Shown in pieces: positions 1 through 64,000 of a stretch of 64,000 nt of DNA. Within the stretch, counting starts at the first letter, position 1, and every line of letters begins with the position of its first letter. The position numbers were made by a program, and so were the translations under genes. The stretch is from Lachnospiraceae bacterium. GTDB taxonomy: Bacteria > Bacillota > Clostridia > Lachnospirales > Lachnospiraceae. The notes beneath the pieces were generated by a model. That model was given only the letters and a program-made list of their open reading frames with translations. It had not been told where the DNA came from and did not search any database. Where the stretch lies: the NCBI GenBank assembly GCA_017518735.1, contig JAFWTY010000004.1, positions 1-64,000 of the forward strand, in the 5' to 3' direction.

Positions 1-450
1 CGGAGCCTTCATTAACGGTGCATAATCTCCGAGGCTGATATAGTCGATTTTCTCGTCCACTTTTTCACGATACGCAATCTGCTTGAAGGTAGTCATGATC
101 AGATTGAGATCGTCGATGATCAGTTTTTTCTTTGCAAGCGGATATACCTTTCGAACCTTTCGAAGAGTGTTCTTGTTGATCAGTTCGAAATCCGCTTCCG
201 TAATCTCACGGCCGTCATACTGATTCACTTCTTCTATGAATGCCGTAAGAAGGATGGTCCAGGCCAGGCTTACCGGAATGATATCCTGTCCGTTGATAAT
301 TGCCACGCTCGGTCCGATGAACTGCCCCGTAACTTTGGGCGGGATCAGATGAATACGAACCACACCCGGGCCTTCCGGGTTTAACGTGGTGTGATGCACT
401 TCATCGAAGTGTTCTTTGGCATATTTTAGTTCGTTTGATGTTGCCGTCAT
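1..450 (-). CDS. N-terminal part of a probable radical SAM family protein (runs off the window)
   Basis: An open frame of exactly 150 codons runs from an ATG at 450 off the left edge. The start follows a good ribosome binding site (GGGGAAG) six bases upstream. The visible part is a soluble alpha/beta domain with phrases such as HFDEVHHTTLNPEG and FIGPSVAIINGQDI, ending at GDYAPLMKAP. From memory of the family, this looks like the N-terminal domain of a group of Clostridial radical SAM proteins whose cysteine cluster follows shortly after. That cluster would lie outside the window, so the assignment cannot be confirmed here. That the frame is coding is secure; the function is tentative. Confidence 0.7.
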   Translation of the reverse strand, partial: MTATSNELKYAKEHFDEVHHTTLNPEGPGVVRIHLIPPKVTGQFIGPSVAIINGQDIIPVSLAWTILLTAFIEEVNQYDGREITEADFELINKNTLRKVRKVYPLAKKKLIIDDLNLIMTTFKQIAYREKVDEKIDYISLGDYAPLMKAP

Positions 451-532
451 ATTCTTCCCCTTTTCTTAAGTTGTAATCCACACAACCACTAAAAATTGTA
501 TCATAAATCCGCCCCGCATAAAAGGTCTGAAA

Positions 533-605
533 TTGCATTGTTTCGGCCTATATGCTATTATATTTTTGTTGAAATGATGCGGTATACCGCATAGCTTTAA
601 AGGAG
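533..605 (+). promoter_or_regulatory. Promoter, palindrome and RBS of the NYN-domain gene
   Basis: A -35 box TTGCAT (533-538), a 17-base spacer and a -10 box TATTAT (556-561) form a near-consensus vegetative promoter. A perfect 16-bp palindrome, ATGCGGTATACCGCAT, lies at 577-592, just after the expected transcription start. A strong ribosome binding site AAAGGAG follows at about 599-605. The palindrome could be an operator or a 5' hairpin in the transcript; the sequence alone does not decide. The divergent gene starting at 450 shares this 165-bp gap. Confidence 0.6.
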
Positions 606-615
606 TATTTGTTCT

Positions 616-1662
616 ATGGAAGAAAAAAAATTCGCCTTACTGATTGATGCCGATAATATTTCGTCAAAATACATTAAAATCATCATCGACGAGCTCGGAA
701 AATACGGCACCGTTACGTATAAAAGACTCTACGGGGATTTGACCAGATCCAACAACCAGAGCTGGAGAAACGCACTTTTGTCGCACTCCATCAATCCCGT
801 GCAGCAGTATAACTACACCACCGGAAAGAATTCGACGGATTCCGCCATGATTATCGATGCAATGGACATCCTCTATTCCGGCAAGGTGGACGGTTTCTGT
901 CTTGCCACTTCCGACAGCGATTTTACACGTCTTGCAATGCGTCTTCGCGAGGCAGGCATGACCGTCATCGGCATGGGAGAAAGCAAAACACCGGAGCCCT
1001 TCCGTGTTTCCTGCGAGCGTTTCTTCTTCCTCGATTTGCTGTTGGATGATACGCAAAATGCTGCGGATGAAAAAGCCGAAACCGCCGTAGACAGCGAAGA
1101 AGATGCCATCACTCCTCTTCCCGTTCTCGAATCCATGATTGTCAAAATCATTATCGAAAATGGAATCGACGGCACCTCCATGGATTTAGGTGAATTGGGA
1201 AGCCGCATCACCAAATCCGATCCCGCTTTCGATATTCGAAATTACGGTTATAACAAATTTTCAAAGTTTCTGGATCAGTTCGGTTCCATCAAACTGGTTA
1301 ACCGAAACAATTCCGTTTCCGCCGTTCTTCAGGAGACTTCTCTTTCCTTACAGGCAATCGAAGGCGAAGTCATTTCCATTTTGTCCGGTGAAAAAGGTCA
1401 TACCATGAATACCGGAGCATTAAGCAATGCACTTTGCAAGATTCATCCGTCCTTCAATGTACAAAATTACGGATATAACCGTTTCAGCAAAATGCTGACC
1501 GAATTCGAATCCGTAAAAGTCACTTCTCTCGGTCGTGTCGTCACATTGGTTGAATCTTCCAACAAGTCCGGCAAAAAGACTTCCGAGAAGAAGAACAATA
1601 AGAATGAAGGCAAGAAAAAAGCCGCTTCGGATAATTCCAAAACAGCTCGTAAAAAGAATTAA
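616..1662 (+). CDS. NYN (PIN-like) domain protein with two OST-HTH/LOTUS domains
   Basis: The 348-residue protein starts with a LabA-like NYN domain (about residues 5-140), a PIN-fold nuclease relative. The acidic metal-site residues are visible in LIDADN, SAMIIDAMD and ATSDSDFTRLA. Two copies of an OST-HTH (LOTUS) module follow, at about 165-235 and 245-315, each with a matching NYGYN.FSK core. The tail from about 320 is rich in lysine and probably disordered. NYN/OST-HTH proteins are thought to bind or cut RNA; LOTUS domains bind RNA, including G-rich forms, in other systems. The substrate is unknown. It is one of only two plus-strand protein genes here and stands alone with its own promoter. 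Confidence 0.85.
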   Translation: MEEKKFALLIDADNISSKYIKIIIDELGKYGTVTYKRLYGDLTRSNNQSWRNALLSHSINPVQQYNYTTGKNSTDSAMIIDAMDILYSGKVDGFCLATSDSDFTRLAMRLREAGMTVIGMGESKTPEPFRVSCERFFFLDLLLDDTQNAADEKAETAVDSEEDAITPLPVLESMIVKIIIENGIDGTSMDLGELGSRITKSDPAFDIRNYGYNKFSKFLDQFGSIKLVNRNNSVSAVLQETSLSLQAIEGEVISILSGEKGHTMNTGALSNALCKIHPSFNVQNYGYNRFSKMLTEFESVKVTSLGRVVTLVESSNKSGKKTSEKKNNKNEGKKKAASDNSKTARKKN

Positions 1663-1697
1663 TCGTTTCCAAATTGAATCAACAAATATTCTTTACG

Positions 1698-1725
1698 AAG
1701 CACTTTTACACCGTTAAAAGTGCTT
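1698..1725. terminator. Hairpin between the convergent NYN and kinase genes
   Basis: An 11-bp perfect stem (arms 1698-1708 and 1715-1725, loop of 6) sits at the 3' ends of two convergent genes and overlaps the kinase stop codon. The bases after the stem are only mildly T-rich on either strand, so it is a plausible but weak bidirectional terminator. Confidence 0.5.
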
Positions 1726-4516
1726 CAATTGTTTGTGCGGCACTGTCATATTCGAAATCCGAGATTTCCGTCCTTGCCTTCTTTAATGCCTCTCTTCGAT
1801 CCTCCGGAAGGTTCGTACGCAGCAGTTCTTCCACCAGTCTGCCGGCCTCCTGCTCCTCAAGCAGATCCAATGCATCCAGAATATCATTGCAGCGGATTAC
1901 GAATTCACCTTCCGTCAATGCCCCTTTTATTGCCTTTATTTCGTTCTCCGAAAGAGAGATTCCGTTTTCCTTTAATACGTACCGGATATTGGCCAAAAGC
2001 ATTTCATAGGATTTAAAAAAGGCCTTTGATTTATCCTGAATAATATCCTTTTTGTCTTCTTTTGCCGCAAATTCCATTTCCTTTGCCATTTCCGAAAGTC
2101 CCTTCGCACCGATGCCCAGAGTCAGTCCTTTCACGGCATGTGCTTCAAAACCGAAATTCTGAATCTTGCCTTCCAACAGCATTTTCTTCATGCGGTCAAT
2201 CTGTTTTTCTCCGTCATCATACAGAAAACGAAGTGATTTTAAATACCGTGCACGCTCATTATTGACGCGTTTCATTCCTTCTTTCGTATCCACACCGGGA
2301 ATTACAATCGGTTTTCCCATCTCCTCTTCATTCTCCTTCTCTTCGATATTGGTGATGAGTTTTTCCGGCAGATAATTTCGAAGAACTTTCTCAAGTTCCT
2401 TTAATTCAATGGGTTTTGCAAGATAATCCTGAAAACCGTTTTCCAGGAACATTTCTCTGGCTCCCACAACAGCATTCGCAGTCAGTGCCACAATCGGAAT
2501 TCTTCTGACTTCACCGTGCATGGTACGAATGGCTTTTGCGGTTTCGATACCATCCATTTCCGGCATCATCTGGTCCATGAAAATCAAATGATATCTGCTG
2601 TCTTTTTCAAGAATCTTAAGGCAGGCGGCACCGCTTTCCGCCACATCTGCGGAGATTCGGTAAATGGACAGCAGTTCCTGAATTACACGACGGTTCGTCA
2701 GATTGTCGTCCACACAAAGAACTCTTGCTTCGGGTGCAATAAACTCTTCTTTCTTCTCTTCGCTGATTCCCTCTTCCTTTACCTTGGAAAAATCACCCAT
2801 CGGAGCCGGATCCCAGATTTTTTGCATTACATAAAACGTAAACTTGGTTCCGCTTCCGTAGGTACTTTCTACGGTGATTTCGCCTTCCAGACTCTCTACC
2901 AGTCTCTTGGCGATTGCAAGGCCAAGACCTGTTCCCTGAATATCACGGTTTCTCCGAAGGTCGGCTCTCGAAAAGCTGTCAAAAAGCCCCGGAATGGCCT
3001 TTTCTTTAATACCGCAACCTGTATCTTCCACCGCAAAATTAAGTTTCGCTCTTCCGTCCACTTCTTCCCAGTCCAAAATTAATGAAACAAAACCGGAATC
3101 CGTGTATTTGATGGCATTATCCAGAATGTTTGTCAGAATCTGTCGTACATGAGTCGCATCTCCGCGGAGTCCCTTGGGAAGTGTCGGATCGATGTTTAAC
3201 GGAAACGCCAGACCTTTTTGCTGAATACGCGGTCCGAACTGACGAATCACTTCCTTTAAGTATCCGCCGGTATCATAGTTTACTTCCACGCTCTCCACCT
3301 GACCGGACTCGATTTTGGAAAAATCGAGAATACCGCTGATAATCGTGGAAAGGTGGGTTCCTGCTTTTTTGATATCCGTTGCCATCGTTTCGACTTCGGG
3401 TTTCGGATTGCTTCTGAGTATCATCTCCGTCGTTCCCATAATGGCATTCATAGGTGTACGAATTTCATGAGACATATTCGCAAGAAATAATGATTTTGCC
3501 TGGTTCGCTTCCTCGGCGCGGTTTTTCAGTTCAATTAGTTCCTTCGTATTCCGGATCTCCTCTGTCTTATCAAAAAGCCACAGGCTGTAGCCTTTCAGAG
3601 TCTTCTTGTCATAGAAGGGAGAAACGGAAACCTGATACTGGCGTTCATTGATTTCCATATTTCCACGATTATTACGATAGATTTCTTCGATTAAGGGGAG
3701 CTGCTTCTTACGATCTCTTAAATCCGGAAGCACTTCATATGCTCTGTTTGATGCAAAAAGCAAAAACTTGGAAACATCGACAACCAGATAGATTTCATTG
3801 ATGGATTCCACGATACTGTCCTTTGCGACCTGCGCGGTATCCAAAAGACGGAACTTATATACCATGAAAATTAAATAACTCATTCCGACGGTAATGGAAG
3901 CCGGAACCGGATTGAAGCCCATTTTCTGCGGTGTGAAAATGAAGAAAAGAATTAGCGCAATAACGGTCGGAAGGAAACAAAATGGCAACAAATACATCGG
4001 AATTCGTTTCTTATCTGTGTTTCGAACCACTCCGCGGACTGCAAACAGACTGCAAATCAAGCCTAAGCTTACGTTATATGCAAAACAGATTTTGCAGACG
4101 ATTCCCTCTTTCACAACAACAATCGGATAAAAACCCTGATACAAATTGATTTCCGTGAAAAACAGGCTATGAAACTCCAGAGTCAAAGATGTCAGACCGA
4201 AGAAAACATCCACCAGCATCAGAACATTACGGACTACTTTGGGAATTCGAATGTTGCAGCATCTTGCAACAAAGAAAAGAAGAAAACTCATTAGGAACAC
4301 CAGTCCGGAAAGCTGGATTTTCACGCTGGCCATCGAAAAATCCATATCCTTCGAAATGATTTCCTGCGTATACCCCATGCTTACCATGACATTACTGATT
4401 GTGGCCGCAAAAAGATACTTCGTGGTATCGTTCGATTTTTCCGATAAAACAATACCAATGAAGAGGATAGCCAAGAGGAATAATATGATGTGAATAATCA
4501 GGACAAAGGTATACAT
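1706..4516 (-). CDS. Membrane hybrid histidine kinase with receiver and HPt domains
   Basis: The 936-residue protein has a seven-helix N-terminal membrane region (about 1-225, 7TM-type histidine kinase sensor), a PAS-like segment (about 235-320), and a HisKA domain with phospho-acceptor His350 in NMSHEIRTP. An HATPase domain follows, with an N box (LTNILDNAIKYT) and G boxes (EDTGCGI, GTGLGLAI). A receiver domain has the acceptor Asp648 in FMDQMMP and Lys701. A C-terminal HPt domain has His793 in EAHAVKG. This is a complete phosphorelay in one chain. The final output regulator is not adjacent, and the signal is unknown. The start has only a weak ribosome binding site. Confidence 0.92.
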   Translation of the reverse strand: MYTFVLIIHIILFLLAILFIGIVLSEKSNDTTKYLFAATISNVMVSMGYTQEIISKDMDFSMASVKIQLSGLVFLMSFLLFFVARCCNIRIPKVVRNVLMLVDVFFGLTSLTLEFHSLFFTEINLYQGFYPIVVVKEGIVCKICFAYNVSLGLICSLFAVRGVVRNTDKKRIPMYLLPFCFLPTVIALILFFIFTPQKMGFNPVPASITVGMSYLIFMVYKFRLLDTAQVAKDSIVESINEIYLVVDVSKFLLFASNRAYEVLPDLRDRKKQLPLIEEIYRNNRGNMEINERQYQVSVSPFYDKKTLKGYSLWLFDKTEEIRNTKELIELKNRAEEANQAKSLFLANMSHEIRTPMNAIMGTTEMILRSNPKPEVETMATDIKKAGTHLSTIISGILDFSKIESGQVESVEVNYDTGGYLKEVIRQFGPRIQQKGLAFPLNIDPTLPKGLRGDATHVRQILTNILDNAIKYTDSGFVSLILDWEEVDGRAKLNFAVEDTGCGIKEKAIPGLFDSFSRADLRRNRDIQGTGLGLAIAKRLVESLEGEITVESTYGSGTKFTFYVMQKIWDPAPMGDFSKVKEEGISEEKKEEFIAPEARVLCVDDNLTNRRVIQELLSIYRISADVAESGAACLKILEKDSRYHLIFMDQMMPEMDGIETAKAIRTMHGEVRRIPIVALTANAVVGAREMFLENGFQDYLAKPIELKELEKVLRNYLPEKLITNIEEKENEEEMGKPIVIPGVDTKEGMKRVNNERARYLKSLRFLYDDGEKQIDRMKKMLLEGKIQNFGFEAHAVKGLTLGIGAKGLSEMAKEMEFAAKEDKKDIIQDKSKAFFKSYEMLLANIRYVLKENGISLSENEIKAIKGALTEGEFVIRCNDILDALDLLEEQEAGRLVEELLRTNLPEDRREALKKARTEISDFEYDSAAQTIEALLTV

Positions 4517-4571
4517 ATGTATATTATAGTCCGTGGAGATTAAAGTGCAAAGGATTATGTAAGAAAAGCAA

Positions 4572-4597
4572 AAGTCCCGAGGTTTGCCTCGGGACTT
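4572..4597 (-). terminator. Rho-independent terminator after ybaK
   Basis: An 11-bp GC-rich perfect stem (4572-4582 with 4587-4597, loop of 4) is followed on the minus strand by TTGCTTTTCTT. It sits downstream of the YbaK gene and separates it from the histidine kinase. Confidence 0.8.
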
Positions 4598-4632
4598 CTG
4601 TTTGTGTAAAAGGGGAATTCTTTCGGAATCGT

Positions 4633-4653
4633 AATTAGTAGTTATTACTAATT
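4633..4653. repeat. Palindrome in the leader of the histidine kinase gene
   Basis: Eight-base arms AATTAGTA and TACTAATT flank a 5-base spacer, within the AT-rich 237-bp gap upstream of the kinase. TATAAT-like -10 boxes occur close by, but no convincing -35 pairs with them. It is an operator candidate only. The rest of the gap (4598-4753) shows nothing else beyond AT-richness. Confidence 0.35.
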
Positions 4654-4753
4654 CTGATTTAATTATATTAGCCTACCCATTAAAAATCTATAATTATATT
4701 GAGCAAAAATAAAAATATATTAGCGAACTGCCATTGAACAGTTATTTTCGGAA

Positions 4754-5239
4754 TCAAATTTGTGTTTCAATCACGTCTGCAAATTCACACCTTACCATCT
4801 TCGCAAGATCATCGGGCGATAACTCGATCTGAAAGCCGACTTTTCCGGCGCTTACAAATATTCTATCGCTGTTCTTCGCACTTTCATGAAGAAAGGTCCG
4901 GAAAGCTTTTTTCATTCCAATCGGGGAACAGCCTCCGTGTACATATCCGGTAAGCGGGAGCAACTCCTTTTGCGGGATCATGTCAATCGACTTCTCTCCC
5001 GCCGCCTTTGCCGCCTTTTTCAAATCCAGTTCTGCTGCCACGGGAATTACAAAGACATAGTACTGCCTGGTCTTTCCCTGCGTTACCAGCGTTTTGAATA
5101 CATGCGAGGGATCTTCTTTTAAAATTCCTGCAATTTCCACTCCGCTCATCGTGGCGTCCGGCTCATACGTGTGGAACGAATAGGCAATCTTTTTTTGATC
5201 CAGCAGTCGCATTACATTTGTTTTTTCCGGGTTACTCAT
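4754..5239 (-). CDS. ybaK: YbaK/EbsC-type Cys-tRNA(Pro) deacylase
   Basis: The 161-residue protein matches the YbaK/EbsC family along its whole length. Members hydrolyse Cys-tRNA(Pro) made in error by prolyl-tRNA synthetase. Typical features are THVFKTLV-like SHVFKTLVT, the basic strand KKAAKAAGEKSIDMI and the glycine-rich GYVHGGCSPIGMKK loop. The start is set at the ATG at 5239, with AAAGGG six bases upstream. An in-frame TTG 21 bases further upstream is unlikely. The gene lies 28 bp after the TPR/WG-repeat gene and ends at a strong terminator, so it probably closes that transcript. Confidence 0.92.
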   Translation of the reverse strand: MSNPEKTNVMRLLDQKKIAYSFHTYEPDATMSGVEIAGILKEDPSHVFKTLVTQGKTRQYYVFVIPVAAELDLKKAAKAAGEKSIDMIPQKELLPLTGYVHGGCSPIGMKKAFRTFLHESAKNSDRIFVSAGKVGFQIELSPDDLAKMVRCEFADVIETQI

Positions 5240-5267
5240 CTTTTTCCCTTTAAACTCCAATCATCCA

Positions 5268-6602
5268 TTATTTGATCAAATAGTAATGTGCGGCATTCCC
5301 CTTCTTTGCAGCCATAACCGGGCCACCGGACCACCATACATCATCCGCCAGCACATAGCTTTCGGCAATAACATTGAAGTCCGAATCGATGATGTCATAG
5401 GATTTTCCGTCTTTGGAAACCAGTGCAAACCCGTTGGAATTAAAATTGGTCGCATCGGCATACATCGCAATTACATTAAAGTTTTTATCGACGAATCCGA
5501 TGGATTTTTTATCTGCGCTGGTAACAAAAAAGAGATCCTCGTTGATTTCGGTTCTTTCACAGCTGCTGTACAGGTTTGTGTCAAATTCCAGAACCGGTTC
5601 CATATCCTCTTTGTTCACGATGCTGAGCGTTTTGGTATCGATATAGAACTCGACGCCTTTGGATTCCGTCGCTTTCAGATATAAGTATCTTTCATTCAGA
5701 GTTTCATTATTCAAATAACCGGAAAACTTCTGATTCACATCGAAGTCTTTCACCACTTCTCCGTACTGGTCATACAGAATAATGGATCCTTTTCCGTTTT
5801 TGTCAAAATATGTTGTCATAAAAGCTATATTATTGTATCGTATTTTTTTCTGAAGGCTCAAAGAGAATGACCAGGAACTGTATGCGCCCTGTACGGGAGT
5901 TACTTCCTTCAACAGTTTTCCGTCATAATCATAAATGGAAAAACTGTCCACCTTGTCGATAAAACCGACAACGGAATTGTCAAAAAATACAAATCTTTCC
6001 CATCTTTCCGTGATAATGTCTTTTGCATAGATTTCTTTGCAACTGACCGGGTCACCTTCCGTAGCCTCGCATCTTGAGCAGGTTTTCGGCATTTTCATCG
6101 TAGCACGTTCCCACTCATGTCCCAGTGCTTCTCCATCCGTGATACCGCAAAGGACGCATGTTTTGGGTTCGGTACAGGTAGCTGCTTTCCATGCATGCAT
6201 ACGATTGAACTCATCCAAGCTTTTCTGAATCTCTTCGCTGTTGGTATTCTTAACTCCGTTCTCCAGATTCAGTATGGCATCCTGATAGCAGGCCTTTGCC
6301 TGATCAAAGTCATTCTTCTCAAGGTAGGCATCCACCAAAGCCCTGTCTGTTTTTGCCAGTCCGATATAGGCTGCCTCACTCGCGGGCTTATACTCTATTG
6401 CCTTCTTATAAGCATTTACCGCTTCTTCGTAATTCTCATTCGCATAATATCCGTCTGCAATTTTCAACTGTTTTCGGGCCTTTGCGGAAGTCGAGAATAC
6501 GAAAAAGAACAGCGCCGCCGCTACTGCCGCAAGCAATACCGCACCGGCTGCAATCCCGATTATCAGTTTCTTCTTGTTCGATCCGTCATCAAAACCTGCC
6601 AT
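5268..6602 (-). CDS. Membrane-anchored TPR and WG-repeat-like protein of unknown function
   Basis: The 444-residue protein has a short charged N-terminus and one transmembrane helix (about 13-36). TPR-type helices follow (about 40-130, with YYANENYEEAVNAYKKAIEYKP). Next is a cysteine-rich segment with the repeated pattern ATCTEPKTCVLCG and H.W and a second C..C pair (about 145-195), then a C-terminal region of WG-repeat-like units such as GFIDKVDSFSIYDYDGKL and GFVDKNFNVIA. The cysteine motif is common in surface proteins of gut Firmicutes, and the helix suggests the bulk is outside the membrane. The function is not known. It shares the layout of one helix plus C-terminal propeller-like repeats with the TIR protein two genes upstream. 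Confidence 0.85.
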   Translation of the reverse strand: MAGFDDGSNKKKLIIGIAAGAVLLAAVAAALFFFVFSTSAKARKQLKIADGYYANENYEEAVNAYKKAIEYKPASEAAYIGLAKTDRALVDAYLEKNDFDQAKACYQDAILNLENGVKNTNSEEIQKSLDEFNRMHAWKAATCTEPKTCVLCGITDGEALGHEWERATMKMPKTCSRCEATEGDPVSCKEIYAKDIITERWERFVFFDNSVVGFIDKVDSFSIYDYDGKLLKEVTPVQGAYSSWSFSLSLQKKIRYNNIAFMTTYFDKNGKGSIILYDQYGEVVKDFDVNQKFSGYLNNETLNERYLYLKATESKGVEFYIDTKTLSIVNKEDMEPVLEFDTNLYSSCERTEINEDLFFVTSADKKSIGFVDKNFNVIAMYADATNFNSNGFALVSKDGKSYDIIDSDFNVIAESYVLADDVWWSGGPVMAAKKGNAAHYYLIK

Positions 6603-6684
6603 AAAAATCCCCTTTAAATGTTTTTTCAGTTTTTTCCTTTACTCCGTCATTTTGATTACCACATCCATTGCCGGATAATCCCAT
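6589..6684 (-). CDS. Possible 31-residue small ORF upstream of the TPR/WG gene
   Basis: An ATG at 6684 lies behind a strong ribosome binding site (AGGAGAAGG). It opens a 31-codon frame, beginning MGLSGNGCGNQNDG, that ends 14 bases inside the next gene. The overlap would suit translational coupling. The frame is short, hydrophilic and has no family I recognise, and the base composition is not decisive. It could be chance in an otherwise empty 107-bp gap. Confidence 0.3.
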   Translation of the reverse strand: MGLSGNGCGNQNDGVKEKTEKTFKGDFYGRF

Positions 6685-6709
6685 AACCTTCTCCTAAATC
6701 CAAATCCTT

Positions 6710-7690
6710 TTATTCTTCCCAGGGATACTTCACACCGATCTTTTCCCGGATTTCATCCATTACTTCCATCATATGAATTGTTTCGGAATGCGGCATGGCT
6801 TCTGCTTCCAAGAGTCCCTTTTCCAGCGCTTCCCTGCAGGCAAGTACTTCATATTCGTAGCCACTGATCTGAGGCGGACATGCCTTTTTTAATACTTCTT
6901 TGTTTTCCCTGTCATAAACGGCAACCGATTGGAAATTATTGATATTTTCAATCATCATATAACCGCTGCTGCCGTGAATCATTCCATACCTGTCGCTGAC
7001 CGTTTCCATGGAGCAGGATAACTGTGCCATACGTCCGTCTTTGTAGATAAGTGTAATCGAATCCTGTGCATCCACACCGGTTTCGGTTTTTACGCAGGTT
7101 ACGGACGTTTCCTCCACATCCTTTCCAAAAAACATAGATGCAAAGTTCAGCGTATAAACTCCGACATCCAAAAGGGCCCCACCTGCAAGAGCCGGATCCG
7201 TCAGTCTTTTCACATCACGAATCGGATAACCCAAATTTGCGGTTAGAAAACGCGGTGTGCCGATGATTCCGCTTTCCATCACTTCACGAATGGTTTGAAC
7301 CATGGGCATATACCGAACCCAGATTGCCTCTGCAATAAAAACCTGTTTTTCCTTAGCAAACGCAATCAGTTCTTTCGCTTCTTTCGCATTGGATGTGAAT
7401 GCCTTTTCCATTAACACAGGCTTCCCGTATTGAATGCAAAGTCTTCCATGCTCCAAATGATGCGAATGCGGAGTTGCCACATATACCAGATCCACTTCGT
7501 CCAGTTTAAGCATTTCTTCATAGCTTCCGCAGGCCTTCGGTACGTTATGCTTTGTTGCAAATTCTTCGGCCTTTTCCAAATTTCTGGAGGCTACCGCGAT
7601 GCACTGCGCCTCTTCCATTTTTGCAAGCGTATCCGCCATAACACCGGCAATATGACCGGCACCTAATATTCCGACTCGTAGTTTCTCCAT
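6710..7690 (-). CDS. Gfo/Idh/MocA family NAD(P)-dependent oxidoreductase
   Basis: The 326-residue protein has an N-terminal Rossmann fold with the nucleotide motif GILGAGHIAG, then the VYVATPHSHH and GKPVLMEKAF segments typical of the family. The C-terminal alpha/beta domain includes the LLDVGVYTL region. Family members oxidise or reduce sugars, inositols and related compounds (trans-1,2-dihydrobenzene-1,2-diol dehydrogenase-like); the substrate cannot be read from sequence. The start is the ATG at 7690, with AAAGGGAGAAG just upstream. An earlier in-frame ATG-like start would overlap the TIR gene. No sugar transporter is adjacent. Confidence 0.93.
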   Translation of the reverse strand: MEKLRVGILGAGHIAGVMADTLAKMEEAQCIAVASRNLEKAEEFATKHNVPKACGSYEEMLKLDEVDLVYVATPHSHHLEHGRLCIQYGKPVLMEKAFTSNAKEAKELIAFAKEKQVFIAEAIWVRYMPMVQTIREVMESGIIGTPRFLTANLGYPIRDVKRLTDPALAGGALLDVGVYTLNFASMFFGKDVEETSVTCVKTETGVDAQDSITLIYKDGRMAQLSCSMETVSDRYGMIHGSSGYMMIENINNFQSVAVYDRENKEVLKKACPPQISGYEYEVLACREALEKGLLEAEAMPHSETIHMMEVMDEIREKIGVKYPWEE

Positions 7691-7712
7691 CTTCTCCCTT
7701 TCCGCAGCTTCG

Positions 7713-10100
7713 TTACTCAAGCGAATACTTCGCCTTCACTCTTTCGTCCGGCTCATAGCTGTCCAGCATTTGGTCCGCTACAAAAATCATCTCTTTGTAG
7801 GAAATCGGTTTTACGAGATAGTTCTTTTCCGCATCCCCGTTCCAGTGTACAACCACAATATTACCGGTTACGGGATCCGTTCCGACAAGATTTCCGTCCT
7901 TGATCTCAAAGATGTTCTTAAAACTCTTATCAAAAACTTCCAGATTATCTGTGGCAATATAGTAATACTCCTTTTTTGCATCATAGTAGAAAGATGAAAT
8001 ATAACCATCTAACGTATAGATACTTGCAATCCTCTCTCCTGTTTCGGAATCATATATATATGCATTTCCGTCCCATAAATGAACCAGACAACAATCCGCG
8101 TTCTCGCAGGGAATCACATCATAAATCAAGTCTTCCCCAAACTCTTTTTCCTTGGAAAGAATCTGTGTTTTCAAACGATCCTTATATGCATCATCCATAC
8201 AATACGTTACACTGTCAAAGTCTCTGTTGAATTCCTCCAGATATTCGGAACTTTTGCATTTGTAAATGGAAATCTGATTATCACCGATTTTTCCGACATA
8301 ATATGCATCCAATGTAAACTTCCACTCATCGAGTTCCCGCGATATGCTGACATTCTCGGGAATCGAATAATACCGGTAATCTCCGTCTTTCACAAGGTAA
8401 CTGCCTCCCGAATACTCACACAGGAGAATCCCTTCCTCCGTAACTTCGCTTTGATAAAAAAAATCATTCGTTCTGAATTCGTTTATTAATCTCAAATCCA
8501 AATCATAGATGTATGCCACTTGTTCATTGTATACTAAAATATCATCGCCGAGTATCTGTAATCCACCGGAAGAGTCCATAAGTAACATGGCTTTGTCATT
8601 ACTCGTAGCCACGTCCTGTATATGAAGAAACATACCAACTTCTCTTTCCTCCAACCAGACAATGGAATCACCGTCCGTTGTAATATGATACAGCAGATCT
8701 TTCTCAGCAAGTTCTATATGATAAAAACTGCCATCCTCAAGATTTATGCAATAAGCAGTAGTGAGCATGCTATCATAATCCCGAAGAAAAACAAACGCTT
8801 CTTCCCTCTCCTTCGCAAAATGAATCGTAACATCAAAACGTTCCGACAGAGACGGATTCAGTTCCAGATACTCCTTGTAAAAAATCTGCTTCGTTCCGCG
8901 GAAGAAATGCAGTCCTTCGTCCCTTGTAATTATATATCCGTCACCCGGCGCATCGTAAACCTCACCATCCGGCAATCGCAGACTCGTCTCCCTACAGGTC
9001 TTAAAATCATAATAAGAAATATCGCTGTGTTCCCGTTTGAATATAATTCCCCTTTCCTCATCAAATGCAACATTGAAGAAGTCCTTTTCCTCATAATCAA
9101 AAACAACTTCTTCGGTCAAGGTATCAATGATATAACGTGAATGATCCAGGCCGCGAACCGCGATATATTTCTCATTTGGAGAAAGAACGAAATCACTTAA
9201 CGAACAGGGAAGTTTGATTTCCGAATCCAGTGAATACTGATCCGGATAGCGATAGATACCAAGCGCGTTTACCAAAGCCTTTGTCGCCAAATCGCTGTAA
9301 GAATCGGTCTGATTCTCCGAAAGAGCAAGACGTGCGGCATAGACGGCATCCAAACGTTTTCCTTCCTTAAGCAGGGTATCGGAAGTCGTTGCGAGGCTGT
9401 CGGCATAACGCTGTTTGATGATTGAATTTTGCTTTGAAATATGTAAAAGGAAAAAAACACAGATCGCTATAACAGCAAACAAAATGCCAAACGCAATCAG
9501 AGTGCGTCTGGTTCGTCGCATGTTTCTTTCTTTTTTCTGTCTTTGCTGAAGTTCATCATATTCCACACCAAAAATAGCAGCCGCAAGGCGCACCGCTGCC
9601 TTATCGATCAGCGCATTTCTTTCTTTGGTGTTCTCAGTCCTGCAGTCCGCAGCAAGCGGTTCTCTTGGCCTTCTGGTATATGTAATGTTACCGTCTTCAT
9701 CGATATCCTCGATGTCTTCATAAGACAGAATCCCGGGGAATGCGGTTTTGGGTTCCCCATTCGCAAGAACAAGCAAAACATGCTTTTTGTCATTATTTTG
9801 AAGAAAGGTTCCGATTTCTTTTAAACACCAGAGTGAATCCAGGTACTCCGGTGAACAAATGGCAATTAAAAATCTGGAATTGCGAACCGCTCTGTCGATT
9901 TCGTCCGACAGATCGGCAGCAACGGCAAGTTCGGACTCATCTCGAAATACACGTCTTATTCTCTTCTTTCCGACCTGTTTTGCAACAGACCTCGGAAGAC
10001 GAAAGTTCTCTAACTTCTTCTGAATCTTCTCGGCTATTTCACTGTCAGGCTTACAGTGTCTATAGCTGATAAACGCATCATATCTGACTCTCTTTGCCAT
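7713..10100 (-). CDS. TIR domain protein with transmembrane helix and C-terminal propeller-like region
   Basis: The 795-residue protein opens with a TIR domain (about 4-180): YDAFISYRH, then SPEYLDSLWCLKEI with a glutamate (Glu95) at the position used for NAD cleavage in catalytic TIR domains. A basic stretch and one transmembrane helix (about 200-220) follow. The remaining ~570 residues are a beta-rich region with repeated YIYD, IYDSETGERIASI and similar blades, suggesting a large propeller. Topology by positive-inside would put TIR in the cytoplasm and the propeller outside. The start at 10100 has AAGGGGG upstream. TIR proteins in bacteria include NADases in antiphage systems, but no partner gene is visible. 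Its role (defence or signalling) is unknown. Confidence 0.9.
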   Translation of the reverse strand: MAKRVRYDAFISYRHCKPDSEIAEKIQKKLENFRLPRSVAKQVGKKRIRRVFRDESELAVAADLSDEIDRAVRNSRFLIAICSPEYLDSLWCLKEIGTFLQNNDKKHVLLVLANGEPKTAFPGILSYEDIEDIDEDGNITYTRRPREPLAADCRTENTKERNALIDKAAVRLAAAIFGVEYDELQQRQKKERNMRRTRRTLIAFGILFAVIAICVFFLLHISKQNSIIKQRYADSLATTSDTLLKEGKRLDAVYAARLALSENQTDSYSDLATKALVNALGIYRYPDQYSLDSEIKLPCSLSDFVLSPNEKYIAVRGLDHSRYIIDTLTEEVVFDYEEKDFFNVAFDEERGIIFKREHSDISYYDFKTCRETSLRLPDGEVYDAPGDGYIITRDEGLHFFRGTKQIFYKEYLELNPSLSERFDVTIHFAKEREEAFVFLRDYDSMLTTAYCINLEDGSFYHIELAEKDLLYHITTDGDSIVWLEEREVGMFLHIQDVATSNDKAMLLMDSSGGLQILGDDILVYNEQVAYIYDLDLRLINEFRTNDFFYQSEVTEEGILLCEYSGGSYLVKDGDYRYYSIPENVSISRELDEWKFTLDAYYVGKIGDNQISIYKCKSSEYLEEFNRDFDSVTYCMDDAYKDRLKTQILSKEKEFGEDLIYDVIPCENADCCLVHLWDGNAYIYDSETGERIASIYTLDGYISSFYYDAKKEYYYIATDNLEVFDKSFKNIFEIKDGNLVGTDPVTGNIVVVHWNGDAEKNYLVKPISYKEMIFVADQMLDSYEPDERVKAKYSLE

Positions 10101-10130
10101 GTTTTCCCCCTTAAACACGACACGATCTGA

Positions 10131-11696
10131 TTAATCGTTTGCGGATTTTTTAATCTCCGTAGCATTCGGACCATAATACTTAAACGCCAGCATCGTAATA
10201 TCATCAAACTGCTCTGCTTTTTTCACAAAAGCATCGATGTTTTCCTGAACTCTGTAAAGAATACCCTTTGCACTTGCATTGGGATCGTTGTTTAATGCCT
10301 TAATAAGTCTGTCGGTTCCGAACAGATTTCCTTCCGAATCATTTGCCTCGGCAACACCGTCCGTATAGATGAACAGGGAATCTCCGGGATGCATTTCAAA
10401 TTCATGCTCTTCAAAATCCAAATCCTCCAGAGTAGCAACAGCCATGGAATGACGATATTTTACCAGTTCGAATTCCCCACCGTTTCTGCAAAGTGCGGGA
10501 TGCTCATGTCCTGCGTTGGACGCCACACCCTTTCCGGTAGACAAAGAAACAATGGCCATCCAGACCGTAACAAACATTTCCAGCTGGTTGCCTTCACACA
10601 ACCGGTTATTTACTTCACGTAAAATCTTGGACGTGGAATAGTTTCCGACCAGTGCATAGTTTTTGATCATAGTTCTGGAAATCATCATAAACAGCGATGC
10701 CGGAATTCCCTTTCCGGAAACGTCTGCCATTACCATTGCCAAATGATCATCATCGATCATGAAGAAATCATAGAAGTCACCGCCGACCTCTTTTGCCGGT
10801 TTCATGCTTGCATAAATGTCGAATTCCTTACGTTCCGGCAGGTACGGGAATAATCTCGGCAACACGCTTTCCTGTATTTTGGATGCCATATACAAGTCTC
10901 GATCCGCCACTGCCTTGGCTCGTCCCTGACTGATGTTCAAAACGCAGTAGATAAACAGCAATACCAGCATTACGAAACCGGGTATTATGGACAGTCCGTA
11001 AACAAATGCACTGAAGACGCCCACTATAAACGGTGCAAATGCATATATAATAAACGCTGCCACCTGATACGCTTTCAATTGTTTGTGCTCAATGATAACC
11101 ACGGCAACAACCGTAAGCAATGTTGCAAATGTATATACGTTGGAAAGCCAGAAAATGGAACCTCTGGAATAAACGCCCGCTTCATCCACTGTGAAGTACT
11201 GTCCGAAGAAGATGTTGACCGTGCGCATGGTAAGTGCGATTCCAAGTCCGACGTGAATGATTGTTCCGAGAATCTTATAGGCTTTCTTCTCCAGTTTTAC
11301 GAAAGCCTGCAGGTAATGCCATAAATAATAAACCTGAAGCGGTGAACAAACATAATAAAACGTATTATCGATAATATTGATGACTCTTAAACCCGGCACT
11401 CCGTCTACCAGCCAGGCAACGGAATCGGTAAAGTTGGCAAGAAAAGAGAGGTTTAACAGATAACGGAAATACTTGATTTTTTCTCCGCTCTTCTCATTAT
11501 CGAACTGAATGCAGATATGCAAAACCGCTGCCAGCATCATGCCGAATAAATCCACCGAAATGTTTACGATATATGCGGGCTCTAAGTTGGCAAGCTTTCT
11601 TTCCCAAACATTCATAATGGTAAGTGCAATCAGAACGGCAAAAACGCCCAGACCGATCCACGCCTCTATTGTTTGTCTCTTTTTTGACATCTCCAT
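10131..11696 (-). CDS. Membrane PP2C/SpoIIE-type serine phosphatase
   Basis: The 521-residue protein has about seven N-terminal transmembrane helices (about 10-270). After a short linker comes a SpoIIE/RsbU phosphatase domain (about 280-510). The metal-site residues are visible in EVGGDFYDFF, MADVSGKGIPA, IYTDGVAEA and QFDDITML. Such proteins dephosphorylate anti-anti-sigma factors or related regulators in response to membrane signals. No STAS or anti-sigma gene is adjacent, so the target is unknown. The start at 11696 has AAAGGTG upstream. It lies 30 bp before the TIR gene on the same strand and may be co-transcribed with it. Confidence 0.92.
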   Translation of the reverse strand: MEMSKKRQTIEAWIGLGVFAVLIALTIMNVWERKLANLEPAYIVNISVDLFGMMLAAVLHICIQFDNEKSGEKIKYFRYLLNLSFLANFTDSVAWLVDGVPGLRVINIIDNTFYYVCSPLQVYYLWHYLQAFVKLEKKAYKILGTIIHVGLGIALTMRTVNIFFGQYFTVDEAGVYSRGSIFWLSNVYTFATLLTVVAVVIIEHKQLKAYQVAAFIIYAFAPFIVGVFSAFVYGLSIIPGFVMLVLLFIYCVLNISQGRAKAVADRDLYMASKIQESVLPRLFPYLPERKEFDIYASMKPAKEVGGDFYDFFMIDDDHLAMVMADVSGKGIPASLFMMISRTMIKNYALVGNYSTSKILREVNNRLCEGNQLEMFVTVWMAIVSLSTGKGVASNAGHEHPALCRNGGEFELVKYRHSMAVATLEDLDFEEHEFEMHPGDSLFIYTDGVAEANDSEGNLFGTDRLIKALNNDPNASAKGILYRVQENIDAFVKKAEQFDDITMLAFKYYGPNATEIKKSAND

Positions 11697-11800
11697 AATT
11701 TCACCTTTCTTACGAAATTTGAAATAATATCACATATAAAATGATACCATAATTTGAAATGAATGTCTTAAAAATCTATGTAATTTTCTCGATTTATCAA

Positions 11801-11845
11801 AAAAACAAAAAACCCCGAAACCATTGAATTTTCAAAGTTTCGAGG
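11801..11845 (-). terminator. Terminator after tRNA-Trp
   Basis: A 9-bp stem (11813-11821 with 11837-11845, GT wobble at one place) is followed on the minus strand by TTTTTTG and further T-runs. It begins five bases past the tRNA 3' end. Confidence 0.8.
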
Positions 11846-11849
11846 CTTA

Positions 11850-11920
11850 CAGGGGATGAGAGAATCGAACTCCCACCAAAGGTTTTGGAGACCCCTATCA
11901 TACCATTTGACCAATCCCCT
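11850..11920 (-). tRNA. tRNA-Trp (CCA anticodon)
   Basis: On the minus strand the sequence folds as a tRNA. The acceptor arm AGGGGAT pairs with ATCCCCT, the T loop is TTCGATT, and the anticodon loop CTCCAAA carries CCA (tryptophan). The discriminator base is G, as expected for tRNA-Trp. The CCA tail is not encoded and must be added by the nucleotidyltransferase. The gene has its own promoter and terminator. Confidence 0.95.
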
Positions 11921-11921
11921 A

Positions 11922-11979
11922 TTTTTCGGCGTTTTTTCACACCGAAAGTGATTATAACATAGCAATTATGTCTGTGCAA
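11922..11979 (-). promoter_or_regulatory. tRNA-Trp promoter and leader hairpin
   Basis: On the minus strand, TTGCAC (11974-11979), a 17-base spacer and TATAAT (11951-11956) form a strong promoter. The -35 box lies inside the last codons of the EAL gene. The short leader holds an 8-bp hairpin (TTTCGGTG with CGCCGAAA) immediately before the mature 5' end, a plausible processing signal. Confidence 0.75.
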
Positions 11980-14900
11980 GAAGTTTTTGCGGGTTATCCG
12001 TAACGTCTTCTTTATCCACGCCGTTAATTCTCCTGCGAATCCGTCCGTTCTTAATCTTGCTTTCCGCAAATTTCGCACTAGTTATGATTCCGACTTCGTT
12101 CCATACATCCGTCTTAATTTCAGCATTTTCTATGCTGACTACGGTTTCCTGCTCGTATCCGCCGAGTGCCAGGGAATACTTTCCGTTGCATTCCGCGGAA
12201 AGAACCGCATTCTGTATAAAGATATCCGTTTTCCCCTGCATCGCTCCAAATGCGGCAGACTTTTCCGCCCTGAGATGAACGGCATAGTTTCCGTTGTCTC
12301 CGGAAAATGATGCATATTCTCCGTAAAGGCTGCCCATTCCGACAACTTCTCCGCCGAAAATGGAACACCTAAGTGCGGTTTTACTGATTCCGACTTTGGC
12401 GGGCTTATTCAAGGATCCGATGCCGACTGCCTTTGTTGCGGAGATTTCCATTTCAATCAGGCAGGATTCAATCTGAATATCCTCTTCTCCGTTAAGAGAT
12501 CCTACACCGATACAGATATCGCCGTTTCCTTCCAGGATATATTTGCCCTTCTGAATATATGTTTTTCCTCCCAGACCGGAGCCGATACAGATTCCTTCAC
12601 GGCCCTTCGCCATAATGCGAATATCTCCGTCCTGCTGGAAATAAATCTCCCCGTGATGAGCATCCGGATAATTGCCGATTCCGAAACTCTCCGAAGCATT
12701 CAAAACAATCTTGACGTTTCCGTCTCCTTCGATTGTCAATCTGCTTCTTTCCGGAACCAGAATACCGCCGTCATATAACGTATTTTCGCCCTTTAAGATA
12801 AGGGTTGCCTTCGCATTGGGACCGATTTCGATACAGGGACGATTCTTTACATTTGCAAAATATACATTTTCCAAAGTGATTCGGCCTTCATAATCCGATT
12901 CGATTCGAAGATGGATATCTGTTTTCAGTCCGGGCGTTCCGATTATGGAAAGGTCCTTATATACCGCATTCTGCACGCCAACCAGAATATCCGTATTGCC
13001 GCTTCTTACAAGAGCATTTAAGGAAACACGATTGGTTCTGCCTGCAACATAAAGATGCTTCCTCTGGCCATCCTGCTGCTCTTCCTTGAAGGAAATGATT
13101 TCTCTCTTAATCTTTTCGTCGATTTCTGGGATGATTTCAGCCTTAGGTCTGCCGGTGTAATATCCCTGAATCAGATCCGCACCGAGTAGAATTACCATCT
13201 GTAATTCTTCTTTTGTCTCAATACCTTCCGCCAGGGCCATAATTCCGTTATCGTGACAGAATTCGATAATCTCGCGAACAAAATGCTGCTTCTGCGTTTT
13301 GTTTTGAATCTCACTAAGCAGGGATCTGTCAATTTTTACGTAGTTCGGCATATAACGAAGAAGGTTCGAAACATTTGAATAACCGGTTCCGTAATCATCT
13401 ACCGCCGTTTCAATTCCGAAATTCTTAAAGAAATTTTGGGTATTTTCAAGTTCAATATCATCAAGTTCGGCTTCTTCCGTAAGCTCCACTACAACGTTTT
13501 TGGCCTCTTTCTGTAAAAGATTCGATACTCTGTCAAGATCTTCGGAAGATATCTTGATTCCGGGAATACTGTTAATAAAGACTTTCTTGCCTTCAAAAAC
13601 AGCCTGCTTTTCCTCGATAATGGAAAGAATATTTAAAAACGTGGCTTTCTCAACATCAGCCAGGCGGTTCATCATGCCGGCATATTTGATGATATCCAAA
13701 GGGGATACCATCTTCTCGGTATCGGATCGCATCAATGCCTCATAGGAATAAATACTTCCGTCCTTTGTATTGACAATCGGCTGGAAATGATAATGGAAGA
13801 GGTTCTCGTCCAGAATCTTCTCCACAAGTGTGAAGTCCTCTTTTTCTTCTTCTTTCAGGTCGTTGATCTGTTCGGAGAAATTGAACTTATTGATCGGTCT
13901 TGACTGGCTCTCCAGAACATTGATTGCAATGGTTCTGCGGACGCTTTCTAAACCGCGGGCAATACAGCTCATCCACAAACGGTAAACTTCATCATAGCTG
14001 ACAGCAACCTGTCCGTAACTTAAAACCGTATAACCAAAACAGCGATTCTCATAGAAAAACGGCGTAAAGAAATATGCTCTGGGTTTGGATGATCTCCCAT
14101 ACAGTTCCGGAAGCATCTGCTTTACATCCATAACTTCGGTTAATCCAACCTCATTGTCCGGTGCATCCTTTTTGTAACGGATGGCGCGGATCATCTGCGG
14201 GGAATACCCTTCGTTTGTTACGGACATTCGCGGTTCCTTGTCCATTTTTTCCCAGGGTTTGGAAAGGAAAAGAGAAAACTCCTCCACTCCCTTAATCTGA
14301 TAAATGTATGAATAAACCGTATTTAAATACCCTGCAAGGGAAGTCTCTTCAAAAAGATTGGATTCAAAAGAGTTGAATACGGACTTAAAACCTTCTTCGG
14401 AAATATCGGTTCCCCATTCCGTTCTTAAATGGTTTTTATAATACTGTACTTCCTTCTTTTCCAAAGAACAGCCACAGCTTTGACCGATAAACTGTTTTGC
14501 CTTTACCTGATATGCGGGAATTCCCTCTTCCTTGAATTTGGCATTGAAATAAGTTGCCGCATATCTTCCGTTATCCTTTACCGGAAGAATACTGGAAGTG
14601 ATGGGTTTCGGGCTTCTTCTGCCCTCTTCGGAACTGTCAAAACCTACAACGGCAATGTCTTCCGGAACATGGATTCCTCTCTTTTCAAAAGCATTGCAAA
14701 GTCCGATTGCCATACAGTCGTTTGCACATGCTACCGCCTCGGGAAGACCTGCTTTGGAATTCAGTAATGTCTCCGCGCAAAGTTCACCGGAATCATACCA
14801 GAAGTCTCCGTAGATAATCCATTCATCGGAAATCTTCAGGCCATGCTCCTCCATTGCCGCTTTATATCCGTTTACTCTCTGGATGGAATGCTTATGCCAT

Positions 14901-15328
14901 TTTTTACCGGCAAGAAATGCGATTTTATGAAAATCATGATGCTCAATCAGATGTGATACGACATCGTAGATCGGTTTGTATCCGTCCGTAATAACGCTGG
15001 GGAAAAACTCGCTCTCCAGATCGATGACCAGTACTTCCCCTTCGTATTCGTTCTTTAACCGTTTCTCGATTTCAGACGCGACATGAGGTGTCTGAATAGA
15101 GTCTTTCAGAATCAGTACACCGTCGAATTCTTTCCAATTCGGCAAATTGAAAATATTGGATTCCGCTTCTTCTCTCTCTACAGAATCCTGATATTTACGA
15201 AACATGGAAAAAATACAAACATCAAAGTCATACTCAAATGCGGATTCCAGAAAACCCGAAATAAAACGGCTTTGTGTTTCCTCGTCGGCTTGTCCGACCA
15301 AGATTGCAACCCTTTTTCTATACTCCAT
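11966..15328 (-). CDS. LacI-type sensor, EAL phosphodiesterase and beta-helix fusion protein
   Basis: The 1120-residue protein has no signal peptide. Residues about 5-290 are a LacI/PBP1-type ligand-binding domain without the DNA-binding helix (GYKAAMEEHGL, CANDCMAIGL, VVGFDSSEEGR). Residues about 300-480 look like a GAF-type sensor. Residues about 505-745 are an EAL domain with the catalytic set present: Glu530 (YEALMR), Asn586, Glu615, Asp644-Asp645 (DDYGTG), Lys665 (VKIDRSL), Glu701 and Gln721. It should therefore hydrolyse cyclic di-GMP. Residues about 785-1100 are glycine-rich repeats with GIGS-type turns that resemble a right-handed beta-helix, which is unusual on a signalling enzyme. 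It lies 12 bp after radA. Confidence 0.9.
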   Translation of the reverse strand: MEYRKRVAILVGQADEETQSRFISGFLESAFEYDFDVCIFSMFRKYQDSVEREEAESNIFNLPNWKEFDGVLILKDSIQTPHVASEIEKRLKNEYEGEVLVIDLESEFFPSVITDGYKPIYDVVSHLIEHHDFHKIAFLAGKKWHKHSIQRVNGYKAAMEEHGLKISDEWIIYGDFWYDSGELCAETLLNSKAGLPEAVACANDCMAIGLCNAFEKRGIHVPEDIAVVGFDSSEEGRRSPKPITSSILPVKDNGRYAATYFNAKFKEEGIPAYQVKAKQFIGQSCGCSLEKKEVQYYKNHLRTEWGTDISEEGFKSVFNSFESNLFEETSLAGYLNTVYSYIYQIKGVEEFSLFLSKPWEKMDKEPRMSVTNEGYSPQMIRAIRYKKDAPDNEVGLTEVMDVKQMLPELYGRSSKPRAYFFTPFFYENRCFGYTVLSYGQVAVSYDEVYRLWMSCIARGLESVRRTIAINVLESQSRPINKFNFSEQINDLKEEEKEDFTLVEKILDENLFHYHFQPIVNTKDGSIYSYEALMRSDTEKMVSPLDIIKYAGMMNRLADVEKATFLNILSIIEEKQAVFEGKKVFINSIPGIKISSEDLDRVSNLLQKEAKNVVVELTEEAELDDIELENTQNFFKNFGIETAVDDYGTGYSNVSNLLRYMPNYVKIDRSLLSEIQNKTQKQHFVREIIEFCHDNGIMALAEGIETKEELQMVILLGADLIQGYYTGRPKAEIIPEIDEKIKREIISFKEEQQDGQRKHLYVAGRTNRVSLNALVRSGNTDILVGVQNAVYKDLSIIGTPGLKTDIHLRIESDYEGRITLENVYFANVKNRPCIEIGPNAKATLILKGENTLYDGGILVPERSRLTIEGDGNVKIVLNASESFGIGNYPDAHHGEIYFQQDGDIRIMAKGREGICIGSGLGGKTYIQKGKYILEGNGDICIGVGSLNGEEDIQIESCLIEMEISATKAVGIGSLNKPAKVGISKTALRCSIFGGEVVGMGSLYGEYASFSGDNGNYAVHLRAEKSAAFGAMQGKTDIFIQNAVLSAECNGKYSLALGGYEQETVVSIENAEIKTDVWNEVGIITSAKFAESKIKNGRIRRRINGVDKEDVTDNPQKLLAQT

Positions 15329-15340
15329 AATCCACGCCCT

Positions 15341-16729
15341 CTACAGTTCCCCAAAATACTGTATTGCTTCCGTCACCGAAGCGACGTAATAGATCTTAAT
15401 CCCTTTGATTCCCTTCAAATTCTCCTTACAGGTTGCGGGAACGAGGCAACTTTCAAAACCGAGTTTTTGTGCTTCTCTTACTCTTCCCTCAATCTGTGAA
15501 ATACTTCTCACTTCTCCCGACAGCCCGACTTCTCCGAATGCCGCCAGAGTAAACGGCAATGGTTTATTTCGAAACGAAGATACGACCGCCATGACAATCC
15601 CCAAATCAATGGCAGGTTCCGTAACCTTTACACCACCGGCGATGTTTAAATACGCATCACAGTCTCCCAATGACAGGCCGACTCTTTTTTCAAGTACCGC
15701 CATCAATAGGTTTAACCGGTTATAATCCGCACCCTGTGCCTGACGTCTAGGTATTCCGAAACTTGTTCTCGTTACGAGAGCCTGAATCTCAACCAGAATC
15801 GGTCTGGTTCCTTCCATGGAGCAGCTGACGATACAACCGCTTGCATCCTTCGGTCTGCCCTCCAGCATGTGTTCGGAAGGATTCTTTACTTCAATTAATC
15901 CCTCTCCCCTCATTTCGAATACACCGATTTCATTGGTGGAACCGAATCTGTTTTTTACTCCTCTGAGAATACGGTAGGATGCATGTCTGTCTCCTTCAAA
16001 GTATAATACCGTATCCACCATATGTTCAAGTACCCTGGGCCCTGCCACGGTACCTTCTTTCGTTACATGACCGACGATAAAAATCGATACGCCCAGCCCT
16101 TTTGCAATCCGTAAAAATACTCCTGTCGATTCCCTTACCTGCGAAACGCTTCCGGGAGCGGAAGAAATCTCTTCCAAAAACATTGTCTGAATCGAATCAA
16201 TGACAACGATATCGGGCTTTCTTTCACGGATCGTCTCCTCGATAATACCGAGGTTTGTTTCGCACATAAGCTCCATCGGTCCGGAAAACGTACCGATTCG
16301 CTCTGCGCGGATTTTAATTTGTTTTAAGGATTCCTCACCGGAAATATAGAGTACTTTGCTGCCTGCGTTTCCCATGAGTCTGCATGCCTGAAGCAAAAGC
16401 GTGGATTTACCGATTCCGGGATCACCGCCGACAAGGGTCAGACTTCCGGGAACCACTCCGCCGCCGAGCACACGGTCCAACTCTTCCATTCCGGTAGAAA
16501 TGCGTTTCTCATCTTCCAGTGAAATATCATTTACGGAAGCAATTACGCGTTCCGCAGTTTCCCGAAATACACTGTTACCGGTGCTTTTCTCTTTCTGTGT
16601 ACTGACTCTTTCTTCCGTCATGGTATTCCATGCATGGCAGGCAGGACACTGTCCCACCCACTTCGGAGACTCATATCCGCATTCATTACAGAAAAAGACG
16701 GTTTTCATTTTGCTCTTTGAAGCAGCCAT
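15341..16729 (-). CDS. radA: DNA repair protein RadA
   Basis: The 462-residue protein is standard length for bacterial RadA. It has an N-terminal zinc finger (CNECGYESPKWVGQCPACHAW), a RecA-like ATPase core with Walker A GGDPGIGKST, the RadA-specific KNRFG motif (GVKNRFGSTNE), and a C-terminal Lon-protease-like domain (SFRNKPLP, GEVGLSGEVR). RadA helps branch migration in recombinational repair. The start has AAGGAG seven bases upstream. A terminator just upstream separates it from the previous gene, while the EAL gene follows after 12 bp. Confidence 0.97.
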   Translation of the reverse strand: MAASKSKMKTVFFCNECGYESPKWVGQCPACHAWNTMTEERVSTQKEKSTGNSVFRETAERVIASVNDISLEDEKRISTGMEELDRVLGGGVVPGSLTLVGGDPGIGKSTLLLQACRLMGNAGSKVLYISGEESLKQIKIRAERIGTFSGPMELMCETNLGIIEETIRERKPDIVVIDSIQTMFLEEISSAPGSVSQVRESTGVFLRIAKGLGVSIFIVGHVTKEGTVAGPRVLEHMVDTVLYFEGDRHASYRILRGVKNRFGSTNEIGVFEMRGEGLIEVKNPSEHMLEGRPKDASGCIVSCSMEGTRPILVEIQALVTRTSFGIPRRQAQGADYNRLNLLMAVLEKRVGLSLGDCDAYLNIAGGVKVTEPAIDLGIVMAVVSSFRNKPLPFTLAAFGEVGLSGEVRSISQIEGRVREAQKLGFESCLVPATCKENLKGIKGIKIYYVASVTEAIQYFGEL

Positions 16730-16767
16730 TCAAACTCCTTATATATCTTTCCTTCTGCTAAAAAACA

Positions 16768-16785
16768 CGGGAGAAATCTCTCCCG
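16768..16785 (-). terminator. Terminator after the 136-residue conserved gene
   Basis: A 7-bp GC-rich stem (16768-16774 with 16779-16785, loop AATC) is followed on the minus strand by GTGTTTTTTAG. It lies between the small conserved gene and radA. Confidence 0.75.
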
Positions 16786-16822
16786 CATTTTTCTCTTAGT
16801 CTTCATTCCTGAAAAGCAATTA

Positions 16823-17233
16823 TTACTTCTTGATTACAACTTCCACTTCACCGGCATCCGCAAGTTCTGCACTGATGTTGATTTTGCCGCTCGGATTGCT
16901 CTTCATGACGCCCATGCTCTTTCCGCCAACCATAACGGAATATTCGGTATTCTCTTCCATTCCTACGGTAATCATGGCATCCTGGTCACTTACAACCTTG
17001 AAGGATACTCCGTTTTCATCTTCCACGAATTCCTTTACACTTGTTCCGGGAACGGATTCATATAAGAAAAGTCCGTTCTTTTCAAGTTTGGTCATGGTTA
17101 CAAATGTTTTTACTTTGTATAAATCTCCGCCGTGCTTAAAATCTTCAGCTTTCGCTTTCTCGGGAAGTAAGTGGTTTCCGAAACTTAAGGTTCCGTTTGC
17201 TTCTTCTTTGATGATTTCATCAATCTGTGCCAT
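16823..17233 (-). CDS. Conserved 136-residue protein of unknown function
   Basis: This small soluble beta-rich protein opens MAQIDEIIKEEANGTLSFGNH and has the central phrases GDLYKVKTF, LFLYESVPGT and SGKINISAEL. From memory, close relatives are widespread in Lachnospiraceae, and some are labelled 'endosialidase'. Nothing seen here supports a glycosidase: it is far too short and has no signal peptide. It sits alone between its own promoter and a terminator, which suggests a separately regulated and possibly abundant protein. Confidence 0.85.
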   Translation of the reverse strand: MAQIDEIIKEEANGTLSFGNHLLPEKAKAEDFKHGGDLYKVKTFVTMTKLEKNGLFLYESVPGTSVKEFVEDENGVSFKVVSDQDAMITVGMEENTEYSVMVGGKSMGVMKSNPSGKINISAELADAGEVEVVIKK

Positions 17234-17272
17234 TTCTTTTGTAACCCCTTTCTGATTTTTGTAAAAGGATTA

Positions 17273-17320
17273 GTATACTTCCTACCCTTAAGTATACCTT
17301 GTTTACCCCTTCTTTGTAAA
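17273..17320 (-). promoter_or_regulatory. Promoter and inverted repeat for the 136-residue gene
   Basis: On the minus strand, TTTACA (17315-17320), an 18-base spacer and TATACT (17291-17296) form a promoter whose -35 lies in the last clpC codons. An inverted repeat (GTATACTT, 9 bases, AAGTATAC; 17273-17297) overlaps the -10 and the start site, the usual place for a repressor operator. Confidence 0.55.
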
Positions 17321-19747
17321 GGTAACTTTTCCGTTTTTCCAACCTGCCGTTACATGGTCTTTGGCTTTGACATTTCCCTTTAAAATCTCCTCGGCAAGAG
17401 CATCTTCAATCACGTTCTGAACGGCTCTCTTTAATGGTCTTGCGCCCATTTTTGCATTGGAGAATTTCTCGGTAATGTAGTCCGAAAGTGCCGTTGTTAC
17501 CGTAAGGGAAATCTGCATGGTATCCATACAGCGTTTCCTTAGGTTCGAAATCAACAAATTGGTGATTTTCTTCATATCCGCCTTGTTGATCTGACGGAAG
17601 ACTACGATTTCATCAATACGGTTGATAAACTCCGGTTTGAAGATTCGTTTTACTTCTTCCATAACGCCGGATTTCATCTTCTCATGATTTACGTCTTCGT
17701 TGTTTTCCTTTGCAAAGCCCAGGTTTTTCGGATCTACGATTCTGTTCGCGCCTGCATTGGATGTCATGATAATGACGGTATTTTTGAAGTTTACGGTTCT
17801 GCCCTTCGAGTCGGTGATTCGGCCGTCGTCCAGTACCTGCAGTAAGATATTGAATACGTCGGGATGTGCTTTTTCGATTTCATCAAAAAGCACAACGCTG
17901 TAAGGATTCTTTCGAATCTTTTCGGAGAGCTGTCCGCCGTCTTCAAATCCGACATATCCCGGAGGAGAACCGATCATCTTCGATACCGAATGCTGCTCCA
18001 TGTATTCGGACATATCCACACGAATCAGGGCATTTTCATTGCCGAACATTGCTTCCGCGAGTGCTTTGCTGAGCTCTGTTTTACCTACACCTGTAGGACC
18101 GAGGAAAAGGAACGAACCGATCGGACGATTCGGATCGCCGATTCCGGCGCGGCCTCTTCGAATGGATTTGGCAACGGCCGTAACCGCTTCTTCCTGTCCG
18201 ATTACACGCTTATGAAGAATCTTTTCAAGATTCAGTAATCTCTCGGATTCTTTTTCCGCCAGACGGCTGACCGGCACTTTGCTCCAAAGAGAAATCACAT
18301 ATTCCACATCTTCTTTGTTCAGGACTTCTCTCTTCTTGGTTCCGGCTTTGCTCTTCTTTTTCTCAGCCGATTTCTGCAATTTTTCCAGTTCTTTCTTTAA
18401 TTCGGCCACACGGTCAAGATCATAGCCGACCAAAGCCAGTTCGATATCTTTTCGAAGGTTGTCTCTCTTTTCTTCAAGCTCCGCGCTCTGAGAAGAATTC
18501 TTTAAAGCATTCAGTTTTACAAAACTGCATGCTTCATCGATTACATCAATTGCCTTGTCCGGCAGATTACGATCGTTGATGTAGCGTTCGGACAGTTTTA
18601 CGGCTGTCTCCATCGCCTCGTCGGTGATTTCGATTCCGTGGAAGGATTCGTATTTTTCACGGATTCCCTTTAAAATCTTTAAAGTTTCCTCCGCATTCGG
18701 TTCTTCCACAATAATCGGCTGGAATCTTCTTTCCAAAGCAGCATCTTTTTCGATGTATTTCCGGTATTCCGCAATTGTCGTGGCACCGATCAGCTGTACC
18801 TCTCCTCTGGCCAGTGACGGTTTTAAAATGCTGGAGGCATCGATACTGCCTTCTGCTCCGCCGGCACCGATTAACGTATGGATTTCGTCCATAAAGAGGA
18901 TGATATTGCCGTCTGCCGTCACTTCTTCAATGACACCTTTTAAACGCTCTTCAAACTCACCGCGGTATTTACTTCCTGCCACCATGGCAGACATATCAAG
19001 CGAAAGAATTCTCTTTCTTCTGAGTAATTCCGGCACTTCTTTTTTTGCGATTTTCTGCGCCAAGCCTTCCACGATAGCGGTTTTTCCGACACCGGGTTCT
19101 CCGATCAAACAGGGATTGTTCTTGGTTCTTCGAAGAACAATCTGTGTCAGTCTCTTAATTTCTTCTTCACGTCCGACAATCGGATCCAGACGATTCTTCT
19201 CCGCAAGTGCCGTAAGGTCTCGGCTGTATTTTTTGAGCATTCCTTCTTCGTCGGATCTGCCGAAATACTGCTGAAGACGCGGAACAATCTCTTCACGGAT
19301 CATCATGGCATCCTCGCCCATTGAGGAAATCAGAACGGAACGAAGCTTGTTGATATCCACCTTCAAAAGCTCAAAAATCTTACGCGACATCAACTCCGGA
19401 TAATCCAGAAGCAGAAACAGAACATGTTCGGTTCCCGTATATTCTTCGCCCATCTTCTCGGCAAAATCATCGGCTTCATCCAGAATATACTTGGCGGATA
19501 CGGACAATCCGGGTTTCTTGGAAGTACGTTCCGCAATATTTCCGGGACCCTGTGTTGAAATGATCTTCTCAATATTCTCAGGGGTAACATTCATGTGCTT
19601 TAATACTTTTCCGGCAAGGGAATCGCTTTCCTTTGCAAGTCCCCACAAAAGATGTTCCGTTCCGACAAATTTAATATGCTGTTTTCCCGCAAACGCAACC
19701 GCATTGTCGATTGCAGCAAGCAGTTCCTTATTTCTTTTCTTCTCCAT
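17303..19747 (-). CDS. clpC: ClpC-type AAA+ unfoldase of the Clp protease
   Basis: The 814-residue protein has the Clp N-domain (two repeats, about 5-145), a first AAA+ module with Walker A GEPGVGKT and DEIHTLIGAGG, and a middle coiled-coil segment (about 405-465). A second AAA+ module has GPTGVGKT and FDEIEKAHPDV. A C-terminal D2-small domain follows. It matches ClpC rather than ClpB because the middle domain is short. It feeds substrates to ClpP. The usual ctsR-mcsA-mcsB neighbours are absent; instead a YtrA-type GntR regulator lies 6 bp upstream in the same transcript. Confidence 0.95.
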   Translation of the reverse strand: MEKKRNKELLAAIDNAVAFAGKQHIKFVGTEHLLWGLAKESDSLAGKVLKHMNVTPENIEKIISTQGPGNIAERTSKKPGLSVSAKYILDEADDFAEKMGEEYTGTEHVLFLLLDYPELMSRKIFELLKVDINKLRSVLISSMGEDAMMIREEIVPRLQQYFGRSDEEGMLKKYSRDLTALAEKNRLDPIVGREEEIKRLTQIVLRRTKNNPCLIGEPGVGKTAIVEGLAQKIAKKEVPELLRRKRILSLDMSAMVAGSKYRGEFEERLKGVIEEVTADGNIILFMDEIHTLIGAGGAEGSIDASSILKPSLARGEVQLIGATTIAEYRKYIEKDAALERRFQPIIVEEPNAEETLKILKGIREKYESFHGIEITDEAMETAVKLSERYINDRNLPDKAIDVIDEACSFVKLNALKNSSQSAELEEKRDNLRKDIELALVGYDLDRVAELKKELEKLQKSAEKKKSKAGTKKREVLNKEDVEYVISLWSKVPVSRLAEKESERLLNLEKILHKRVIGQEEAVTAVAKSIRRGRAGIGDPNRPIGSFLFLGPTGVGKTELSKALAEAMFGNENALIRVDMSEYMEQHSVSKMIGSPPGYVGFEDGGQLSEKIRKNPYSVVLFDEIEKAHPDVFNILLQVLDDGRITDSKGRTVNFKNTVIIMTSNAGANRIVDPKNLGFAKENNEDVNHEKMKSGVMEEVKRIFKPEFINRIDEIVVFRQINKADMKKITNLLISNLRKRCMDTMQISLTVTTALSDYITEKFSNAKMGARPLKRAVQNVIEDALAEEILKGNVKAKDHVTAGWKNGKVTFTKKG

Positions 19748-19753
19748 GAATAC

Positions 19754-20134
19754 TCAGCATCCTCCGTATTCTTCGTATATTTCGTCAATCAGTCTGTGAA
19801 TCTCTTCTCTCGAAACATTCATACAGCTCGCCCTGGCAAGCAGGATTCGAAGATCCTCCTTGGTTCTTGCAAGCGCACGTAATTTATCGATATCCACGGC
19901 AATAATCGCACCCTTTCTGCGATCGACCTTTACATAGCCTTCCTGCTTTAAGACCGTGTAGGCTTTATTTACCGTATGCATGTTGATACCGACTTCATCC
20001 GCAAGTTGACGCACACTCGGAAGAGCATCTCCCTCATGAACCATCTCCTTTGCGATTCCGATGATGATCTGATTGCAAAGCTGCGTATATAATGCCTCAT
20101 CCGATTGAAAATCAATCTCAAATACAAGATCCAT
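19754..20134 (-). CDS. GntR family (YtrA subfamily) transcriptional regulator
   Basis: The 126-residue protein is a short GntR regulator. Its N-terminal winged helix (about 10-75, with LPSVRQLADEVGINMHTVNKAY) is followed by only a small helical tail, as in the YtrA subfamily. The start is set at the ATG at 20134, with AGGCGGTGA upstream. YtrA-type regulators usually control their own operon through a palindrome over the promoter. Such a palindrome is present here, so this protein probably represses gntR-clpC. The effector is unknown. Confidence 0.9.
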   Translation of the reverse strand: MDLVFEIDFQSDEALYTQLCNQIIIGIAKEMVHEGDALPSVRQLADEVGINMHTVNKAYTVLKQEGYVKVDRRKGAIIAVDIDKLRALARTKEDLRILLARASCMNVSREEIHRLIDEIYEEYGGC

Positions 20135-20181
20135 ACAATCACCGCCTTGTAAATTCGCTTCCAAACTATACAAACAAAAAA

Positions 20182-20225
20182 CTCTCTGTTATATCTATAG
20201 TATAACAGAGAGCCTTATCTGTCAA
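20182..20225 (-). promoter_or_regulatory. gntR-clpC promoter with overlapping palindromic operator
   Basis: On the minus strand, TTGACA (20220-20225), a 17-base spacer and TACTAT (20197-20202) give a near-consensus promoter. A perfect 12-bp inverted repeat (CTCTCTGTTATA at 20182-20193, its complement at 20201-20212, spacer 7) covers the -10. On the minus strand the second arm runs straight into TTTTTTG, so the same DNA can serve as the terminator of the upstream SH3-protein transcript. Transcripts starting at the promoter (about 20190) would not contain the full hairpin. Confidence 0.8.
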
Positions 20226-20271
20226 ATCTCGTTTTGTCTAAAATGCAGGAATTTCAAAGCAAAAATGCATC

Positions 20272-21720
20272 TTATAAATCGATGAAGCTTACGTCGTCAT
20301 CCTCGTCTTCATAGGAATCCTCATCGTACTCATCTTCGTCTTCGTACTCTTCTTCCTCGTCATCCTCTTCTTCGGATACGGTGAAGTAATCGAGGATCTT
20401 ATTCTTGAAGGATTTCTTTTCCTTCTTTGCTTTCTTTGCCTTGGAAGGTTTTACGTATTTTTCTTCCTCTTCCTCGTCATCATACTCTTCTTCGTCTTCT
20501 TCGTCCTCGTACTCTTCTTCCTCATCGTCGTAGTATTCTTCTTTTTCAACCTTCTTGGGAAGAATTACACGTTTGGTTTTTGCGGGCTTCTCGTCGAAGT
20601 CATCATCGAATTCTTCGTAATCGTCGCCGTCATCCTCATCTTCATCGTCATCATCATAATCGATGTCGTAGTTATCACGCTCGTCATCATCTCTTCCGGA
20701 GAATGCCTTCAGTGCAAAGATAATGGTGGTAATCAAGAAGATTGCAGCAAGGATACCGAGAATGATTACAAGTACCATCGGGTTGAAGTTACTGTTCTTC
20801 TTTGCGGAACCGTCATCAAAAAGTCCGTTGTAGGAAACGAAAGAATTGTTCTTGTAATCGTATACATACCACTGTGCAGCACTGTTTCCGGACATACCGT
20901 AAACGATGTAGTAATCGCCTTTTGCCCATGCGGAGTAGATCTGATCGCCCATCTGAACGTCAACTTTTTCATATCCTGCAGGAATGTTGGAAGGCTCGCC
21001 TACGGGCTCTAAGAACTGAAGCTGTGCGGTATTTGCAACGGGTTCGTTATTTGCGGGTGTTTCTTCGGTAGGAGTTTCCTCGGAAGGAGTTTCGACAGGT
21101 TCATCACCGGTTCCGTCGATTGTTGTTTCGGCAGGCTTGTCATCCGTTGCCGGAGCGGTAAAGGTAACTAAGTCGGAACGAATGAAACCGGTCATGTTGT
21201 TACCGTTTGCGGTAAACTTGATCTGATACCACTTGTATCCGTCGGTTGCAGTAGTTTCACCGGTAATGGTGATTTCGGATTTCGGCTGTGCATTTGCAAC
21301 TACATCGGACTTGGTGCTTGCTTCCTTACGGATGTTAACCGCACCGTTGGAATTGATGTATGCCTTTTTCTCTTCTACTGCAGTTACGGTCGTAGTCGGA
21401 GCTGCGTTTCCGGATTTTACAAAATCGGAACGAACATAACCTGTTGTTCCTCCGGTTGTTTTAATCTTATACCATTTATTTCCATCCGATCCTTTGGTTT
21501 CCTCAATAATCGTAATGGATTCGTTTGATTTCAACTTTGCAAGTACGGTACTTGTCGTGTTCGCTTCGGAACGAAGGTTGACATTGTCGCCGGTAATGGT
21601 ACCCGGTGTGTCTGCAAGAGCCGTAAGGGTAAAGATGAACATTGCCACCATAATTCCGGCAAGTCCTCCAAGAACCTTATACAAGGTTGATTTCCATGAT
21701 TTTTTCGTTGCGTTCTTCAT
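20272..21720 (-). CDS. Membrane SH3-domain protein with long acidic tail
   Basis: The 482-residue protein has a signal or anchor helix (about 14-36) and two bacterial SH3 (SH3b) domains (about 42-102 and 118-190; NVNLRSEANTTSTVL and AVNIRKEASTKSDVV). Next come a Thr/Glu/Pro-rich linker, a small globular region (about 235-300) and a transmembrane helix (about 312-334). The C-terminal tail of about 145 residues is dominated by Asp and Glu, with two short Lys-rich patches. SH3b domains usually bind the cell wall, so the N-terminal part is probably outside and the acidic tail inside. Function unknown. It lies 36 bp after purD but ends at its own terminator-like palindrome. Confidence 0.85.
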   Translation of the reverse strand: MKNATKKSWKSTLYKVLGGLAGIMVAMFIFTLTALADTPGTITGDNVNLRSEANTTSTVLAKLKSNESITIIEETKGSDGNKWYKIKTTGGTTGYVRSDFVKSGNAAPTTTVTAVEEKKAYINSNGAVNIRKEASTKSDVVANAQPKSEITITGETTATDGYKWYQIKFTANGNNMTGFIRSDLVTFTAPATDDKPAETTIDGTGDEPVETPSEETPTEETPANNEPVANTAQLQFLEPVGEPSNIPAGYEKVDVQMGDQIYSAWAKGDYYIVYGMSGNSAAQWYVYDYKNNSFVSYNGLFDDGSAKKNSNFNPMVLVIILGILAAIFLITTIIFALKAFSGRDDDERDNYDIDYDDDDEDEDDGDDYEEFDDDFDEKPAKTKRVILPKKVEKEEYYDDEEEEYEDEEDEEEYDDEEEEEKYVKPSKAKKAKKEKKSFKNKILDYFTVSEEEDDEEEEYEDEDEYDEDSYEDEDDDVSFIDL

Positions 21721-21756
21721 AATTCTAACTGACTCCTTCCTGCAAATTTCCCCTAT

Positions 21757-23028
21757 TTATACCTCATCAATCGCTTTTCCGATATCATGTCGCATGTACT
21801 TGTTATCAAAAGTAACCCACTCTGTTGCTTCGTAAGCCTTCTTTCTGGCTTCCTTTAAGTCGGCACCCTTGGCGGTGATGCCGAGTACTCTTCCTCCGTT
21901 GGTTACGATCTTTCCATCCTCAAGTTTGGATCCGGCATGGAAACAGAAATAATCATCCTTGCCATCAAAAGCCTCCAGGCCTTTGATTTCAAATCCCTTC
22001 TCGTAGGAAACCGGATAACCGTCGGAAGCAAGTACAACGCATACTGCTGCGTTATTTTCAAACTGAAGTTCAATCTGATCCAGGGTTCCGTCGATGCAGG
22101 CATCAAAAATACCCAGAATATCATTCTTCATTCTCGGAAGAACAACCTGCGCCTCAGGATCTCCGAATCTTGCATTGTATTCAAGCACCTTCGGGCCGTC
22201 TTTGGTTAACATAAGTCCGAAGAAGATAACTCCCTTGAACGGTCTGTTTTCTGCAGCCATCGCATCTACGGTTTTCTGGTAGATCTCTTTTTTGCAGATT
22301 TCATCAATCTCCTTTGTATAGAAAGGAGACGGGGAAAATGTTCCCATACCGCCGGTGTTCAGTCCCTGATCACCGTCTTTCGCACGTTTGTGATCCTGTG
22401 CGGAAGTCATAATACGAATCGTTGTTCCGTCGCAGAAGGAAAGGACGGAAACCTCACGACCTGTCATGAATTCCTCTACTACCATTCTGTTTCCGGAATC
22501 CCCGAATTTCTTATCCTGCATGATCTCTTTGACGCCTTCTACTGCCTCGTCGTGCGTGTTGCAGATCAACACACCTTTTCCGAGTGCAAGTCCGTCCGCC
22601 TTCAAAACAATCGGATAAGAACAGTTTTCAAGATACTTCAGTGCAGCATCCGCATCATCAAAATTCTCGTATGCCGCAGTGGGAATTCCGTATTTCTTCA
22701 TAAGATCTTTGGAGAATGCCTTGCTGCCCTCTAAGATCGCCGCATTCTTCTTCGGTCCGAATGCACGGATTCCTTTTTCGTTCAATACATCCACCAGGCC
22801 TGCCGCAAGCGGATCATCGGGAGCAACCACAACCAGATCGATAGCTTCACTCACCGCAAATTCGGCAATTTTATCAAACTCCATTACCTTGATGGGTACA
22901 CACTCTGCAAGCTGTGCAATTCCGGCATTTCCGGGTGCACAGTATAACTTCGTAAGTCTTTGGCTTTTGCAAATGGCTGTGCAGATTGCATGCTCTCTGC
23001 CACCGCTGCCTACCACCAGAACTTTCAT
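21757..23028 (-). CDS. purD: Phosphoribosylamine-glycine ligase
   Basis: The 423-residue protein matches PurD along its length. It has an N-terminal GSGGREHAI motif, an ATP-grasp domain with LKADGLALGKGV, the PGNAG segment and the EYNARFGDPEAQ metal-binding motif. It joins phosphoribosylamine and glycine in step two of purine synthesis. The start codon overlaps the purN stop (ATGA), so the two are translationally coupled. Confidence 0.98.
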   Translation of the reverse strand: MKVLVVGSGGREHAICTAICKSQRLTKLYCAPGNAGIAQLAECVPIKVMEFDKIAEFAVSEAIDLVVVAPDDPLAAGLVDVLNEKGIRAFGPKKNAAILEGSKAFSKDLMKKYGIPTAAYENFDDADAALKYLENCSYPIVLKADGLALGKGVLICNTHDEAVEGVKEIMQDKKFGDSGNRMVVEEFMTGREVSVLSFCDGTTIRIMTSAQDHKRAKDGDQGLNTGGMGTFSPSPFYTKEIDEICKKEIYQKTVDAMAAENRPFKGVIFFGLMLTKDGPKVLEYNARFGDPEAQVVLPRMKNDILGIFDACIDGTLDQIELQFENNAAVCVVLASDGYPVSYEKGFEIKGLEAFDGKDDYFCFHAGSKLEDGKIVTNGGRVLGITAKGADLKEARKKAYEATEWVTFDNKYMRHDIGKAIDEV

Positions 23029-23642
23029 GCTTTTTCTCCTTCTCCCAAAGGAACTTTACCTTCCGCAATCAAACGGATTGCTCTGGGCATGATTACCCAC
23101 TCCGCTTCTTCCATGATGCGCTGCTGTAACTCCTTCGGGGTATCTCCTTCTTTTACTTCTACTGCCTTCTGTAAAATAATCGGTCCCGTATCGGTTCCTT
23201 CATCCACAAAATGCACCGTGGCACCCGATACCTTCACGCCTCTTGCAAGCGCTGCTTCATGCACTTTCAAACCATAATAACCGGTTCCGCAAAAAGACGG
23301 AATTAAGGACGGATGAATGTTGATAATCCGGTTTCTGTATGCCTTGATTACTTCTTCGGGAACTACAACCAGGAAGCCGGCAAGCACAATCAAATCGGGC
23401 GTTGCTTCGTTTATTGCTTTAAGCAATGCCTTGTGGAAATCCTCACGATTTTCAAATGTCTTCGGGGATACGCACACGCCTTCGATTCCTGCATTACGCG
23501 CACGTTCCAATGCGAACGCATTCGGATTGTTGGAGATGACGCGAACAATCTTCGCATCTCCAAGTTCACCAGCCTTCTCGGCATCTATAATTGCCTGTAA
23601 ATTGGTTCCGCCTCCGGAAACACAAACCAGTACTCTTAACAT
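23025..23642 (-). CDS. purN: Phosphoribosylglycinamide formyltransferase
   Basis: The 205-residue protein is a typical folate-dependent PurN. It has the N-terminal SGGGTNLQAII motif that binds the phosphate, the catalytic NIHPSLIPSF segment, and HFVDEGTDTGPII with the catalytic aspartate. It transfers a formyl group to glycinamide ribonucleotide, the step after PurD. It overlaps purD by four bases and follows purM by 30 bp. Confidence 0.98.
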   Translation of the reverse strand: MLRVLVCVSGGGTNLQAIIDAEKAGELGDAKIVRVISNNPNAFALERARNAGIEGVCVSPKTFENREDFHKALLKAINEATPDLIVLAGFLVVVPEEVIKAYRNRIINIHPSLIPSFCGTGYYGLKVHEAALARGVKVSGATVHFVDEGTDTGPIILQKAVEVKEGDTPKELQQRIMEEAEWVIMPRAIRLIAEGKVPLGEGEKA

Positions 23643-23672
23643 TCTTATTATCCTTTATCTTCGCAGTACGGA

Positions 23673-24698
23673 TTAAACAATCACTGCTTCCTTCTCGCCT
23701 GCTACGGTCTGACCGATGACATATGCCGTCTCACCGGCTTTCTGTAATGCTTCTAGCGTCTTGTCAACATCGGAAGGATCCACACAAAGCACCATACCGA
23801 TACCCATGTTGTAAGTATTGTACATCATCTGATCGGTAATGTTTCCGGTTGCCTGAAGCAGATTGAAAATAGCGGGAACTTCATAAGAAGATTTCTCGAT
23901 TCTCGCACCGATTCCATCCGGAAGCATACGGGGAATATTCTCATAGAAACCGCCGCCGGTAATATGGCTGCATCCCTTGATGGTCACGCCGGATTCTTTG
24001 ATGCTCTTCAAAGCTTTTACATAAATCTTGGTCGGAGTAATCAATGCTTCCCCGAGGGTCATTCCGAGAGAATCCACATAGCGGAAAAGGTTTTCCTTGT
24101 TTACGTTGAAGACCTTACGAACCAGCGAAAAACCATTGGAATGAATACCGGAAGATGCAATACCGATTAAAGCATCGCCTGCTTTGATACTCTGACCGGT
24201 AATTAAGTCTTTCTCATCTACAACACCTACGGCAAAACCCGCAAGATCGTACTCTTCTTCCGGCATAAGACCGGGATGCTCCGCAGTCTCGCCACCGATC
24301 AATGCACAGCCGGCCTGAATACATCCCTCGGATACACCCTTCACGATGGAAGCGATTTTTTCGGGATAGTTCTTGCCGCATGCAATATAGTCCAAGAAGA
24401 ACAACGGTTCACCGCCGGCACATGCGATATCGTTCACGCACATTGCAACGCAGTCGATACCAACCGTATCATGCTTGTCCATAAGAAACGCAAGTTTAAT
24501 CTTGGTTCCGACGCCGTCCGTTCCGGACACCAGTGTGGGTTTTTCCATTCCTTTGATTTTTTCCATGGAAAATGCACCGGAAAAGCCGCCGATTCCGCCC
24601 AGTACTTCGGGACGCATCGTCTCTTTTACGTATTTCTTCATCAGTTCTACGGACTGATAACCTGCTTCAATGTCGACACCTGCGGACTTGTAATCCAT
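23673..24698 (-). CDS. purM: Phosphoribosylformylglycinamidine cyclo-ligase
   Basis: The 341-residue protein starts [13 protein letters not shown] and carries the PurM signatures [36 protein letters not shown] and GGETAEHPG. It closes the imidazole ring to give AIR in purine synthesis. It sits 32 bp after purE and 30 bp before purN in a four-gene run. Confidence 0.98.
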
Positions 24699-24730
24699 TG
24701 TGTTCTCCTTTCGTTTTCCAAACCTTTTTT

Positions 24731-25240
24731 CTATTTCTCCATATATGCTCTGTATCCGACTTCCTGTAAGCGCTCATCTTTCTTCTGCACGCCTTCCTTT
24801 AAGGAAGCTGCATACTCTTTCACTTTTGCAAGAAGTTCCGGATCGGAAGTGGCAAGAATCTTTGCAGCAAGAATTGCCGCATTTGCACCGCCGTTAATCG
24901 CAACGGTTGCCACCGGAATTCCGGAAGGCATCTGTACGATGGAATATAAGGAATCTCTTCCGCCTAAAGAAGAGGTATGCATCGGAATACCGATTACGGG
25001 CAACGGAAAAATTGCCGCACACATACCGGGAAGATGCGCTGCCATACCGGCACCTGCAATGATTACCTTATAGCCTTTTTCTTCGGCACTTTTTGCATAT
25101 TCAAAAAACTCATCCGGCTCTCTGTGTGCCGAAATAATGTTCATTTCATAAGAAATTCCGAAATCATCAAGAACCTGTGCAGCTTTCGCCATTACCGGCA
25201 TATCGGAATCGCTACCCATTACTATTCCAACCTGAGGCAT
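24731..25240 (-). CDS. purE: N5-carboxyaminoimidazole ribonucleotide mutase
   Basis: The 169-residue protein is a class I PurE, with [12 protein letters not shown], the ISAHREPD catalytic segment and [12 protein letters not shown]. It moves the carboxyl group of N5-CAIR to make CAIR and normally works with PurK, which is not in this window. It is the first gene of the purE-purM-purN-purD run. No purine riboswitch was recognised upstream. Confidence 0.97.
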
Positions 25241-25277
25241 TTTTACTTCCTTCTTTCTATGTCAAAAATCATCTTCA

Positions 25278-25302
25278 ACCGCAACATATTGTGGTCAGTA
25301 TA
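25278..25302 (-). promoter_or_regulatory. Palindrome and -10-like box upstream of purE
   Basis: The 18-bp imperfect palindrome ACCGCAACATATTGTGGT (25278-25295, two non-matching pairs) directly follows a -10-like TATACT (minus strand, 25297-25302) about 60 bp upstream of the purE start. No convincing -35 box pairs with it. It may be a purine operator, but it does not match the B. subtilis PurR box I know. Confidence 0.35.
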
Positions 25303-25409
25303 CACTCATACAAACTAACCCTTGATATTGTACTATTTTTGGAAACCATCGTCAAGGAAGCTTGTAAATATTTTGTAACATTTGGCAACTTTTTTACGGG
25401 TGCCGAAAA

Positions 25410-27437
25410 CTACGCATCGAGGGGAAGATTCAGCTCTTCCGTACCCGGAAGAACAAATCTTCCGTCCCGGATCAGGGGAATCGCCTCTCCGCTCTCCGTA
25501 ATAGCCTCAATCAGGCCGATTTCTTCATAGGGAATCGTGATATCGGTATGACAGTGGAAATAGGCTTTCAGCGGGTCTTCTTTGCGTTTTGCGGAAACGG
25601 AATTCTCCTTTGCCACAATCTCTTTTCCGTCCGGATTGTAGACTCTTACTTCCTCTTCTTCACTGTAGCAGGTATCACCGAATGCAAAATGCGGTCCCAT
25701 CTTTTCCGCAATCAGAATCGGGAATTTATCAAAAATATCCATCCGCTTTGCCACGCTGTAAGCTGTCGTATTCGTTCCGATTGCGAATTCTCCCATCGGA
25801 AGGCTGTCATAATGGAAAAGGATATTCTCTTCGATAACGTTTTTCTCCATATTGCTTACGGAGTATTCCGTCGTCATTCCGTCTTTGACCCGGATTGAGA
25901 GATTCTCGTATAATAATCCATTTATGTAAACCTTTTTCACATGAAGCAATCCGTTGGTTCCCTCTAAAACAGGAGACGTAAAAACCTCTCCCACAGGGAT
26001 GTTGACGTCTGCCACACAGTTTTCGAACTTTGTTTCCTTTTCCATATTATCAAGTTTACATAATTCAACAATCAGATCTGTCTTATTACCGTCTTTGCCG
26101 AGAATGTGTACTCTCTCTGCCCGGTTCAGCGCATCAATCAATCTTCCCTGAATCGTTGCATACAGGGTTGCATCCAGTGTATTAATCCGGATTGTTTCTT
26201 CAAAAAGTTCCTCAAAGCAGTCTCCGATTTCCGGAACAGGGAAAGCAATAATGGTAAAACTTCTTTCCTCTCTGTGGATGTAGGTATTTGCCATCTCTCC
26301 TGCTTTGGCGGTATATTCCAGGGAACGTTTCCGGCCTTTTTCATCAAATCTGGCGCAGGCTTCTTTTTCAACCGGAGTAAAATCACTTTCTCCGAATGTC
26401 TCAAGACAGGCAGGACCTGCAAATCCTCTTACTTCGTCTTTATACGCTTCGTAAGCCGCTTTTAGACATTCCAGTTTTCTGGTCACAAGATGACCGTCTA
26501 AGAAAAGGGAAAGATCTTCTCTGTGATCATATTCCGCCTGACGGTTCAAACTGCCTCCCGTATATCCGATTTTGATCAGGCCGCGTTTCCGGAAAATATC
26601 TCCGCCCGCACGGAATAAGAGAGAGCGAAGGCCCATCTTTTCAAAGTTTTCGACAGCCTTTCTTACCACACGTTCGAATCCTAACATGTAACGAATGTTG
26701 ACCGTGTTTTTTATGGACAGGTCTTTTCCAGCCGCAACAAAACCTTTCCGGAATCCCTCGGTAAAGGTATCGGCCATTTTGTCAATCTTTTCTTCCGGAA
26801 GGGTAGATAAGAACTTCGCTGTTGCGATTTCCGAATCCGAAACATATTCTCCGTAACGGAAAAGATAAGAAGGATTGTTAAGATCCGCATTCATAACGAT
26901 GTCCATGGCAAGTTCGTTTCCTGTCACAAACTGCTCTTCCATTCGTTTATGCATGACATCTTCACTGTAATCCGATACGAACCAGTACAGGATCTCTTTC
27001 AGAGTTTCGGCATTCGGTTTCGCCTTTTCCTCCGTACAGGTTCTGAAATATCCGTACACTTCCAGGAACAATTCCATATGAATGACGAATTCTTCTTCGT
27101 TTCCTTCGTAAAGAAGCGGCAAAACCTGCATCTCTTCCCAGTAAAGGAACGACAGAAGTCGTCCGATCTCATCTCCGAACAAACTACATGTGTAGGACGG
27201 ATTTGCAAAGCTCATTTCATAGTTTTCTGCTTTTAACTGCCCAAACAGTTCGTCCTGCTTTGCCAACAACTCTTCTACCGCCGGCTTTTTCTCTTCGTCC
27301 GGATTGTCATTTTGCCTCTTTGCAAAATCGCAAACGGTCTTTGCCAAAGACGTAAAAAAGGGCTGATATTCCATCATCCCTTCTTCCAGTGCAATTTCCT
27401 GTATACGGTTAATCGAAAGTTCAAATCGCTCGTTCAT
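25410..27437 (-). CDS. M29-family aminopeptidase
   Basis: The 675-residue protein has a C-terminal half (about 300-660) typical of M29 metal aminopeptidases. The likely metal ligands are in GEVFTSP, MGEFAIGTNT, EKMGPHFAFGDT and HCHTDITIPY. M29 enzymes are usually about 370-410 residues. Here about 280 extra N-terminal residues, helical and acidic, precede the core; I do not recognise that part. The role is likely peptide breakdown in the cytoplasm, as there is no signal peptide. It starts 9 bp after the small membrane gene. Confidence 0.88.
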   Translation of the reverse strand: MNERFELSINRIQEIALEEGMMEYQPFFTSLAKTVCDFAKRQNDNPDEEKKPAVEELLAKQDELFGQLKAENYEMSFANPSYTCSLFGDEIGRLLSFLYWEEMQVLPLLYEGNEEEFVIHMELFLEVYGYFRTCTEEKAKPNAETLKEILYWFVSDYSEDVMHKRMEEQFVTGNELAMDIVMNADLNNPSYLFRYGEYVSDSEIATAKFLSTLPEEKIDKMADTFTEGFRKGFVAAGKDLSIKNTVNIRYMLGFERVVRKAVENFEKMGLRSLLFRAGGDIFRKRGLIKIGYTGGSLNRQAEYDHREDLSLFLDGHLVTRKLECLKAAYEAYKDEVRGFAGPACLETFGESDFTPVEKEACARFDEKGRKRSLEYTAKAGEMANTYIHREERSFTIIAFPVPEIGDCFEELFEETIRINTLDATLYATIQGRLIDALNRAERVHILGKDGNKTDLIVELCKLDNMEKETKFENCVADVNIPVGEVFTSPVLEGTNGLLHVKKVYINGLLYENLSIRVKDGMTTEYSVSNMEKNVIEENILFHYDSLPMGEFAIGTNTTAYSVAKRMDIFDKFPILIAEKMGPHFAFGDTCYSEEEEVRVYNPDGKEIVAKENSVSAKRKEDPLKAYFHCHTDITIPYEEIGLIEAITESGEAIPLIRDGRFVLPGTEELNLPLDA

Positions 27438-27446
27438 AACTGCCCC

Positions 27447-27782
27447 TTATAACTCCATGATTCCACGGCCCAAGATATAAATAATCAAAAAAATATTGAT
27501 TCCGTTTACCGCGATTCCGATTGTGGAAAAATACAGATAGGTATCCGGCATCATCCTCGCTTTTGCAGAGCAAAAAAGTCCGGCCACGGAAAACACAAGC
27601 GCAACAAGAACCGTCAATCCGTAATTCACCGGTGCGGTTCCGCCCATATAAAACGTAAAGACTATGGTTAAAATCACCGCAATCAAAGACATCACCCCCA
27701 GGGACAATCCAAGGATTGCGATGAGGGGAATCTTTTTATTTGTGAACTTGTAATGCGGATTGACCTTTCTGGGCTTTGCCAT
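27447..27782 (-). CDS. Small membrane protein of unknown function
   Basis: The 111-residue protein has a basic N-terminus (MAKPRKVNPHYKF) and three to four predicted transmembrane helices (about 17-42, 54-75, 84-108). Its start codon shares a base with the pyrE stop, so translation is coupled. I recognise no catalytic motif; it resembles small uncharacterised membrane proteins of Clostridia. Confidence 0.8.
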   Translation of the reverse strand: MAKPRKVNPHYKFTNKKIPLIAILGLSLGVMSLIAVILTIVFTFYMGGTAPVNYGLTVLVALVFSVAGLFCSAKARMMPDTYLYFSTIGIAVNGINIFLIIYILGRGIMEL

Positions 27783-28459
27783 TATTTTGCTCCGTACTGC
27801 TCATAATATGCATCGATAGCTGCCTTTAAGGTATCATCAATCAACACTTCTCCCTGATACGGTTTGTTATACAGTTTTTCCACAACTTCCGCCATGGTAA
27901 CAATGGCTCTTGCTTCAATTCCGTATTTTTCTTTAATGTCTTCCAAAGCACTCTTCTCGGTATCCAGACCCTTTTCCATACGATTTAAGGAAACCATAAG
28001 GCCTTTCATCTCAACATCTCCCTGCGCCTTGATAATCGGAAATGTCTCCTCAATGGATTTTCCGGAAGTGGTAACATCCTCGATGATTACAACTCTGTCG
28101 CCGTCTTTGATCTTGCTTCCGAGCAGAATGCCGACGTCTCCGTGATCCTTAATCTCTTTACGATTGGAACAATAACGGATTTCTTTACCGTAAAGTTCGC
28201 TGTATGCAATGCAGGTTGCAACGCTTAAAGGAATTCCCTTATATGCGGGTCCGAATAAAACATCAAAATCATCGCCGAAGTTGTCATGAATAGCTTTTGC
28301 ATAGTATTCTCCGAGACGCTTTAACTGAGAACCGGTTACATATGCTCCCGCATTCATGAAAAAAGGAGATTTTCTGCCGCTTTTCAGCGTAAATTCTCCA
28401 AACTTTAATACCTTGCTTTCCAGCATAAACTCAATAAACTCTTCTTTGTAACGTTCCAT
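27782..28459 (-). CDS. pyrE: Orotate phosphoribosyltransferase
   Basis: The 225-residue protein is a PyrE. The PRPP-binding motif is RVVIIEDVTTSGKS, the orotate loop region is FGPAYKGIPL and FTLKSGRKSPFFMNAG is near the N-terminus. It makes orotidine monophosphate, the step before PyrF. The pyrF gene lies 14 kb away in this window. Upstream (42 bp) is an M50-like protease gene; no PyrR attenuator was seen. Confidence 0.97.
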   Translation of the reverse strand: MERYKEEFIEFMLESKVLKFGEFTLKSGRKSPFFMNAGAYVTGSQLKRLGEYYAKAIHDNFGDDFDVLFGPAYKGIPLSVATCIAYSELYGKEIRYCSNRKEIKDHGDVGILLGSKIKDGDRVVIIEDVTTSGKSIEETFPIIKAQGDVEMKGLMVSLNRMEKGLDTEKSALEDIKEKYGIEARAIVTMAEVVEKLYNKPYQGEVLIDDTLKAAIDAYYEQYGAK

Positions 28460-28501
28460 GATAAATCCTTTCCGAAACTTTATTTGTCCTACAATTATAG
28501 T

Positions 28502-29140
28502 TTATTCCACATTGGTTACCTGACCGGCCTCTGCAGGAGCATTCAATCCCGCCAAGGACATATAGGCATCACGGAATCTACCGAACAGGTTCACATCAAA
28601 GGCAAAGCAAATGATAAAAATCAAAATTGCCACAAACGGAAGTCCCTTGGCTGCTGCTTTCAGATCCGCACCACTCATCGTGGAATGAATGAAAATAGAA
28701 AAAATGATATAACCCAGAATAATCTTTAACCACAGCGGTCCGGGAATGGCAAGGAACAGCATTACCAGGAAGTAATTGCTGACAAAGCCCTGTACCGTGG
28801 GTGCAATTCCGGACATCGTAAGTTGTATCGATTTCGTGAACCAGTTGCCGCGTGGAATAAATGATACATAACCCAGGCGGTTGCCTTCCGGTTTGAATAC
28901 CTGAATCTTCGTTACTTTAGCACCGGTAATCAGCGCATAAAGTGCATGAGAAAGTTCATGATGAATCGTTCCGACAAATGTAAGGATGTTCATGATAAAC
29001 AGCGCAGTATCAATTCCAACACCTTTTGCCAGAGTCTTGGTAATCTCTTCCGTGATAAATTCAATTAAGAGTCCCACAACCGGAACAAGCAGAATGATAA
29101 TGCCGGTACTGATTGCCGCGTGGATTAACCGTTCCACCAT
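28502..29140 (-). CDS. M50-like membrane zinc metalloprotease
   Basis: The 212-residue protein has about five transmembrane helices. The zinc motif HELSH lies in a helix near residue 65 (THHELSHALYAL-like IHHELSHALYAL). These features fit the M50 (site-2 protease) group or its M50B relatives. The substrate is unknown. It lies between accDA (26 bp) and pyrE (42 bp) on the same strand and could be in either transcript. Confidence 0.8.
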   Translation of the reverse strand: MVERLIHAAISTGIIILLVPVVGLLIEFITEEITKTLAKGVGIDTALFIMNILTFVGTIHHELSHALYALITGAKVTKIQVFKPEGNRLGYVSFIPRGNWFTKSIQLTMSGIAPTVQGFVSNYFLVMLFLAIPGPLWLKIILGYIIFSIFIHSTMSGADLKAAAKGLPFVAILIFIICFAFDVNLFGRFRDAYMSLAGLNAPAEAGQVTNVE

Positions 29141-29166
29141 ATCTCTTCCTCTAATCTATATCACAA

Positions 29167-30846
29167 TTAAAACTTACGGAAACGTTCGTAACGCTTTTCT
29201 GCCAGTTCTTCCGGACTGAGTTTGCTTACCTTCTTTAAGAACTCTTTCATATGGCCCTTCATGTAAGCACAAATGGAACTTAATGCGGGTGCATCCGCCA
29301 TTCCGTATTCCGGAATTACTTCCTCTACAATTTCAAGGCGTTTCAATTCAGACGCCGTAATCTTCATTACTTCTGCCGCTTCTTCGGCACGACTTCCGTC
29401 TTTCCAAAGAATGGAAGCAAATCCTTCCGGAGAAAGAATGGAATAGGTTGCATTCTCCAGCATCCAGACTTCATTTCCGACTGCGAGTGCCAGAGCACCG
29501 CCGCTGCCGCCTTCTCCGATCATGATTGCCAGAATCGGAGTTTTTAAACCACTCATTTCATAAAGGTTTCTTGCGATTGCCTCGCCCTGACCGTTCTGCT
29601 CAGCTTCCAGTCCGGGATAAGCACCGGATGTGTTGACGAATGTAATGATCGGTCGATGGAATTTTTCCGCCTGTTTCATCAAGCGAATGGCTTTTCTGTA
29701 TCCTTCGGGAGAAGGCATACCGTAGTTATGCGCGATACAACTCATCGCATCTTTTCCCTTGTTAACGCCGATTACCGTAACAGCCTGTCCATCCAATGTG
29801 GCAATTCCGCCGATGATAGCCGGATCATCTCGGAAATAACGGTCTCCGTGAAGTTCCGTAAAGGAATCAAAAATACCACCGATATAGTCTTCCGCTCCAA
29901 GTCTTGTAACCTGTCTTGCCGCACTGACCTTGTCCCAAACCTTTAAAACAGGGGTCTTTGCCGCACGTTCCTTCATCAGTTCGGTCGCATCATATCTGTC
30001 ACCGTCGTGTTCCGGATCAAAGTTTGCATATCCTTCTTTCGGAAGGTGGAATCTTAATATTTTATCCAGCGTATCTTTCAAATACTCTCTGGGTACGATT
30101 GCATCCACAAAACCATGTTCCAGCTGGAATTCCGCACGCTGGAATCCTTCCGGAAGCTTCTGTCCGATTGTCTGCTCGATAACACGGGGGCCTGCAAATC
30201 CGATTAAAGCCTTCGGTTCTGCAAGAATGATATCTCCGAGCATTGCAAAGCTTGCGGTTACACCGCCTGTGGTAGGATCGGTAAGTACGGGTACAAAAAG
30301 GAGTCCTGCTTCGGAGTGTTTCTTTAAGGCACCTGACGTTTTTGCCATCTGCATCAAGGATACAATACCTTCCTGCATTCTGGCACCACCGGAGCAACAG
30401 AATAAGATCACAGGAAGTTTTTCTTCAGTCGCACGCTCTACCGCCGCGGTAATGCGTTCTCCCACAACATGTCCCATACTTCCCATTAAGAATCTGGAAT
30501 CGATGACACCGAGTACGGTTTCATTTCCGCCAATCGTGCACTTTCCGATCATAACGCCTTCGGTCAGTCCGGTCTTTTCCTGTACTTCTTCGATTTTTCC
30601 TTCATATCCCGGAAAATCAAGAGGATTCTTCGTGCTCTCTTCTTCAAACCAGGCCGTAAAAGTACCTTCGTCTGCCACCATGCGGATTCTGTTTTTCGCT
30701 TTTACACGAAAATAATAACCGCATTCGTAACATACGTATTTACGCATAACTACGAGCTGTTTGTCGAGTTCTTTTTTACAGGAAGGACAGGTAATCAGTA
30801 CCCGTTCCTTGTTCTCTTCCGCTTTTTCAACCGGTAAAATTTTCAT
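29167..30846 (-). CDS. accDA: Acetyl-CoA carboxylase carboxyltransferase, beta and alpha subunits fused
   Basis: The 559-residue protein joins AccD (about 1-260) and AccA (about 285-550) in one chain. The AccD part has the four-cysteine zinc ribbon CPSC..CYEC (Cys20, 23, 39, 42) and the GGARMQEG oxyanion segment. The AccA part has [10 protein letters not shown] and [13 protein letters not shown]. The complex transfers carboxyl from biotin to acetyl-CoA to make malonyl-CoA. AccB and AccC, which supply carboxybiotin, are not in this operon. It is separated from fabD by 119 bp that hold tandem TTATGTTAAC repeats. Confidence 0.95.
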
Positions 30847-30861
30847 TTGTCTTCACCTGTT

Positions 30862-30936
30862 TTATGTTAACTATTTTATAATTATGTCAACTGATATTAT
30901 GTTAACCGATATTTAATTAACGCATATTATGTTAAC
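30862..30936. repeat. Tandem TTATGTTAAC repeats upstream of accDA
   Basis: Five units of the ten-base motif, all in one orientation, start at 30862, 30882 (TTATGTCAAC), 30897, 30912 (degenerate, TTTAATTAAC) and 30927. Spacing is 20, 15, 15 and 15 bases, so the last three form a 15-bp tandem repeat. They fill the gap between fabD and the accDA ribosome binding site. The same motif recurs near 49.6 and 59.6 kb. Confidence 0.85.
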
Positions 30937-30965
30937 CAAATTCTCTATCCGGAGAAATGTCTGTT

Positions 30966-31931
30966 TTATTCGGAAATATACTTCTTATAATCTTCCAAAG
31001 TATCGATATTGGCACATTTTAAACCTCTGTCGATTTTCTTGACAAAACCGGTAAGGGTATGTCCGGGACCAACTTCGACGAATTCATCCGCTCCGTCTGC
31101 AACCAGTCTCTCGATAGTCTGAGTAAAGCGTACCGAAGAAGAAACCTGATTTACAAGAAGGTCTTTGATTCCTTCTTTTTGGTTTACATAATTTGCAGTT
31201 ACGTTTGCCACATAGGGAACCTTCGGATCTTCTACCGTTACGTCACTTAATACTTCTCCGAGTTTCTCTCCGGCTCCGATCAGGAGTTTGGAATGGAACG
31301 GTCCTGATACGTTTAAAGGTACGCACTTCAGTGCTCCTTTCTCCGCAAGAATAGCAGCTGCTTTTTCCACTGCATCCTTTCGTCCGGTAATAACCGTCTG
31401 CTTCGGATTGTTATAGTTGGCTACGGAAACCACATAGGGAAGATTTGCTGCAAAGTCCGCATCTGACCCTGCTTCGGGACCTGCCTCTTCCACTTCCTTG
31501 CAAACCGTTTCAATCACTTCGGGATCCAGTCCGATGACTGCGTTCATGGCACCGCCGTTCGGAACAGCTTCCTGCATGAAGATACCGCGTTTTCTGACAA
31601 CCTTGAATGCATCTTCCATGCTCATGGCACCGCTTGCCACAACTGCCGCATATTCGCCCAAAGATAAACCTGCACAAACATCGAAGGCAAAACCTTCTTC
31701 TTTCAATACTTCGTAAAGTGCCAGTTCTTCGGTCAGCATGCAAATCTGGGTATATTCCGTAATGTTGATCTGCTCGTTTTCTTCAAAGCACATTTTTGCA
31801 ATGTCGAGTCCGGTCACTTCGGACGCCTTGTCAAAAACTGCTTTTGCCACAGGATAAGAATCATAGAATTCCTTTCCCATGCCGATATACTGGGAACCCT
31901 GTCCCGGGAATAACAATACTCTCTTTCCCAT
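30966..31931 (-). CDS. fabD: Malonyl-CoA:ACP transacylase
   Basis: The 321-residue protein has the FabD signatures: LFPGQGSQYIGMG at the N-terminus, the nucleophile motif AGLSLGEYAA, and the catalytic His in VSGPFHSKLL. It loads malonyl units onto ACP. Its ribosome binding site lies at the end of a 36-codon ORF that stops six bases before the start. A 30-residue insert around 155-165 (GPEAGSDADF) lengthens a surface loop slightly. Confidence 0.97.
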   Translation of the reverse strand: MGKRVLLFPGQGSQYIGMGKEFYDSYPVAKAVFDKASEVTGLDIAKMCFEENEQINITEYTQICMLTEELALYEVLKEEGFAFDVCAGLSLGEYAAVVASGAMSMEDAFKVVRKRGIFMQEAVPNGGAMNAVIGLDPEVIETVCKEVEEAGPEAGSDADFAANLPYVVSVANYNNPKQTVITGRKDAVEKAAAILAEKGALKCVPLNVSGPFHSKLLIGAGEKLGEVLSDVTVEDPKVPYVANVTANYVNQKEGIKDLLVNQVSSSVRFTQTIERLVADGADEFVEVGPGHTLTGFVKKIDRGLKCANIDTLEDYKKYISE

Positions 31932-31937
31932 TTTTCA

Positions 31938-32048
31938 TTAACCTTTCCTGGACAGGCGAATGATTACGGTCTGTCCTTTCTTTTTGTTGCAAATGATCAT
32001 CTTACATTTGTCGTTCTTTTCTACCATTTTCTTTTCCATAACGTCCAT
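31938..32048 (-). CDS. Candidate 36-residue basic protein between fabZ and fabD
   Basis: A 36-codon frame fills most of the 137-bp gap between fabZ and fabD. It starts MDVMEKKMVEKNDKCKM and ends in a very basic tail (VIIRLSRKG). A GGGGGA ribosome binding site lies at the right distance for the second ATG (32039). The stop is six bases before the fabD start, an arrangement suited to coupled translation. I recognise no family. It is too short for coding statistics by eye. Confidence 0.4.
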   Translation of the reverse strand: MDVMEKKMVEKNDKCKMIICNKKKGQTVIIRLSRKG

Positions 32049-32068
32049 TCCCCCAATTCTTTTTGAAC

Positions 32069-32512
32069 CTATGAATAGATTGCTTCTTTATCTATCGCGC
32101 AGAAGGCAAGTTTTCCTTTTGCACGAAGTGCTCCGTCTACGGTAACCTTTGCATCAAACTTGATCAGTCCCGCACCGCCGGACTCTTTCGTTACTTCAAT
32201 CGTAAGGGTATCTCCGGGAATAACCGGTTTAACAAATTTAAATTCGTCCACCTTAAGAAGCACCCAGATCTTGCTTTCGTCCGTTCCGTCGCTTTCGATG
32301 GTTACGGAGCAAAGCTGTGCGCATGCTTCGGTAATCAGTACACCCGGCATGATCGGAGCATCGGGAAAATGTCCCATGAAATACGGTTCGTTGATGGAAA
32401 CGTTTTTGATTCCCTTTGCATATTCGCCGCCTCTGATTTCTTCGATTTTTTCAATCATCTGAAAAGGAGGACGCTGTTTGATTCTTTTTTGTACTTCGTT
32501 AATATTCATCAT
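32069..32512 (-). CDS. fabZ: 3-hydroxyacyl-ACP dehydratase
   Basis: The 147-residue protein is a hot-dog-fold FabZ. The catalytic His lies in GHFPDAPIMPGVLITEACAQ and the helix glutamate in the same segment; the N-terminus has QRPPFQMIEKI. It removes water from 3-hydroxyacyl-ACP. It follows fabG by 13 bp. No enoyl-ACP reductase (FabI, FabK, FabL) is found in this operon. Confidence 0.96.
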   Translation of the reverse strand: MMNINEVQKRIKQRPPFQMIEKIEEIRGGEYAKGIKNVSINEPYFMGHFPDAPIMPGVLITEACAQLCSVTIESDGTDESKIWVLLKVDEFKFVKPVIPGDTLTIEVTKESGGAGLIKFDAKVTVDGALRAKGKLAFCAIDKEAIYS

Positions 32513-32525
32513 GGTCTTTTCCTCC

Positions 32526-33275
32526 TTACAGGCTGAGTCCGCCGTCCAAAACGATTACCTGTCCGGTTAAGTAAGAGCATGCATCGGATGCAAGCATTGC
32601 TACCACATCACCGACTTCTTCGGGACGTCCAAATCGTTTAAGAGGAATCTCTGTTAAATACTGCTCTTTCTTATCTTCCGGAAGTTTGTCCACCATATCG
32701 GTTGCGATAAATCCGGGAGCAACTGCATTTACGCGAATTCCATAAGGAGCAAGTTCTTTCGCCATTGTCTGTGTCATGGAGTTTACGGCACCCTTTGTGG
32801 AGGAGTATACGCTCTGTCCGGGTACTGCAAGTTTGGAACTTACGGAAGACATATTGATAATGCAGCCTTTTTTCTTGGAGAACATCTTAAGAGCTGCCTG
32901 CTGTGAGCAGTATAAATATCCCTTGATGTTCAGATCCAAGCACTTATCGATTGCATCGGGAGTCATCATCAGTACGAATTCGTCCTGAACAATTCCTGCA
33001 TTATTTACCAAAACATCGAGTTTTCCATATGTCTTGGTCACTTCACGCATCATTGCCTTTACTTCGTTTAAATCACCGACATTGGCTTTTACCTTCATTG
33101 CATCGGAGCCTGCTTCCTTAATGATGTTTACCACTTCATCAGCAGCTGCTTCGTTGGAATTGTAGTTTACCGCAACCGTAAATCCGGCTTTTCCGAGTGC
33201 AATGGCACATGCTCTTCCGATTCCTCTGGATGCGCCGGTAACCAATGCAACTTTGATTTCCTTGTTCTCTTCCAT
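32526..33275 (-). CDS. fabG: 3-oxoacyl-ACP reductase
   Basis: The 249-residue short-chain dehydrogenase has the NADP motif TGASRGIGRA, NNAG, the catalytic Ser in NMSSVSS, and YSSTKGAV with Tyr and Lys. The C-terminal LTGQVIVLDGGLSL is typical of FabG. It reduces 3-oxoacyl-ACP. It sits 24 bp after the double ketosynthase and 13 bp before fabZ. Confidence 0.96.
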   Translation of the reverse strand: MEENKEIKVALVTGASRGIGRACAIALGKAGFTVAVNYNSNEAAADEVVNIIKEAGSDAMKVKANVGDLNEVKAMMREVTKTYGKLDVLVNNAGIVQDEFVLMMTPDAIDKCLDLNIKGYLYCSQQAALKMFSKKKGCIINMSSVSSKLAVPGQSVYSSTKGAVNSMTQTMAKELAPYGIRVNAVAPGFIATDMVDKLPEDKKEQYLTEIPLKRFGRPEEVGDVVAMLASDACSYLTGQVIVLDGGLSL

Positions 33276-33299
33276 TTCAGTCCCTCTTTTATTCTTAAT

Positions 33300-35678
33300 C
33301 TATTCTGCTTTCTTTAATACAACCGCACTGTAAGTACCGCCTGTTCCCTGTGCTACCGCAAGAACATTCTTCCAGGAGGAAGTATTTACTTTCTTGACTT
33401 CCACGCCGTTTTCAAAAACGAATGCATCCTGGTCTGCAGCCAGATCTCCGGAAAGGGTCAGTGCTGCATGTGCAACGGAAAGGGTTGCTGCTGCGGCTCT
33501 GGCTTCACCGATGTACTCTCTTACGTTGATAACGGGTGTAGCAGAGAACATCTCTTTTACAAGCCCGATTTCAATATCGTCTACGTCTTTTACGCCGTTA
33601 CCGAGACCGAAAATACCGTCTACATCGCCTGCGGAAATACCTGCCATGGAAAGGGCCATTGTAACCGCATTCTTAAGACCTGCATCGGATCCCTTGATTT
33701 CTCCGTACTTAACGCCTTCATGCGCCATACCGTAACCGGCAACAACCGCATATTTCTTGGAGCCGTGCTTTTCTGCACTGCTCTTGCTTTCCAATGCAAC
33801 GGATACGGAACCGTCGGATAATGTCTGTCCGGACTGGTTTACATAAAGTTTAGCATCACCATCGGCAACAAGTCCGAGCTGTCCATAGAGTTTCTGCATT
33901 ACGGCACTGTTTTCATCGGTACCTGTTGCAAGCATACCCTTTGCACGGTTCTGCTTGATTTCATGGAATGCATAGCCGACACTCTGTAAACCGGACTGGC
34001 TTCCGTTCGTTATGGTAACGTTGTATCCGCGAAGACCTGTCTTAATGGAAAGATATCCGCCTGCCGCATTGTATACGGTGTTCGGGAAGTTGAATGCGGA
34101 ACCGTTCTCGTTTCCTTCCTTTGCAATGTGATCTTCAAATTCATATACGGTAGTGAGCGGGCCGTCGCCGGTTCCGATAATCATACCGTAATCTTCTTCT
34201 TTTCCTTCTTCGGGAGCAATTCCTGCTTCCTTTAATGCTTCCAGGCCGGAAACAACCTGCATTAAGCTGAACTTGTCGAGTTTTCTGAAAAATGCCATCT
34301 TGATATCGAATTTACCAAAATCATCTTTTCCGACTTCGGCAAGAACACTGTTACCGGATACCTTGTTCCCTGCATTAATCTGGTTTACATAATTCTCTAC
34401 ACCGTTTCCTAACGGAGATACGATTCCCAGACCGGTGATGTATACTTCTTCATCACTTTCGGTTTCTTTTACTTCACCGAGATCTTTTGCAAAAATGACA
34501 CTCGCATTGCTTCCGCCGAAAGCGAAGTTATTGGACATAACCGCCTTTAACTCTTTTTCTCTTGCGGTGTTCGGCATGAAATCGATCTCGCCTGCTTTTT
34601 CCTTTAAGACATCCAAATCTTCAGCGGAATAACCGATTGTGGGAGGAATCTTTCCTTCCGTTAATGCCTTAATGGAATATACAGCTTCAATTGCACCTGC
34701 AGCACCAAGGCAGTGGCCAACCATGGCCTTTACGGAACTTACGGATAAATCTCCGCCTGCATTGTCAAAAATCGTATGCAGGGACAAAAACTCAGTTTCG
34801 TCATTCTTTGCGGTACCGGTACCGTGTGCATTTACATAGCCGATGTCGGATTTCTGAAGTCCGGACATCTCAATGGCACGATTGATTGCATACATCTGAC
34901 CGATTCCGTCGGGACGGGGTGCCGTAATATGATAAGCGTCCGAGCTGATTCCTGCGGCAAGAACGTCACAGTAAATCTTTGCTCCACGTTTGCTTGCATG
35001 TTCATAGGATTCTACCACCATTGCTCCGGCGCCCTCTCCCAGGGTAATACCATTGGAGTGGTTGAACGGAGAACAGGGATTTTCGGATAATGCATGAAGT
35101 GCATGGAATCCGGAAAAAGGAACCGATGCAAAAGCATCTGCACCACCGACAATAAATACATCCGCTACACCTGCACGAATCAGTTCACACGCATATGCTA
35201 CCGAAATCGCACCTGCTGCACAGGCATTACCAACGTTTGTAATAACACCCTTTGCACCGAATCTTGTTGCAACGTGATTTGCGATGGAAGAAATGGTCAT
35301 CTTGTTGATATCTTCGGTCTTCTCACCATTGGTGATGTATTCCTCGATACTTAACACACCTCCGACACAGCTTCCCATGATTACTCCGAATCTTGTCGGA
35401 TCCTCAATGGAACCTTCCAGTTTGGAATCCGCAAACGCTTCGCCGGATGCCTTTAAACAGAGCACGGATACACGATCCTTCTCTTCTTCCTTCGGAAGTT
35501 CAAAATCGATTTCAGCGCCGAGATTTGCATAGCAGTTATCTGCGTTAACGCTCTTTACATGATCGATTCCTTCTTTTCCTGCCAGGGCATTTTCCCAGCA
35601 CTCTTCCACATTTGCACCGATGGCATTTACCATGCCGAGACCGGTTACCACACATCTGGTGTTTAATTGTCTTTCCAT
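33300..35678 (-). CDS. Double ketosynthase: active KS fused to an inactive KS-like half
   Basis: The 792-residue protein has two ketosynthase folds. The first (about 5-400) has the full Cys-His-His triad: Cys153 in GNACAAG, His285 in NAHGTGT and His322 in VGHCLGAAGA. The second (about 412-790) keeps the fold (VYITGLGIVSPLG, FRKLDKFSLMQV). It lacks the triad: the cysteine site reads NGSQSG, the first His site reads GLGNGVKD and the second reads GEARAAAA. This is the plan of a KS joined to a chain-length-factor-like partner, as in type II polyketide and aryl polyene systems, but within one chain. Standard FabF is about 410 residues. Confidence 0.92.
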   Translation of the reverse strand: MERQLNTRCVVTGLGMVNAIGANVEECWENALAGKEGIDHVKSVNADNCYANLGAEIDFELPKEEEKDRVSVLCLKASGEAFADSKLEGSIEDPTRFGVIMGSCVGGVLSIEEYITNGEKTEDINKMTISSIANHVATRFGAKGVITNVGNACAAGAISVAYACELIRAGVADVFIVGGADAFASVPFSGFHALHALSENPCSPFNHSNGITLGEGAGAMVVESYEHASKRGAKIYCDVLAAGISSDAYHITAPRPDGIGQMYAINRAIEMSGLQKSDIGYVNAHGTGTAKNDETEFLSLHTIFDNAGGDLSVSSVKAMVGHCLGAAGAIEAVYSIKALTEGKIPPTIGYSAEDLDVLKEKAGEIDFMPNTAREKELKAVMSNNFAFGGSNASVIFAKDLGEVKETESDEEVYITGLGIVSPLGNGVENYVNQINAGNKVSGNSVLAEVGKDDFGKFDIKMAFFRKLDKFSLMQVVSGLEALKEAGIAPEEGKEEDYGMIIGTGDGPLTTVYEFEDHIAKEGNENGSAFNFPNTVYNAAGGYLSIKTGLRGYNVTITNGSQSGLQSVGYAFHEIKQNRAKGMLATGTDENSAVMQKLYGQLGLVADGDAKLYVNQSGQTLSDGSVSVALESKSSAEKHGSKKYAVVAGYGMAHEGVKYGEIKGSDAGLKNAVTMALSMAGISAGDVDGIFGLGNGVKDVDDIEIGLVKEMFSATPVINVREYIGEARAAAATLSVAHAALTLSGDLAADQDAFVFENGVEVKKVNTSSWKNVLAVAQGTGGTYSAVVLKKAE

Positions 35679-35706
35679 TTTCCGATAAACTCCTTATTAT
35701 TTCTTT

Positions 35707-35876
35707 CAACTACATTTATAGTTGTTTTTGCTAATTCTTTAGCAGTTCATTCCGGCCTCCGACTTGCAAATACCCCCTCTGGGACAACTTGCAAGTCGGC
35801 AACCTAATTTAAATCATAGTGCAGGGGGTCTGCTAATGTTGCACATTAGCAGACTTCCTCTCGCTAAAGCGAGAGG
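35707..35876. repeat. Five successive hairpins between the ACP and ketosynthase genes
   Basis: The 199-bp gap holds five inverted repeats: 35707-35724 (6 bp), 35729-35744 (6 bp), 35759-35799 (11 bp), 35828-35854 (12 bp, perfect, loop of 3) and 35857-35876 (8-9 bp, perfect). The last abuts the ACP stop codon. None is followed by a T-run on the minus strand, so they do not look like ordinary terminators. They may stabilise or process the mRNA so that ACP is made in excess over the ketosynthase. Confidence 0.8.
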
Positions 35877-35877
35877 A

Positions 35878-36129
35878 CTATTCCATATGCTCTACTACAT
35901 ATTTGGTAAGTGCAGTAATGTTGTAGAAATGCTCTTTGCCAACACCGGTCATAGCTACACCGAATTCGCTGTCGATGCAGGAGATGATTTCAAGAGAATC
36001 TACGCTGTCAAGTCCGATTCCGTCGCCGAAAAGAGCGATTTCATAATCGAGTTCTTCTTCGGGAATTCTTAAGTTGTCTACAAGCATTCCTTTGATCTTT
36101 TCTGCAACCTGAAGTTCTTTTTCGTTCAT
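35878..36129 (-). CDS. Acyl carrier protein
   Basis: The 83-residue acidic protein has the phosphopantetheine site Ser42 in GLDSVDSLEI. The sequence around it (ALFGDGIGLDSVDSLEIIS) differs from the usual FabF-type ACP (DLGADSLDTVEL) and is closer, from memory, to the ACPs of aryl polyene and similar type II systems. The start at 36129 is preferred over an in-frame ATG four codons earlier, which has no room for a ribosome binding site. It is followed at once by a row of hairpins. Confidence 0.92.
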   Translation of the reverse strand: MNEKELQVAEKIKGMLVDNLRIPEEELDYEIALFGDGIGLDSVDSLEIISCIDSEFGVAMTGVGKEHFYNITALTKYVVEHME

Positions 36130-36206
36130 TTTTTGTTCCATCCTTTTCTTAAAAATAGTATCTTTGGTTACTTATATTTAATCCGGTCTTCCGGAATAAA
36201 CCTACA

Positions 36207-36860
36207 TTAGTAGTTCTTTACATCCTCTGTGGCATACTTGGGATTTCCGAACTTTTTCTTTAATTCAATGACGGTTTTTTTGCAGTTTTCCGCATGTTTT
36301 TTCAGTACTGCGGAAGGTCTTCCCTCTTCGCGAAGATTCGGAGTCTGCGACTTTCCGATAATGATACGCGTCATGTGGAAGGGCTTCATCTTGTTGTCGA
36401 TACAAATCGGAACAAGAGGTACACCGGACTGCTTTGCCAGCATCAAAAATCCGGGCTTGAAGTCTAACATGTTTCCGTCCTTGCTTGTATGACCTTCCGG
36501 GAAAAAGTAGATGCTTTTTCCTTCTTCCAGTGTTTCCTTTCCTTTGTAAATCCAGGAGGTATCCATCTGCTGGCGGTCAATCGGTATATAGCGAAGATTT
36601 CTGAAAAGCCAGTTTAATTTCTTCTTTTCGTACCAGTCTCTTCCTACAAAAATGTAAACATTGTAGCGACTCAATAAGCTCGTCATGAAGAGTCCGTCGG
36701 AATATCCGGTGTGGTTGGAATAAATCAGACAGGAGCCGTTTAAAACTTTCATTGTCTCCTCTTTATCTTCCCAAACCATCTTGTGAGGATAAATCAGACG
36801 AAGGACCGGAACCGCAATCGCATATATAATTTGCACTATTCCATGAATAATCGTCTGCAT
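36207..36860 (-). CDS. PlsC-type lysophospholipid acyltransferase
   Basis: The 217-residue protein has an N-terminal membrane helix (about 5-24) and the acyltransferase motifs: NHTGYSD with His50 and Asp55 (HX4D), and FFPEGHTS with Glu122. It should move an acyl chain from ACP or CoA to a glycerophosphate-type acceptor at the membrane. Its place in the operon, just before the ACP, suggests it uses the product of the double ketosynthase. It starts one base after the flavodoxin-like gene ends. Confidence 0.9.
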   Translation of the reverse strand: MQTIIHGIVQIIYAIAVPVLRLIYPHKMVWEDKEETMKVLNGSCLIYSNHTGYSDGLFMTSLLSRYNVYIFVGRDWYEKKKLNWLFRNLRYIPIDRQQMDTSWIYKGKETLEEGKSIYFFPEGHTSKDGNMLDFKPGFLMLAKQSGVPLVPICIDNKMKPFHMTRIIIGKSQTPNLREEGRPSAVLKKHAENCKKTVIELKKKFGNPKYATEDVKNY

Positions 36861-36861
36861 C

Positions 36862-37611
36862 CTAGTTTATCTTTCCGTAGGGGCCCACTTCCGGGTCATC
36901 CCAGTTTAAATTGATTGCCTGTGCAAATGTATTGTGCCCAAGCATCGGAACTTCCAATTTCTTAATTGTTTCTTCGCTTACTTCACCTTCGCGAACGAAT
37001 TCTTTTCCGGCTTCGGTGAATTTCGTAAGATATCTTGCCACTTTGTTTTCAAAAGTTTTCTCGGCAAGCATTCCGCCCTGAGGTGCGGTAATCAACGTAT
37101 AGCCTTTCGGTCCGCAGATCCGGTCAAACTGAAGTCTTACCGAATCATAACAGTCCACCGTTTCTTCGTATCCGCATGCGGAAACCAGAACCAGTTTCTT
37201 TTTCATCAGCTCCGGGAATCGCATTTCATGAAGGAAACGTCCCGTCGACTCATCTCCGTTTACGGCGCGGTATTCGGAAACATAACAGATCATGCGGTCC
37301 ATAAATGCTTTCAGTTTGGAAGGCAATCCGAAGAAGTAGAGGGGAAAGCTTTCTATGATTACATCGCTTTCCATAATCAGAGCACGGATCTCGTCCATAT
37401 CATCATGGATCACACATTTTCCCTTGGAATTCTTCCAGCAGCAAAAGCATCCGTGGCAGTGATCAATCTTTTTATCTTTTAAACTGATTTCGGTTACGGT
37501 CGTGTTTTCTTCGCCATTTTCCAAAACCATACCCTGCACAAAAGCTCTTGCTATTTTCAATGAGGAGCTCGTTTCTCCTCTCAAACTTCCGTTTATCAGT
37601 AAAATACGCAT
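36862..37611 (-). CDS. Flavodoxin-like NAD(P)H-dependent FMN reductase family protein
   Basis: The 249-residue protein has the flavodoxin-like N-terminus RILLINGSLRGETSSS for FMN phosphate binding and the four-cysteine patch CHGCFCCWKNSKGKC, typical of iron-sulfur flavoprotein relatives. Later motifs include SFPLYFFGLPSKLKAFMDR. The start at 37611 is chosen for its AAAGGTGGAG site. It is the first gene of the lipid operon. It may supply reducing power or reduce an acyl or polyene intermediate; that is inference. Confidence 0.88.
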   Translation of the reverse strand: MRILLINGSLRGETSSSLKIARAFVQGMVLENGEENTTVTEISLKDKKIDHCHGCFCCWKNSKGKCVIHDDMDEIRALIMESDVIIESFPLYFFGLPSKLKAFMDRMICYVSEYRAVNGDESTGRFLHEMRFPELMKKKLVLVSACGYEETVDCYDSVRLQFDRICGPKGYTLITAPQGGMLAEKTFENKVARYLTKFTEAGKEFVREGEVSEETIKKLEVPMLGHNTFAQAINLNWDDPEVGPYGKIN

Positions 37612-37686
37612 TCTTCTCCACCTTTCAAGCCACAATAATTCTCCCAAAAAGTGAATCTTTTCTCAATACGCATTTTCCCTTGAATG

Positions 37687-37729
37687 CATAAAATTTAGGC
37701 ACTCGAACCTCGAGTGCCTAAATTTTATG
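37687..37729. terminator. Long perfect hairpin between tetR and the lipid operon
   Basis: A 20-bp perfect stem with a 3-base loop (arms 37687-37706 and 37710-37729) lies between the TetR stop and the flavodoxin-like gene. The outer part is AT-rich, so each strand has TTTTAT in the tail, allowing bidirectional termination. A single TTATGTAAAC motif (37725-37734) overlaps the right arm. It is longer than usual for an intrinsic terminator and could also be a regulator site. Confidence 0.7.
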
Positions 37730-37764
37730 TAAACTAATTTCGTTTTTTCTTACAATATATATGT

Positions 37765-38349
37765 TTATCCCTTTTTTGCCATGTTCAAAAGAATATGTTC
37801 CGCCACTCCGTCAAGCATTGTGATAGCCTGTTCCATGGTAACTGCCGGATCCGCTCCGCGTTTCCCGCGAATCCAGTCCACCGTCGTCTCGGAAAACATT
37901 TTTGCAAAAAGATAGGCCGCTCTGTCCTTCTCATCCTGCGTCAGCGTATAGCCGTTTTCCCGGTACATGCTTTCCCCATATTGGTCGATATAGTTTCTCG
38001 CGGGACGATACGCCAGGTCGGTCATATAATCCCCGAAAGCGTCCCTTCCCATGGACTGATACATATTCTTGATAAAAGCTTCGTTTTTCTTGGCATACTG
38101 TCCCATGAAACGAAGATTACTGATCCAGTCACTCTCTCCGAGCTGCATGGATTCCGGAAACAGTTTATCGGATTTGGAATAGATGATTTCCTCCATCAGG
38201 GAATAGACATCCTGATAATAGTAATAAAACGTATTCCTGTTGATTCCGCAATGCTTGGAAATCATCGTTACGGTAATCTTTTCGATGGGATACGTTTTGG
38301 ATAACTCGATGAAACTGTCTATGATTGCTTTTTTGGTAAATTGGCTCAT
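37765..38349 (-). CDS. TetR family transcriptional regulator
   Basis: The 194-residue protein has an N-terminal TetR helix-turn-helix (about 8-55: IEKITVTMISKHCGINRNTFYYYY) and a helical C-terminal ligand domain. The start overlaps the stop of the ECF S-component gene (ATGA), so it belongs to the riboswitch-led operon. Its target is unknown. The lipid operon just downstream and the cobalamin genes are both candidates. Confidence 0.92.
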   Translation of the reverse strand: MSQFTKKAIIDSFIELSKTYPIEKITVTMISKHCGINRNTFYYYYQDVYSLMEEIIYSKSDKLFPESMQLGESDWISNLRFMGQYAKKNEAFIKNMYQSMGRDAFGDYMTDLAYRPARNYIDQYGESMYRENGYTLTQDEKDRAAYLFAKMFSETTVDWIRGKRGADPAVTMEQAITMLDGVAEHILLNMAKKG

Positions 38350-38882
38350 TGTTTTTTTCCTATGTTATCTGCCATCCGAATTACGGTAGAAAGCGGAATA
38401 ATCAAAGATCCGAAGATAAAGTTGCTGACGGCATGTACTCCGTCCCAGGGAAGTCCTACAATGATCCAGGATATCATTCCCTTGAAATCCAGATGAAAGA
38501 ACAGCGCATGCATGGGCGCAAACATGGTTCCGTACAGTAATCCGTGCAACCCGCAAACAAGCATGTAGACAATCGGTGCAAGCCAGTCCGGCATCTTCTT
38601 CGGAAGAATCATCGTCACGCCCCAGAGCGGAAGCCAAATATAAAGATAAGGCACCCACCAGGCGGAAAATCCTTCCACAAATCCATGGACCAATACAAAC
38701 ACATAAATTGGAAACAGCGCCTTAAACCGGTATACCAGGGTAAGGGCAACAATGGATACTCCAATGAAATGCACATTCGGAAATGCGTTCATCAGAAGCT
38801 TGGAGGCATACATTAAGCCTCCAAGCATTCCGAATATTGCAATTTCTCGTACCGTAAGTACCGGTTTTTTCTTACTTTTCAA
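38346..38882 (-). CDS. ECF transporter S component, probable cobalamin specificity
   Basis: The 178-residue protein has about six transmembrane helices and the ECF S-component look, with TVREIAIFGMLGGLMYASKLL at the N-terminus. The AWWVPYLYIW and GLPWDGVHAVSN segments are typical of the family. S components bind a vitamin and dock on shared EcfA, EcfA' and EcfT, which are not in this window. Its position behind a cobalamin riboswitch and a DUF4430 lipoprotein points to a corrinoid, as in CbrT. It overlaps the lipoprotein gene by 11 bases. Confidence 0.85.
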   Translation of the reverse strand: MKSKKKPVLTVREIAIFGMLGGLMYASKLLMNAFPNVHFIGVSIVALTLVYRFKALFPIYVFVLVHGFVEGFSAWWVPYLYIWLPLWGVTMILPKKMPDWLAPIVYMLVCGLHGLLYGTMFAPMHALFFHLDFKGMISWIIVGLPWDGVHAVSNFIFGSLIIPLSTVIRMADNIGKKQ

Positions 38883-39381
38883 CCTTTAAAGCGTAGGTAG
38901 CACCTTCTTCAATTTTAGTGCTGTCTACACCGGTCTGTGCATATTCGCCGTTGATGTAGAATGACCAGTAGGTTCCGTCTACATCGTAATCAGCGGTTAC
39001 GCCGTTTACTTTCTTAATGTATAAACCGTAATCGCTTTCTTCCCCCTCAACGAGTCCGGCTGCTACAAGAGCATCTCCTACGTTGTCTGCATCGGTCTTA
39101 ACACGGAAATAATCGGTTTTTCCGTCTGCGTAAACAACTTCGAGAGAAAACTCAGTCTCCCCTTCTCCTACTTCGGTTTCCTCGACAAATTCCACTGCCG
39201 GAACTTCGGATTCAATCTGGGATGATACTTCGCTAACAGCCTGCTGAATCACTTCTTCCGGAGTCTCGGTAACCTGTGTGGTTGCTTTATTACATGCAGT
39301 TCCCATAAGTGCCATAGCCGCAATTAACACCAGAGTAAGAATGCATGACAAAAGCTTTTTCGTACTGCTTTTCTTTGTCAT
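38872..39381 (-). CDS. DUF4430 lipoprotein, probable surface corrinoid-binding protein
   Basis: The 169-residue protein has a lipoprotein signal peptide ending at Cys30 (ALMGTAC, a slightly unusual lipobox). After an acidic linker (to about 75) comes a DUF4430-type domain (about 80-168) with the phrase GTYWSFYINGEYAQTGVDS. DUF4430 is related to the C-terminal domain of transcobalamin and intrinsic factor. With the cobalamin riboswitch upstream and an S component downstream, a role in capturing corrinoid at the cell surface is a strong inference. Confidence 0.88.
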   Translation of the reverse strand: MTKKSSTKKLLSCILTLVLIAAMALMGTACNKATTQVTETPEEVIQQAVSEVSSQIESEVPAVEFVEETEVGEGETEFSLEVVYADGKTDYFRVKTDADNVGDALVAAGLVEGEESDYGLYIKKVNGVTADYDVDGTYWSFYINGEYAQTGVDSTKIEEGATYALKVEK

Positions 39382-39454
39382 TTCTTTAATCTCCTTATTG
39401 TATAAATTCTATTTCCCTTCCTTTCCGGCTACCGCGGAAAAATACGGAAGCATC

Positions 39455-39638
39455 AATATACCGGGTATTTCGACTTCACGCATCGTTCCGAAACCTTCTC
39501 GGTTTCCCAATGGCTTGTCCTCCGTTTTGCGGCACGGAGTATTCGGAACTGTCTTTTTTTGTCCTGCCTTAGGCACAACAAAGCGTTACACGGCGACGGG
39601 CTCGTACAGGAATCACACCTGTTTCCCCGAATATATTA
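39455..39638 (-). ncRNA. Cobalamin riboswitch
   Basis: On the minus strand the region has the cobalamin aptamer core. It shows GGGAAACAGGTGTGATTCCT, then CGAGCCCGTCGCCGTG, and a B12-box-like AAGCCATTGGGAAACCGAG (39494-39516). The P1 helix is visible: bases near 39627-39638 pair with 39455-39465. It lies upstream of the DUF4430 lipoprotein, whose RBS (AAGGAG) is about 70 bases past P1. The switching element is not clear; translational control is possible. It implies that the operon is turned down when cobalamin is plentiful. Confidence 0.88.
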
Positions 39639-39660
39639 ATTGACTGAATTAGTATTAAAT

Positions 39661-42330
39661 TTAGAAAGATCCGTAAGGTCTGGAAAGTTCTGCTCCGCAG
39701 GCTACGCAGAATGCATCGTCATCACGGATCGGCTCCTTGCAGAAAGGACATTTTCTGTTGGAGTCTCCTGCTGCCATGCCGAAGTCAAACTTTCCGCTTC
39801 CGCCGGTGGAAAATCTCTTTCCGTATGCGGAAGAAACATGTGACTGAGGCTCAAACGAAGTTTTTCCTGTATGAGCGGATGTATTGGACTGAGACGGCAC
39901 GTATTTTGCAGATCCGGTTCCGCCCGATCCGAAAGTTCCGTCTCCGATGGTATTGGAGCTTCCTCCAAATCCGCCTGAGGAATCAATCGAGAACAATCCC
40001 GATCCGCCTTCTCCCATTTCACCAAGTTTCGGCAAAGGTGCTCCGGCATAAGGATCCGAGCCATAGGAGCTTGTGTTTACATATGCTTCATCTACATAAC
40101 CGCCTATATTACCGACACTTCTTCCGATCTTGGTACCGGTTGCGGATTCACCCATATATGCTCCGCTACCCAGCTTGCTTCCGCCGTATGCTTCTTTGAT
40201 CACGGCAGACTTCTCGCTTGCACCTTCTTTTGCGGACTGATAAGGAGAAGCCTCATAGCCGTTGGTCTGATAAATGGAGCCAACGGAAGGTCCTTCTTCA
40301 ATCGGCTGGATGGTCGGAACATCCATCGGTGTTACAGCGGAGGGTTCTTCATAATAGGAATCCTCATATGTTTCCTCATAGGATTCTTCATAAGACTCCT
40401 CGTAAGGATTTACGTAGTCTTCTTTTTCAAAATCGTTAAATACGGGAGGTACATATTCTTTTTCTTCATTCGGATCCGAAACGAAATCTCTTACTCCGTA
40501 ATTCATATTCGGAGCGGTGCTTCTCGGAGTAAAGAGGGTAGATCCTGCTGCCAGCGGTGTTCCGTGATCTCCCGTTGATCTTTCTTCTTCACGATATTCG
40601 CTTGAACCGTAATTCATATTCGGAGCGGTACTTCTCGGAACAAAAAGCGTGGAACCGCTTTCCAGAGGAGTTCCGTGATCTCCTTTTGCTCTTTCTTCTT
40701 CACGATATCCTTCCATTCCGTATGCAAGGTTCGGAGCGGTACTTCTCGGAGTAAAGATGGAAGATCCGCCACTGGAAAGAGATGCAACACTTCCCTCTGA
40801 CTTGGAGAATTTTGCACTTCCGTATCCTGCCGAAGAGGAACTCTCGGAGGCGGAATGAGAGGATTTGATTGTGGAAGAACCAACGCTGAAGGAAGAAACG
40901 GGTGCTGCTGCTCCCTTCTTTAATCTTCCGGATCCGATGGATCCCATATCGACTCCGGCCGTAAGGTCCGGTGCTTCTTCTTTTACGCGAATTGCGGAAG
41001 GATCTGCCTTGTAATAAGGGATTTCTTCCACTTCTTCCACTTTACGATAGGTTCCGGAAATACCGGCATATGCATGTTCTTTTACAGGAGCGGGTTCTTC
41101 TTCGACAGGTGTCTCTTCGTAAGAAGGCTGCTCATATACAGGCTCTTCGTAAACAGGTGCCTGCTCGTATACGGGTTCTTCATAGGCAGATGCCTGCTCA
41201 TATACGGGTTCTTCATAGGCAGATGCCTGCTCATATACGGGAGTTTCCTCCACAACAGGTGCAGCAGGCTGCTCGTATACGGGAGTTTCTTCCACTACGG
41301 GTGCGGGCGCAGGTGCTACTTCCTGAGTAAACGTGGAAGGGCTGGGACGACGAATCGGTCTTCTCTGCGGTGTTGCGGGAGCCTGAGGCTTCGGTACCGC
41401 TGCAACCACGGGTTCGGAAAAAACGGGCTTTGCTGCCACGGGAACGGGTTTCACCGGTTCGGGAGCAGGTGCCGGTTCAGGCGCAGATTCCTTCGGTGCC
41501 GAAGTATATTTCGGTGCCGATTTTGCAAATGACATTTTTGACTTCGGTCTGTCCAATGCAGAGAAAGAAGGTTCCGGTTTTGCTTTCTTCTTTAAGTTGA
41601 TGGAAGTAAGACCTTCGTTCTGCTTCTTGTTCTTGGTCAGTTTGCTGAGGCCGAAGATGAGACCGAAAATTACAACTACTACAGCAATTCCGATCGGAAT
41701 AAAGAAGGTAACATCAAAAAACTTTACCTCCGCACTTACTTCCGTTGCGGTTCCGTTCATAATACCGGTCAGATCCAGCTCGATGGTATTGTCATTTAAT
41801 TTGGTTCCGGTCGTAGACTTAATGGAACCGGGAATTGTAAAGGTAACCTTGGAAAGAAGTTCTCCGGCAAGTGCCGACTGAAGCTCTTCTGCCATCAGAT
41901 GGTTTCCGTTGCTTCTGAAAGTAACAGTAATGGTACGGGTTCCGAATACGTTCTTGTCCGTATAATTAACGCTAGCGTATTCTCCGTAAAGATCATTCAA
42001 TGCGGATGCGACTTCCTTTTTGGAGACATCCTTATGAACCTTTACACCGGAATAATTCACGCCGTCAAAAACTTCATTAATGTACTCTTTTCCCCAATTC
42101 TGAACTCTTGCATAACGGTAATCGGTTTCCACCGCATCATAGAAGTTTGTCGGCATACCGTAAACTTCCTGAAGTGATTGCTCATCCATCAGGATTTCCG
42201 CGGTAATGGACGCTCCACCGTTTCTCTTGATTTCCACCTTGTTTTCCGTCCTGATACAGGAACAGAACGATAAAACAAGAACCAAAACCAGAGCAGATAC
42301 GAGTCCTCTTTTCCACATAGTTGCTTTCAT
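39661..42330 (-). CDS. Large membrane protein: LppM-like domain, disordered repeats, C-terminal zinc ribbon
   Basis: The 889-residue protein has a lipoprotein-like signal (VLVLSFCSC, Cys25 or Cys23) and an extracellular domain (about 26-205) resembling LppM/DUF3153. A transmembrane helix (about 208-228) follows. About 600 residues of low-complexity sequence come next: Pro/Ala-rich, then repeats of YEEPVYEQ, then three units with PRSTAPN.NYG and EEERS.GDHGTPL. The C-terminus is a zinc ribbon, CPFCKEPI and CVACGAEL. A lipidated N-terminus plus a cytoplasmic zinc-ribbon tail is unusual. The start is the ATG at 42330 with GGGAGA upstream. The function is unknown. Confidence 0.85.
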   Translation of the reverse strand: MKATMWKRGLVSALVLVLVLSFCSCIRTENKVEIKRNGGASITAEILMDEQSLQEVYGMPTNFYDAVETDYRYARVQNWGKEYINEVFDGVNYSGVKVHKDVSKKEVASALNDLYGEYASVNYTDKNVFGTRTITVTFRSNGNHLMAEELQSALAGELLSKVTFTIPGSIKSTTGTKLNDNTIELDLTGIMNGTATEVSAEVKFFDVTFFIPIGIAVVVVIFGLIFGLSKLTKNKKQNEGLTSINLKKKAKPEPSFSALDRPKSKMSFAKSAPKYTSAPKESAPEPAPAPEPVKPVPVAAKPVFSEPVVAAVPKPQAPATPQRRPIRRPSPSTFTQEVAPAPAPVVEETPVYEQPAAPVVEETPVYEQASAYEEPVYEQASAYEEPVYEQAPVYEEPVYEQPSYEETPVEEEPAPVKEHAYAGISGTYRKVEEVEEIPYYKADPSAIRVKEEAPDLTAGVDMGSIGSGRLKKGAAAPVSSFSVGSSTIKSSHSASESSSSAGYGSAKFSKSEGSVASLSSGGSSIFTPRSTAPNLAYGMEGYREEERAKGDHGTPLESGSTLFVPRSTAPNMNYGSSEYREEERSTGDHGTPLAAGSTLFTPRSTAPNMNYGVRDFVSDPNEEKEYVPPVFNDFEKEDYVNPYEESYEESYEETYEDSYYEEPSAVTPMDVPTIQPIEEGPSVGSIYQTNGYEASPYQSAKEGASEKSAVIKEAYGGSKLGSGAYMGESATGTKIGRSVGNIGGYVDEAYVNTSSYGSDPYAGAPLPKLGEMGEGGSGLFSIDSSGGFGGSSNTIGDGTFGSGGTGSAKYVPSQSNTSAHTGKTSFEPQSHVSSAYGKRFSTGGSGKFDFGMAAGDSNRKCPFCKEPIRDDDAFCVACGAELSRPYGSF

Positions 42331-42353
42331 GTTAGTTTCTCCCAATCCCCTTA

Positions 42354-43292
42354 TTAATTCTGTTCAAGCGCTGTAGCAATATCTTCTTTCATTTCGAGCA
42401 CTGCTGCTCTTGCGGCATCCGCAAAATTCTCTTCCGAATAGGTATCTTTATATTTCTCACTCTGATAAGCTGCGATGATTCCTCTGGAGGAATTTACGAT
42501 TGCGCCGAGTCCGTCTTCATTGAAGAAGTGAACCAGATCGGCTCCCTTTCCTCCCTGTGCTCCGTAACCCGGAACCAGAATCATGGTCTTCGGCATGATC
42601 TTACGAAGAACCTTTCCCATCTCCGGATAGGTTGCTCCGACAACGGCGCCTACATAGCTGTAGTTCTCGCCCATGCATTCTGCGCCCCATTCATTGACTT
42701 TTTCTCCGACAATTTCATATAACGGACGATTGTCGGCATCAGCAAGTTTCTGATCCTGGAATTCTCCGGAACTCGGATTTGATGTTTTTACCAGAACAAA
42801 AATGCCCTTTTTCTCTTCTTTGCAGACATCGAGAAACGGTTTTACTCCGTCTGTTCCCAGATACGGGTTGACCGTTGCAAAATCTTCATCAAACGGTGCA
42901 TAACTCTCGTTTCCGATTTGTACTTTTCCAAGGTGACCGACTGCATATGCAGCGGAGGTCGATCCGATATCACCTCTCTTGATATCACCGATTACGACAA
43001 GTCCTTTGGACTTACAGTAATCAATCGTTTTCTTGTAAGCAATCAAGCCTTCGATTCCGAACTGCTCATACATTGCAATCTGAGGTTTTACGGCAGGAAT
43101 CAAATCATATACGGCATCCACAATTTCTTTGTTGAACTGCCAGATGGCTTCCCCTGCTCCCTGAAGTGTTTCTCCGTAAACAGAGAAGGCTTTTTCTTTT
43201 ATGCTCCCCGGGATAAATTTCATGGTAGGATCCAGTCCGACCACGATCGGAGCGTTCTTTTTCTGAATTTCTTTAATCAGACGGTTAATCAT
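42354..43292 (-). CDS. pyrF: Orotidine 5'-phosphate decarboxylase (long, group 2 type)
   Basis: The 312-residue protein is a PyrF of the longer group. It has VVGLDPTMKFIP at the N-terminus, the catalytic segment VIGDIKRGDIGST (Asp-Lys-Asp), and LVPGYGAQGG for phosphate binding. It makes UMP. It has its own promoter and lies far from pyrE. The large membrane protein gene follows after 23 bp and may share the transcript. Confidence 0.96.
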   Translation of the reverse strand: MINRLIKEIQKKNAPIVVGLDPTMKFIPGSIKEKAFSVYGETLQGAGEAIWQFNKEIVDAVYDLIPAVKPQIAMYEQFGIEGLIAYKKTIDYCKSKGLVVIGDIKRGDIGSTSAAYAVGHLGKVQIGNESYAPFDEDFATVNPYLGTDGVKPFLDVCKEEKKGIFVLVKTSNPSSGEFQDQKLADADNRPLYEIVGEKVNEWGAECMGENYSYVGAVVGATYPEMGKVLRKIMPKTMILVPGYGAQGGKGADLVHFFNEDGLGAIVNSSRGIIAAYQSEKYKDTYSEENFADAARAAVLEMKEDIATALEQN

Positions 43293-43331
43293 GCACAGTC
43301 TCTCCCAACTTAATTTTTCACATACAGATAC

Positions 43332-43360
43332 ATTTTACCCTTTTTGTCACTATAGGGCAA
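43332..43360 (-). promoter_or_regulatory. pyrF promoter
   Basis: On the minus strand, TTGCCC (43355-43360), a 17-base spacer and TAAAAT (43332-43337) lie about 40 bases before the pyrF start. No PyrR site or attenuator was seen. The rest of the gap up to nrdD holds the nrdD terminator. Confidence 0.6.
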
Positions 43361-43421
43361 TTCTTTTTCCTATTTATTTCAATTTGTCAAAAATGCCCTT
43401 TGAAATTTATTCATTTTCACG

Positions 43422-43443
43422 AAAAAAGGGCGCCGAAGCACCC
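43422..43443 (-). terminator. nrdD terminator
   Basis: The stem GGGTGC/GCGCCC with a TTCG tetraloop (43428-43443 on the plus strand) is followed on the minus strand by six T residues. It lies about 30 bases past the nrdD stop. Confidence 0.9.
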
Positions 43444-43470
43444 TCTTTCGTTCCTTCTTTGTGTTATTGT

Positions 43471-45864
43471 TTACTGCACGGTTGCAGCCTTTTTGTCATC
43501 TACATATTTCTTGATGTTGGAAACATTTACGTAGGTTTCCACGTTGTCCTTGTTTACCACTACCAGAGTCGGAGCAGCTTTCAAACCGTACTTCATGGCA
43601 AGGTCCGGATTTTCCTCGGCATCCATGATGACGATCTGCTCATCCTTTAAGAATTCCTTTGCAAGTTTGCAGTTCGGGCAGGTCTTGGTTACGAACAGAT
43701 ACTTGATTTCTTCGGGATTCTGGATGTCTACCTTTGTCTCGCCGCCTTCGTTTTTGATGGTAACAACGTTGTTCACGTTTTCCTTCTTCTCGGACTGATC
43801 AATATTATACTCGGTACGATTCTTGAACTCCTGAAGCTTTCCGTCGTTCCAGTTCTGAACCGGTCTGTAGTATCCGGTGATACGGCTGTAAACTTCGGTC
43901 TTCGCACCGCAGGTCGGGCAGGTGTACTGCTCTCCGGCAAGATATCCGTGATCCTTGCAGATGGAGTAAGTCGGGGACATCGTGTAGTAAGGTAATTTAT
44001 AGTTTTCCGCGATGGAACGAACCAGTTTCTCTGCTGCCTTCCAGTCCGGAAGCTTCTCACCCAAGAATGCATGGAATACGGTTCCGGAAGTATACAGCGT
44101 CTGAAGTTCATCCTGAATATCAAGTGCATCGTAAACATCGGTGGTGTAGTCTACGGGAAGGTGGGAGGAGTTGGTGTAGTAAGGGGTATCTCCCGGCTTT
44201 CCTGCAGTCTTGATGTTCGGCCATCTCTTTCTGTCATGTTTTGCAAAACGATATGCGGTACTCTCTGCGGGAGTTGCTTCCAGGTTGTAAAGGTCGCCGT
44301 ACTGCTCCTGATAATCGGAAAGACGATCTCTCATGTGATTCAATACCTTCTTGGTGAACTCCTGGGTCTTTTCGGAAGACATGTCTTCTCTTAACCAGTT
44401 TGCATTTAAGCCTGCTTCGTTCATGCCGACAAGTCCGATGGTGGAGAAGTGATTGTCAAAGCTTCCCAGATATCTCTTGGTGTAAGGATAGAGACCTTCT
44501 TCCAAAAGTTTGGAAATGACACCTCTCTTGATTTTTAAGCTTCTTGCGGAAATATCCATCATACGGTCAAGGCGCTTGAAGAACTCACCCTCGTTGGAGG
44601 AAAGATAAGCGATTCTCGGCATGTTGATGGTAACAACACCAACGGATCCGGTGCTCTCTCCGGAACCGAAGAAACCACCTGTTTTCTTACGAAGCTCACG
44701 AAGATCAAGTCTTAAACGGCAGCACATGGAACGAACGTCGGAAGGCTGCATATCGGAGTTGATGTAGTTTGAGAAATACGGAGTTCCGTATTTTGCGGTC
44801 ATATCGAAGAGAAGCTTGTTGTTCTCTGTCTCGGACCAGTCAAAGTCTCTGGTGATGGAATAGGTGGGAATCGGATACTGGAATCCTCTTCCGTTTGCGT
44901 CACCGTCGATCATGGTCTCAAGGAAGGCCTTGTTGATCATGTCCATCTCATGCTTGCAGTCTTTGTATTTGAAATCTATTTCCTTGCCGCCTACAAGTGC
45001 GGGAAGTTCTGCAAGGTCATCGGGAACGGTCCAGTCCAGTGTAATGTTGGTGAAAGGAGCCTGTGTTCCCCATCTGGAAGGAGTATTTACACCGTAGATG
45101 AAGGATTCGATGCTCTTCTTTACTTCATCATAGGATAAGTTGTCAGCCTTTACAAAAGGAGCAAGATAGGTATCGAAGGAAGAAAATGCCTGCGCGCCTG
45201 CCCATTCGTTCTGCATGATACCGAGGAAGTTAACCATCTGGTTGCAAAGAACAGAAAGGTGAGCTGCGGGTGCGGATGTGATCTTACCGGTAATTCCGCC
45301 CAGACCTTCTTTGATCAACTGCTTTAAGGACCATCCCGCGCAGTATCCGGTAAGCATGGACAAGTCATGGATATGAATGTCTGCATTTCTGTGTGCTTCG
45401 GCGATCTCTTCGTCATAGATTTCGGATAACCAGTAGTTTGCGGTTACTGCACCGGAGTTGGAAAGGATCAGACCACCTACGGAATAGGTTACGGTAGAGT
45501 TTTCCTTTACACGCCAGTCTTCTACCTTTACATAGCTGTTTACAACATCCTTGTAATCCAGAATGGTGTTCTTCATGGTACGAAGTTTTTCACGCTGTTT
45601 TCTATATAAGATGAAGGCCTTTGCTGCTTCCGCATATCCTGCCTGCTCCAAGATCTTTTCCACGGAGTCCTGGATATCTTCGACATGCACATTGCCGTCT
45701 TTTACTTTACTCTGAAAATCTGCGGTTACTCTTAAGGAAAGCAGATCTACAATATCATTGTTGTACTGCACTTCCGTTGCATTGAATGCTTTCATAATCG
45801 CATCGCTGATTTTTGTAAGATTAAAATCTGTTGTTGTTCCGTCACGTTTTACTACGCCAAACAT
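43471..45864 (-). CDS. nrdD: Anaerobic ribonucleoside-triphosphate reductase with C-terminal redoxin domain
   Basis: The 797-residue protein has an N-terminal ATP-cone (about 1-95), the NrdD barrel, a zinc site (CKDHGY and CPTCG) and the glycyl radical Gly664 in RITGYYRP. A linker then leads to about 70 extra residues with a glutaredoxin/thioredoxin-like CPNC motif (Cys729, Cys732) and the cis-proline segment AAPTLVVV. It reduces NTPs to dNTPs without oxygen. The fused redoxin suggests a thiol reductant rather than formate (NrdD2-like). The activase NrdG is not adjacent. Confidence 0.95.
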   Translation of the reverse strand: MFGVVKRDGTTTDFNLTKISDAIMKAFNATEVQYNNDIVDLLSLRVTADFQSKVKDGNVHVEDIQDSVEKILEQAGYAEAAKAFILYRKQREKLRTMKNTILDYKDVVNSYVKVEDWRVKENSTVTYSVGGLILSNSGAVTANYWLSEIYDEEIAEAHRNADIHIHDLSMLTGYCAGWSLKQLIKEGLGGITGKITSAPAAHLSVLCNQMVNFLGIMQNEWAGAQAFSSFDTYLAPFVKADNLSYDEVKKSIESFIYGVNTPSRWGTQAPFTNITLDWTVPDDLAELPALVGGKEIDFKYKDCKHEMDMINKAFLETMIDGDANGRGFQYPIPTYSITRDFDWSETENNKLLFDMTAKYGTPYFSNYINSDMQPSDVRSMCCRLRLDLRELRKKTGGFFGSGESTGSVGVVTINMPRIAYLSSNEGEFFKRLDRMMDISARSLKIKRGVISKLLEEGLYPYTKRYLGSFDNHFSTIGLVGMNEAGLNANWLREDMSSEKTQEFTKKVLNHMRDRLSDYQEQYGDLYNLEATPAESTAYRFAKHDRKRWPNIKTAGKPGDTPYYTNSSHLPVDYTTDVYDALDIQDELQTLYTSGTVFHAFLGEKLPDWKAAEKLVRSIAENYKLPYYTMSPTYSICKDHGYLAGEQYTCPTCGAKTEVYSRITGYYRPVQNWNDGKLQEFKNRTEYNIDQSEKKENVNNVVTIKNEGGETKVDIQNPEEIKYLFVTKTCPNCKLAKEFLKDEQIVIMDAEENPDLAMKYGLKAAPTLVVVNKDNVETYVNVSNIKKYVDDKKAATVQ

Positions 45865-45920
45865 TTCTCTTTTCCCTCCAAATTACATGATTCCGCCCCT
45901 TTTTTTCGGCGATTGAACTC

Positions 45921-45949
45921 ATTGTAGCACCGGCGATTTGTAATGTCAA
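45921..45949 (-). promoter_or_regulatory. nrdD promoter
   Basis: On the minus strand, TTGACA (45944-45949), a 17-base spacer and TACAAT (45921-45926) give a near-consensus promoter. It is followed by a good ribosome binding site (GGAGGG) before the start codon. Confidence 0.85.
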
Positions 45950-45956
45950 CACAAAA

Positions 45957-46004
45957 ACACAACATATTCTGCATTTTTCTTTCATAAGACACAAGATATT
46001 GTGG
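45957..46004 (-). promoter_or_regulatory. Two NrdR boxes upstream of nrdD
   Basis: ACACAACATATTCTGC (45957-45972) and ACACAAGATATTGTGG (45989-46004) match the NrdR box pattern and start 32 bp apart, three helical turns. They lie just upstream of the -35 box. NrdR represses ribonucleotide reductase genes when dATP is plentiful, so nrdD is very likely in its regulon. The rest of the 338-bp gap (46005-46115) holds one isolated GTTAACATAA at 46021 and nothing else I could identify. Confidence 0.75.
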
Positions 46005-46115
46005 TTTTTGTAACAATCTAGTTAACATAAAATTGTATTGACTCGGTCGGTAAACGGTGGTTTAATCAGCATTTTACTACGGTTTTCGGCAGTTTTTGGT
46101 TACCATAAAATAAAA

Positions 46116-46168
46116 TGCCCTTTTTCCAAAAAACCACTATATCTGGTGGCATATTTAGAAAAAGGGCA
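46116..46168 (-). terminator. Terminator after the TPR lipoprotein
   Basis: An 11-bp stem (46116-46126 with 46158-46168) encloses a smaller CCAC/GTGG hairpin and is followed on the minus strand by TTTTATTTT. It lies about 35 bases past the lipoprotein stop. Confidence 0.65.
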
Positions 46169-46202
46169 AAATATCAAACTATATGTTGTACAAAATATGG
46201 GG

Positions 46203-47264
46203 TTATCTTGTTTTTAAGAACTGGTACTCTCTCTGGCCGGCCTCATCGTTCGGATAATCATTCACATAGGAGGCGCAGAGCTCCTTGGCCTTAATATGGT
46301 CTCCCAGCTTCTCATAGGTTACGATTTCATTGAATCGAAGTTCCTGATCATATGAGACATCCGAAAGGCCGAGTCCGGTCTGGAATGCAGTCAATGCCGA
46401 TTCATAGTCACCGGAGGATGCATAGCACATTCCCATCTGGTTGTATACCGCCTTTGACTGGGATGTTGCAAGATAACTCTGATATACGGTCAGAGCATAG
46501 GTTCTGTCATTTAAGTTTTCGTAGCACTGTCCGAGAAGCAGAATCAACTCTTCTCCGGAGTTTCCGCTTCCTTTGGCTTTCTCAAGATAATCTCTGGAGT
46601 TTCCGAAGTCGCCGAGGTAGAAATAGAGTCTTCCTCTGTCGTAGTCCGACATCTTCTTGTCTTCGGAATCCACAGCCTTCTGAAGGTAGGTCATACCTTC
46701 CGCTTCAAAGCCGGCATTCTTTAGGATGCAGTAGATATCAATGGCAAGGCCGTAATCCTTCGGTGCAATTTCCATCGCTTTTTCGAAATCAGCTCTGGCC
46801 TCGTCATGGTTGTTCATGGCAAGAAGAACCGTTCCTCTTTCCACATATGCGTCTACCGACTTTCCCTTCAATGCCAATACCGCATCAAAACGTTCCTTCG
46901 CTTCCTCGAAACGTCCCAGCTTGTAGTAGCATACGCCGATATAGAAATTGATATCGTAATCCACGTCACCGGGGATGGAACCGTCCGCCTGAAGTGCAAG
47001 CGTGAAAGAATCGATTGCGGATTCGTAATCATTCTTTCCCATATATAAAAGGCCGTATCCGCGATTTAAAAACACTTCGCTCTCGCCAAGACTTTCCGCC
47101 TCTTCAAAACAAGCCGTTGCACTCTCAAAGTCACCGTTTTCAAGGAAGGCAATTCCTTCCTTTGTCTTGGCGCCTTCTTTTTTGCCGCAGCCTGCCATCA
47201 GAAATGCAGCTGTCAAAAGCAGGACAAACAATATTCCTTTTTTGGATATGATCCGTCTGTTCAT
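46203..47264 (-). CDS. TPR-repeat lipoprotein
   Basis: The 353-residue protein has a clear lipoprotein signal peptide (FLMAGC, Cys26) and then TPR repeats to the end (about 35-350; for example YDINFYIGVCYYKLGRFEEA and DAYVERGTVLLAMNNHDEA). It is anchored outside the membrane and probably a scaffold for protein contacts. No catalytic motif is seen. It follows the lipoprotein foldase gene by 24 bp on the same strand, so the two are probably co-transcribed. Confidence 0.9.
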   Translation of the reverse strand: MNRRIISKKGILFVLLLTAAFLMAGCGKKEGAKTKEGIAFLENGDFESATACFEEAESLGESEVFLNRGYGLLYMGKNDYESAIDSFTLALQADGSIPGDVDYDINFYIGVCYYKLGRFEEAKERFDAVLALKGKSVDAYVERGTVLLAMNNHDEARADFEKAMEIAPKDYGLAIDIYCILKNAGFEAEGMTYLQKAVDSEDKKMSDYDRGRLYFYLGDFGNSRDYLEKAKGSGNSGEELILLLGQCYENLNDRTYALTVYQSYLATSQSKAVYNQMGMCYASSGDYESALTAFQTGLGLSDVSYDQELRFNEIVTYEKLGDHIKAKELCASYVNDYPNDEAGQREYQFLKTR

Positions 47265-47288
47265 ACAGCCTCTTTATACGATACGTAA

Positions 47289-48410
47289 TTATTCAGCACT
47301 CTCGGAAGTTTCTTCCGGTACATCTTCCTGAAGTGTTCCGTAGGGAACCGTCACGGTGTTGTCATAGATGAACTGCTGTACTCTTTCGCTGACAGCCTGT
47401 TCTTTGATTCCGGGAATTGTCATTCCGTTTTCAATCAGGTATTCTCCGAGCGTCTTTCCGTTCGCAGTTGCTTCCTTCTCCACCATCTCGCTGATTTCTT
47501 CGTTTGTCATGGAGAGACCTTCCGCTTTCGCGATCGCCGTAATAACCATTCTCTGCTTTACAAACTCTTCGATCAGTTCGTCTGCCGTACAGTCATAGAT
47601 ATACTTGATAACGGTGTTTAAGTCGCCTGCACCGCCTTCGATTGCAGTCTTGTAACGCTCTTCGAGTTTTGCTCTCTGATCGTCCTTTAATGACTGGGGA
47701 AGTTCTTTAAACGTACTGTTCTGAATGATTTTGGAAATACCAAGATAAACCACGTTGGACTGGTTTGTCTCCAGATCTTCGTCTTCCAGCAACTGTCTTG
47801 CATAAGCCTTGAGTTCATCTACGGTGGTGAAAGCTTCATTATTCATCTTCTGAACCACTTCATCCGTAAGTTCCGGATAGATGAAGTTTAAGGTAATGGT
47901 AAATACAACATCCTTTCCGGCAAGTTCTTCTTTTCCGTAATCTTCAGGGAAGGTCATCGGACAGTCTTTGGTCTCACCGGGCGTCATACCGATAATCGAT
48001 TTTTCAAAACCTTCGATATATCGTTTGCTTCCGATTACAATATTCTGATTGTTGGCGGTTCCGCCGTCAAAAGCAACCCCGTCCAGATATCCCACATAGT
48101 TGATGTTTACGTAGGATCCGTCTTCCGCCGTTCCTTCATAGAGAGCAATTTCATCGGAATACTCCATCATCATGTAACGAACCTGCTCTTCAACATTTTC
48201 GTCCGTTGTCGTGGAAGGTTCATATTCCACCTTTACTCCCTTATACTCTCCGAGAGTCATATACTGATCCAGATCCAGTAAGGCAATATCAAAATCCCCT
48301 TCCATTACCGGTTCGGTAGGAACTTCGGAAGTGTTCTCTCCTTTTTTACATGCAACACCCGTGCATGCAAGCATTGCTGCCATAAATAAAACAAATAACT
48401 TTTTCTTCAT
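47289..48410 (-). CDS. Trigger-factor-like lipoprotein with FKBP prolyl isomerase domain
   Basis: The 373-residue protein has a lipoprotein signal peptide (TGVAC, Cys21). It then has an FKBP-type domain (about 100-180: NINYVGYLDG, FPEDYGKEELAGKDVVFTI) and a C-terminal helical region like that of trigger factor (about 185-350). Unlike trigger factor it lacks the ribosome-binding N-domain. It is likely to fold exported proteins outside the membrane, a role comparable to PrsA. The TPR lipoprotein follows after 24 bp. Confidence 0.92.
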   Translation of the reverse strand: MKKKLFVLFMAAMLACTGVACKKGENTSEVPTEPVMEGDFDIALLDLDQYMTLGEYKGVKVEYEPSTTTDENVEEQVRYMMMEYSDEIALYEGTAEDGSYVNINYVGYLDGVAFDGGTANNQNIVIGSKRYIEGFEKSIIGMTPGETKDCPMTFPEDYGKEELAGKDVVFTITLNFIYPELTDEVVQKMNNEAFTTVDELKAYARQLLEDEDLETNQSNVVYLGISKIIQNSTFKELPQSLKDDQRAKLEERYKTAIEGGAGDLNTVIKYIYDCTADELIEEFVKQRMVITAIAKAEGLSMTNEEISEMVEKEATANGKTLGEYLIENGMTIPGIKEQAVSERVQQFIYDNTVTVPYGTLQEDVPEETSESAE

Positions 48411-48518
48411 TTTCAGATAACCTCAAATAACCTTTCCGGTCCAAATTTACCCGGGCCTTTCCTATCATACCACAAACGGGACAAAAAATACAGAATTCGC
48501 TTGATGTTTTATGGTGGT

Positions 48519-48848
48519 TTACATAACTTTAAGCACAAACTTCATAAACAATTCAACAAGCAACACTGCACCGCAGGAAGACATTGCCACAATCAAAAGG
48601 CCTTTTCCGAAATATGCCACCACGATTCCAACAATCAGTCCGGCCGCAGCGGAATAGATCGAATTTGTAGCACCGAGAATTGCAGGCACCGTCATAACTG
48701 CCAGTACAGTATAAGGGATGTACCTTAAAAAAGACTTAAAAAATCTGTTTTTTACTTCCGTTCGCATACAAACATACGGAACGACACGAACCAGATAGGT
48801 TACTCCAACCATAACAGCCAGATAAAGAAAGAACGTCATTACATCCAT
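48519..48848 (-). CDS. azlD: Branched-chain amino acid exporter small subunit
   Basis: The 109-residue protein has four transmembrane helices and the AzlD look (TYLVRVVPY, IPYTVLAVMTVPAI). It pairs with AzlC to export branched-chain amino acids. The start codon directly follows the azlC stop codon, so translation is coupled. Confidence 0.92.
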   Translation of the reverse strand: MDVMTFFLYLAVMVGVTYLVRVVPYVCMRTEVKNRFFKSFLRYIPYTVLAVMTVPAILGATNSIYSAAAGLIVGIVVAYFGKGLLIVAMSSCGAVLLVELFMKFVLKVM

Positions 48849-49589
48849 TTACGCTCCCTCCTTTCGCGGCTTGGCTGCCGGTTTTTCCCCGTCATCCCCG
48901 TAATCATTGATCGGGAAGAATACAGCTCCGGCCAAAGATGCCACCACAGCACAAATGATAATGGCAAATCCCTCGGTTATATCCTTTAAAAACGGTGTAT
49001 AGGTCATTGCTATTTTCAAAGCAACGGCAAGAAGAACTACAATTGTCATTTTTCCGGACTTCTTCATCTCAGGGATCACAATCGCAATAAACATTCCGTA
49101 AAGTGCCACCGAAAGCGCACTGGAAATAAAAGGCGGGAGGATGGCTCCTAAGATTGCACCGACTAAAGTACCGAGTGCCCATCCGAAATAAGGAGCAATC
49201 GTCAGTCCAAAGAAATACTTTGTTCCGATCTTCTTCTCCTGAACAATCGAAACCGCAAAAATCTCATCCGTATGAAAGGCACCGAAAAACAGACGCATCG
49301 GTACCGTAAAACTCTTATCTACCTTTTGCGTCAGAGAAAGAGACATCAACGCATAACGTAAATTGATTACGAACTGCGTCAACGCCATCTCAATCAGGCT
49401 TCCTGCCGTACACATAACGGTAATTCCGGCAAACTGCCCTGCGCTTGTTAAGTTGGTCATGGAGATCAGAACGGCCTGCCAAACGGAGAATCCCTCATTG
49501 ACTGCCATGATTCCGAATGTCAAAGAAACGGAAAAATAGCCGAGTCCGATGGGAATGCCGTCCCGAAACCCCTTTGAGAAACTGTTCAT
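48849..49589 (-). CDS. azlC: Branched-chain amino acid exporter large subunit
   Basis: The 246-residue protein has seven to eight transmembrane helices and the AzlC signatures (GFRDGIPIGLGYFSVSLTFG at the N-terminus, LTSAGQFAG). With AzlD it forms a branched-chain amino acid exporter. The start is set at the ATG at 49589, with GAAGGG upstream, rather than an in-frame GTG five codons earlier. Upstream lie a hairpin and four TTATGTTAAC repeats. Confidence 0.94.
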   Translation of the reverse strand: MNSFSKGFRDGIPIGLGYFSVSLTFGIMAVNEGFSVWQAVLISMTNLTSAGQFAGITVMCTAGSLIEMALTQFVINLRYALMSLSLTQKVDKSFTVPMRLFFGAFHTDEIFAVSIVQEKKIGTKYFFGLTIAPYFGWALGTLVGAILGAILPPFISSALSVALYGMFIAIVIPEMKKSGKMTIVVLLAVALKIAMTYTPFLKDITEGFAIIICAVVASLAGAVFFPINDYGDDGEKPAAKPRKEGA

Positions 49590-49608
49590 TCTACTGCCCT
49601 TCACAAAT

Positions 49609-49706
49609 CAACCGCAAAGAGAATTCTCTGCGGTTGAATTATGTTAACTAATTTTCAATTATGTTAACCAATTTAGTTATGTTAACTAAAACATTATTAT
49701 GTAAAC
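49609..49706. repeat. Hairpin and four TTATGTTAAC repeats upstream of azlC
   Basis: A hairpin (49609-49636) has CAACCGCA and TGCGGTTG arms around a GAATTC core. Four motif units in one orientation follow at 49639, 49659, 49677 and 49697 (last one TTATGTAAAC), spaced 20, 18 and 20 bases. They fill the 109-bp gap between the purH-type stop and azlC. The hairpin could end the purine transcript, but there is no T-run. Confidence 0.8.
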
Positions 49707-49713
49707 CAATTGA

Positions 49714-50892
49714 TTAGTGATGGAATAATCTCATTCCGGTGAATGCCATAGCCATTCCGTACTTGTCAGCGGTCTCGATTACCTGATCATCACGTACGGA
49801 TCCGCCGGGCTCTGCAATATACTTAACACCGCTCTTTTTTGCTCTCTCAATGTTGTCACCGAAGGGGAAGAATGCATCGGAACCGAGTGCAACGTCTTCC
49901 ATGGTATCAAGCCATGCTCTCTTTTCTTCTCTGGTAAATACTTCGGGTTTTACCTTGAAGATTCTCTGCCAGGTTCCTTCTGCAAGTACATCTTCGTATT
50001 CCTCACCGATGTATACGTCAATCGCATTGTCTCTGTCTGCACGGCCGATACCGTCTACAAACTGAAGGCCGAGTACCTTCGGAGACTGACGAAGCATCCA
50101 GTTGTCTGCCTTGGATCCTGCAAGACGGGTGCAGTGAATTCTGGACTGCTGTCCAGCACCGATACCGATTGCCTGTCCGCCTTTTGCGTAGCATACGGAG
50201 TTGGACTGGGTATACTTCAAAGTGATCAGGGAAATGATCAAGTCGATCTGTGCAAGTTCGGGAATATCCTTATTTGCGGTAACGATGTTGCCAAGAAGTT
50301 CCTTGTCAATCTTGAATTCGTTTCTTCCCTGCTCAAAAGTGATGCCGTAAACATCCTTGTGCTCTAAGGGAGCGGGAGTATAGTTTTCATCAATTTTGAT
50401 AACGTTGTATTTTCCGCCCTTTTTGGAAGAAAGGATTTCCAATGCTTCGGGCTCGTATCCGGGAGCGATAACGCCGTCGGAAACTTCTCTCTTAATGATT
50501 TTTGCGGTAGATACGTCGCAAACGTCGGATAATGCAATGAAATCGCCGAAGGAAGACATTCTGTCCGCACCTCTTGCTCTTGCATAAGCGCAAGCGAGGG
50601 GTGATAATTCGCCGAGATCGTCTACCCAATAGATTTTTGCAAGGGTATCGGTCAAGGGAAGACCTACTGCCGCACCGGCGGGAGAAACATGCTTGAAGGA
50701 AGTTGCTGCAGGGAGTCCCGTTGCTTTCTTAAGTTCCTTTACAAGCTGCCAGCCGTTGAAGGCATCCATAAAGTTGATATATCCGGGCTTTCCGCAAAGT
50801 ACTTCGATGGGAAGTTCTCTTCCGTCGTTTACAAAGATTTTGGAAGGTTTCTGATTCGGGTTACATCCGTATTTAAGTTCAAGTTCTTTCAT
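49714..50892 (-). CDS. purH: AICAR formyltransferase (stand-alone PurH C-terminal type)
   Basis: The 392-residue protein matches only the AICAR transformylase part of PurH; the N-terminal IMP cyclohydrolase domain (about 200 residues) is absent. Family features are [11 protein letters not shown], the [11 protein letters not shown] catalytic segment with Lys and His, and [29 protein letters not shown]. It formylates AICAR to FAICAR. The missing ring closure is probably supplied by the PurO-like gene 13 bp upstream. Confidence 0.94.
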
Positions 50893-50905
50893 GTCATATC
50901 CTCTC

Positions 50906-51619
50906 TTACTGATTCTTGTTCATAATTCTGGTTTCGTATTTTCCGGTCTCAATGTCAATGAAACGTACAAATAAGGAAACCTTGTTGTCCTCGTTCAAGT
51001 TCTCCCAAACGAGATTTGTAAAGGAATCGATATCACCCTTGATATCTACCCATTCGGGCTCGCCTTCGAAAGAAGGAAGGGGATTTCCGTCCTGCATATA
51101 AGTATGAATGAAGCGTCCTTCACCTGCAAAAGGATTCTCATAAGCAAAGGTAAAACGGTTGCATGCGCTGTCACGTCCCGCATCGGACTTCAAAATGGAC
51201 ATTGCATAAGAATACTTTCCGCCTTCCACATGCATCACACCGGAAATTCTCGGTGTAAGGTTCGGAGCATCGGGCTCGAACTGTCTGGATCTTAAACTTT
51301 GCTCAAAGGTAAGCTGCTTATCCATTCCGTCAAAAACAGTATCGGTCTGATCACCGTTTGTAACGATGGTCTTATTTCCCAGTACTCTTACCGGAGCATA
51401 GATAATAAGGGACGGGTCTTCCATTTTGGAAGGATCAAAAGCCTGGGTACGGATACCCTCTCCGTCTTCCACAAAAACGCGGTTTCTGGAGTTGGTGCTT
51501 CTGCCCATGATGAAGTATGCGCAAACCGCATTTTTGCCGTCTTCGGACTTACCGATTACGATACCTCTTCCGGGATAAGCATTCTCTTTTAATTTGGTAG
51601 CAAGTGAATTCATTTCCAT
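50906..51619 (-). CDS. purO: PurO-type IMP cyclohydrolase
   Basis: The 237-residue protein resembles the archaeal IMP cyclohydrolase family (PF07826). It has YPGRGIVIG near the N-terminus, [13 protein letters not shown], and [19 protein letters not shown]. It would close FAICAR to IMP, the last step of purine synthesis. It is followed after 13 bp by the stand-alone formyltransferase, which fits a functional pair. Assignment is by motif, not alignment. Confidence 0.9.
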
Positions 51620-51700
51620 AAACGCTCTCCTTCAAAACTTTGTATTAATATGTAAAAAAACTACCTCTTTACGTTATCATTTTTCAGTTGAAAAGGCAAA

Positions 51701-52540
51701 TCAAAAATCAATCACAACAATTTCCGGATGATTAAAGAAACGAGGGGCAGGAGTGCTCTCTCTCGCAAGTCCGCGACTCACCACCATAACGCTTCCGTTA
51801 GACAGCGTATACGCTCCACTTACATATTTTGCCATAAATCCCTGATCAGGAGCCCAGTATCCACGTCCCGTAAAGGGAATTCTGAATTGCCCGGCATGTG
51901 CATGTCCCGCCACAATCAGGTCATAACCATATTGCTCATATAAATCCGTTTTTTCGGGACGATGTGAAATCAGAATCTTGAAATGTTTCTCACTCGTGGC
52001 CTCCCAGGCCTTTTGAAGCTGGTCTTCGTATGTTCCTTCAACCAGGGAGTCCGGATCGTCCACTCCGCAGATGTCAATCATTCTTCCCTTAATCTCAATC
52101 GTTTCGCAGTCCCCTTCCAGCACTGTAATCCCCAGATTTCTTACCTTTTCTTTTATCTCCGAAGCACGGCCGCTCCAGTATTCATGATTTCCCGTAACGT
52201 AGTAGCACTTATATTTCTGTGACAGGCTTTCCAGTGTTTTCATGGCATTGTCGTCTTTTTTCTTATCATCAAAAATATCACCGCCAAGCAAAATGAGATC
52301 CGGGTTTTCTTTCTCAATCCGCTCCAAAAGATTCTTCTGCTCTTTTCCGTAATAGCAGGAATGAAGATCCGTGATCAGTACGGCTCGCGCACTGTTATCC
52401 GGCGCATTTTCCAGGGTAATATGCTCCGTAACCGGAACAAAAAACCAAATTGTTGCGAGAATAAGGAGAAACAGAATGATACAAAATGCCAGACTTATTT
52501 TTCTTTTTTTGGAGGTGGTCTTTCTGATTTTCTTAACCAT
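51701..52540 (-). CDS. Membrane-anchored metallophosphoesterase
   Basis: The 279-residue protein has a basic N-terminus, one transmembrane helix (about 15-36) and a calcineurin-like phosphoesterase domain. Metal-site motifs are ITDLHS, GGDIFDD, TGNHEYW, SHRPE and AGHAHAGQ. It resembles the YkuE/LpxH-like group with an external active site. The substrate is unknown. The start has only a weak ribosome binding site. Confidence 0.9.
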   Translation of the reverse strand: MVKKIRKTTSKKRKISLAFCIILFLLILATIWFFVPVTEHITLENAPDNSARAVLITDLHSCYYGKEQKNLLERIEKENPDLILLGGDIFDDKKKDDNAMKTLESLSQKYKCYYVTGNHEYWSGRASEIKEKVRNLGITVLEGDCETIEIKGRMIDICGVDDPDSLVEGTYEDQLQKAWEATSEKHFKILISHRPEKTDLYEQYGYDLIVAGHAHAGQFRIPFTGRGYWAPDQGFMAKYVSGAYTLSNGSVMVVSRGLARESTPAPRFFNHPEIVVIDF

Positions 52541-52549
52541 TTTCGTATA

Positions 52550-52670
52550 TTACAGGGCCCTCAAACGGTGGTGGTGTTTTTCTTGCTCTGATGATTCATA
52601 ATTTACAGGGTTCTCAAACGAGGTACCTCCAATCGTTAGATTTTATGGTCTAACTTTTAGGGGTCGGTAC
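52550..52670. repeat. Direct repeats and an IS-end-like stem-loop in the NSS-phosphoesterase gap
   Basis: Two 18-bp direct repeats, TTACAGGGCCCTCAAACG (52550-52567) and TTACAGGGTTCTCAAACG (52603-52620), lie 53 bp apart. Next to them a long imperfect inverted repeat spans 52622-52670 (arms GGTACCTCCAATCGTTAGA and TCTAACTTTTAGGGGTCGG). The AAAAGTTAGAC segment recalls the ends of some IS3-family elements, so this could be a small insertion remnant. It may also act as a terminator. Confidence 0.45.
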
Positions 52671-52709
52671 AAAACTCATCTGCTCCTTCTTTTTTGCGTT
52701 TATTCCGTT

Positions 52710-54278
52710 CTACTCTTCCCTGATTTCCTCGCCGCCTTTGCATTCATCCCAGGGTATGGGATCGTAACGTCCGTCCCTGAATCTGATCTTCTCATATATG
52801 GAAAAGAAAATACCGAAGAATACCACTACTGCGGAGACAATCCATCCAAGCACAACGTTTGCCAGCGCGGAGTATCCGTCTGCAGCGCCGTAGATTCCAT
52901 GATGTTTTGCGATCAGCGTATACATATTCCATGCAAAGAATCCGATAAGAAGCACCGGAGCGATTACTTTCACGGAAATAAAGAACCACCACTTCGGCAT
53001 TTTAAACTTCTTTGTATTTTTGTTAATCTCTTCCAGAACCTTACCGGTTTTAAAAAACCAGCCGACAGCGATGGTCTCGATGATTCCGATAAATACCAGG
53101 TTGATGTTGTTTGCATAGTAATCGACGATATCCAGGAATGCAAGTCCGGCACCCGTAATGAAAATCAGCGAAATCGCGCTTGCAATCAGACAGATGATAA
53201 CTGTCGTTTTCTTTGCATCCGTCTTAAACTTATCCGAAATCGAGGCCGATACACCTTCCACAATGGAGAAGGCGGAATCGATGGCCAGCGTACATAAGCA
53301 GAAATAAAAGATAAATGCGAAGCAGGCATTGAAAAGACCGCTGTTTGTCAGTTTTACCATCGCCTGCGGGTAGATGATAAATGCTGTCGATACACCGGAG
53401 GTAGACATGTTATCCAGCATACCTACGCCTCCCATGGTAGTGAACATTACAACACTTGAAAGCAGACTCACGCCCAGGTCGGAAAGCGCGATAATAACAG
53501 CATCCCTTGCAATGTTGGTTGTTTTCGGCAGATAGGAGCCGTACGCAAACATGATTGCCATCATGATGGACAGCGAATAGAACACCTGACCGACCGCATC
53601 AATCCATACATCCGCCGTCGCAAGCTGCGTAAAGTCGGGGGTAAACATTTTTACAAGTCCGGCCATTCCGCCCGGCATAAAAATACCTTTGACAGCCATA
53701 ATAAGAAGGCAGACTACCGGGGCAAAAACCGTAAATTTGACAACCTTACTTACCGAGCTCGCGCCGTTACGGATACAGATATAAATAAATATCCATGCAA
53801 TCACGAGAGCAATCAGTGCCGCTGTGGAAGCTGTAAAGAAACCATCCGTATTCCCGGTGGTCTGAATGGTCTCAAGCCATAGTTTTCCTGCTGCTTCTGG
53901 ATTGCCGGTTAGTTTGGCAAACTTTGATGATATGAGGGCCATTAAAATGACCCAGCCGAATACAACCGCATAGTAGGTTACAATGACAAACGCATTGATG
54001 GTCGAGGACCATCCGATCCACTGAAATTTCTTGTTTAAGGATCCGATTGCGTTTATGGCACCGCTCTGGGTTTTGCGTCCCATGGAGATTTCCATCATTA
54101 GAAGGGGAATCCCCATGACAACCATCATAACCATATATACAAAGATAAAGGTTCCTCCGCCATACTTTGCAGCCAGTCCCGGAAAACGCCATGCATTACC
54201 GAGTCCCACTGCGGAGCCTACGGATGCAAGTATGAACGTGAAACTCGAATTCCACTGCCCTCTTTTTTCTGAAGCCAT
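52710..54278 (-). CDS. Neurotransmitter:sodium symporter family transporter
   Basis: The 522-residue membrane protein has about 12 transmembrane helices and the NSS signature near the N-terminus (ASVGSAVGLGNAWRFP, with the sodium-site region). Bacterial members such as LeuT and MhsT import amino acids with sodium; the substrate here cannot be set. The short cytoplasmic tail is acidic (ECKGGEEIREE). It stands alone, between the Hsp20 gene and a repeat-rich gap. Confidence 0.94.
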   Translation of the reverse strand: MASEKRGQWNSSFTFILASVGSAVGLGNAWRFPGLAAKYGGGTFIFVYMVMMVVMGIPLLMMEISMGRKTQSGAINAIGSLNKKFQWIGWSSTINAFVIVTYYAVVFGWVILMALISSKFAKLTGNPEAAGKLWLETIQTTGNTDGFFTASTAALIALVIAWIFIYICIRNGASSVSKVVKFTVFAPVVCLLIMAVKGIFMPGGMAGLVKMFTPDFTQLATADVWIDAVGQVFYSLSIMMAIMFAYGSYLPKTTNIARDAVIIALSDLGVSLLSSVVMFTTMGGVGMLDNMSTSGVSTAFIIYPQAMVKLTNSGLFNACFAFIFYFCLCTLAIDSAFSIVEGVSASISDKFKTDAKKTTVIICLIASAISLIFITGAGLAFLDIVDYYANNINLVFIGIIETIAVGWFFKTGKVLEEINKNTKKFKMPKWWFFISVKVIAPVLLIGFFAWNMYTLIAKHHGIYGAADGYSALANVVLGWIVSAVVVFFGIFFSIYEKIRFRDGRYDPIPWDECKGGEEIREE

Positions 54279-54375
54279 TTTCTCATCTCTCCCTTAGAAA
54301 ACTTAAATATAAATAACAGTGATATTTTACTTCTTTTTTTATCCGCTTTCAACCTTGTAAAACGTGAATGAAACA

Positions 54376-54411
54376 ATAAAAAAAGGCCGCCGCATTTGCG
54401 GCAGCCTTTTG
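54376..54411 (-). terminator. hsp20 terminator
   Basis: A GC-rich stem (GGCTGCCGCA with TGCGGCGGCC, one wobble) is followed on the minus strand by TTTTTTT. It lies just after the Hsp20 stop and before the NSS gene. Confidence 0.9.
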
Positions 54412-54422
54412 GGAGGATGGAT

Positions 54423-54860
54423 TTATGAAATAGAAATCAGTTTACGTTCTTCTTTCTTTTCCACATTTTCTTTTTTCGGAACGTCCAAGGTTAAGATACC
54501 GTCCTTAAATTCGGCCTTGATATCTTCCTGGGTTACAACGTCGCCTACATAGAAGCTTCTTGCAAAGTTTCCGAAGTAACGCTCCTTACGGATATAATGT
54601 CCTGCTTTGTCTTTCTCCTCGTTGTTTTCATGATGCTCGGCACGTACGGTCAGATAACCGTCCTTCAATTCCGCCTCCACATCCTCTTTCTTGAATCCGG
54701 GGAGTTCCATCTCAATGATGTACTCTCCTTCCGTCTCGCGGATATCGGTATGCATGATTGCGGCTCCTCCGTTATTGTGACGGGCAGGTGCAAAAAACTC
54801 ATCATTGAAGAAATCGTCGAACAAATCGTTATTTTTGGTAAATACACTCGGTCTTAACAT
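54423..54860 (-). CDS. hsp20: Hsp20/alpha-crystallin family small heat-shock protein
   Basis: The 145-residue protein starts MLRPSVFTKNNDLFDDFF, as in Clostridial Hsp18. The alpha-crystallin domain (about 35-130) contains ELPGFKKEDVEAELKDGYLTV and GILTLDVPKKE. It binds unfolding proteins under heat stress. The start at 54860 is preferred over an in-frame start 30 codons upstream, because AAGGG lies at the right distance and the family begins there. A CIRCE operator lies upstream. Confidence 0.94.
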   Translation of the reverse strand: MLRPSVFTKNNDLFDDFFNDEFFAPARHNNGGAAIMHTDIRETEGEYIIEMELPGFKKEDVEAELKDGYLTVRAEHHENNEEKDKAGHYIRKERYFGNFARSFYVGDVVTQEDIKAEFKDGILTLDVPKKENVEKKEERKLISIS

Positions 54861-54998
54861 ATAGCAACCCTTCTTTCCATTTATTTGCGGAGACATCTGT
54901 CGGATTACAAATTCCATATTCATTCCTTTCCGATGGAAGCGTTCCGGCATCCATCTCTGTATGTTTTATTTGTTATATGTATTATATAACACCTTTTG

Positions 54999-55025
54999 TT
55001 AGCACTGTCAATAGGTGAGTGCTAA
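54999..55025 (-). promoter_or_regulatory. CIRCE operator and promoter of hsp20
   Basis: TTAGCACTG, nine bases and GAGTGCTAA match the CIRCE operator for HrcA with one mismatch. On the minus strand, TTGACA (55006-55011) lies inside it. A TATATAAT -10 region follows after about 17-19 bases. HrcA repression of hsp20 is a strong prediction. Confidence 0.92.
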
Positions 55026-55036
55026 TTTTTTTAAAA

Positions 55037-55066
55037 AATTATCACCCCGCCGCATGACGAGGTGAC
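55037..55066 (-). terminator. Terminator of the ABC exporter operon
   Basis: An 8-bp stem (TCACCTCG with CGGGGTGA, one G-U) is followed on the minus strand by ATAATTTTTT. It lies after the second exporter gene and directly upstream of the CIRCE site. Confidence 0.8.
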
Positions 55067-55102
55067 AAAAATCCTTATATTCAGCGCATCTCAGCCCTTT
55101 TT

Positions 55103-56839
55103 CTAGATTTCAATTCCGGCAAACTGAGACTCGTACAAATTCGAATAGAAACCTTTTTTCTCCAGCAGTTCCTTATGACTGCCCTGCTCCACAATGTGTC
55201 CTTCGTTCATTACGAGAATGATATCGGCAGACTGAATCGTGGAAAGACGGTGTGCTACGATGAAGGTGGTTCTGCCTTCCATCATCTTTTCAAAAGCATT
55301 CTGAATCTTCATCTCCGTTCTGGTATCTATGGAAGAAGTTGCTTCGTCTAAGATCAGCATCGGAGGTAAGGTTAACATAACTCTGGTAATACAAAGTAAC
55401 TGCTTCTGTCCCTGACTTAAGGAAGAATCGTTGATCACGGTATCCAGACCTTCCGGAAGACGTTTGATAAAACTCCAGCTATGTGATTCTTTTGCAGCAC
55501 GGATAATCTCTTCTTCCGTGGCATCCTCTCTTCCGAATGCAATGTTTTCGCGCACCGTGGCGTTTTTCAGCCAGGTTTCCTGCAAAACCATACCATAGTT
55601 CAATCGAAGAGACTCTCGGGTGACATCGGTAATGTCTTTCTCATCCACCAGAATCTTTCCTGCCTTCACTTCATAGAAGCGCATGAAAAGATTGATCAGA
55701 GTCGTTTTACCGCAGCCGGTCGGTCCAACGATGGCCACATGCGTTCCGGCAGGAATTTTCAGATTGAAGCTTTCAATCAAAGGCTTCTCTTCCACATAGG
55801 AAAAATCAACAGCCGAAACCTCCACATTGCCGCTTACTTTTCCCAGTTCTTCCTCTTTTTCCGGAACCTGATCCGGTTCTTCCAAAAACTCAAATACACG
55901 CCCTGCACAGGAAAGTGCATACTGAAATTCCGTTACAACGGATGTGATATCCGTAAACGGTTTCATATACTGGTTTGCGTAGGATAAGAGAATCGAGAGT
56001 CCGCCGACCGTCAGATTTCCGTTTATAATATAGTAAGCGCCCATCAAAGCCACACAGGCATAAATCATGCTGTTTACGGCTCTTGTGGAAGGATTCGTCA
56101 GGGATGAATAAAAGACTGCTTTTTCCGAAGCCTTGCGCAGTTCTTCGTTCACTTCGTCAAAACGCTCTTTTGCCCGATGCTCATAACCAAATGCTTTTAC
56201 GATTCTTGCGCCGCCCACCATTTCTTCGGTAAGGGCCGTCTGCTGTCCGCGAATCTCCGACTGCAGTTTAAACATCTTAAATGAACCGGTCGCAATAAAC
56301 TTTGAAACAAAAAAACTGATCGGTGTCAAAACCAGAACAAGCACAGTCACCCATATATTCATACGGAACATGAAATACAAGGTCACACCGATGGTTACGA
56401 TTCCAGCCACCAGCTGCGTAAAGCCGAGAAGCAGTCCGTCCGAAAGCTGATCCGTATCGGTGATCACACGGCTTGCAATATCTCCCACTCCCTTCCGGTC
56501 AAGATATGCAAGCGGCAGCGTCTGGATCTTTCGAATGGCTTTGCTTCGGATTGCTCTTACGATTCCGAACGTCATACGGTTGTTGATCACATTCATGATC
56601 CAGGTTCCGATTCCGGAAACACCGATTAAAATCAAAATCCAGATCAGTTTATGATTCAGTCCTTCAAAATCAACCTTTCCTTTTCCGATCAGGAAGTCCA
56701 CGCAATGTCCGAAAAGAATCGGTACATAAAGCTGCAATACCACCACAAAAGCGGAAATCAGAATGCTAAGTATCAATAAGACTTTATATGCACCTACAAA
56801 TGTAAGTAATTTACGAATGGTTCCGGGGGATTTTTTCAT
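55103..56839 (-). CDS. ABC exporter half-transporter (second gene)
   Basis: The 578-residue protein has an ABC type I exporter membrane domain with six helices (about 15-310) and an ATPase domain. The ATPase shows Walker A VGPTGCGKTT, Q loop, signature SLSQGQKQ, Walker B MLILDEATSS and switch AHRLST. The signature starts LSQGQ instead of LSGGQ, a common sign of an asymmetric heterodimer. Its start overlaps the other half-transporter (ATGA), so the two probably form one exporter. Substrate unknown (drug or lipid type). Confidence 0.94.
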   Translation of the reverse strand: MKKSPGTIRKLLTFVGAYKVLLILSILISAFVVVLQLYVPILFGHCVDFLIGKGKVDFEGLNHKLIWILILIGVSGIGTWIMNVINNRMTFGIVRAIRSKAIRKIQTLPLAYLDRKGVGDIASRVITDTDQLSDGLLLGFTQLVAGIVTIGVTLYFMFRMNIWVTVLVLVLTPISFFVSKFIATGSFKMFKLQSEIRGQQTALTEEMVGGARIVKAFGYEHRAKERFDEVNEELRKASEKAVFYSSLTNPSTRAVNSMIYACVALMGAYYIINGNLTVGGLSILLSYANQYMKPFTDITSVVTEFQYALSCAGRVFEFLEEPDQVPEKEEELGKVSGNVEVSAVDFSYVEEKPLIESFNLKIPAGTHVAIVGPTGCGKTTLINLFMRFYEVKAGKILVDEKDITDVTRESLRLNYGMVLQETWLKNATVRENIAFGREDATEEEIIRAAKESHSWSFIKRLPEGLDTVINDSSLSQGQKQLLCITRVMLTLPPMLILDEATSSIDTRTEMKIQNAFEKMMEGRTTFIVAHRLSTIQSADIILVMNEGHIVEQGSHKELLEKKGFYSNLYESQFAGIEI

Positions 56840-58578
56840 GCCGTCACCTCCCCGGGTTTATTTGATGCCTGGGATGCATAAATCTCCTGATATACATCAC
56901 AGGTTTGCAAAAGTTCCTCGTGTGTTCCAGTACCGGCAATCTTTCCGTCATCCAGAACAATGATGAAATCCGCATTCTGAATACTGGAAGTACGCTGAGA
57001 AACAATGAAGGTGGTTGTTTGTCCCTTCAATTCGGCAAGTGCCTTTCGAAGGCGGAAATCCGTTGCATAATCCAGTGCCGATGAAGAGTCATCGAGGATC
57101 AGAATATCCGGTTTCTTTACCAGTGCACGTGCAATGGTAAGACGCTGTCTCTGACCGCCGGAAAAGTTTCTGCCGCCCTGCTCCACAATCGCATCCAGTC
57201 CGCCTTCCTTGGAATCCACAACATCTTTTGCCTGTGCAATCTCCAAAGCCGAATACAGTTCTTCGTCTTTTGCCTCTTCATTGCCCCATTTCAAATTGTC
57301 ACGAATACTTCCCGCAAAAAGCACGGCCTTTTGCGGAACGATTCCGATATGAGAAATGAGTTCTCCCTTTTTATAGGACTTAACGTCTTTTCCGAATACT
57401 TCCACACTGCCCTTTGTCACATCGTAGAATCTGGGGATTAAATTCATCAGGGTGGATTTACCGCAGCCGGTACCGCCGATAACGCCGACGGTCTGTCCTT
57501 TTTGTACGCAAAAATCCATATCCGAAAGCGCATCTTCCGACGCATCCTGATAGGAAAACGAAACATTCTTAAACGCTACCGCACAGTCCGTGGCGGGTAT
57601 TTCTTCTTCCTCATCCGTTTCCGTATATTCGATTCCGTCATCCTCTTTTAAGACGGCGGAAACACGGTCCGCGCAGGCCAGTGCCTTGTTAATGGTAATA
57701 ATTAAGGATGCAAGTTTTACGAGCTCGACAATCATCTGAGCCATGTAGTTATATAAAGCAACTACATTACCCTTTCCCATCAGTCCCTCGTTCACGCCGT
57801 TTCCGGCAATCAGAAACATTGCGCAGGTTGCAATATTGATCAGAACATAGGTAGCCGGGTTCATAATTGCGCCGATGCGACCGGCAATTAAATTGAAACG
57901 AGTCAGGGCATCGCTTTTTGCATCAAATTCCTTCACTTCCTCGTCTTCTTTACAGAAGGCACGAATCACTCTGACACCGGTTAAGTTCTCTCTCGTGGTA
58001 AGCATAACGCCGTCCAGTTTTCCCTGGACTTTCTTATACAGAGGAATGGTAATTCCCATGATCAGGTAAATCACTCCGGTAAGCACGGGAATGGAAACCG
58101 CAAAAACAAAGGCCGCCTTCACATTGATCGTAAACGCCATAATCATGGAGCCGAAAACGATGAAGGGGCTGCGAAGAACCAGTCTTAATACCATGTTTAC
58201 GCCGGTCTGTACCTGCAAGACATCGGCGTTGATCCTGGTTACCAGTGTTTCGGTACCGATTTTATCCAGTTTTTCAAAGGAAAAGTTCTGAATCTTTGAG
58301 AATAGTTTTTCGCGAAGACTCGCGGCGAATCCGACGCTTGCCCTCGCCGAGAAAAACTGAGCCGTGATGGAAAATGCCAATCCCACCATGGCCAGTCCTA
58401 CCAGCAGAAAAAATCGAAGAATAATATAGTGTTTGTTTCCCGTGGCGATACCGCGATCGATGATATCAGCGATAACCAACGGCACAAACAAGTCGACAAG
58501 CGCCTCAATCAGTTTGAATGCAGGCGCTAAAATTGTCTCTTTCAAGTAAGGTTTTAAATACTTCAGCAAATGCTTCAT
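56836..58578 (-). CDS. ABC exporter half-transporter (first gene)
   Basis: The 580-residue protein has a six-helix membrane domain (about 15-300) and an ATPase domain with Walker A GGTGCGKST, signature FSGGQRQR and Walker B ILILDDSSSALD. Walker B has Asp at the place of the catalytic glutamate, and the switch reads SQRTSS rather than AHRLS. So this is the degenerate ATP-site partner, and the pair is a heterodimeric exporter with one good ATP site. It follows the EamA gene by 9 bp. Confidence 0.94.
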   Translation of the reverse strand: MKHLLKYLKPYLKETILAPAFKLIEALVDLFVPLVIADIIDRGIATGNKHYIILRFFLLVGLAMVGLAFSITAQFFSARASVGFAASLREKLFSKIQNFSFEKLDKIGTETLVTRINADVLQVQTGVNMVLRLVLRSPFIVFGSMIMAFTINVKAAFVFAVSIPVLTGVIYLIMGITIPLYKKVQGKLDGVMLTTRENLTGVRVIRAFCKEDEEVKEFDAKSDALTRFNLIAGRIGAIMNPATYVLINIATCAMFLIAGNGVNEGLMGKGNVVALYNYMAQMIVELVKLASLIITINKALACADRVSAVLKEDDGIEYTETDEEEEIPATDCAVAFKNVSFSYQDASEDALSDMDFCVQKGQTVGVIGGTGCGKSTLMNLIPRFYDVTKGSVEVFGKDVKSYKKGELISHIGIVPQKAVLFAGSIRDNLKWGNEEAKDEELYSALEIAQAKDVVDSKEGGLDAIVEQGGRNFSGGQRQRLTIARALVKKPDILILDDSSSALDYATDFRLRKALAELKGQTTTFIVSQRTSSIQNADFIIVLDDGKIAGTGTHEELLQTCDVYQEIYASQASNKPGEVTA

Positions 58579-58587
58579 GCGAAATCC

Positions 58588-59577
58588 TTACGCTTCTCCA
58601 AGTCCCTCGGAAATACCGAGAATCACAATTCCCACGATAACCGCAATTACGCAGGCATACTGGGATGCTTTCAATTTCTCCTTTAAGAAAACATGAGAAA
58701 GAATCACGGATATGATGCTATATGAGGCAACCATCGGTGCGGCAAGCATCGGTTTCCTTGCCATGGCAAATACATAGAAAACCTGTCCGAACTCCTCAAA
58801 ACAGCCGGCAACACCTTTGTTTAAAATCTCTTTTTTCGCAAAAGGATTGTAAGCCTTCTTCGTCCGGATCAGCATGAAGATCCAAGCAACGATTCCGGCA
58901 AACAAAAAGGTCAAGCCGTAAAGAACCAATACATCGATCTCACCGAGTCCTAAACCGACTTCATCGTCCAGGATAATTCCGTCCGCTGCTGTTCCGATGG
59001 TATCAAAAATGCAGTACAGAATCGGGAACAATAAAGCGAGCGCTCCGAACTGGTATTTCCGGTTCTTCTTTTTCTCCTCTTCCGACTTGGCAAGTTCGTC
59101 TGCCTCTTTTCTGGCAAGAGAGTTTTCCACAATGGCAAGTGCCACCATTCCGATCACAATAAATACGGTGCCAATGATATTTAAGGGAGAAAAATCTCCG
59201 AGATCTTCATTGACTTCCTTGGTCACAACAAAGAAGATCATCATCGCAATCATAGAAAAAGCACCGGATGCATTCTGTACGGGTGAAACGATGGAGACTT
59301 CCAGATAACGAAGGCCTGCATATCCGATTACCATGGAAATGATATAGGCCAGGGATGCAGGAAAATATTTGACTGCGTTGATAAAAAGACCAGAAATATT
59401 GAAACCGGACTCTGCAAAAGGTAAAAGTGCAAATGACACAATTCCCATGATCAATCCGACCCAGACTGCAATCTTTAAGTGGGAATAACGGTCATTCGGA
59501 TCGGAACTCTTCTTGTAGAAAAGATCCGCACCACCCCATCCCAGCATACAGATCAGGGAAAAAAGAAACCAAGACAT
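58588..59577 (-). CDS. EamA/DMT-superfamily membrane transporter
   Basis: The 329-residue protein has about ten transmembrane helices in two halves, with a charged cytoplasmic loop in the middle (about 153-172: EEEKKKNRK). The layout fits the EamA drug/metabolite transporter family, and the C-terminal half ends SVILSHVFLKEKL. Substrate unknown. The start ATG is preceded by a copy of the TTATGTTAAC motif placed between the ribosome binding site (GAGG) and the start. It leads into the ABC exporter genes. Confidence 0.85.
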   Translation of the reverse strand: MSWFLFSLICMLGWGGADLFYKKSSDPNDRYSHLKIAVWVGLIMGIVSFALLPFAESGFNISGLFINAVKYFPASLAYIISMVIGYAGLRYLEVSIVSPVQNASGAFSMIAMMIFFVVTKEVNEDLGDFSPLNIIGTVFIVIGMVALAIVENSLARKEADELAKSEEEKKKNRKYQFGALALLFPILYCIFDTIGTAADGIILDDEVGLGLGEIDVLVLYGLTFLFAGIVAWIFMLIRTKKAYNPFAKKEILNKGVAGCFEEFGQVFYVFAMARKPMLAAPMVASYSIISVILSHVFLKEKLKASQYACVIAVIVGIVILGISEGLGEA

Positions 59578-59578
59578 A

Positions 59579-59778
59579 TTATGTTAACCTCATTTCATAT
59601 ATTTTAATTGGTTGACATAACAAAATTTACGTCAACCACATTGCTCCGATTGATTAGTTAACATAACGCTATTTATGTCAACCTTTAATCTATATTCTTG
59701 TTGTTGACATAATATTATCATTATGTTAACCTCTATTTGCGTCTGGAATTTAGTTAACATAATAATGTTTATGTCGAC
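59579..59778. repeat. Four tandem palindromes built from the TTATGTTAAC motif
   Basis: Nine ten-base units occupy the 206-bp gap between pyk and the EamA gene. One lies alone at 59579-59588. The other eight form four inverted pairs with spacers of 6-8 bases: 59611-59636, 59657-59682, 59703-59730 and 59753-59778. Each pair has the form GTTRACATAA, spacer, TTATGTYAAC. Pair centres are 46, 47 and 49 bp apart. The variable base is the R/Y inside GTTRAC. The regularity rules out chance. Confidence 0.92.
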
Positions 59779-59783
59779 CGCTC

Positions 59784-61202
59784 TTATTTCCTGACCGTCT
59801 CCACTTTGATGGTGTTCGTGTTTCCGCTACCGCCGTTAATCTGTCCGCCGGTAAGCACCACATTGTCTCCTGCTTCCAGATTCAGAATCTCTTTTGCCTG
59901 ATTCAGATTCTGGTAGAACATAACGTCCAGTGAATTATACTCTTCACAGAGGCAGGGTACGATTCCCCAGCTCAAATTAAGCTGTCTCCAGACCTTCTTA
60001 TTCGTTGTGGTTCCCAGAATATCACAGGGACATCTGAAACGACTCACCATACGTGCGGTCTTTCCGGACACGGAGTTTACGACAATACATTTTGCTTCCA
60101 CGTCAATCGCCATCGCACAGGTCGCATGGGAAATGGAATCCAGTGTACTGTTAATCTTGAAGTCCGAATTTAAAAATCTCTTTTTATAATCAATATGTTT
60201 TTCCGTATATTCGGCAATTTCCGCCATGTTGCGTACCGCATCCACGGGATGCTTTCCTGCTGCCGTCTCACCGGAAAGCATGATTGCACTTGATCCGTCA
60301 TAGACCGCGTTCGCAACGTCCGAAATCTCCGCTCTGGTCGGTCTTGGATTCGTAATCATGGATTCCAGCATTTCGGTTGCCGTAATAACACGTTTTCCGA
60401 GCATTCTGCATTTTTGGATCAAAAACTTCTGAATGGCAGGTACTTCCACAAAAGGAATCTCTACACCAAGGTCTCCTCTTGCTACCATGATACCGTCCGC
60501 TATTTCACAGATTTCATCGATATTGTCAACACCCGCGCGGTTTTCTATTTTTGCGATCAGATTAATCTGCTCTCCGCCGTTCTCATCTAAGAGTTTACGA
60601 AGGTCTTCCACATCCTGTTTGGTGGATACGAAGGAAGCAGCCACAAAATCCACATCATTCTCGATTCCGAATAAGATATCGGATCTGTCCTGCTCGGAAA
60701 TATAGGCTCCCTTCATCACTTTATTCGGGAAATTCATGCTCTTTCTGTCGGATAAAACTCCTCCGGAGAGAACCGTACAGATTGCATTCTTTCCATCAAT
60801 TCTTTTTACTTCACAGATTACGAGTCCGTTGTTTACAAGGATTTTGTCTCCGATACCGAGTTCCTCGCAAAGATGCTCATAGTTTACGGAAACTCTGGTT
60901 TCATCTCCCTCTACGTCCTCGGTGGTAAAGGTAAACTCCGCGCCTTCCTCCAAAAACACCTTATGGTCCTTGAACGTACGGATTCGGTATTCGGGGCCCT
61001 TGGTATCAAGCATAATCGCAATCGGAAGGTTGAGCTCCTCTCTCACCTTCTTTACCAGGGCTATTTTGGCCAGATGCTCCTCATGTGTACCATGTGAAAA
61101 ATTCAGTCTGGCAACATTCATGCCGGCTTCGCACATTTTCTTTAATGTTTCTTCGTTTTCACATGCAGGTCCGATGGTACAAATAATTTTTGTTTTTCTC
61201 AT
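59784..61202 (-). CDS. pyk: Pyruvate kinase
   Basis: The 472-residue protein has the pyruvate kinase signatures: KIICTIGPA at the N-terminus, MNVARLNFSHG, the active-site lysine region LIAKIENRAGVDNIDEI, MVARGDLGVEIP and TATEMLESM. It lacks the extra C-terminal phosphohistidine domain found in some Firmicutes. The start is the ATG at 61202, with GGGAGAAAG upstream. Its promoter abuts that of the divergent AraC gene. Confidence 0.96.
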   Translation of the reverse strand: MRKTKIICTIGPACENEETLKKMCEAGMNVARLNFSHGTHEEHLAKIALVKKVREELNLPIAIMLDTKGPEYRIRTFKDHKVFLEEGAEFTFTTEDVEGDETRVSVNYEHLCEELGIGDKILVNNGLVICEVKRIDGKNAICTVLSGGVLSDRKSMNFPNKVMKGAYISEQDRSDILFGIENDVDFVAASFVSTKQDVEDLRKLLDENGGEQINLIAKIENRAGVDNIDEICEIADGIMVARGDLGVEIPFVEVPAIQKFLIQKCRMLGKRVITATEMLESMITNPRPTRAEISDVANAVYDGSSAIMLSGETAAGKHPVDAVRNMAEIAEYTEKHIDYKKRFLNSDFKINSTLDSISHATCAMAIDVEAKCIVVNSVSGKTARMVSRFRCPCDILGTTTNKKVWRQLNLSWGIVPCLCEEYNSLDVMFYQNLNQAKEILNLEAGDNVVLTGGQINGGSGNTNTIKVETVRK

Positions 61203-61217
61203 TCTCTTTCTCCCTGA

Positions 61218-61264
61218 GTGTATAGCATACACCACCATTATACATATTTTTCCCTCTTTCGCAA
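61218..61264 (-). promoter_or_regulatory. pyk promoter with palindrome at the start site
   Basis: On the minus strand, TTGCGA (61259-61264), a 16-base spacer and TATAAT (61237-61242) form a promoter. A short palindrome, GTGTATAGCATACAC (61218-61232), sits at the expected start of transcription. The -35 box abuts that of the araC promoter. Confidence 0.7.
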
Positions 61265-61293
61265 TTGTGAAACCTTTCAAATCTTGCTATAAT
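61265..61293 (+). promoter_or_regulatory. AraC-family gene promoter
   Basis: TTGTGA (61265-61270), a 17-base spacer and TATAAT (61288-61293) form a plus-strand promoter. It is directly back to back with the pyk promoter. The short leader ends in AGAAGGGG before the ATG at 61336. Confidence 0.75.
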
Positions 61294-61335
61294 AAAGGTG
61301 ATTTAAGTGGTTATTTTGTCGAGAAGGGGATTAAA

Positions 61336-62304
61336 ATGCCGAACGATTCTTACGAATCTCTCCAGGAAATCGTAGAACATGAAAACAGCGACTATCCGGT
61401 CGGTGTTTACTACGTGGAACCCACGGAAATGTTCATGGAACATGTTCGTTTCCACTGGCATACGGAGATCGAAATCGATCTGATCAAGGAAGGAAGCGCG
61501 GAATACAGATTCGGCGAGCAATCCTTTGTGCTTCATGAAGGACAGGCCATCTATATCAACGGCAACGTTGCACATTCCATTTCCGCGGTTGATGACTCTC
61601 CCTGCGTCATCATGTCCTTGATTTTTTCTCCTTCCTTCTTATTCCCCAGAACAAATTCGAATGTGGCCAACACCTATTTAAGACCGATCTCGGAAGATAC
61701 CTCTTTTAAATTCAGGATTTTCAGCAATAAAGACCGCATGGACAAGGCCATCATTTCATACGTCGAAGACATTCTGTATACGAATCTTTCCAAGGAATTC
61801 GGCTACGAATTAAAAACCCAGAGCCTTCTTTGCCAGCTCTGGTTGTTACTGTTGTCCGACCGTGTTTCGCCGGCAGGTCGTCCCCTTCCGGAAAAAGAAA
61901 ACACCGGCAGTTCCATGACTGCCGATGAAACCCGTATCAAGGATGCCATTCTGTTCATTGAACAACAGTATGCGGAGCAGATTACGCTTGCGGATATTGC
62001 GGATTCCATTCACGTAAGTAAAAGCGAATGCTGCCGCTGCTTTAACCGTGCCGTCAATATGACGCCTTTTGAATACTTAATGCACTACCGTATCTTAAAG
62101 GCGGCCGATATGATTCAGAAAAACATCAAAGATCCGATTCCCGTTTCGGAACTTGCCGCCAATGTGGGATTTAACAACGCAAGTTATTTCAACAAGCGTT
62201 TCCGGGAATACTTCGGCTGTACGCCGACCCAGTACCGGAAAATGGCAAAAACCGATCACCGCGACAAACTCGGCACCTTCGGTTTGTCCCTGTCACATAT
62301 ATAA
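61336..62304 (+). CDS. AraC-family transcriptional regulator with cupin sensor
   Basis: The 322-residue protein has an N-terminal cupin-type sensor (about 20-120: FHWHTEIEIDLIKEG, LHEGQAIYINGNVAH) and a C-terminal double helix-turn-helix (about 215-310). The latter includes ITLADIADSIHVSKSECCRCFN and VGFNNASYFNKRFREYFGCTPTQYRK. The start is the ATG at 61336, with AGAAGGGG upstream. A longer frame reading back through the pyk gene is not credible. It is divergent from pyk and may regulate it, itself or a distant sugar operon. Confidence 0.94.
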   Translation: MPNDSYESLQEIVEHENSDYPVGVYYVEPTEMFMEHVRFHWHTEIEIDLIKEGSAEYRFGEQSFVLHEGQAIYINGNVAHSISAVDDSPCVIMSLIFSPSFLFPRTNSNVANTYLRPISEDTSFKFRIFSNKDRMDKAIISYVEDILYTNLSKEFGYELKTQSLLCQLWLLLLSDRVSPAGRPLPEKENTGSSMTADETRIKDAILFIEQQYAEQITLADIADSIHVSKSECCRCFNRAVNMTPFEYLMHYRILKAADMIQKNIKDPIPVSELAANVGFNNASYFNKRFREYFGCTPTQYRKMAKTDHRDKLGTFGLSLSHI

Positions 62305-62310
62305 AAACAA

Positions 62311-62338
62311 CCCGGTACGTTTGTACCGGGCTTTTTTC
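62311..62338. terminator. Bidirectional terminator between the AraC gene and prfA
   Basis: A perfect 8-bp stem (CCCGGTAC with GTACCGGG, loop of 4) has CTTTTTTCTT on the plus side and TTGTTTTTAT on the minus side. It ends both convergent transcripts. Confidence 0.92.
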
Positions 62339-63418
62339 TTAATAACCGCTTTCGTTCATCTTTGCAAGTTTTGCGGCCTGGTCGGCAGCGATGCAGGCAT
62401 CGATGATCTCCTGTATGTCTCCGTTCATGATCTTATCCAGTTTATAAAGCGTAAGACCGATTCTATGGTCCGTTACTCTTCCCTGAGGGAAGTTGTAGGT
62501 TCGGATCTTTTCGCTTCGATCGCCTGTTCCGACCTGGGAACGACGAAGCTCCGCTTCCGCATCATGCTTCTTCTGCTGCTCCAGATCATAGAGTTTTGCA
62601 CGAAGCAGGGCAAATGCCTTGGCTTTATTCTGAATCTGCGATTTTTCCGTCTGGGAATAGATTACGATTCCGGTGGGAATATGCGTTAAACGTACCGCAG
62701 AGTCCGTCGTATTGACACACTGGCCGCCGCAGCCCGAAGCACGCATAACGTCGATTCTGATATCATTATCGTCAATGACAACATCGACTTCTTCCGCTTC
62801 CGGCATAACCGCAACGGAAGCTGTGGAAGTATGGATTCTTCCGCCGGATTCAGTCTCCGGAACACGCTGTACACGATGAACACCGCTTTCATATTTCATG
62901 ACGGAATATGCACCCTGTCCGGTCAGCATGAATTCCACTTCCTTCATACCGCCGATACCGGTTTCATCCGCGTTAATGGTTTCAATCTTCCAGTTTCTGC
63001 TCTCCGCAAAATGGACATACATACGATAGAGTTCCGCTGCAAAAAGCGCTGCTTCGTCACCGCCTGCGCCGGCGCGGATTTCCACGATAACGTTTTTGTC
63101 ATCGTTCGGGTCCTTCGGAAGAAGCAGAATCTTCAGCTGCTGTTCCAGACTCTCCACGCGTTTCTTCGCATCGGAAAGCTCTTCTTTCAGCATTTCCCTC
63201 ATCTCTTCATCGGACTCGCCATCCAGCATGGAAAGGCTGTCCTCTATGTCCTGTTTTGCCTTTTTGTATGCGGTATATGCTTCCACAATCGGAGCCAGGT
63301 CACTCTGCTCCTTCATCAGTTTGCGAAAACGATTCTGATCGTCCGTAACTCCGGGCGACTGTAATTCATTCATGACATCTTCGTAACGGTTTAATAAATC
63401 CTCTAATTTATCGAACAT
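62339..63418 (-). CDS. prfA: Peptide chain release factor 1
   Basis: The 359-residue protein is a standard RF1. It has an N-terminal helical domain (about 1-105), the decoding domain with [14 protein letters not shown], and the catalytic GGQ in [16 protein letters not shown]. It releases proteins at UAA and UAG. The residue after GGQ is Cys, where His is usual (GGQHVN). This is a minor oddity unlikely to stop activity. The gene follows prmC, the enzyme that methylates the GGQ glutamine, by 54 bp. Confidence 0.97.
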
Positions 63419-63472
63419 CTTTCTATCCTCTTTCGGTTAACTCTCCTGTGAACGGTTCCATATCTCAAACCG

Positions 63473-64000
63473 CTAATAAAAATGTGCCTCAACGACTCTG
63501 TCCAGTCCGGCAAGATCACGTATCACTTTCACGTTTTTGTATCCTTCTTCTTCAAAAAGCGCCGGTACGGACTCTCCCTGGTCAAACCCGATTTCCACAA
63601 AAACCACGGCACCGCGCTTTAAGTATTTTTTTGCTTCTTTTACGATCAACCGGTAAAACGTAAGACCGTCTTCTCCACCGTCCAGTGCCGCCATAGGCTC
63701 AAATGTCCGCACTTCCGGCTCAAGCGTATCGATTACCTTACTCGGAATATAAGGTGGATTGGAAACGATGATATCATATGTTCCGTCCACCTTTTCAAAC
63801 AGATCCGAAACTTTAAAATCCGCTTGGATTCCGAGGGCTTCGGCATTTTTTTCGGCAAGTTTTACCGCATGCCCGTTGATATCGACTCCCACACCTTTGC
63901 AGTCGTTGGAATAGTGAAGCAACGAAAGCAGGATGCAACCGGTGCCGCAGCATACATCCAGAATCTCCATTCCGTCGTGAAGATTTTTCATCACTTCTTC
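63473..64000 (-). CDS. prmC: Release factor glutamine methyltransferase (C-terminal part, runs off the window)
   Basis: The visible 175 codons cover the methyltransferase core. They show the SAM-binding motif ILDVCCGTGCILLSLL, VGVDINGHAV, and the NPPY catalytic motif in IIVSNPPYIPSKV, followed by the EPMAALDGGEDG segment. PrmC methylates the glutamine of GGQ in release factors. The N-terminal helical domain (about 100 residues) lies beyond the right edge. The pairing with prfA is the common arrangement. Confidence 0.95.
   Translation of the reverse strand, partial: EEVMKNLHDGMEILDVCCGTGCILLSLLHYSNDCKGVGVDINGHAVKLAEKNAEALGIQADFKVSDLFEKVDGTYDIIVSNPPYIPSKVIDTLEPEVRTFEPMAALDGGEDGLTFYRLIVKEAKKYLKRGAVVFVEIGFDQGESVPALFEEEGYKNVKVIRDLAGLDRVVEAHFY

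Follow-up and report, generated by a model that had tools for sequence, protein, structure and literature searches.

A fused ketosynthase–chain-length factor in a Lachnospiraceae bacterium and its operon, a probable polyene-type synthase lacking an enoyl reductase

Several described systems resemble the locus reported here in lacking an enoyl reductase (ER), in carrying a ketosynthase (KS) fused to a chain-length factor (CLF), or in both. The pks and fun clusters of Lactobacillus reuteri R2lc lack an ER and encode ketosynthases of 688 aa (pksB) and 798 aa (funB); their products are predicted by the authors to be conjugated polyenes, and inactivation of pks abolishes activation of the aryl hydrocarbon receptor (AhR) (PMC6498181). 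Judged by length alone, both ketosynthases would be KS–CLF fusions. The granadaene cyl and cyl-like operons (PMC6985545) comprise FabD, FabG, an acyl carrier protein (ACP), FabZ and a KS, also with no ER. In the cyl-like operon on pBM500 of Priestia megaterium QM B1551 the KS is a fused KS–CLF of 809 aa, and the operon includes a GcvT-like gene that would correspond to cylF. The aryl polyene (APE) clusters, which again have no ER, have the CLF on a polypeptide of its own, which is 240 aa long in E. coli CFT073, and one report describes ApeO–ApeC alone giving a fully elongated polyene in vitro (PMC8358021). The KS–CLF of PfaC (6riw) is a single chain, but PfaC belongs to a PUFA synthase, a type I megasynthase characterised by tandem ACPs and a FabA-like dehydratase (DH). 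Fused KS–CLFs of 784–788 aa are found in Streptomyces NBC_00335 and HUAS 15-9, in clusters that also hold extra separate KSs, a KASIII, two DHs and tailoring enzymes. Fused KS–CLFs of about 785 aa are encoded on Streptomyces linear plasmids (L134, L140 and others), where the surrounding type II cluster also holds a KASIII and two additional KSs.

The locus described here lies in a window of 64,000 nucleotides, the whole stretch of DNA that was analysed (Lachnospiraceae bacterium, assembly GCA_017518735.1, contig JAFWTY010000004.1, positions 1 to 64,000). Related loci were compared in a census of 85. The operon is read in the following order:

37765..38349, minus strand: TetR-family regulator, DhaS-like, TetR_C_8; a TetR gene is near the cluster in 39/85 loci
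36862..37647, minus strand: FMN_red/flavodoxin-like flavoprotein with a cysteine cluster (CHGCFCCW...C); PF03358; 69/85 loci
36207..36860, minus strand: PlsC/AGPAT-like acyltransferase, 217 aa, with NHTGYSDG and FPEGHTS; PF01553; 59/85 loci
35878..36141, minus strand: ACP, 87 aa, serine site GLDSVDSLEI; PF00550; precedes KS–CLF in 79/85 loci
33300..35678, minus strand: KS–CLF fusion, 792 aa, whole open reading frame; fused in 83/85 loci, the other two (L079 and L100, which begin near a contig end) being cut
32526..33275, minus strand: FabG-type ketoreductase (KR), 249 aa; FabG in 82/85 loci
32069..32512, minus strand: FabZ-type DH, 147 aa, GHFPDAPIMPGVL; NF000582 above cut-off; 81/85 loci
30966..31931, minus strand: FabD malonyl-CoA:ACP transacylase, 321 aa, GLSLGEYAA; TIGR00128 score 306.6 over a cut-off of 260.9; 53/85 loci
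29167..30846, minus strand: fused AccD–AccA carboxyltransferase (AccDA), 559 aa; TIGR00515 and TIGR00513 above cut-offs

The core ACP–KS/CLF–FabG–FabZ recurs in about 80/85 loci. It is joined by a carboxyltransferase in 54/85 (AccDA is split or PCC-beta-like in some relatives) and by a patatin-like gene in 19/85, and some acholeplasma-type loci add a second ACP (ACP2), AccB, AccC and a biotin ligase-like gene. No ER family recurs across the 85 loci and none was found in the window cluster. Because its cluster lacks this enzyme, the operon is not an ordinary fatty-acid gene set, in line with the preliminary description, which had suggested a product other than ordinary fatty acid. With the L. 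reuteri clusters it shares a Firmicute gut symbiont background, ACP, KR, DH, FabD and acetyl-CoA carboxylase subunits, the lack of an ER and, as in fun, a TetR gene. In contrast, the PPTase of both L. reuteri clusters, the MFS transporter and MBL-fold hydrolase of pks and the aminotransferase-type enzyme of fun are absent here, whereas the PlsC-like transferase and the flavoprotein set our operon apart from them. An MBL-fold hydrolase, compare pksG, lies near the cluster in only 3 related loci. The Priestia fusion is 31.6% identical to ours, but no homologue of CylE, CylF, CylJ or the ABC exporter was seen in the window cluster; neither CylE nor CylF was recognised among the window neighbours or the families shared by at least 4 loci. 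The operon resembles APE clusters in its KR, DH, ACP and acyltransferase and in the grouping of its KS half with ApeO, whereas the ApeR-type second KS, the MMPL/LolA exporter and the aryl starter genes of CFT073 are missing from the window genes. PfaC has the same overall KS–CLF arrangement, but the enzymes here are discrete and the DH is of the FabZ type. The Streptomyces fusions fall in the same clades as ours, and NBC_00335 carries the family motif in the version FPNTVFNAA. The separate KS and CLF polypeptides of type II polyketide synthases (PKSs) are replaced by a single chain in 83/85 loci, the other two being cut.

The open reading frame of the KS–CLF is single, uninterrupted and complete, and both PF00109 and PF02801 match its protein twice (Pfam). 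Residues 1 to about 400 are FabF-like and residues from about 403 to 792 form a second KS fold; the two halves align over 353 aa with 21% identity (E=7e-16). Their positions are as follows:

34479..35678, minus strand: N-terminal active KS half, aa 1-400
35220-35222 (Cys153), 34824-34826 (His285), 34728-34730 (Lys317) and 34713-34715 (His322), minus strand: catalytic residues of the N half
33303..34478, minus strand: C-terminal CLF half, aa 401-792
33999-34001 (Ser560), 33603-33605 (Leu692) and 33504-33506 (Glu725), minus strand: triad positions of the C half

In the N half, Cys153 lies in NACAAG, His285 in HGTGT and His322 in VGHCLGAAG; these residues and Lys317 are invariant in 86/86 fused homologues. 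The corresponding sites of the C half are Ser560 (NGSQSG), Leu692 (GLGNG) and Glu725 (IGEARA), and this half carries the family motif SAFNFPNTVYNAAGG. Across the homologues, the column equivalent to the catalytic cysteine holds A, S, P, N, M, T, F or H and in 0/86 cases Cys, whereas Glu725 is kept in 82/86. Gln561 is present in 74/86, one residue past the Cys-equivalent in this alignment, while aromatic CLFs have Gln at the Cys position itself. Neither chance nor decay comes close to explaining this pattern of triad presence and absence. When close relatives are compared in pairs, the KS half has a dN/dS of 0.04-0.06 and the CLF half one of 0.07-0.15, and the latter values indicate that the CLF half is a maintained non-catalytic domain. 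These observations bear out the earlier proposal of a KS/CLF logic, in which a first half with the full Cys-His-His triad is joined to a second half that keeps the KS fold and has lost all three residues. The protein scores 466.1 against TIGR03150, the FabF equivalog, which is below the cut-off of 493.75, but passes the looser FabF subfamily PRK07314 (450.5 over 387). Since a standard model names the KS–CLF FabF, genome-based metabolic reconstructions may credit its carriers with fatty-acid synthesis that they lack.

An AlphaFold (AF2) model built from 58 aligned fusions has a mean pLDDT of 92.5 and a pTM of 0.94. Among the Foldseek matches listed from the PDB, the only full-length one is the PfaC KS–CLF 6riw (TMq 0.80 over 913 columns, at about 18% sequence identity); the remaining listed matches span one half only and are nearly all FabF-type enzymes. 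The model thus supports an intramolecular KS–CLF pseudo-dimer formed by the two halves, the arrangement expected from the preliminary description. In the tree, 20 CLF halves from Lachnospiraceae, other Clostridia, Treponema, Fibrobacter, acholeplasmas, Priestia and Streptomyces form one clade (100/98), and the matching KS halves together with E. coli ApeO form a second (100/99), separate from FabF. The exact placement of ApeO is unsure because of long branches (ApeO, Streptomyces).

We propose that the KS–CLF is probably the core of a single-chain, iterative, reducing, ER-less type II PKS, whose product would be a polyenoyl chain of limited length, destined for a glycerolipid. In this proposal AccDA and FabD would supply malonyl-ACP, which the N half would add by condensation to the chain growing on ACP; the dead C half would complete the pseudo-dimer and a chain-holding pocket that limits length. 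Each cycle would comprise reduction by FabG and dehydration by FabZ; because there is no ER, the alkenes would be retained and the polyenoyl-ACP would stay conjugated. The PlsC-like acyltransferase, to judge from its family only, would pass the chain to glycerol or a lysolipid head, and the end product would be a membrane-bound polyene lipid of the pigment or antioxidant type. The steps assigned to FabD, KS, FabG, FabZ and CLF are those of established type II PKS and APE biochemistry. Beyond the fusion, the dead triad, the predicted pseudo-dimer fold, the conserved ER-less gene set and the phylogeny, we infer the polyene nature of the chain, the number of cycles, the starter unit, the acceptor and the role of the product. 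Fused relatives sit in cyl-like (Priestia) and polyene-type (Streptomyces) clusters. Several points weigh against this proposal: the flavoprotein may be a reductase that has escaped recognition; its own genus having no other recognisable fatty-acid synthesis (FAS), the operon may have been recruited to make housekeeping lipids; the grouping with ApeO rests partly on a long branch; and the window cluster, unlike APE or cyl clusters, lacks an exporter, a PPTase and a dedicated starter enzyme.

The operon might instead be the primary fatty-acid synthase and the only de novo acyl synthase of its genus, with the flavoprotein or another enzyme acting as ER, a reading we consider unlikely. It draws its force from the gene content of the genome itself, in which profile searches, on which these absence calls rest, found no FabK, no FabI (the best match being the window FabG at 26%), no AccC and no FabH above cut-off. 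The only KS domains besides the KS–CLF lie, with an atypical FabH-like protein, in an unrelated NRPS-like cluster on C30. That cluster (C30:7855-16355, L004), small and lipid-like in its genes, encodes an NRPS-like protein of 972 aa, an SDR, a metallo-hydrolase and PaaK-like, FabH-like, ACP and FabF proteins. The frequency of the FMN_red flavoprotein also suits a primary synthase, as do AccB, AccC and a biotin ligase-like gene in some clusters (L103) or PlsX in another (Lachnospira eligens). However, strong FabK was found in 21/38 carriers and FabH above cut-off in 12/38, in genomes that were reached through the loci and may be incomplete, and the former count argues that in most carriers the operon is an additional pathway and not simply a FAS replacement. 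One of these carriers is G319, and its fusion and the Lachnospira eligens one are almost identical. Furthermore, FakA homologues are present in the window's own genome, which makes the use of exogenous fatty acids plausible; ordinary FAS would not normally involve a CLF; and the flavoprotein is missing in 16/85 loci, in some through contig ends. The own genus is without a recognisable type II FAS (FASII); most other carriers tested have one. The preliminary description had held that the operon would be the primary synthase if its second half were a recent duplicate and a separate complete FabF set were absent from the genome; no separate FASII set was indeed found here, but the recent duplication is contradicted by the tree and by the topology test described below.

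In the own genus, as in many further Lachnospiraceae carriers, AccDA is present but AccC is not. The sole biotin carrier found in the own genome (C35:82000-94000, L149) lies in a decarboxylase-type operon whose products also include an OadA/PycB-like carboxyltransferase, an MmdA-like protein and a membrane subunit of a decarboxylase, identities that were read from the sequences. This gene content suggests that AccDA may draw carboxyl groups by transcarboxylation for malonyl-CoA. It is conceivable, though we think quite improbable, that in genera that have lost FASII the KS–CLF operon is the sole de novo acyl synthase, with oxaloacetate carboxyltransferase, a shared biotin carrier and AccDA forming an AccC-less transcarboxylase and with an unrecognised flavoprotein ER.

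It is likewise doubtful that synthesis ends with a short chain of limited length and partial reduction, such as a 3-hydroxyacyl or enoyl chain, destined for a specific lipid head with no extended polyene. Type II PKS-like KS–CLF systems also make short non-aromatics of the cispentacin type, according to one report (PMC10698177), the AmcF and AmcE profiles match weakly, and patatin-like and PlsC-like genes are found with the cluster. Against such a product, our KS groups with ApeO, in a tree from which AmcF itself is absent, and no cyclase-type DH was found, the AmcE score being 52.6 against 140. A PUFA-synthase-like route, in which isomerising dehydratases would give methylene-interrupted double bonds, is very unlikely: PfaC is the best structural match, but the KS half scores 466 bits as FabF-type against 91 as PfaA-type, there are neither an ER nor tandem ACPs, and the DH is FabZ and not of the FabA type (FabA 29.5 against 238). 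Finally, that the second half is the decaying product of a recent internal FabF duplication can be dismissed: the halves are homologous and in tandem, but they share only 21% identity, the CLF halves of organisms ranging from Lachnospiraceae to Streptomyces group together and separately from the KS halves, dN/dS is low, and a constraint joining KS with CLF halves is rejected, although not overwhelmingly (p-AU 0.035).

A tree that sets the KS halves alone, without ApeO, is not rejected (p-AU 0.12). One old fusion that spread afterwards is the simplest reading of the sequences. The Fibrobacter and Treponema/spirochaete fusions (L114, L116, L123, L107, L126) nest together in KS and CLF halves alike, which suggests transfer between phyla.

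Scanning 84,980 species genomes, we identified 306 stretches that encode relatives of the CLF half. Fusion status was examined for the best 80 of the 306, which come from Lachnospiraceae, other Clostridia, Treponema, Fibrobacter, Acholeplasmatales, Erysipelotrichaceae and others, and many of which are named as rumen or faecal assemblies. A broader search of Bacilli with the Priestia CLF as query returned a few fusions, most of the other matches being ordinary FabF. A single-chain KS/CLF had been called unusual for a Firmicute lipid operon. It is indeed rare per genome (5/299 Lachnospiraceae genomes), but it has precedents in PfaC 6riw, Priestia megaterium, Streptomyces and Lachnospira eligens ATCC 27750, in which a fusion 54% identical to ours, WP_041688922.1, lies on the megaplasmid, and it recurs across phyla. 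A literature search for fused KS–CLFs found, under that name, only papers on PUFA synthases. Fused KS–CLFs as such are thus already known, and the cross-phylum gut variant is new. Among the bacteria of animal guts, a polyene-type synthase with a built-in chain-length partner appears to have spread through Bacillota, acholeplasmas, spirochaetes and Fibrobacter, and the L. reuteri cluster that follows this logic acts on the AhR of the host. The cultured carriers Lachnospira eligens ATCC 27750 and Ruminococcus bromii YE282 make the operon testable, and the fused pair, which fixes KS and CLF at 1:1, would aid the study of how a CLF sets chain length. As carriers include rumen fibre degraders, celluxanthene, the yellow pigment with affinity for cellulose, was considered as a product and rejected, because the PKS of its cex cluster is iterative and of type I (PMC12144888).

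One further feature of the operon lies immediately upstream of the KS–CLF gene:

35679..35877, minus strand: acp–KS/CLF intergenic spacer, highly structured, with at least three stable hairpins; z -6.8

The same spacer has a z of -8.4 in the sister genome, and the spacers of relatives have a median z of -4.8, with 43/56 loci, which are not independent, below -3. An Rfam search of the spacer region gave no match. This structure may set an excess of ACP over KS–CLF, through attenuation or mRNA protection. The other spacers of the operon have z values of -1.7 (PlsC–ACP), -0.5 (FabZ–FabD) and -0.1 (FabD–AccDA), and KS–FabG spacers reach -3.3 too.
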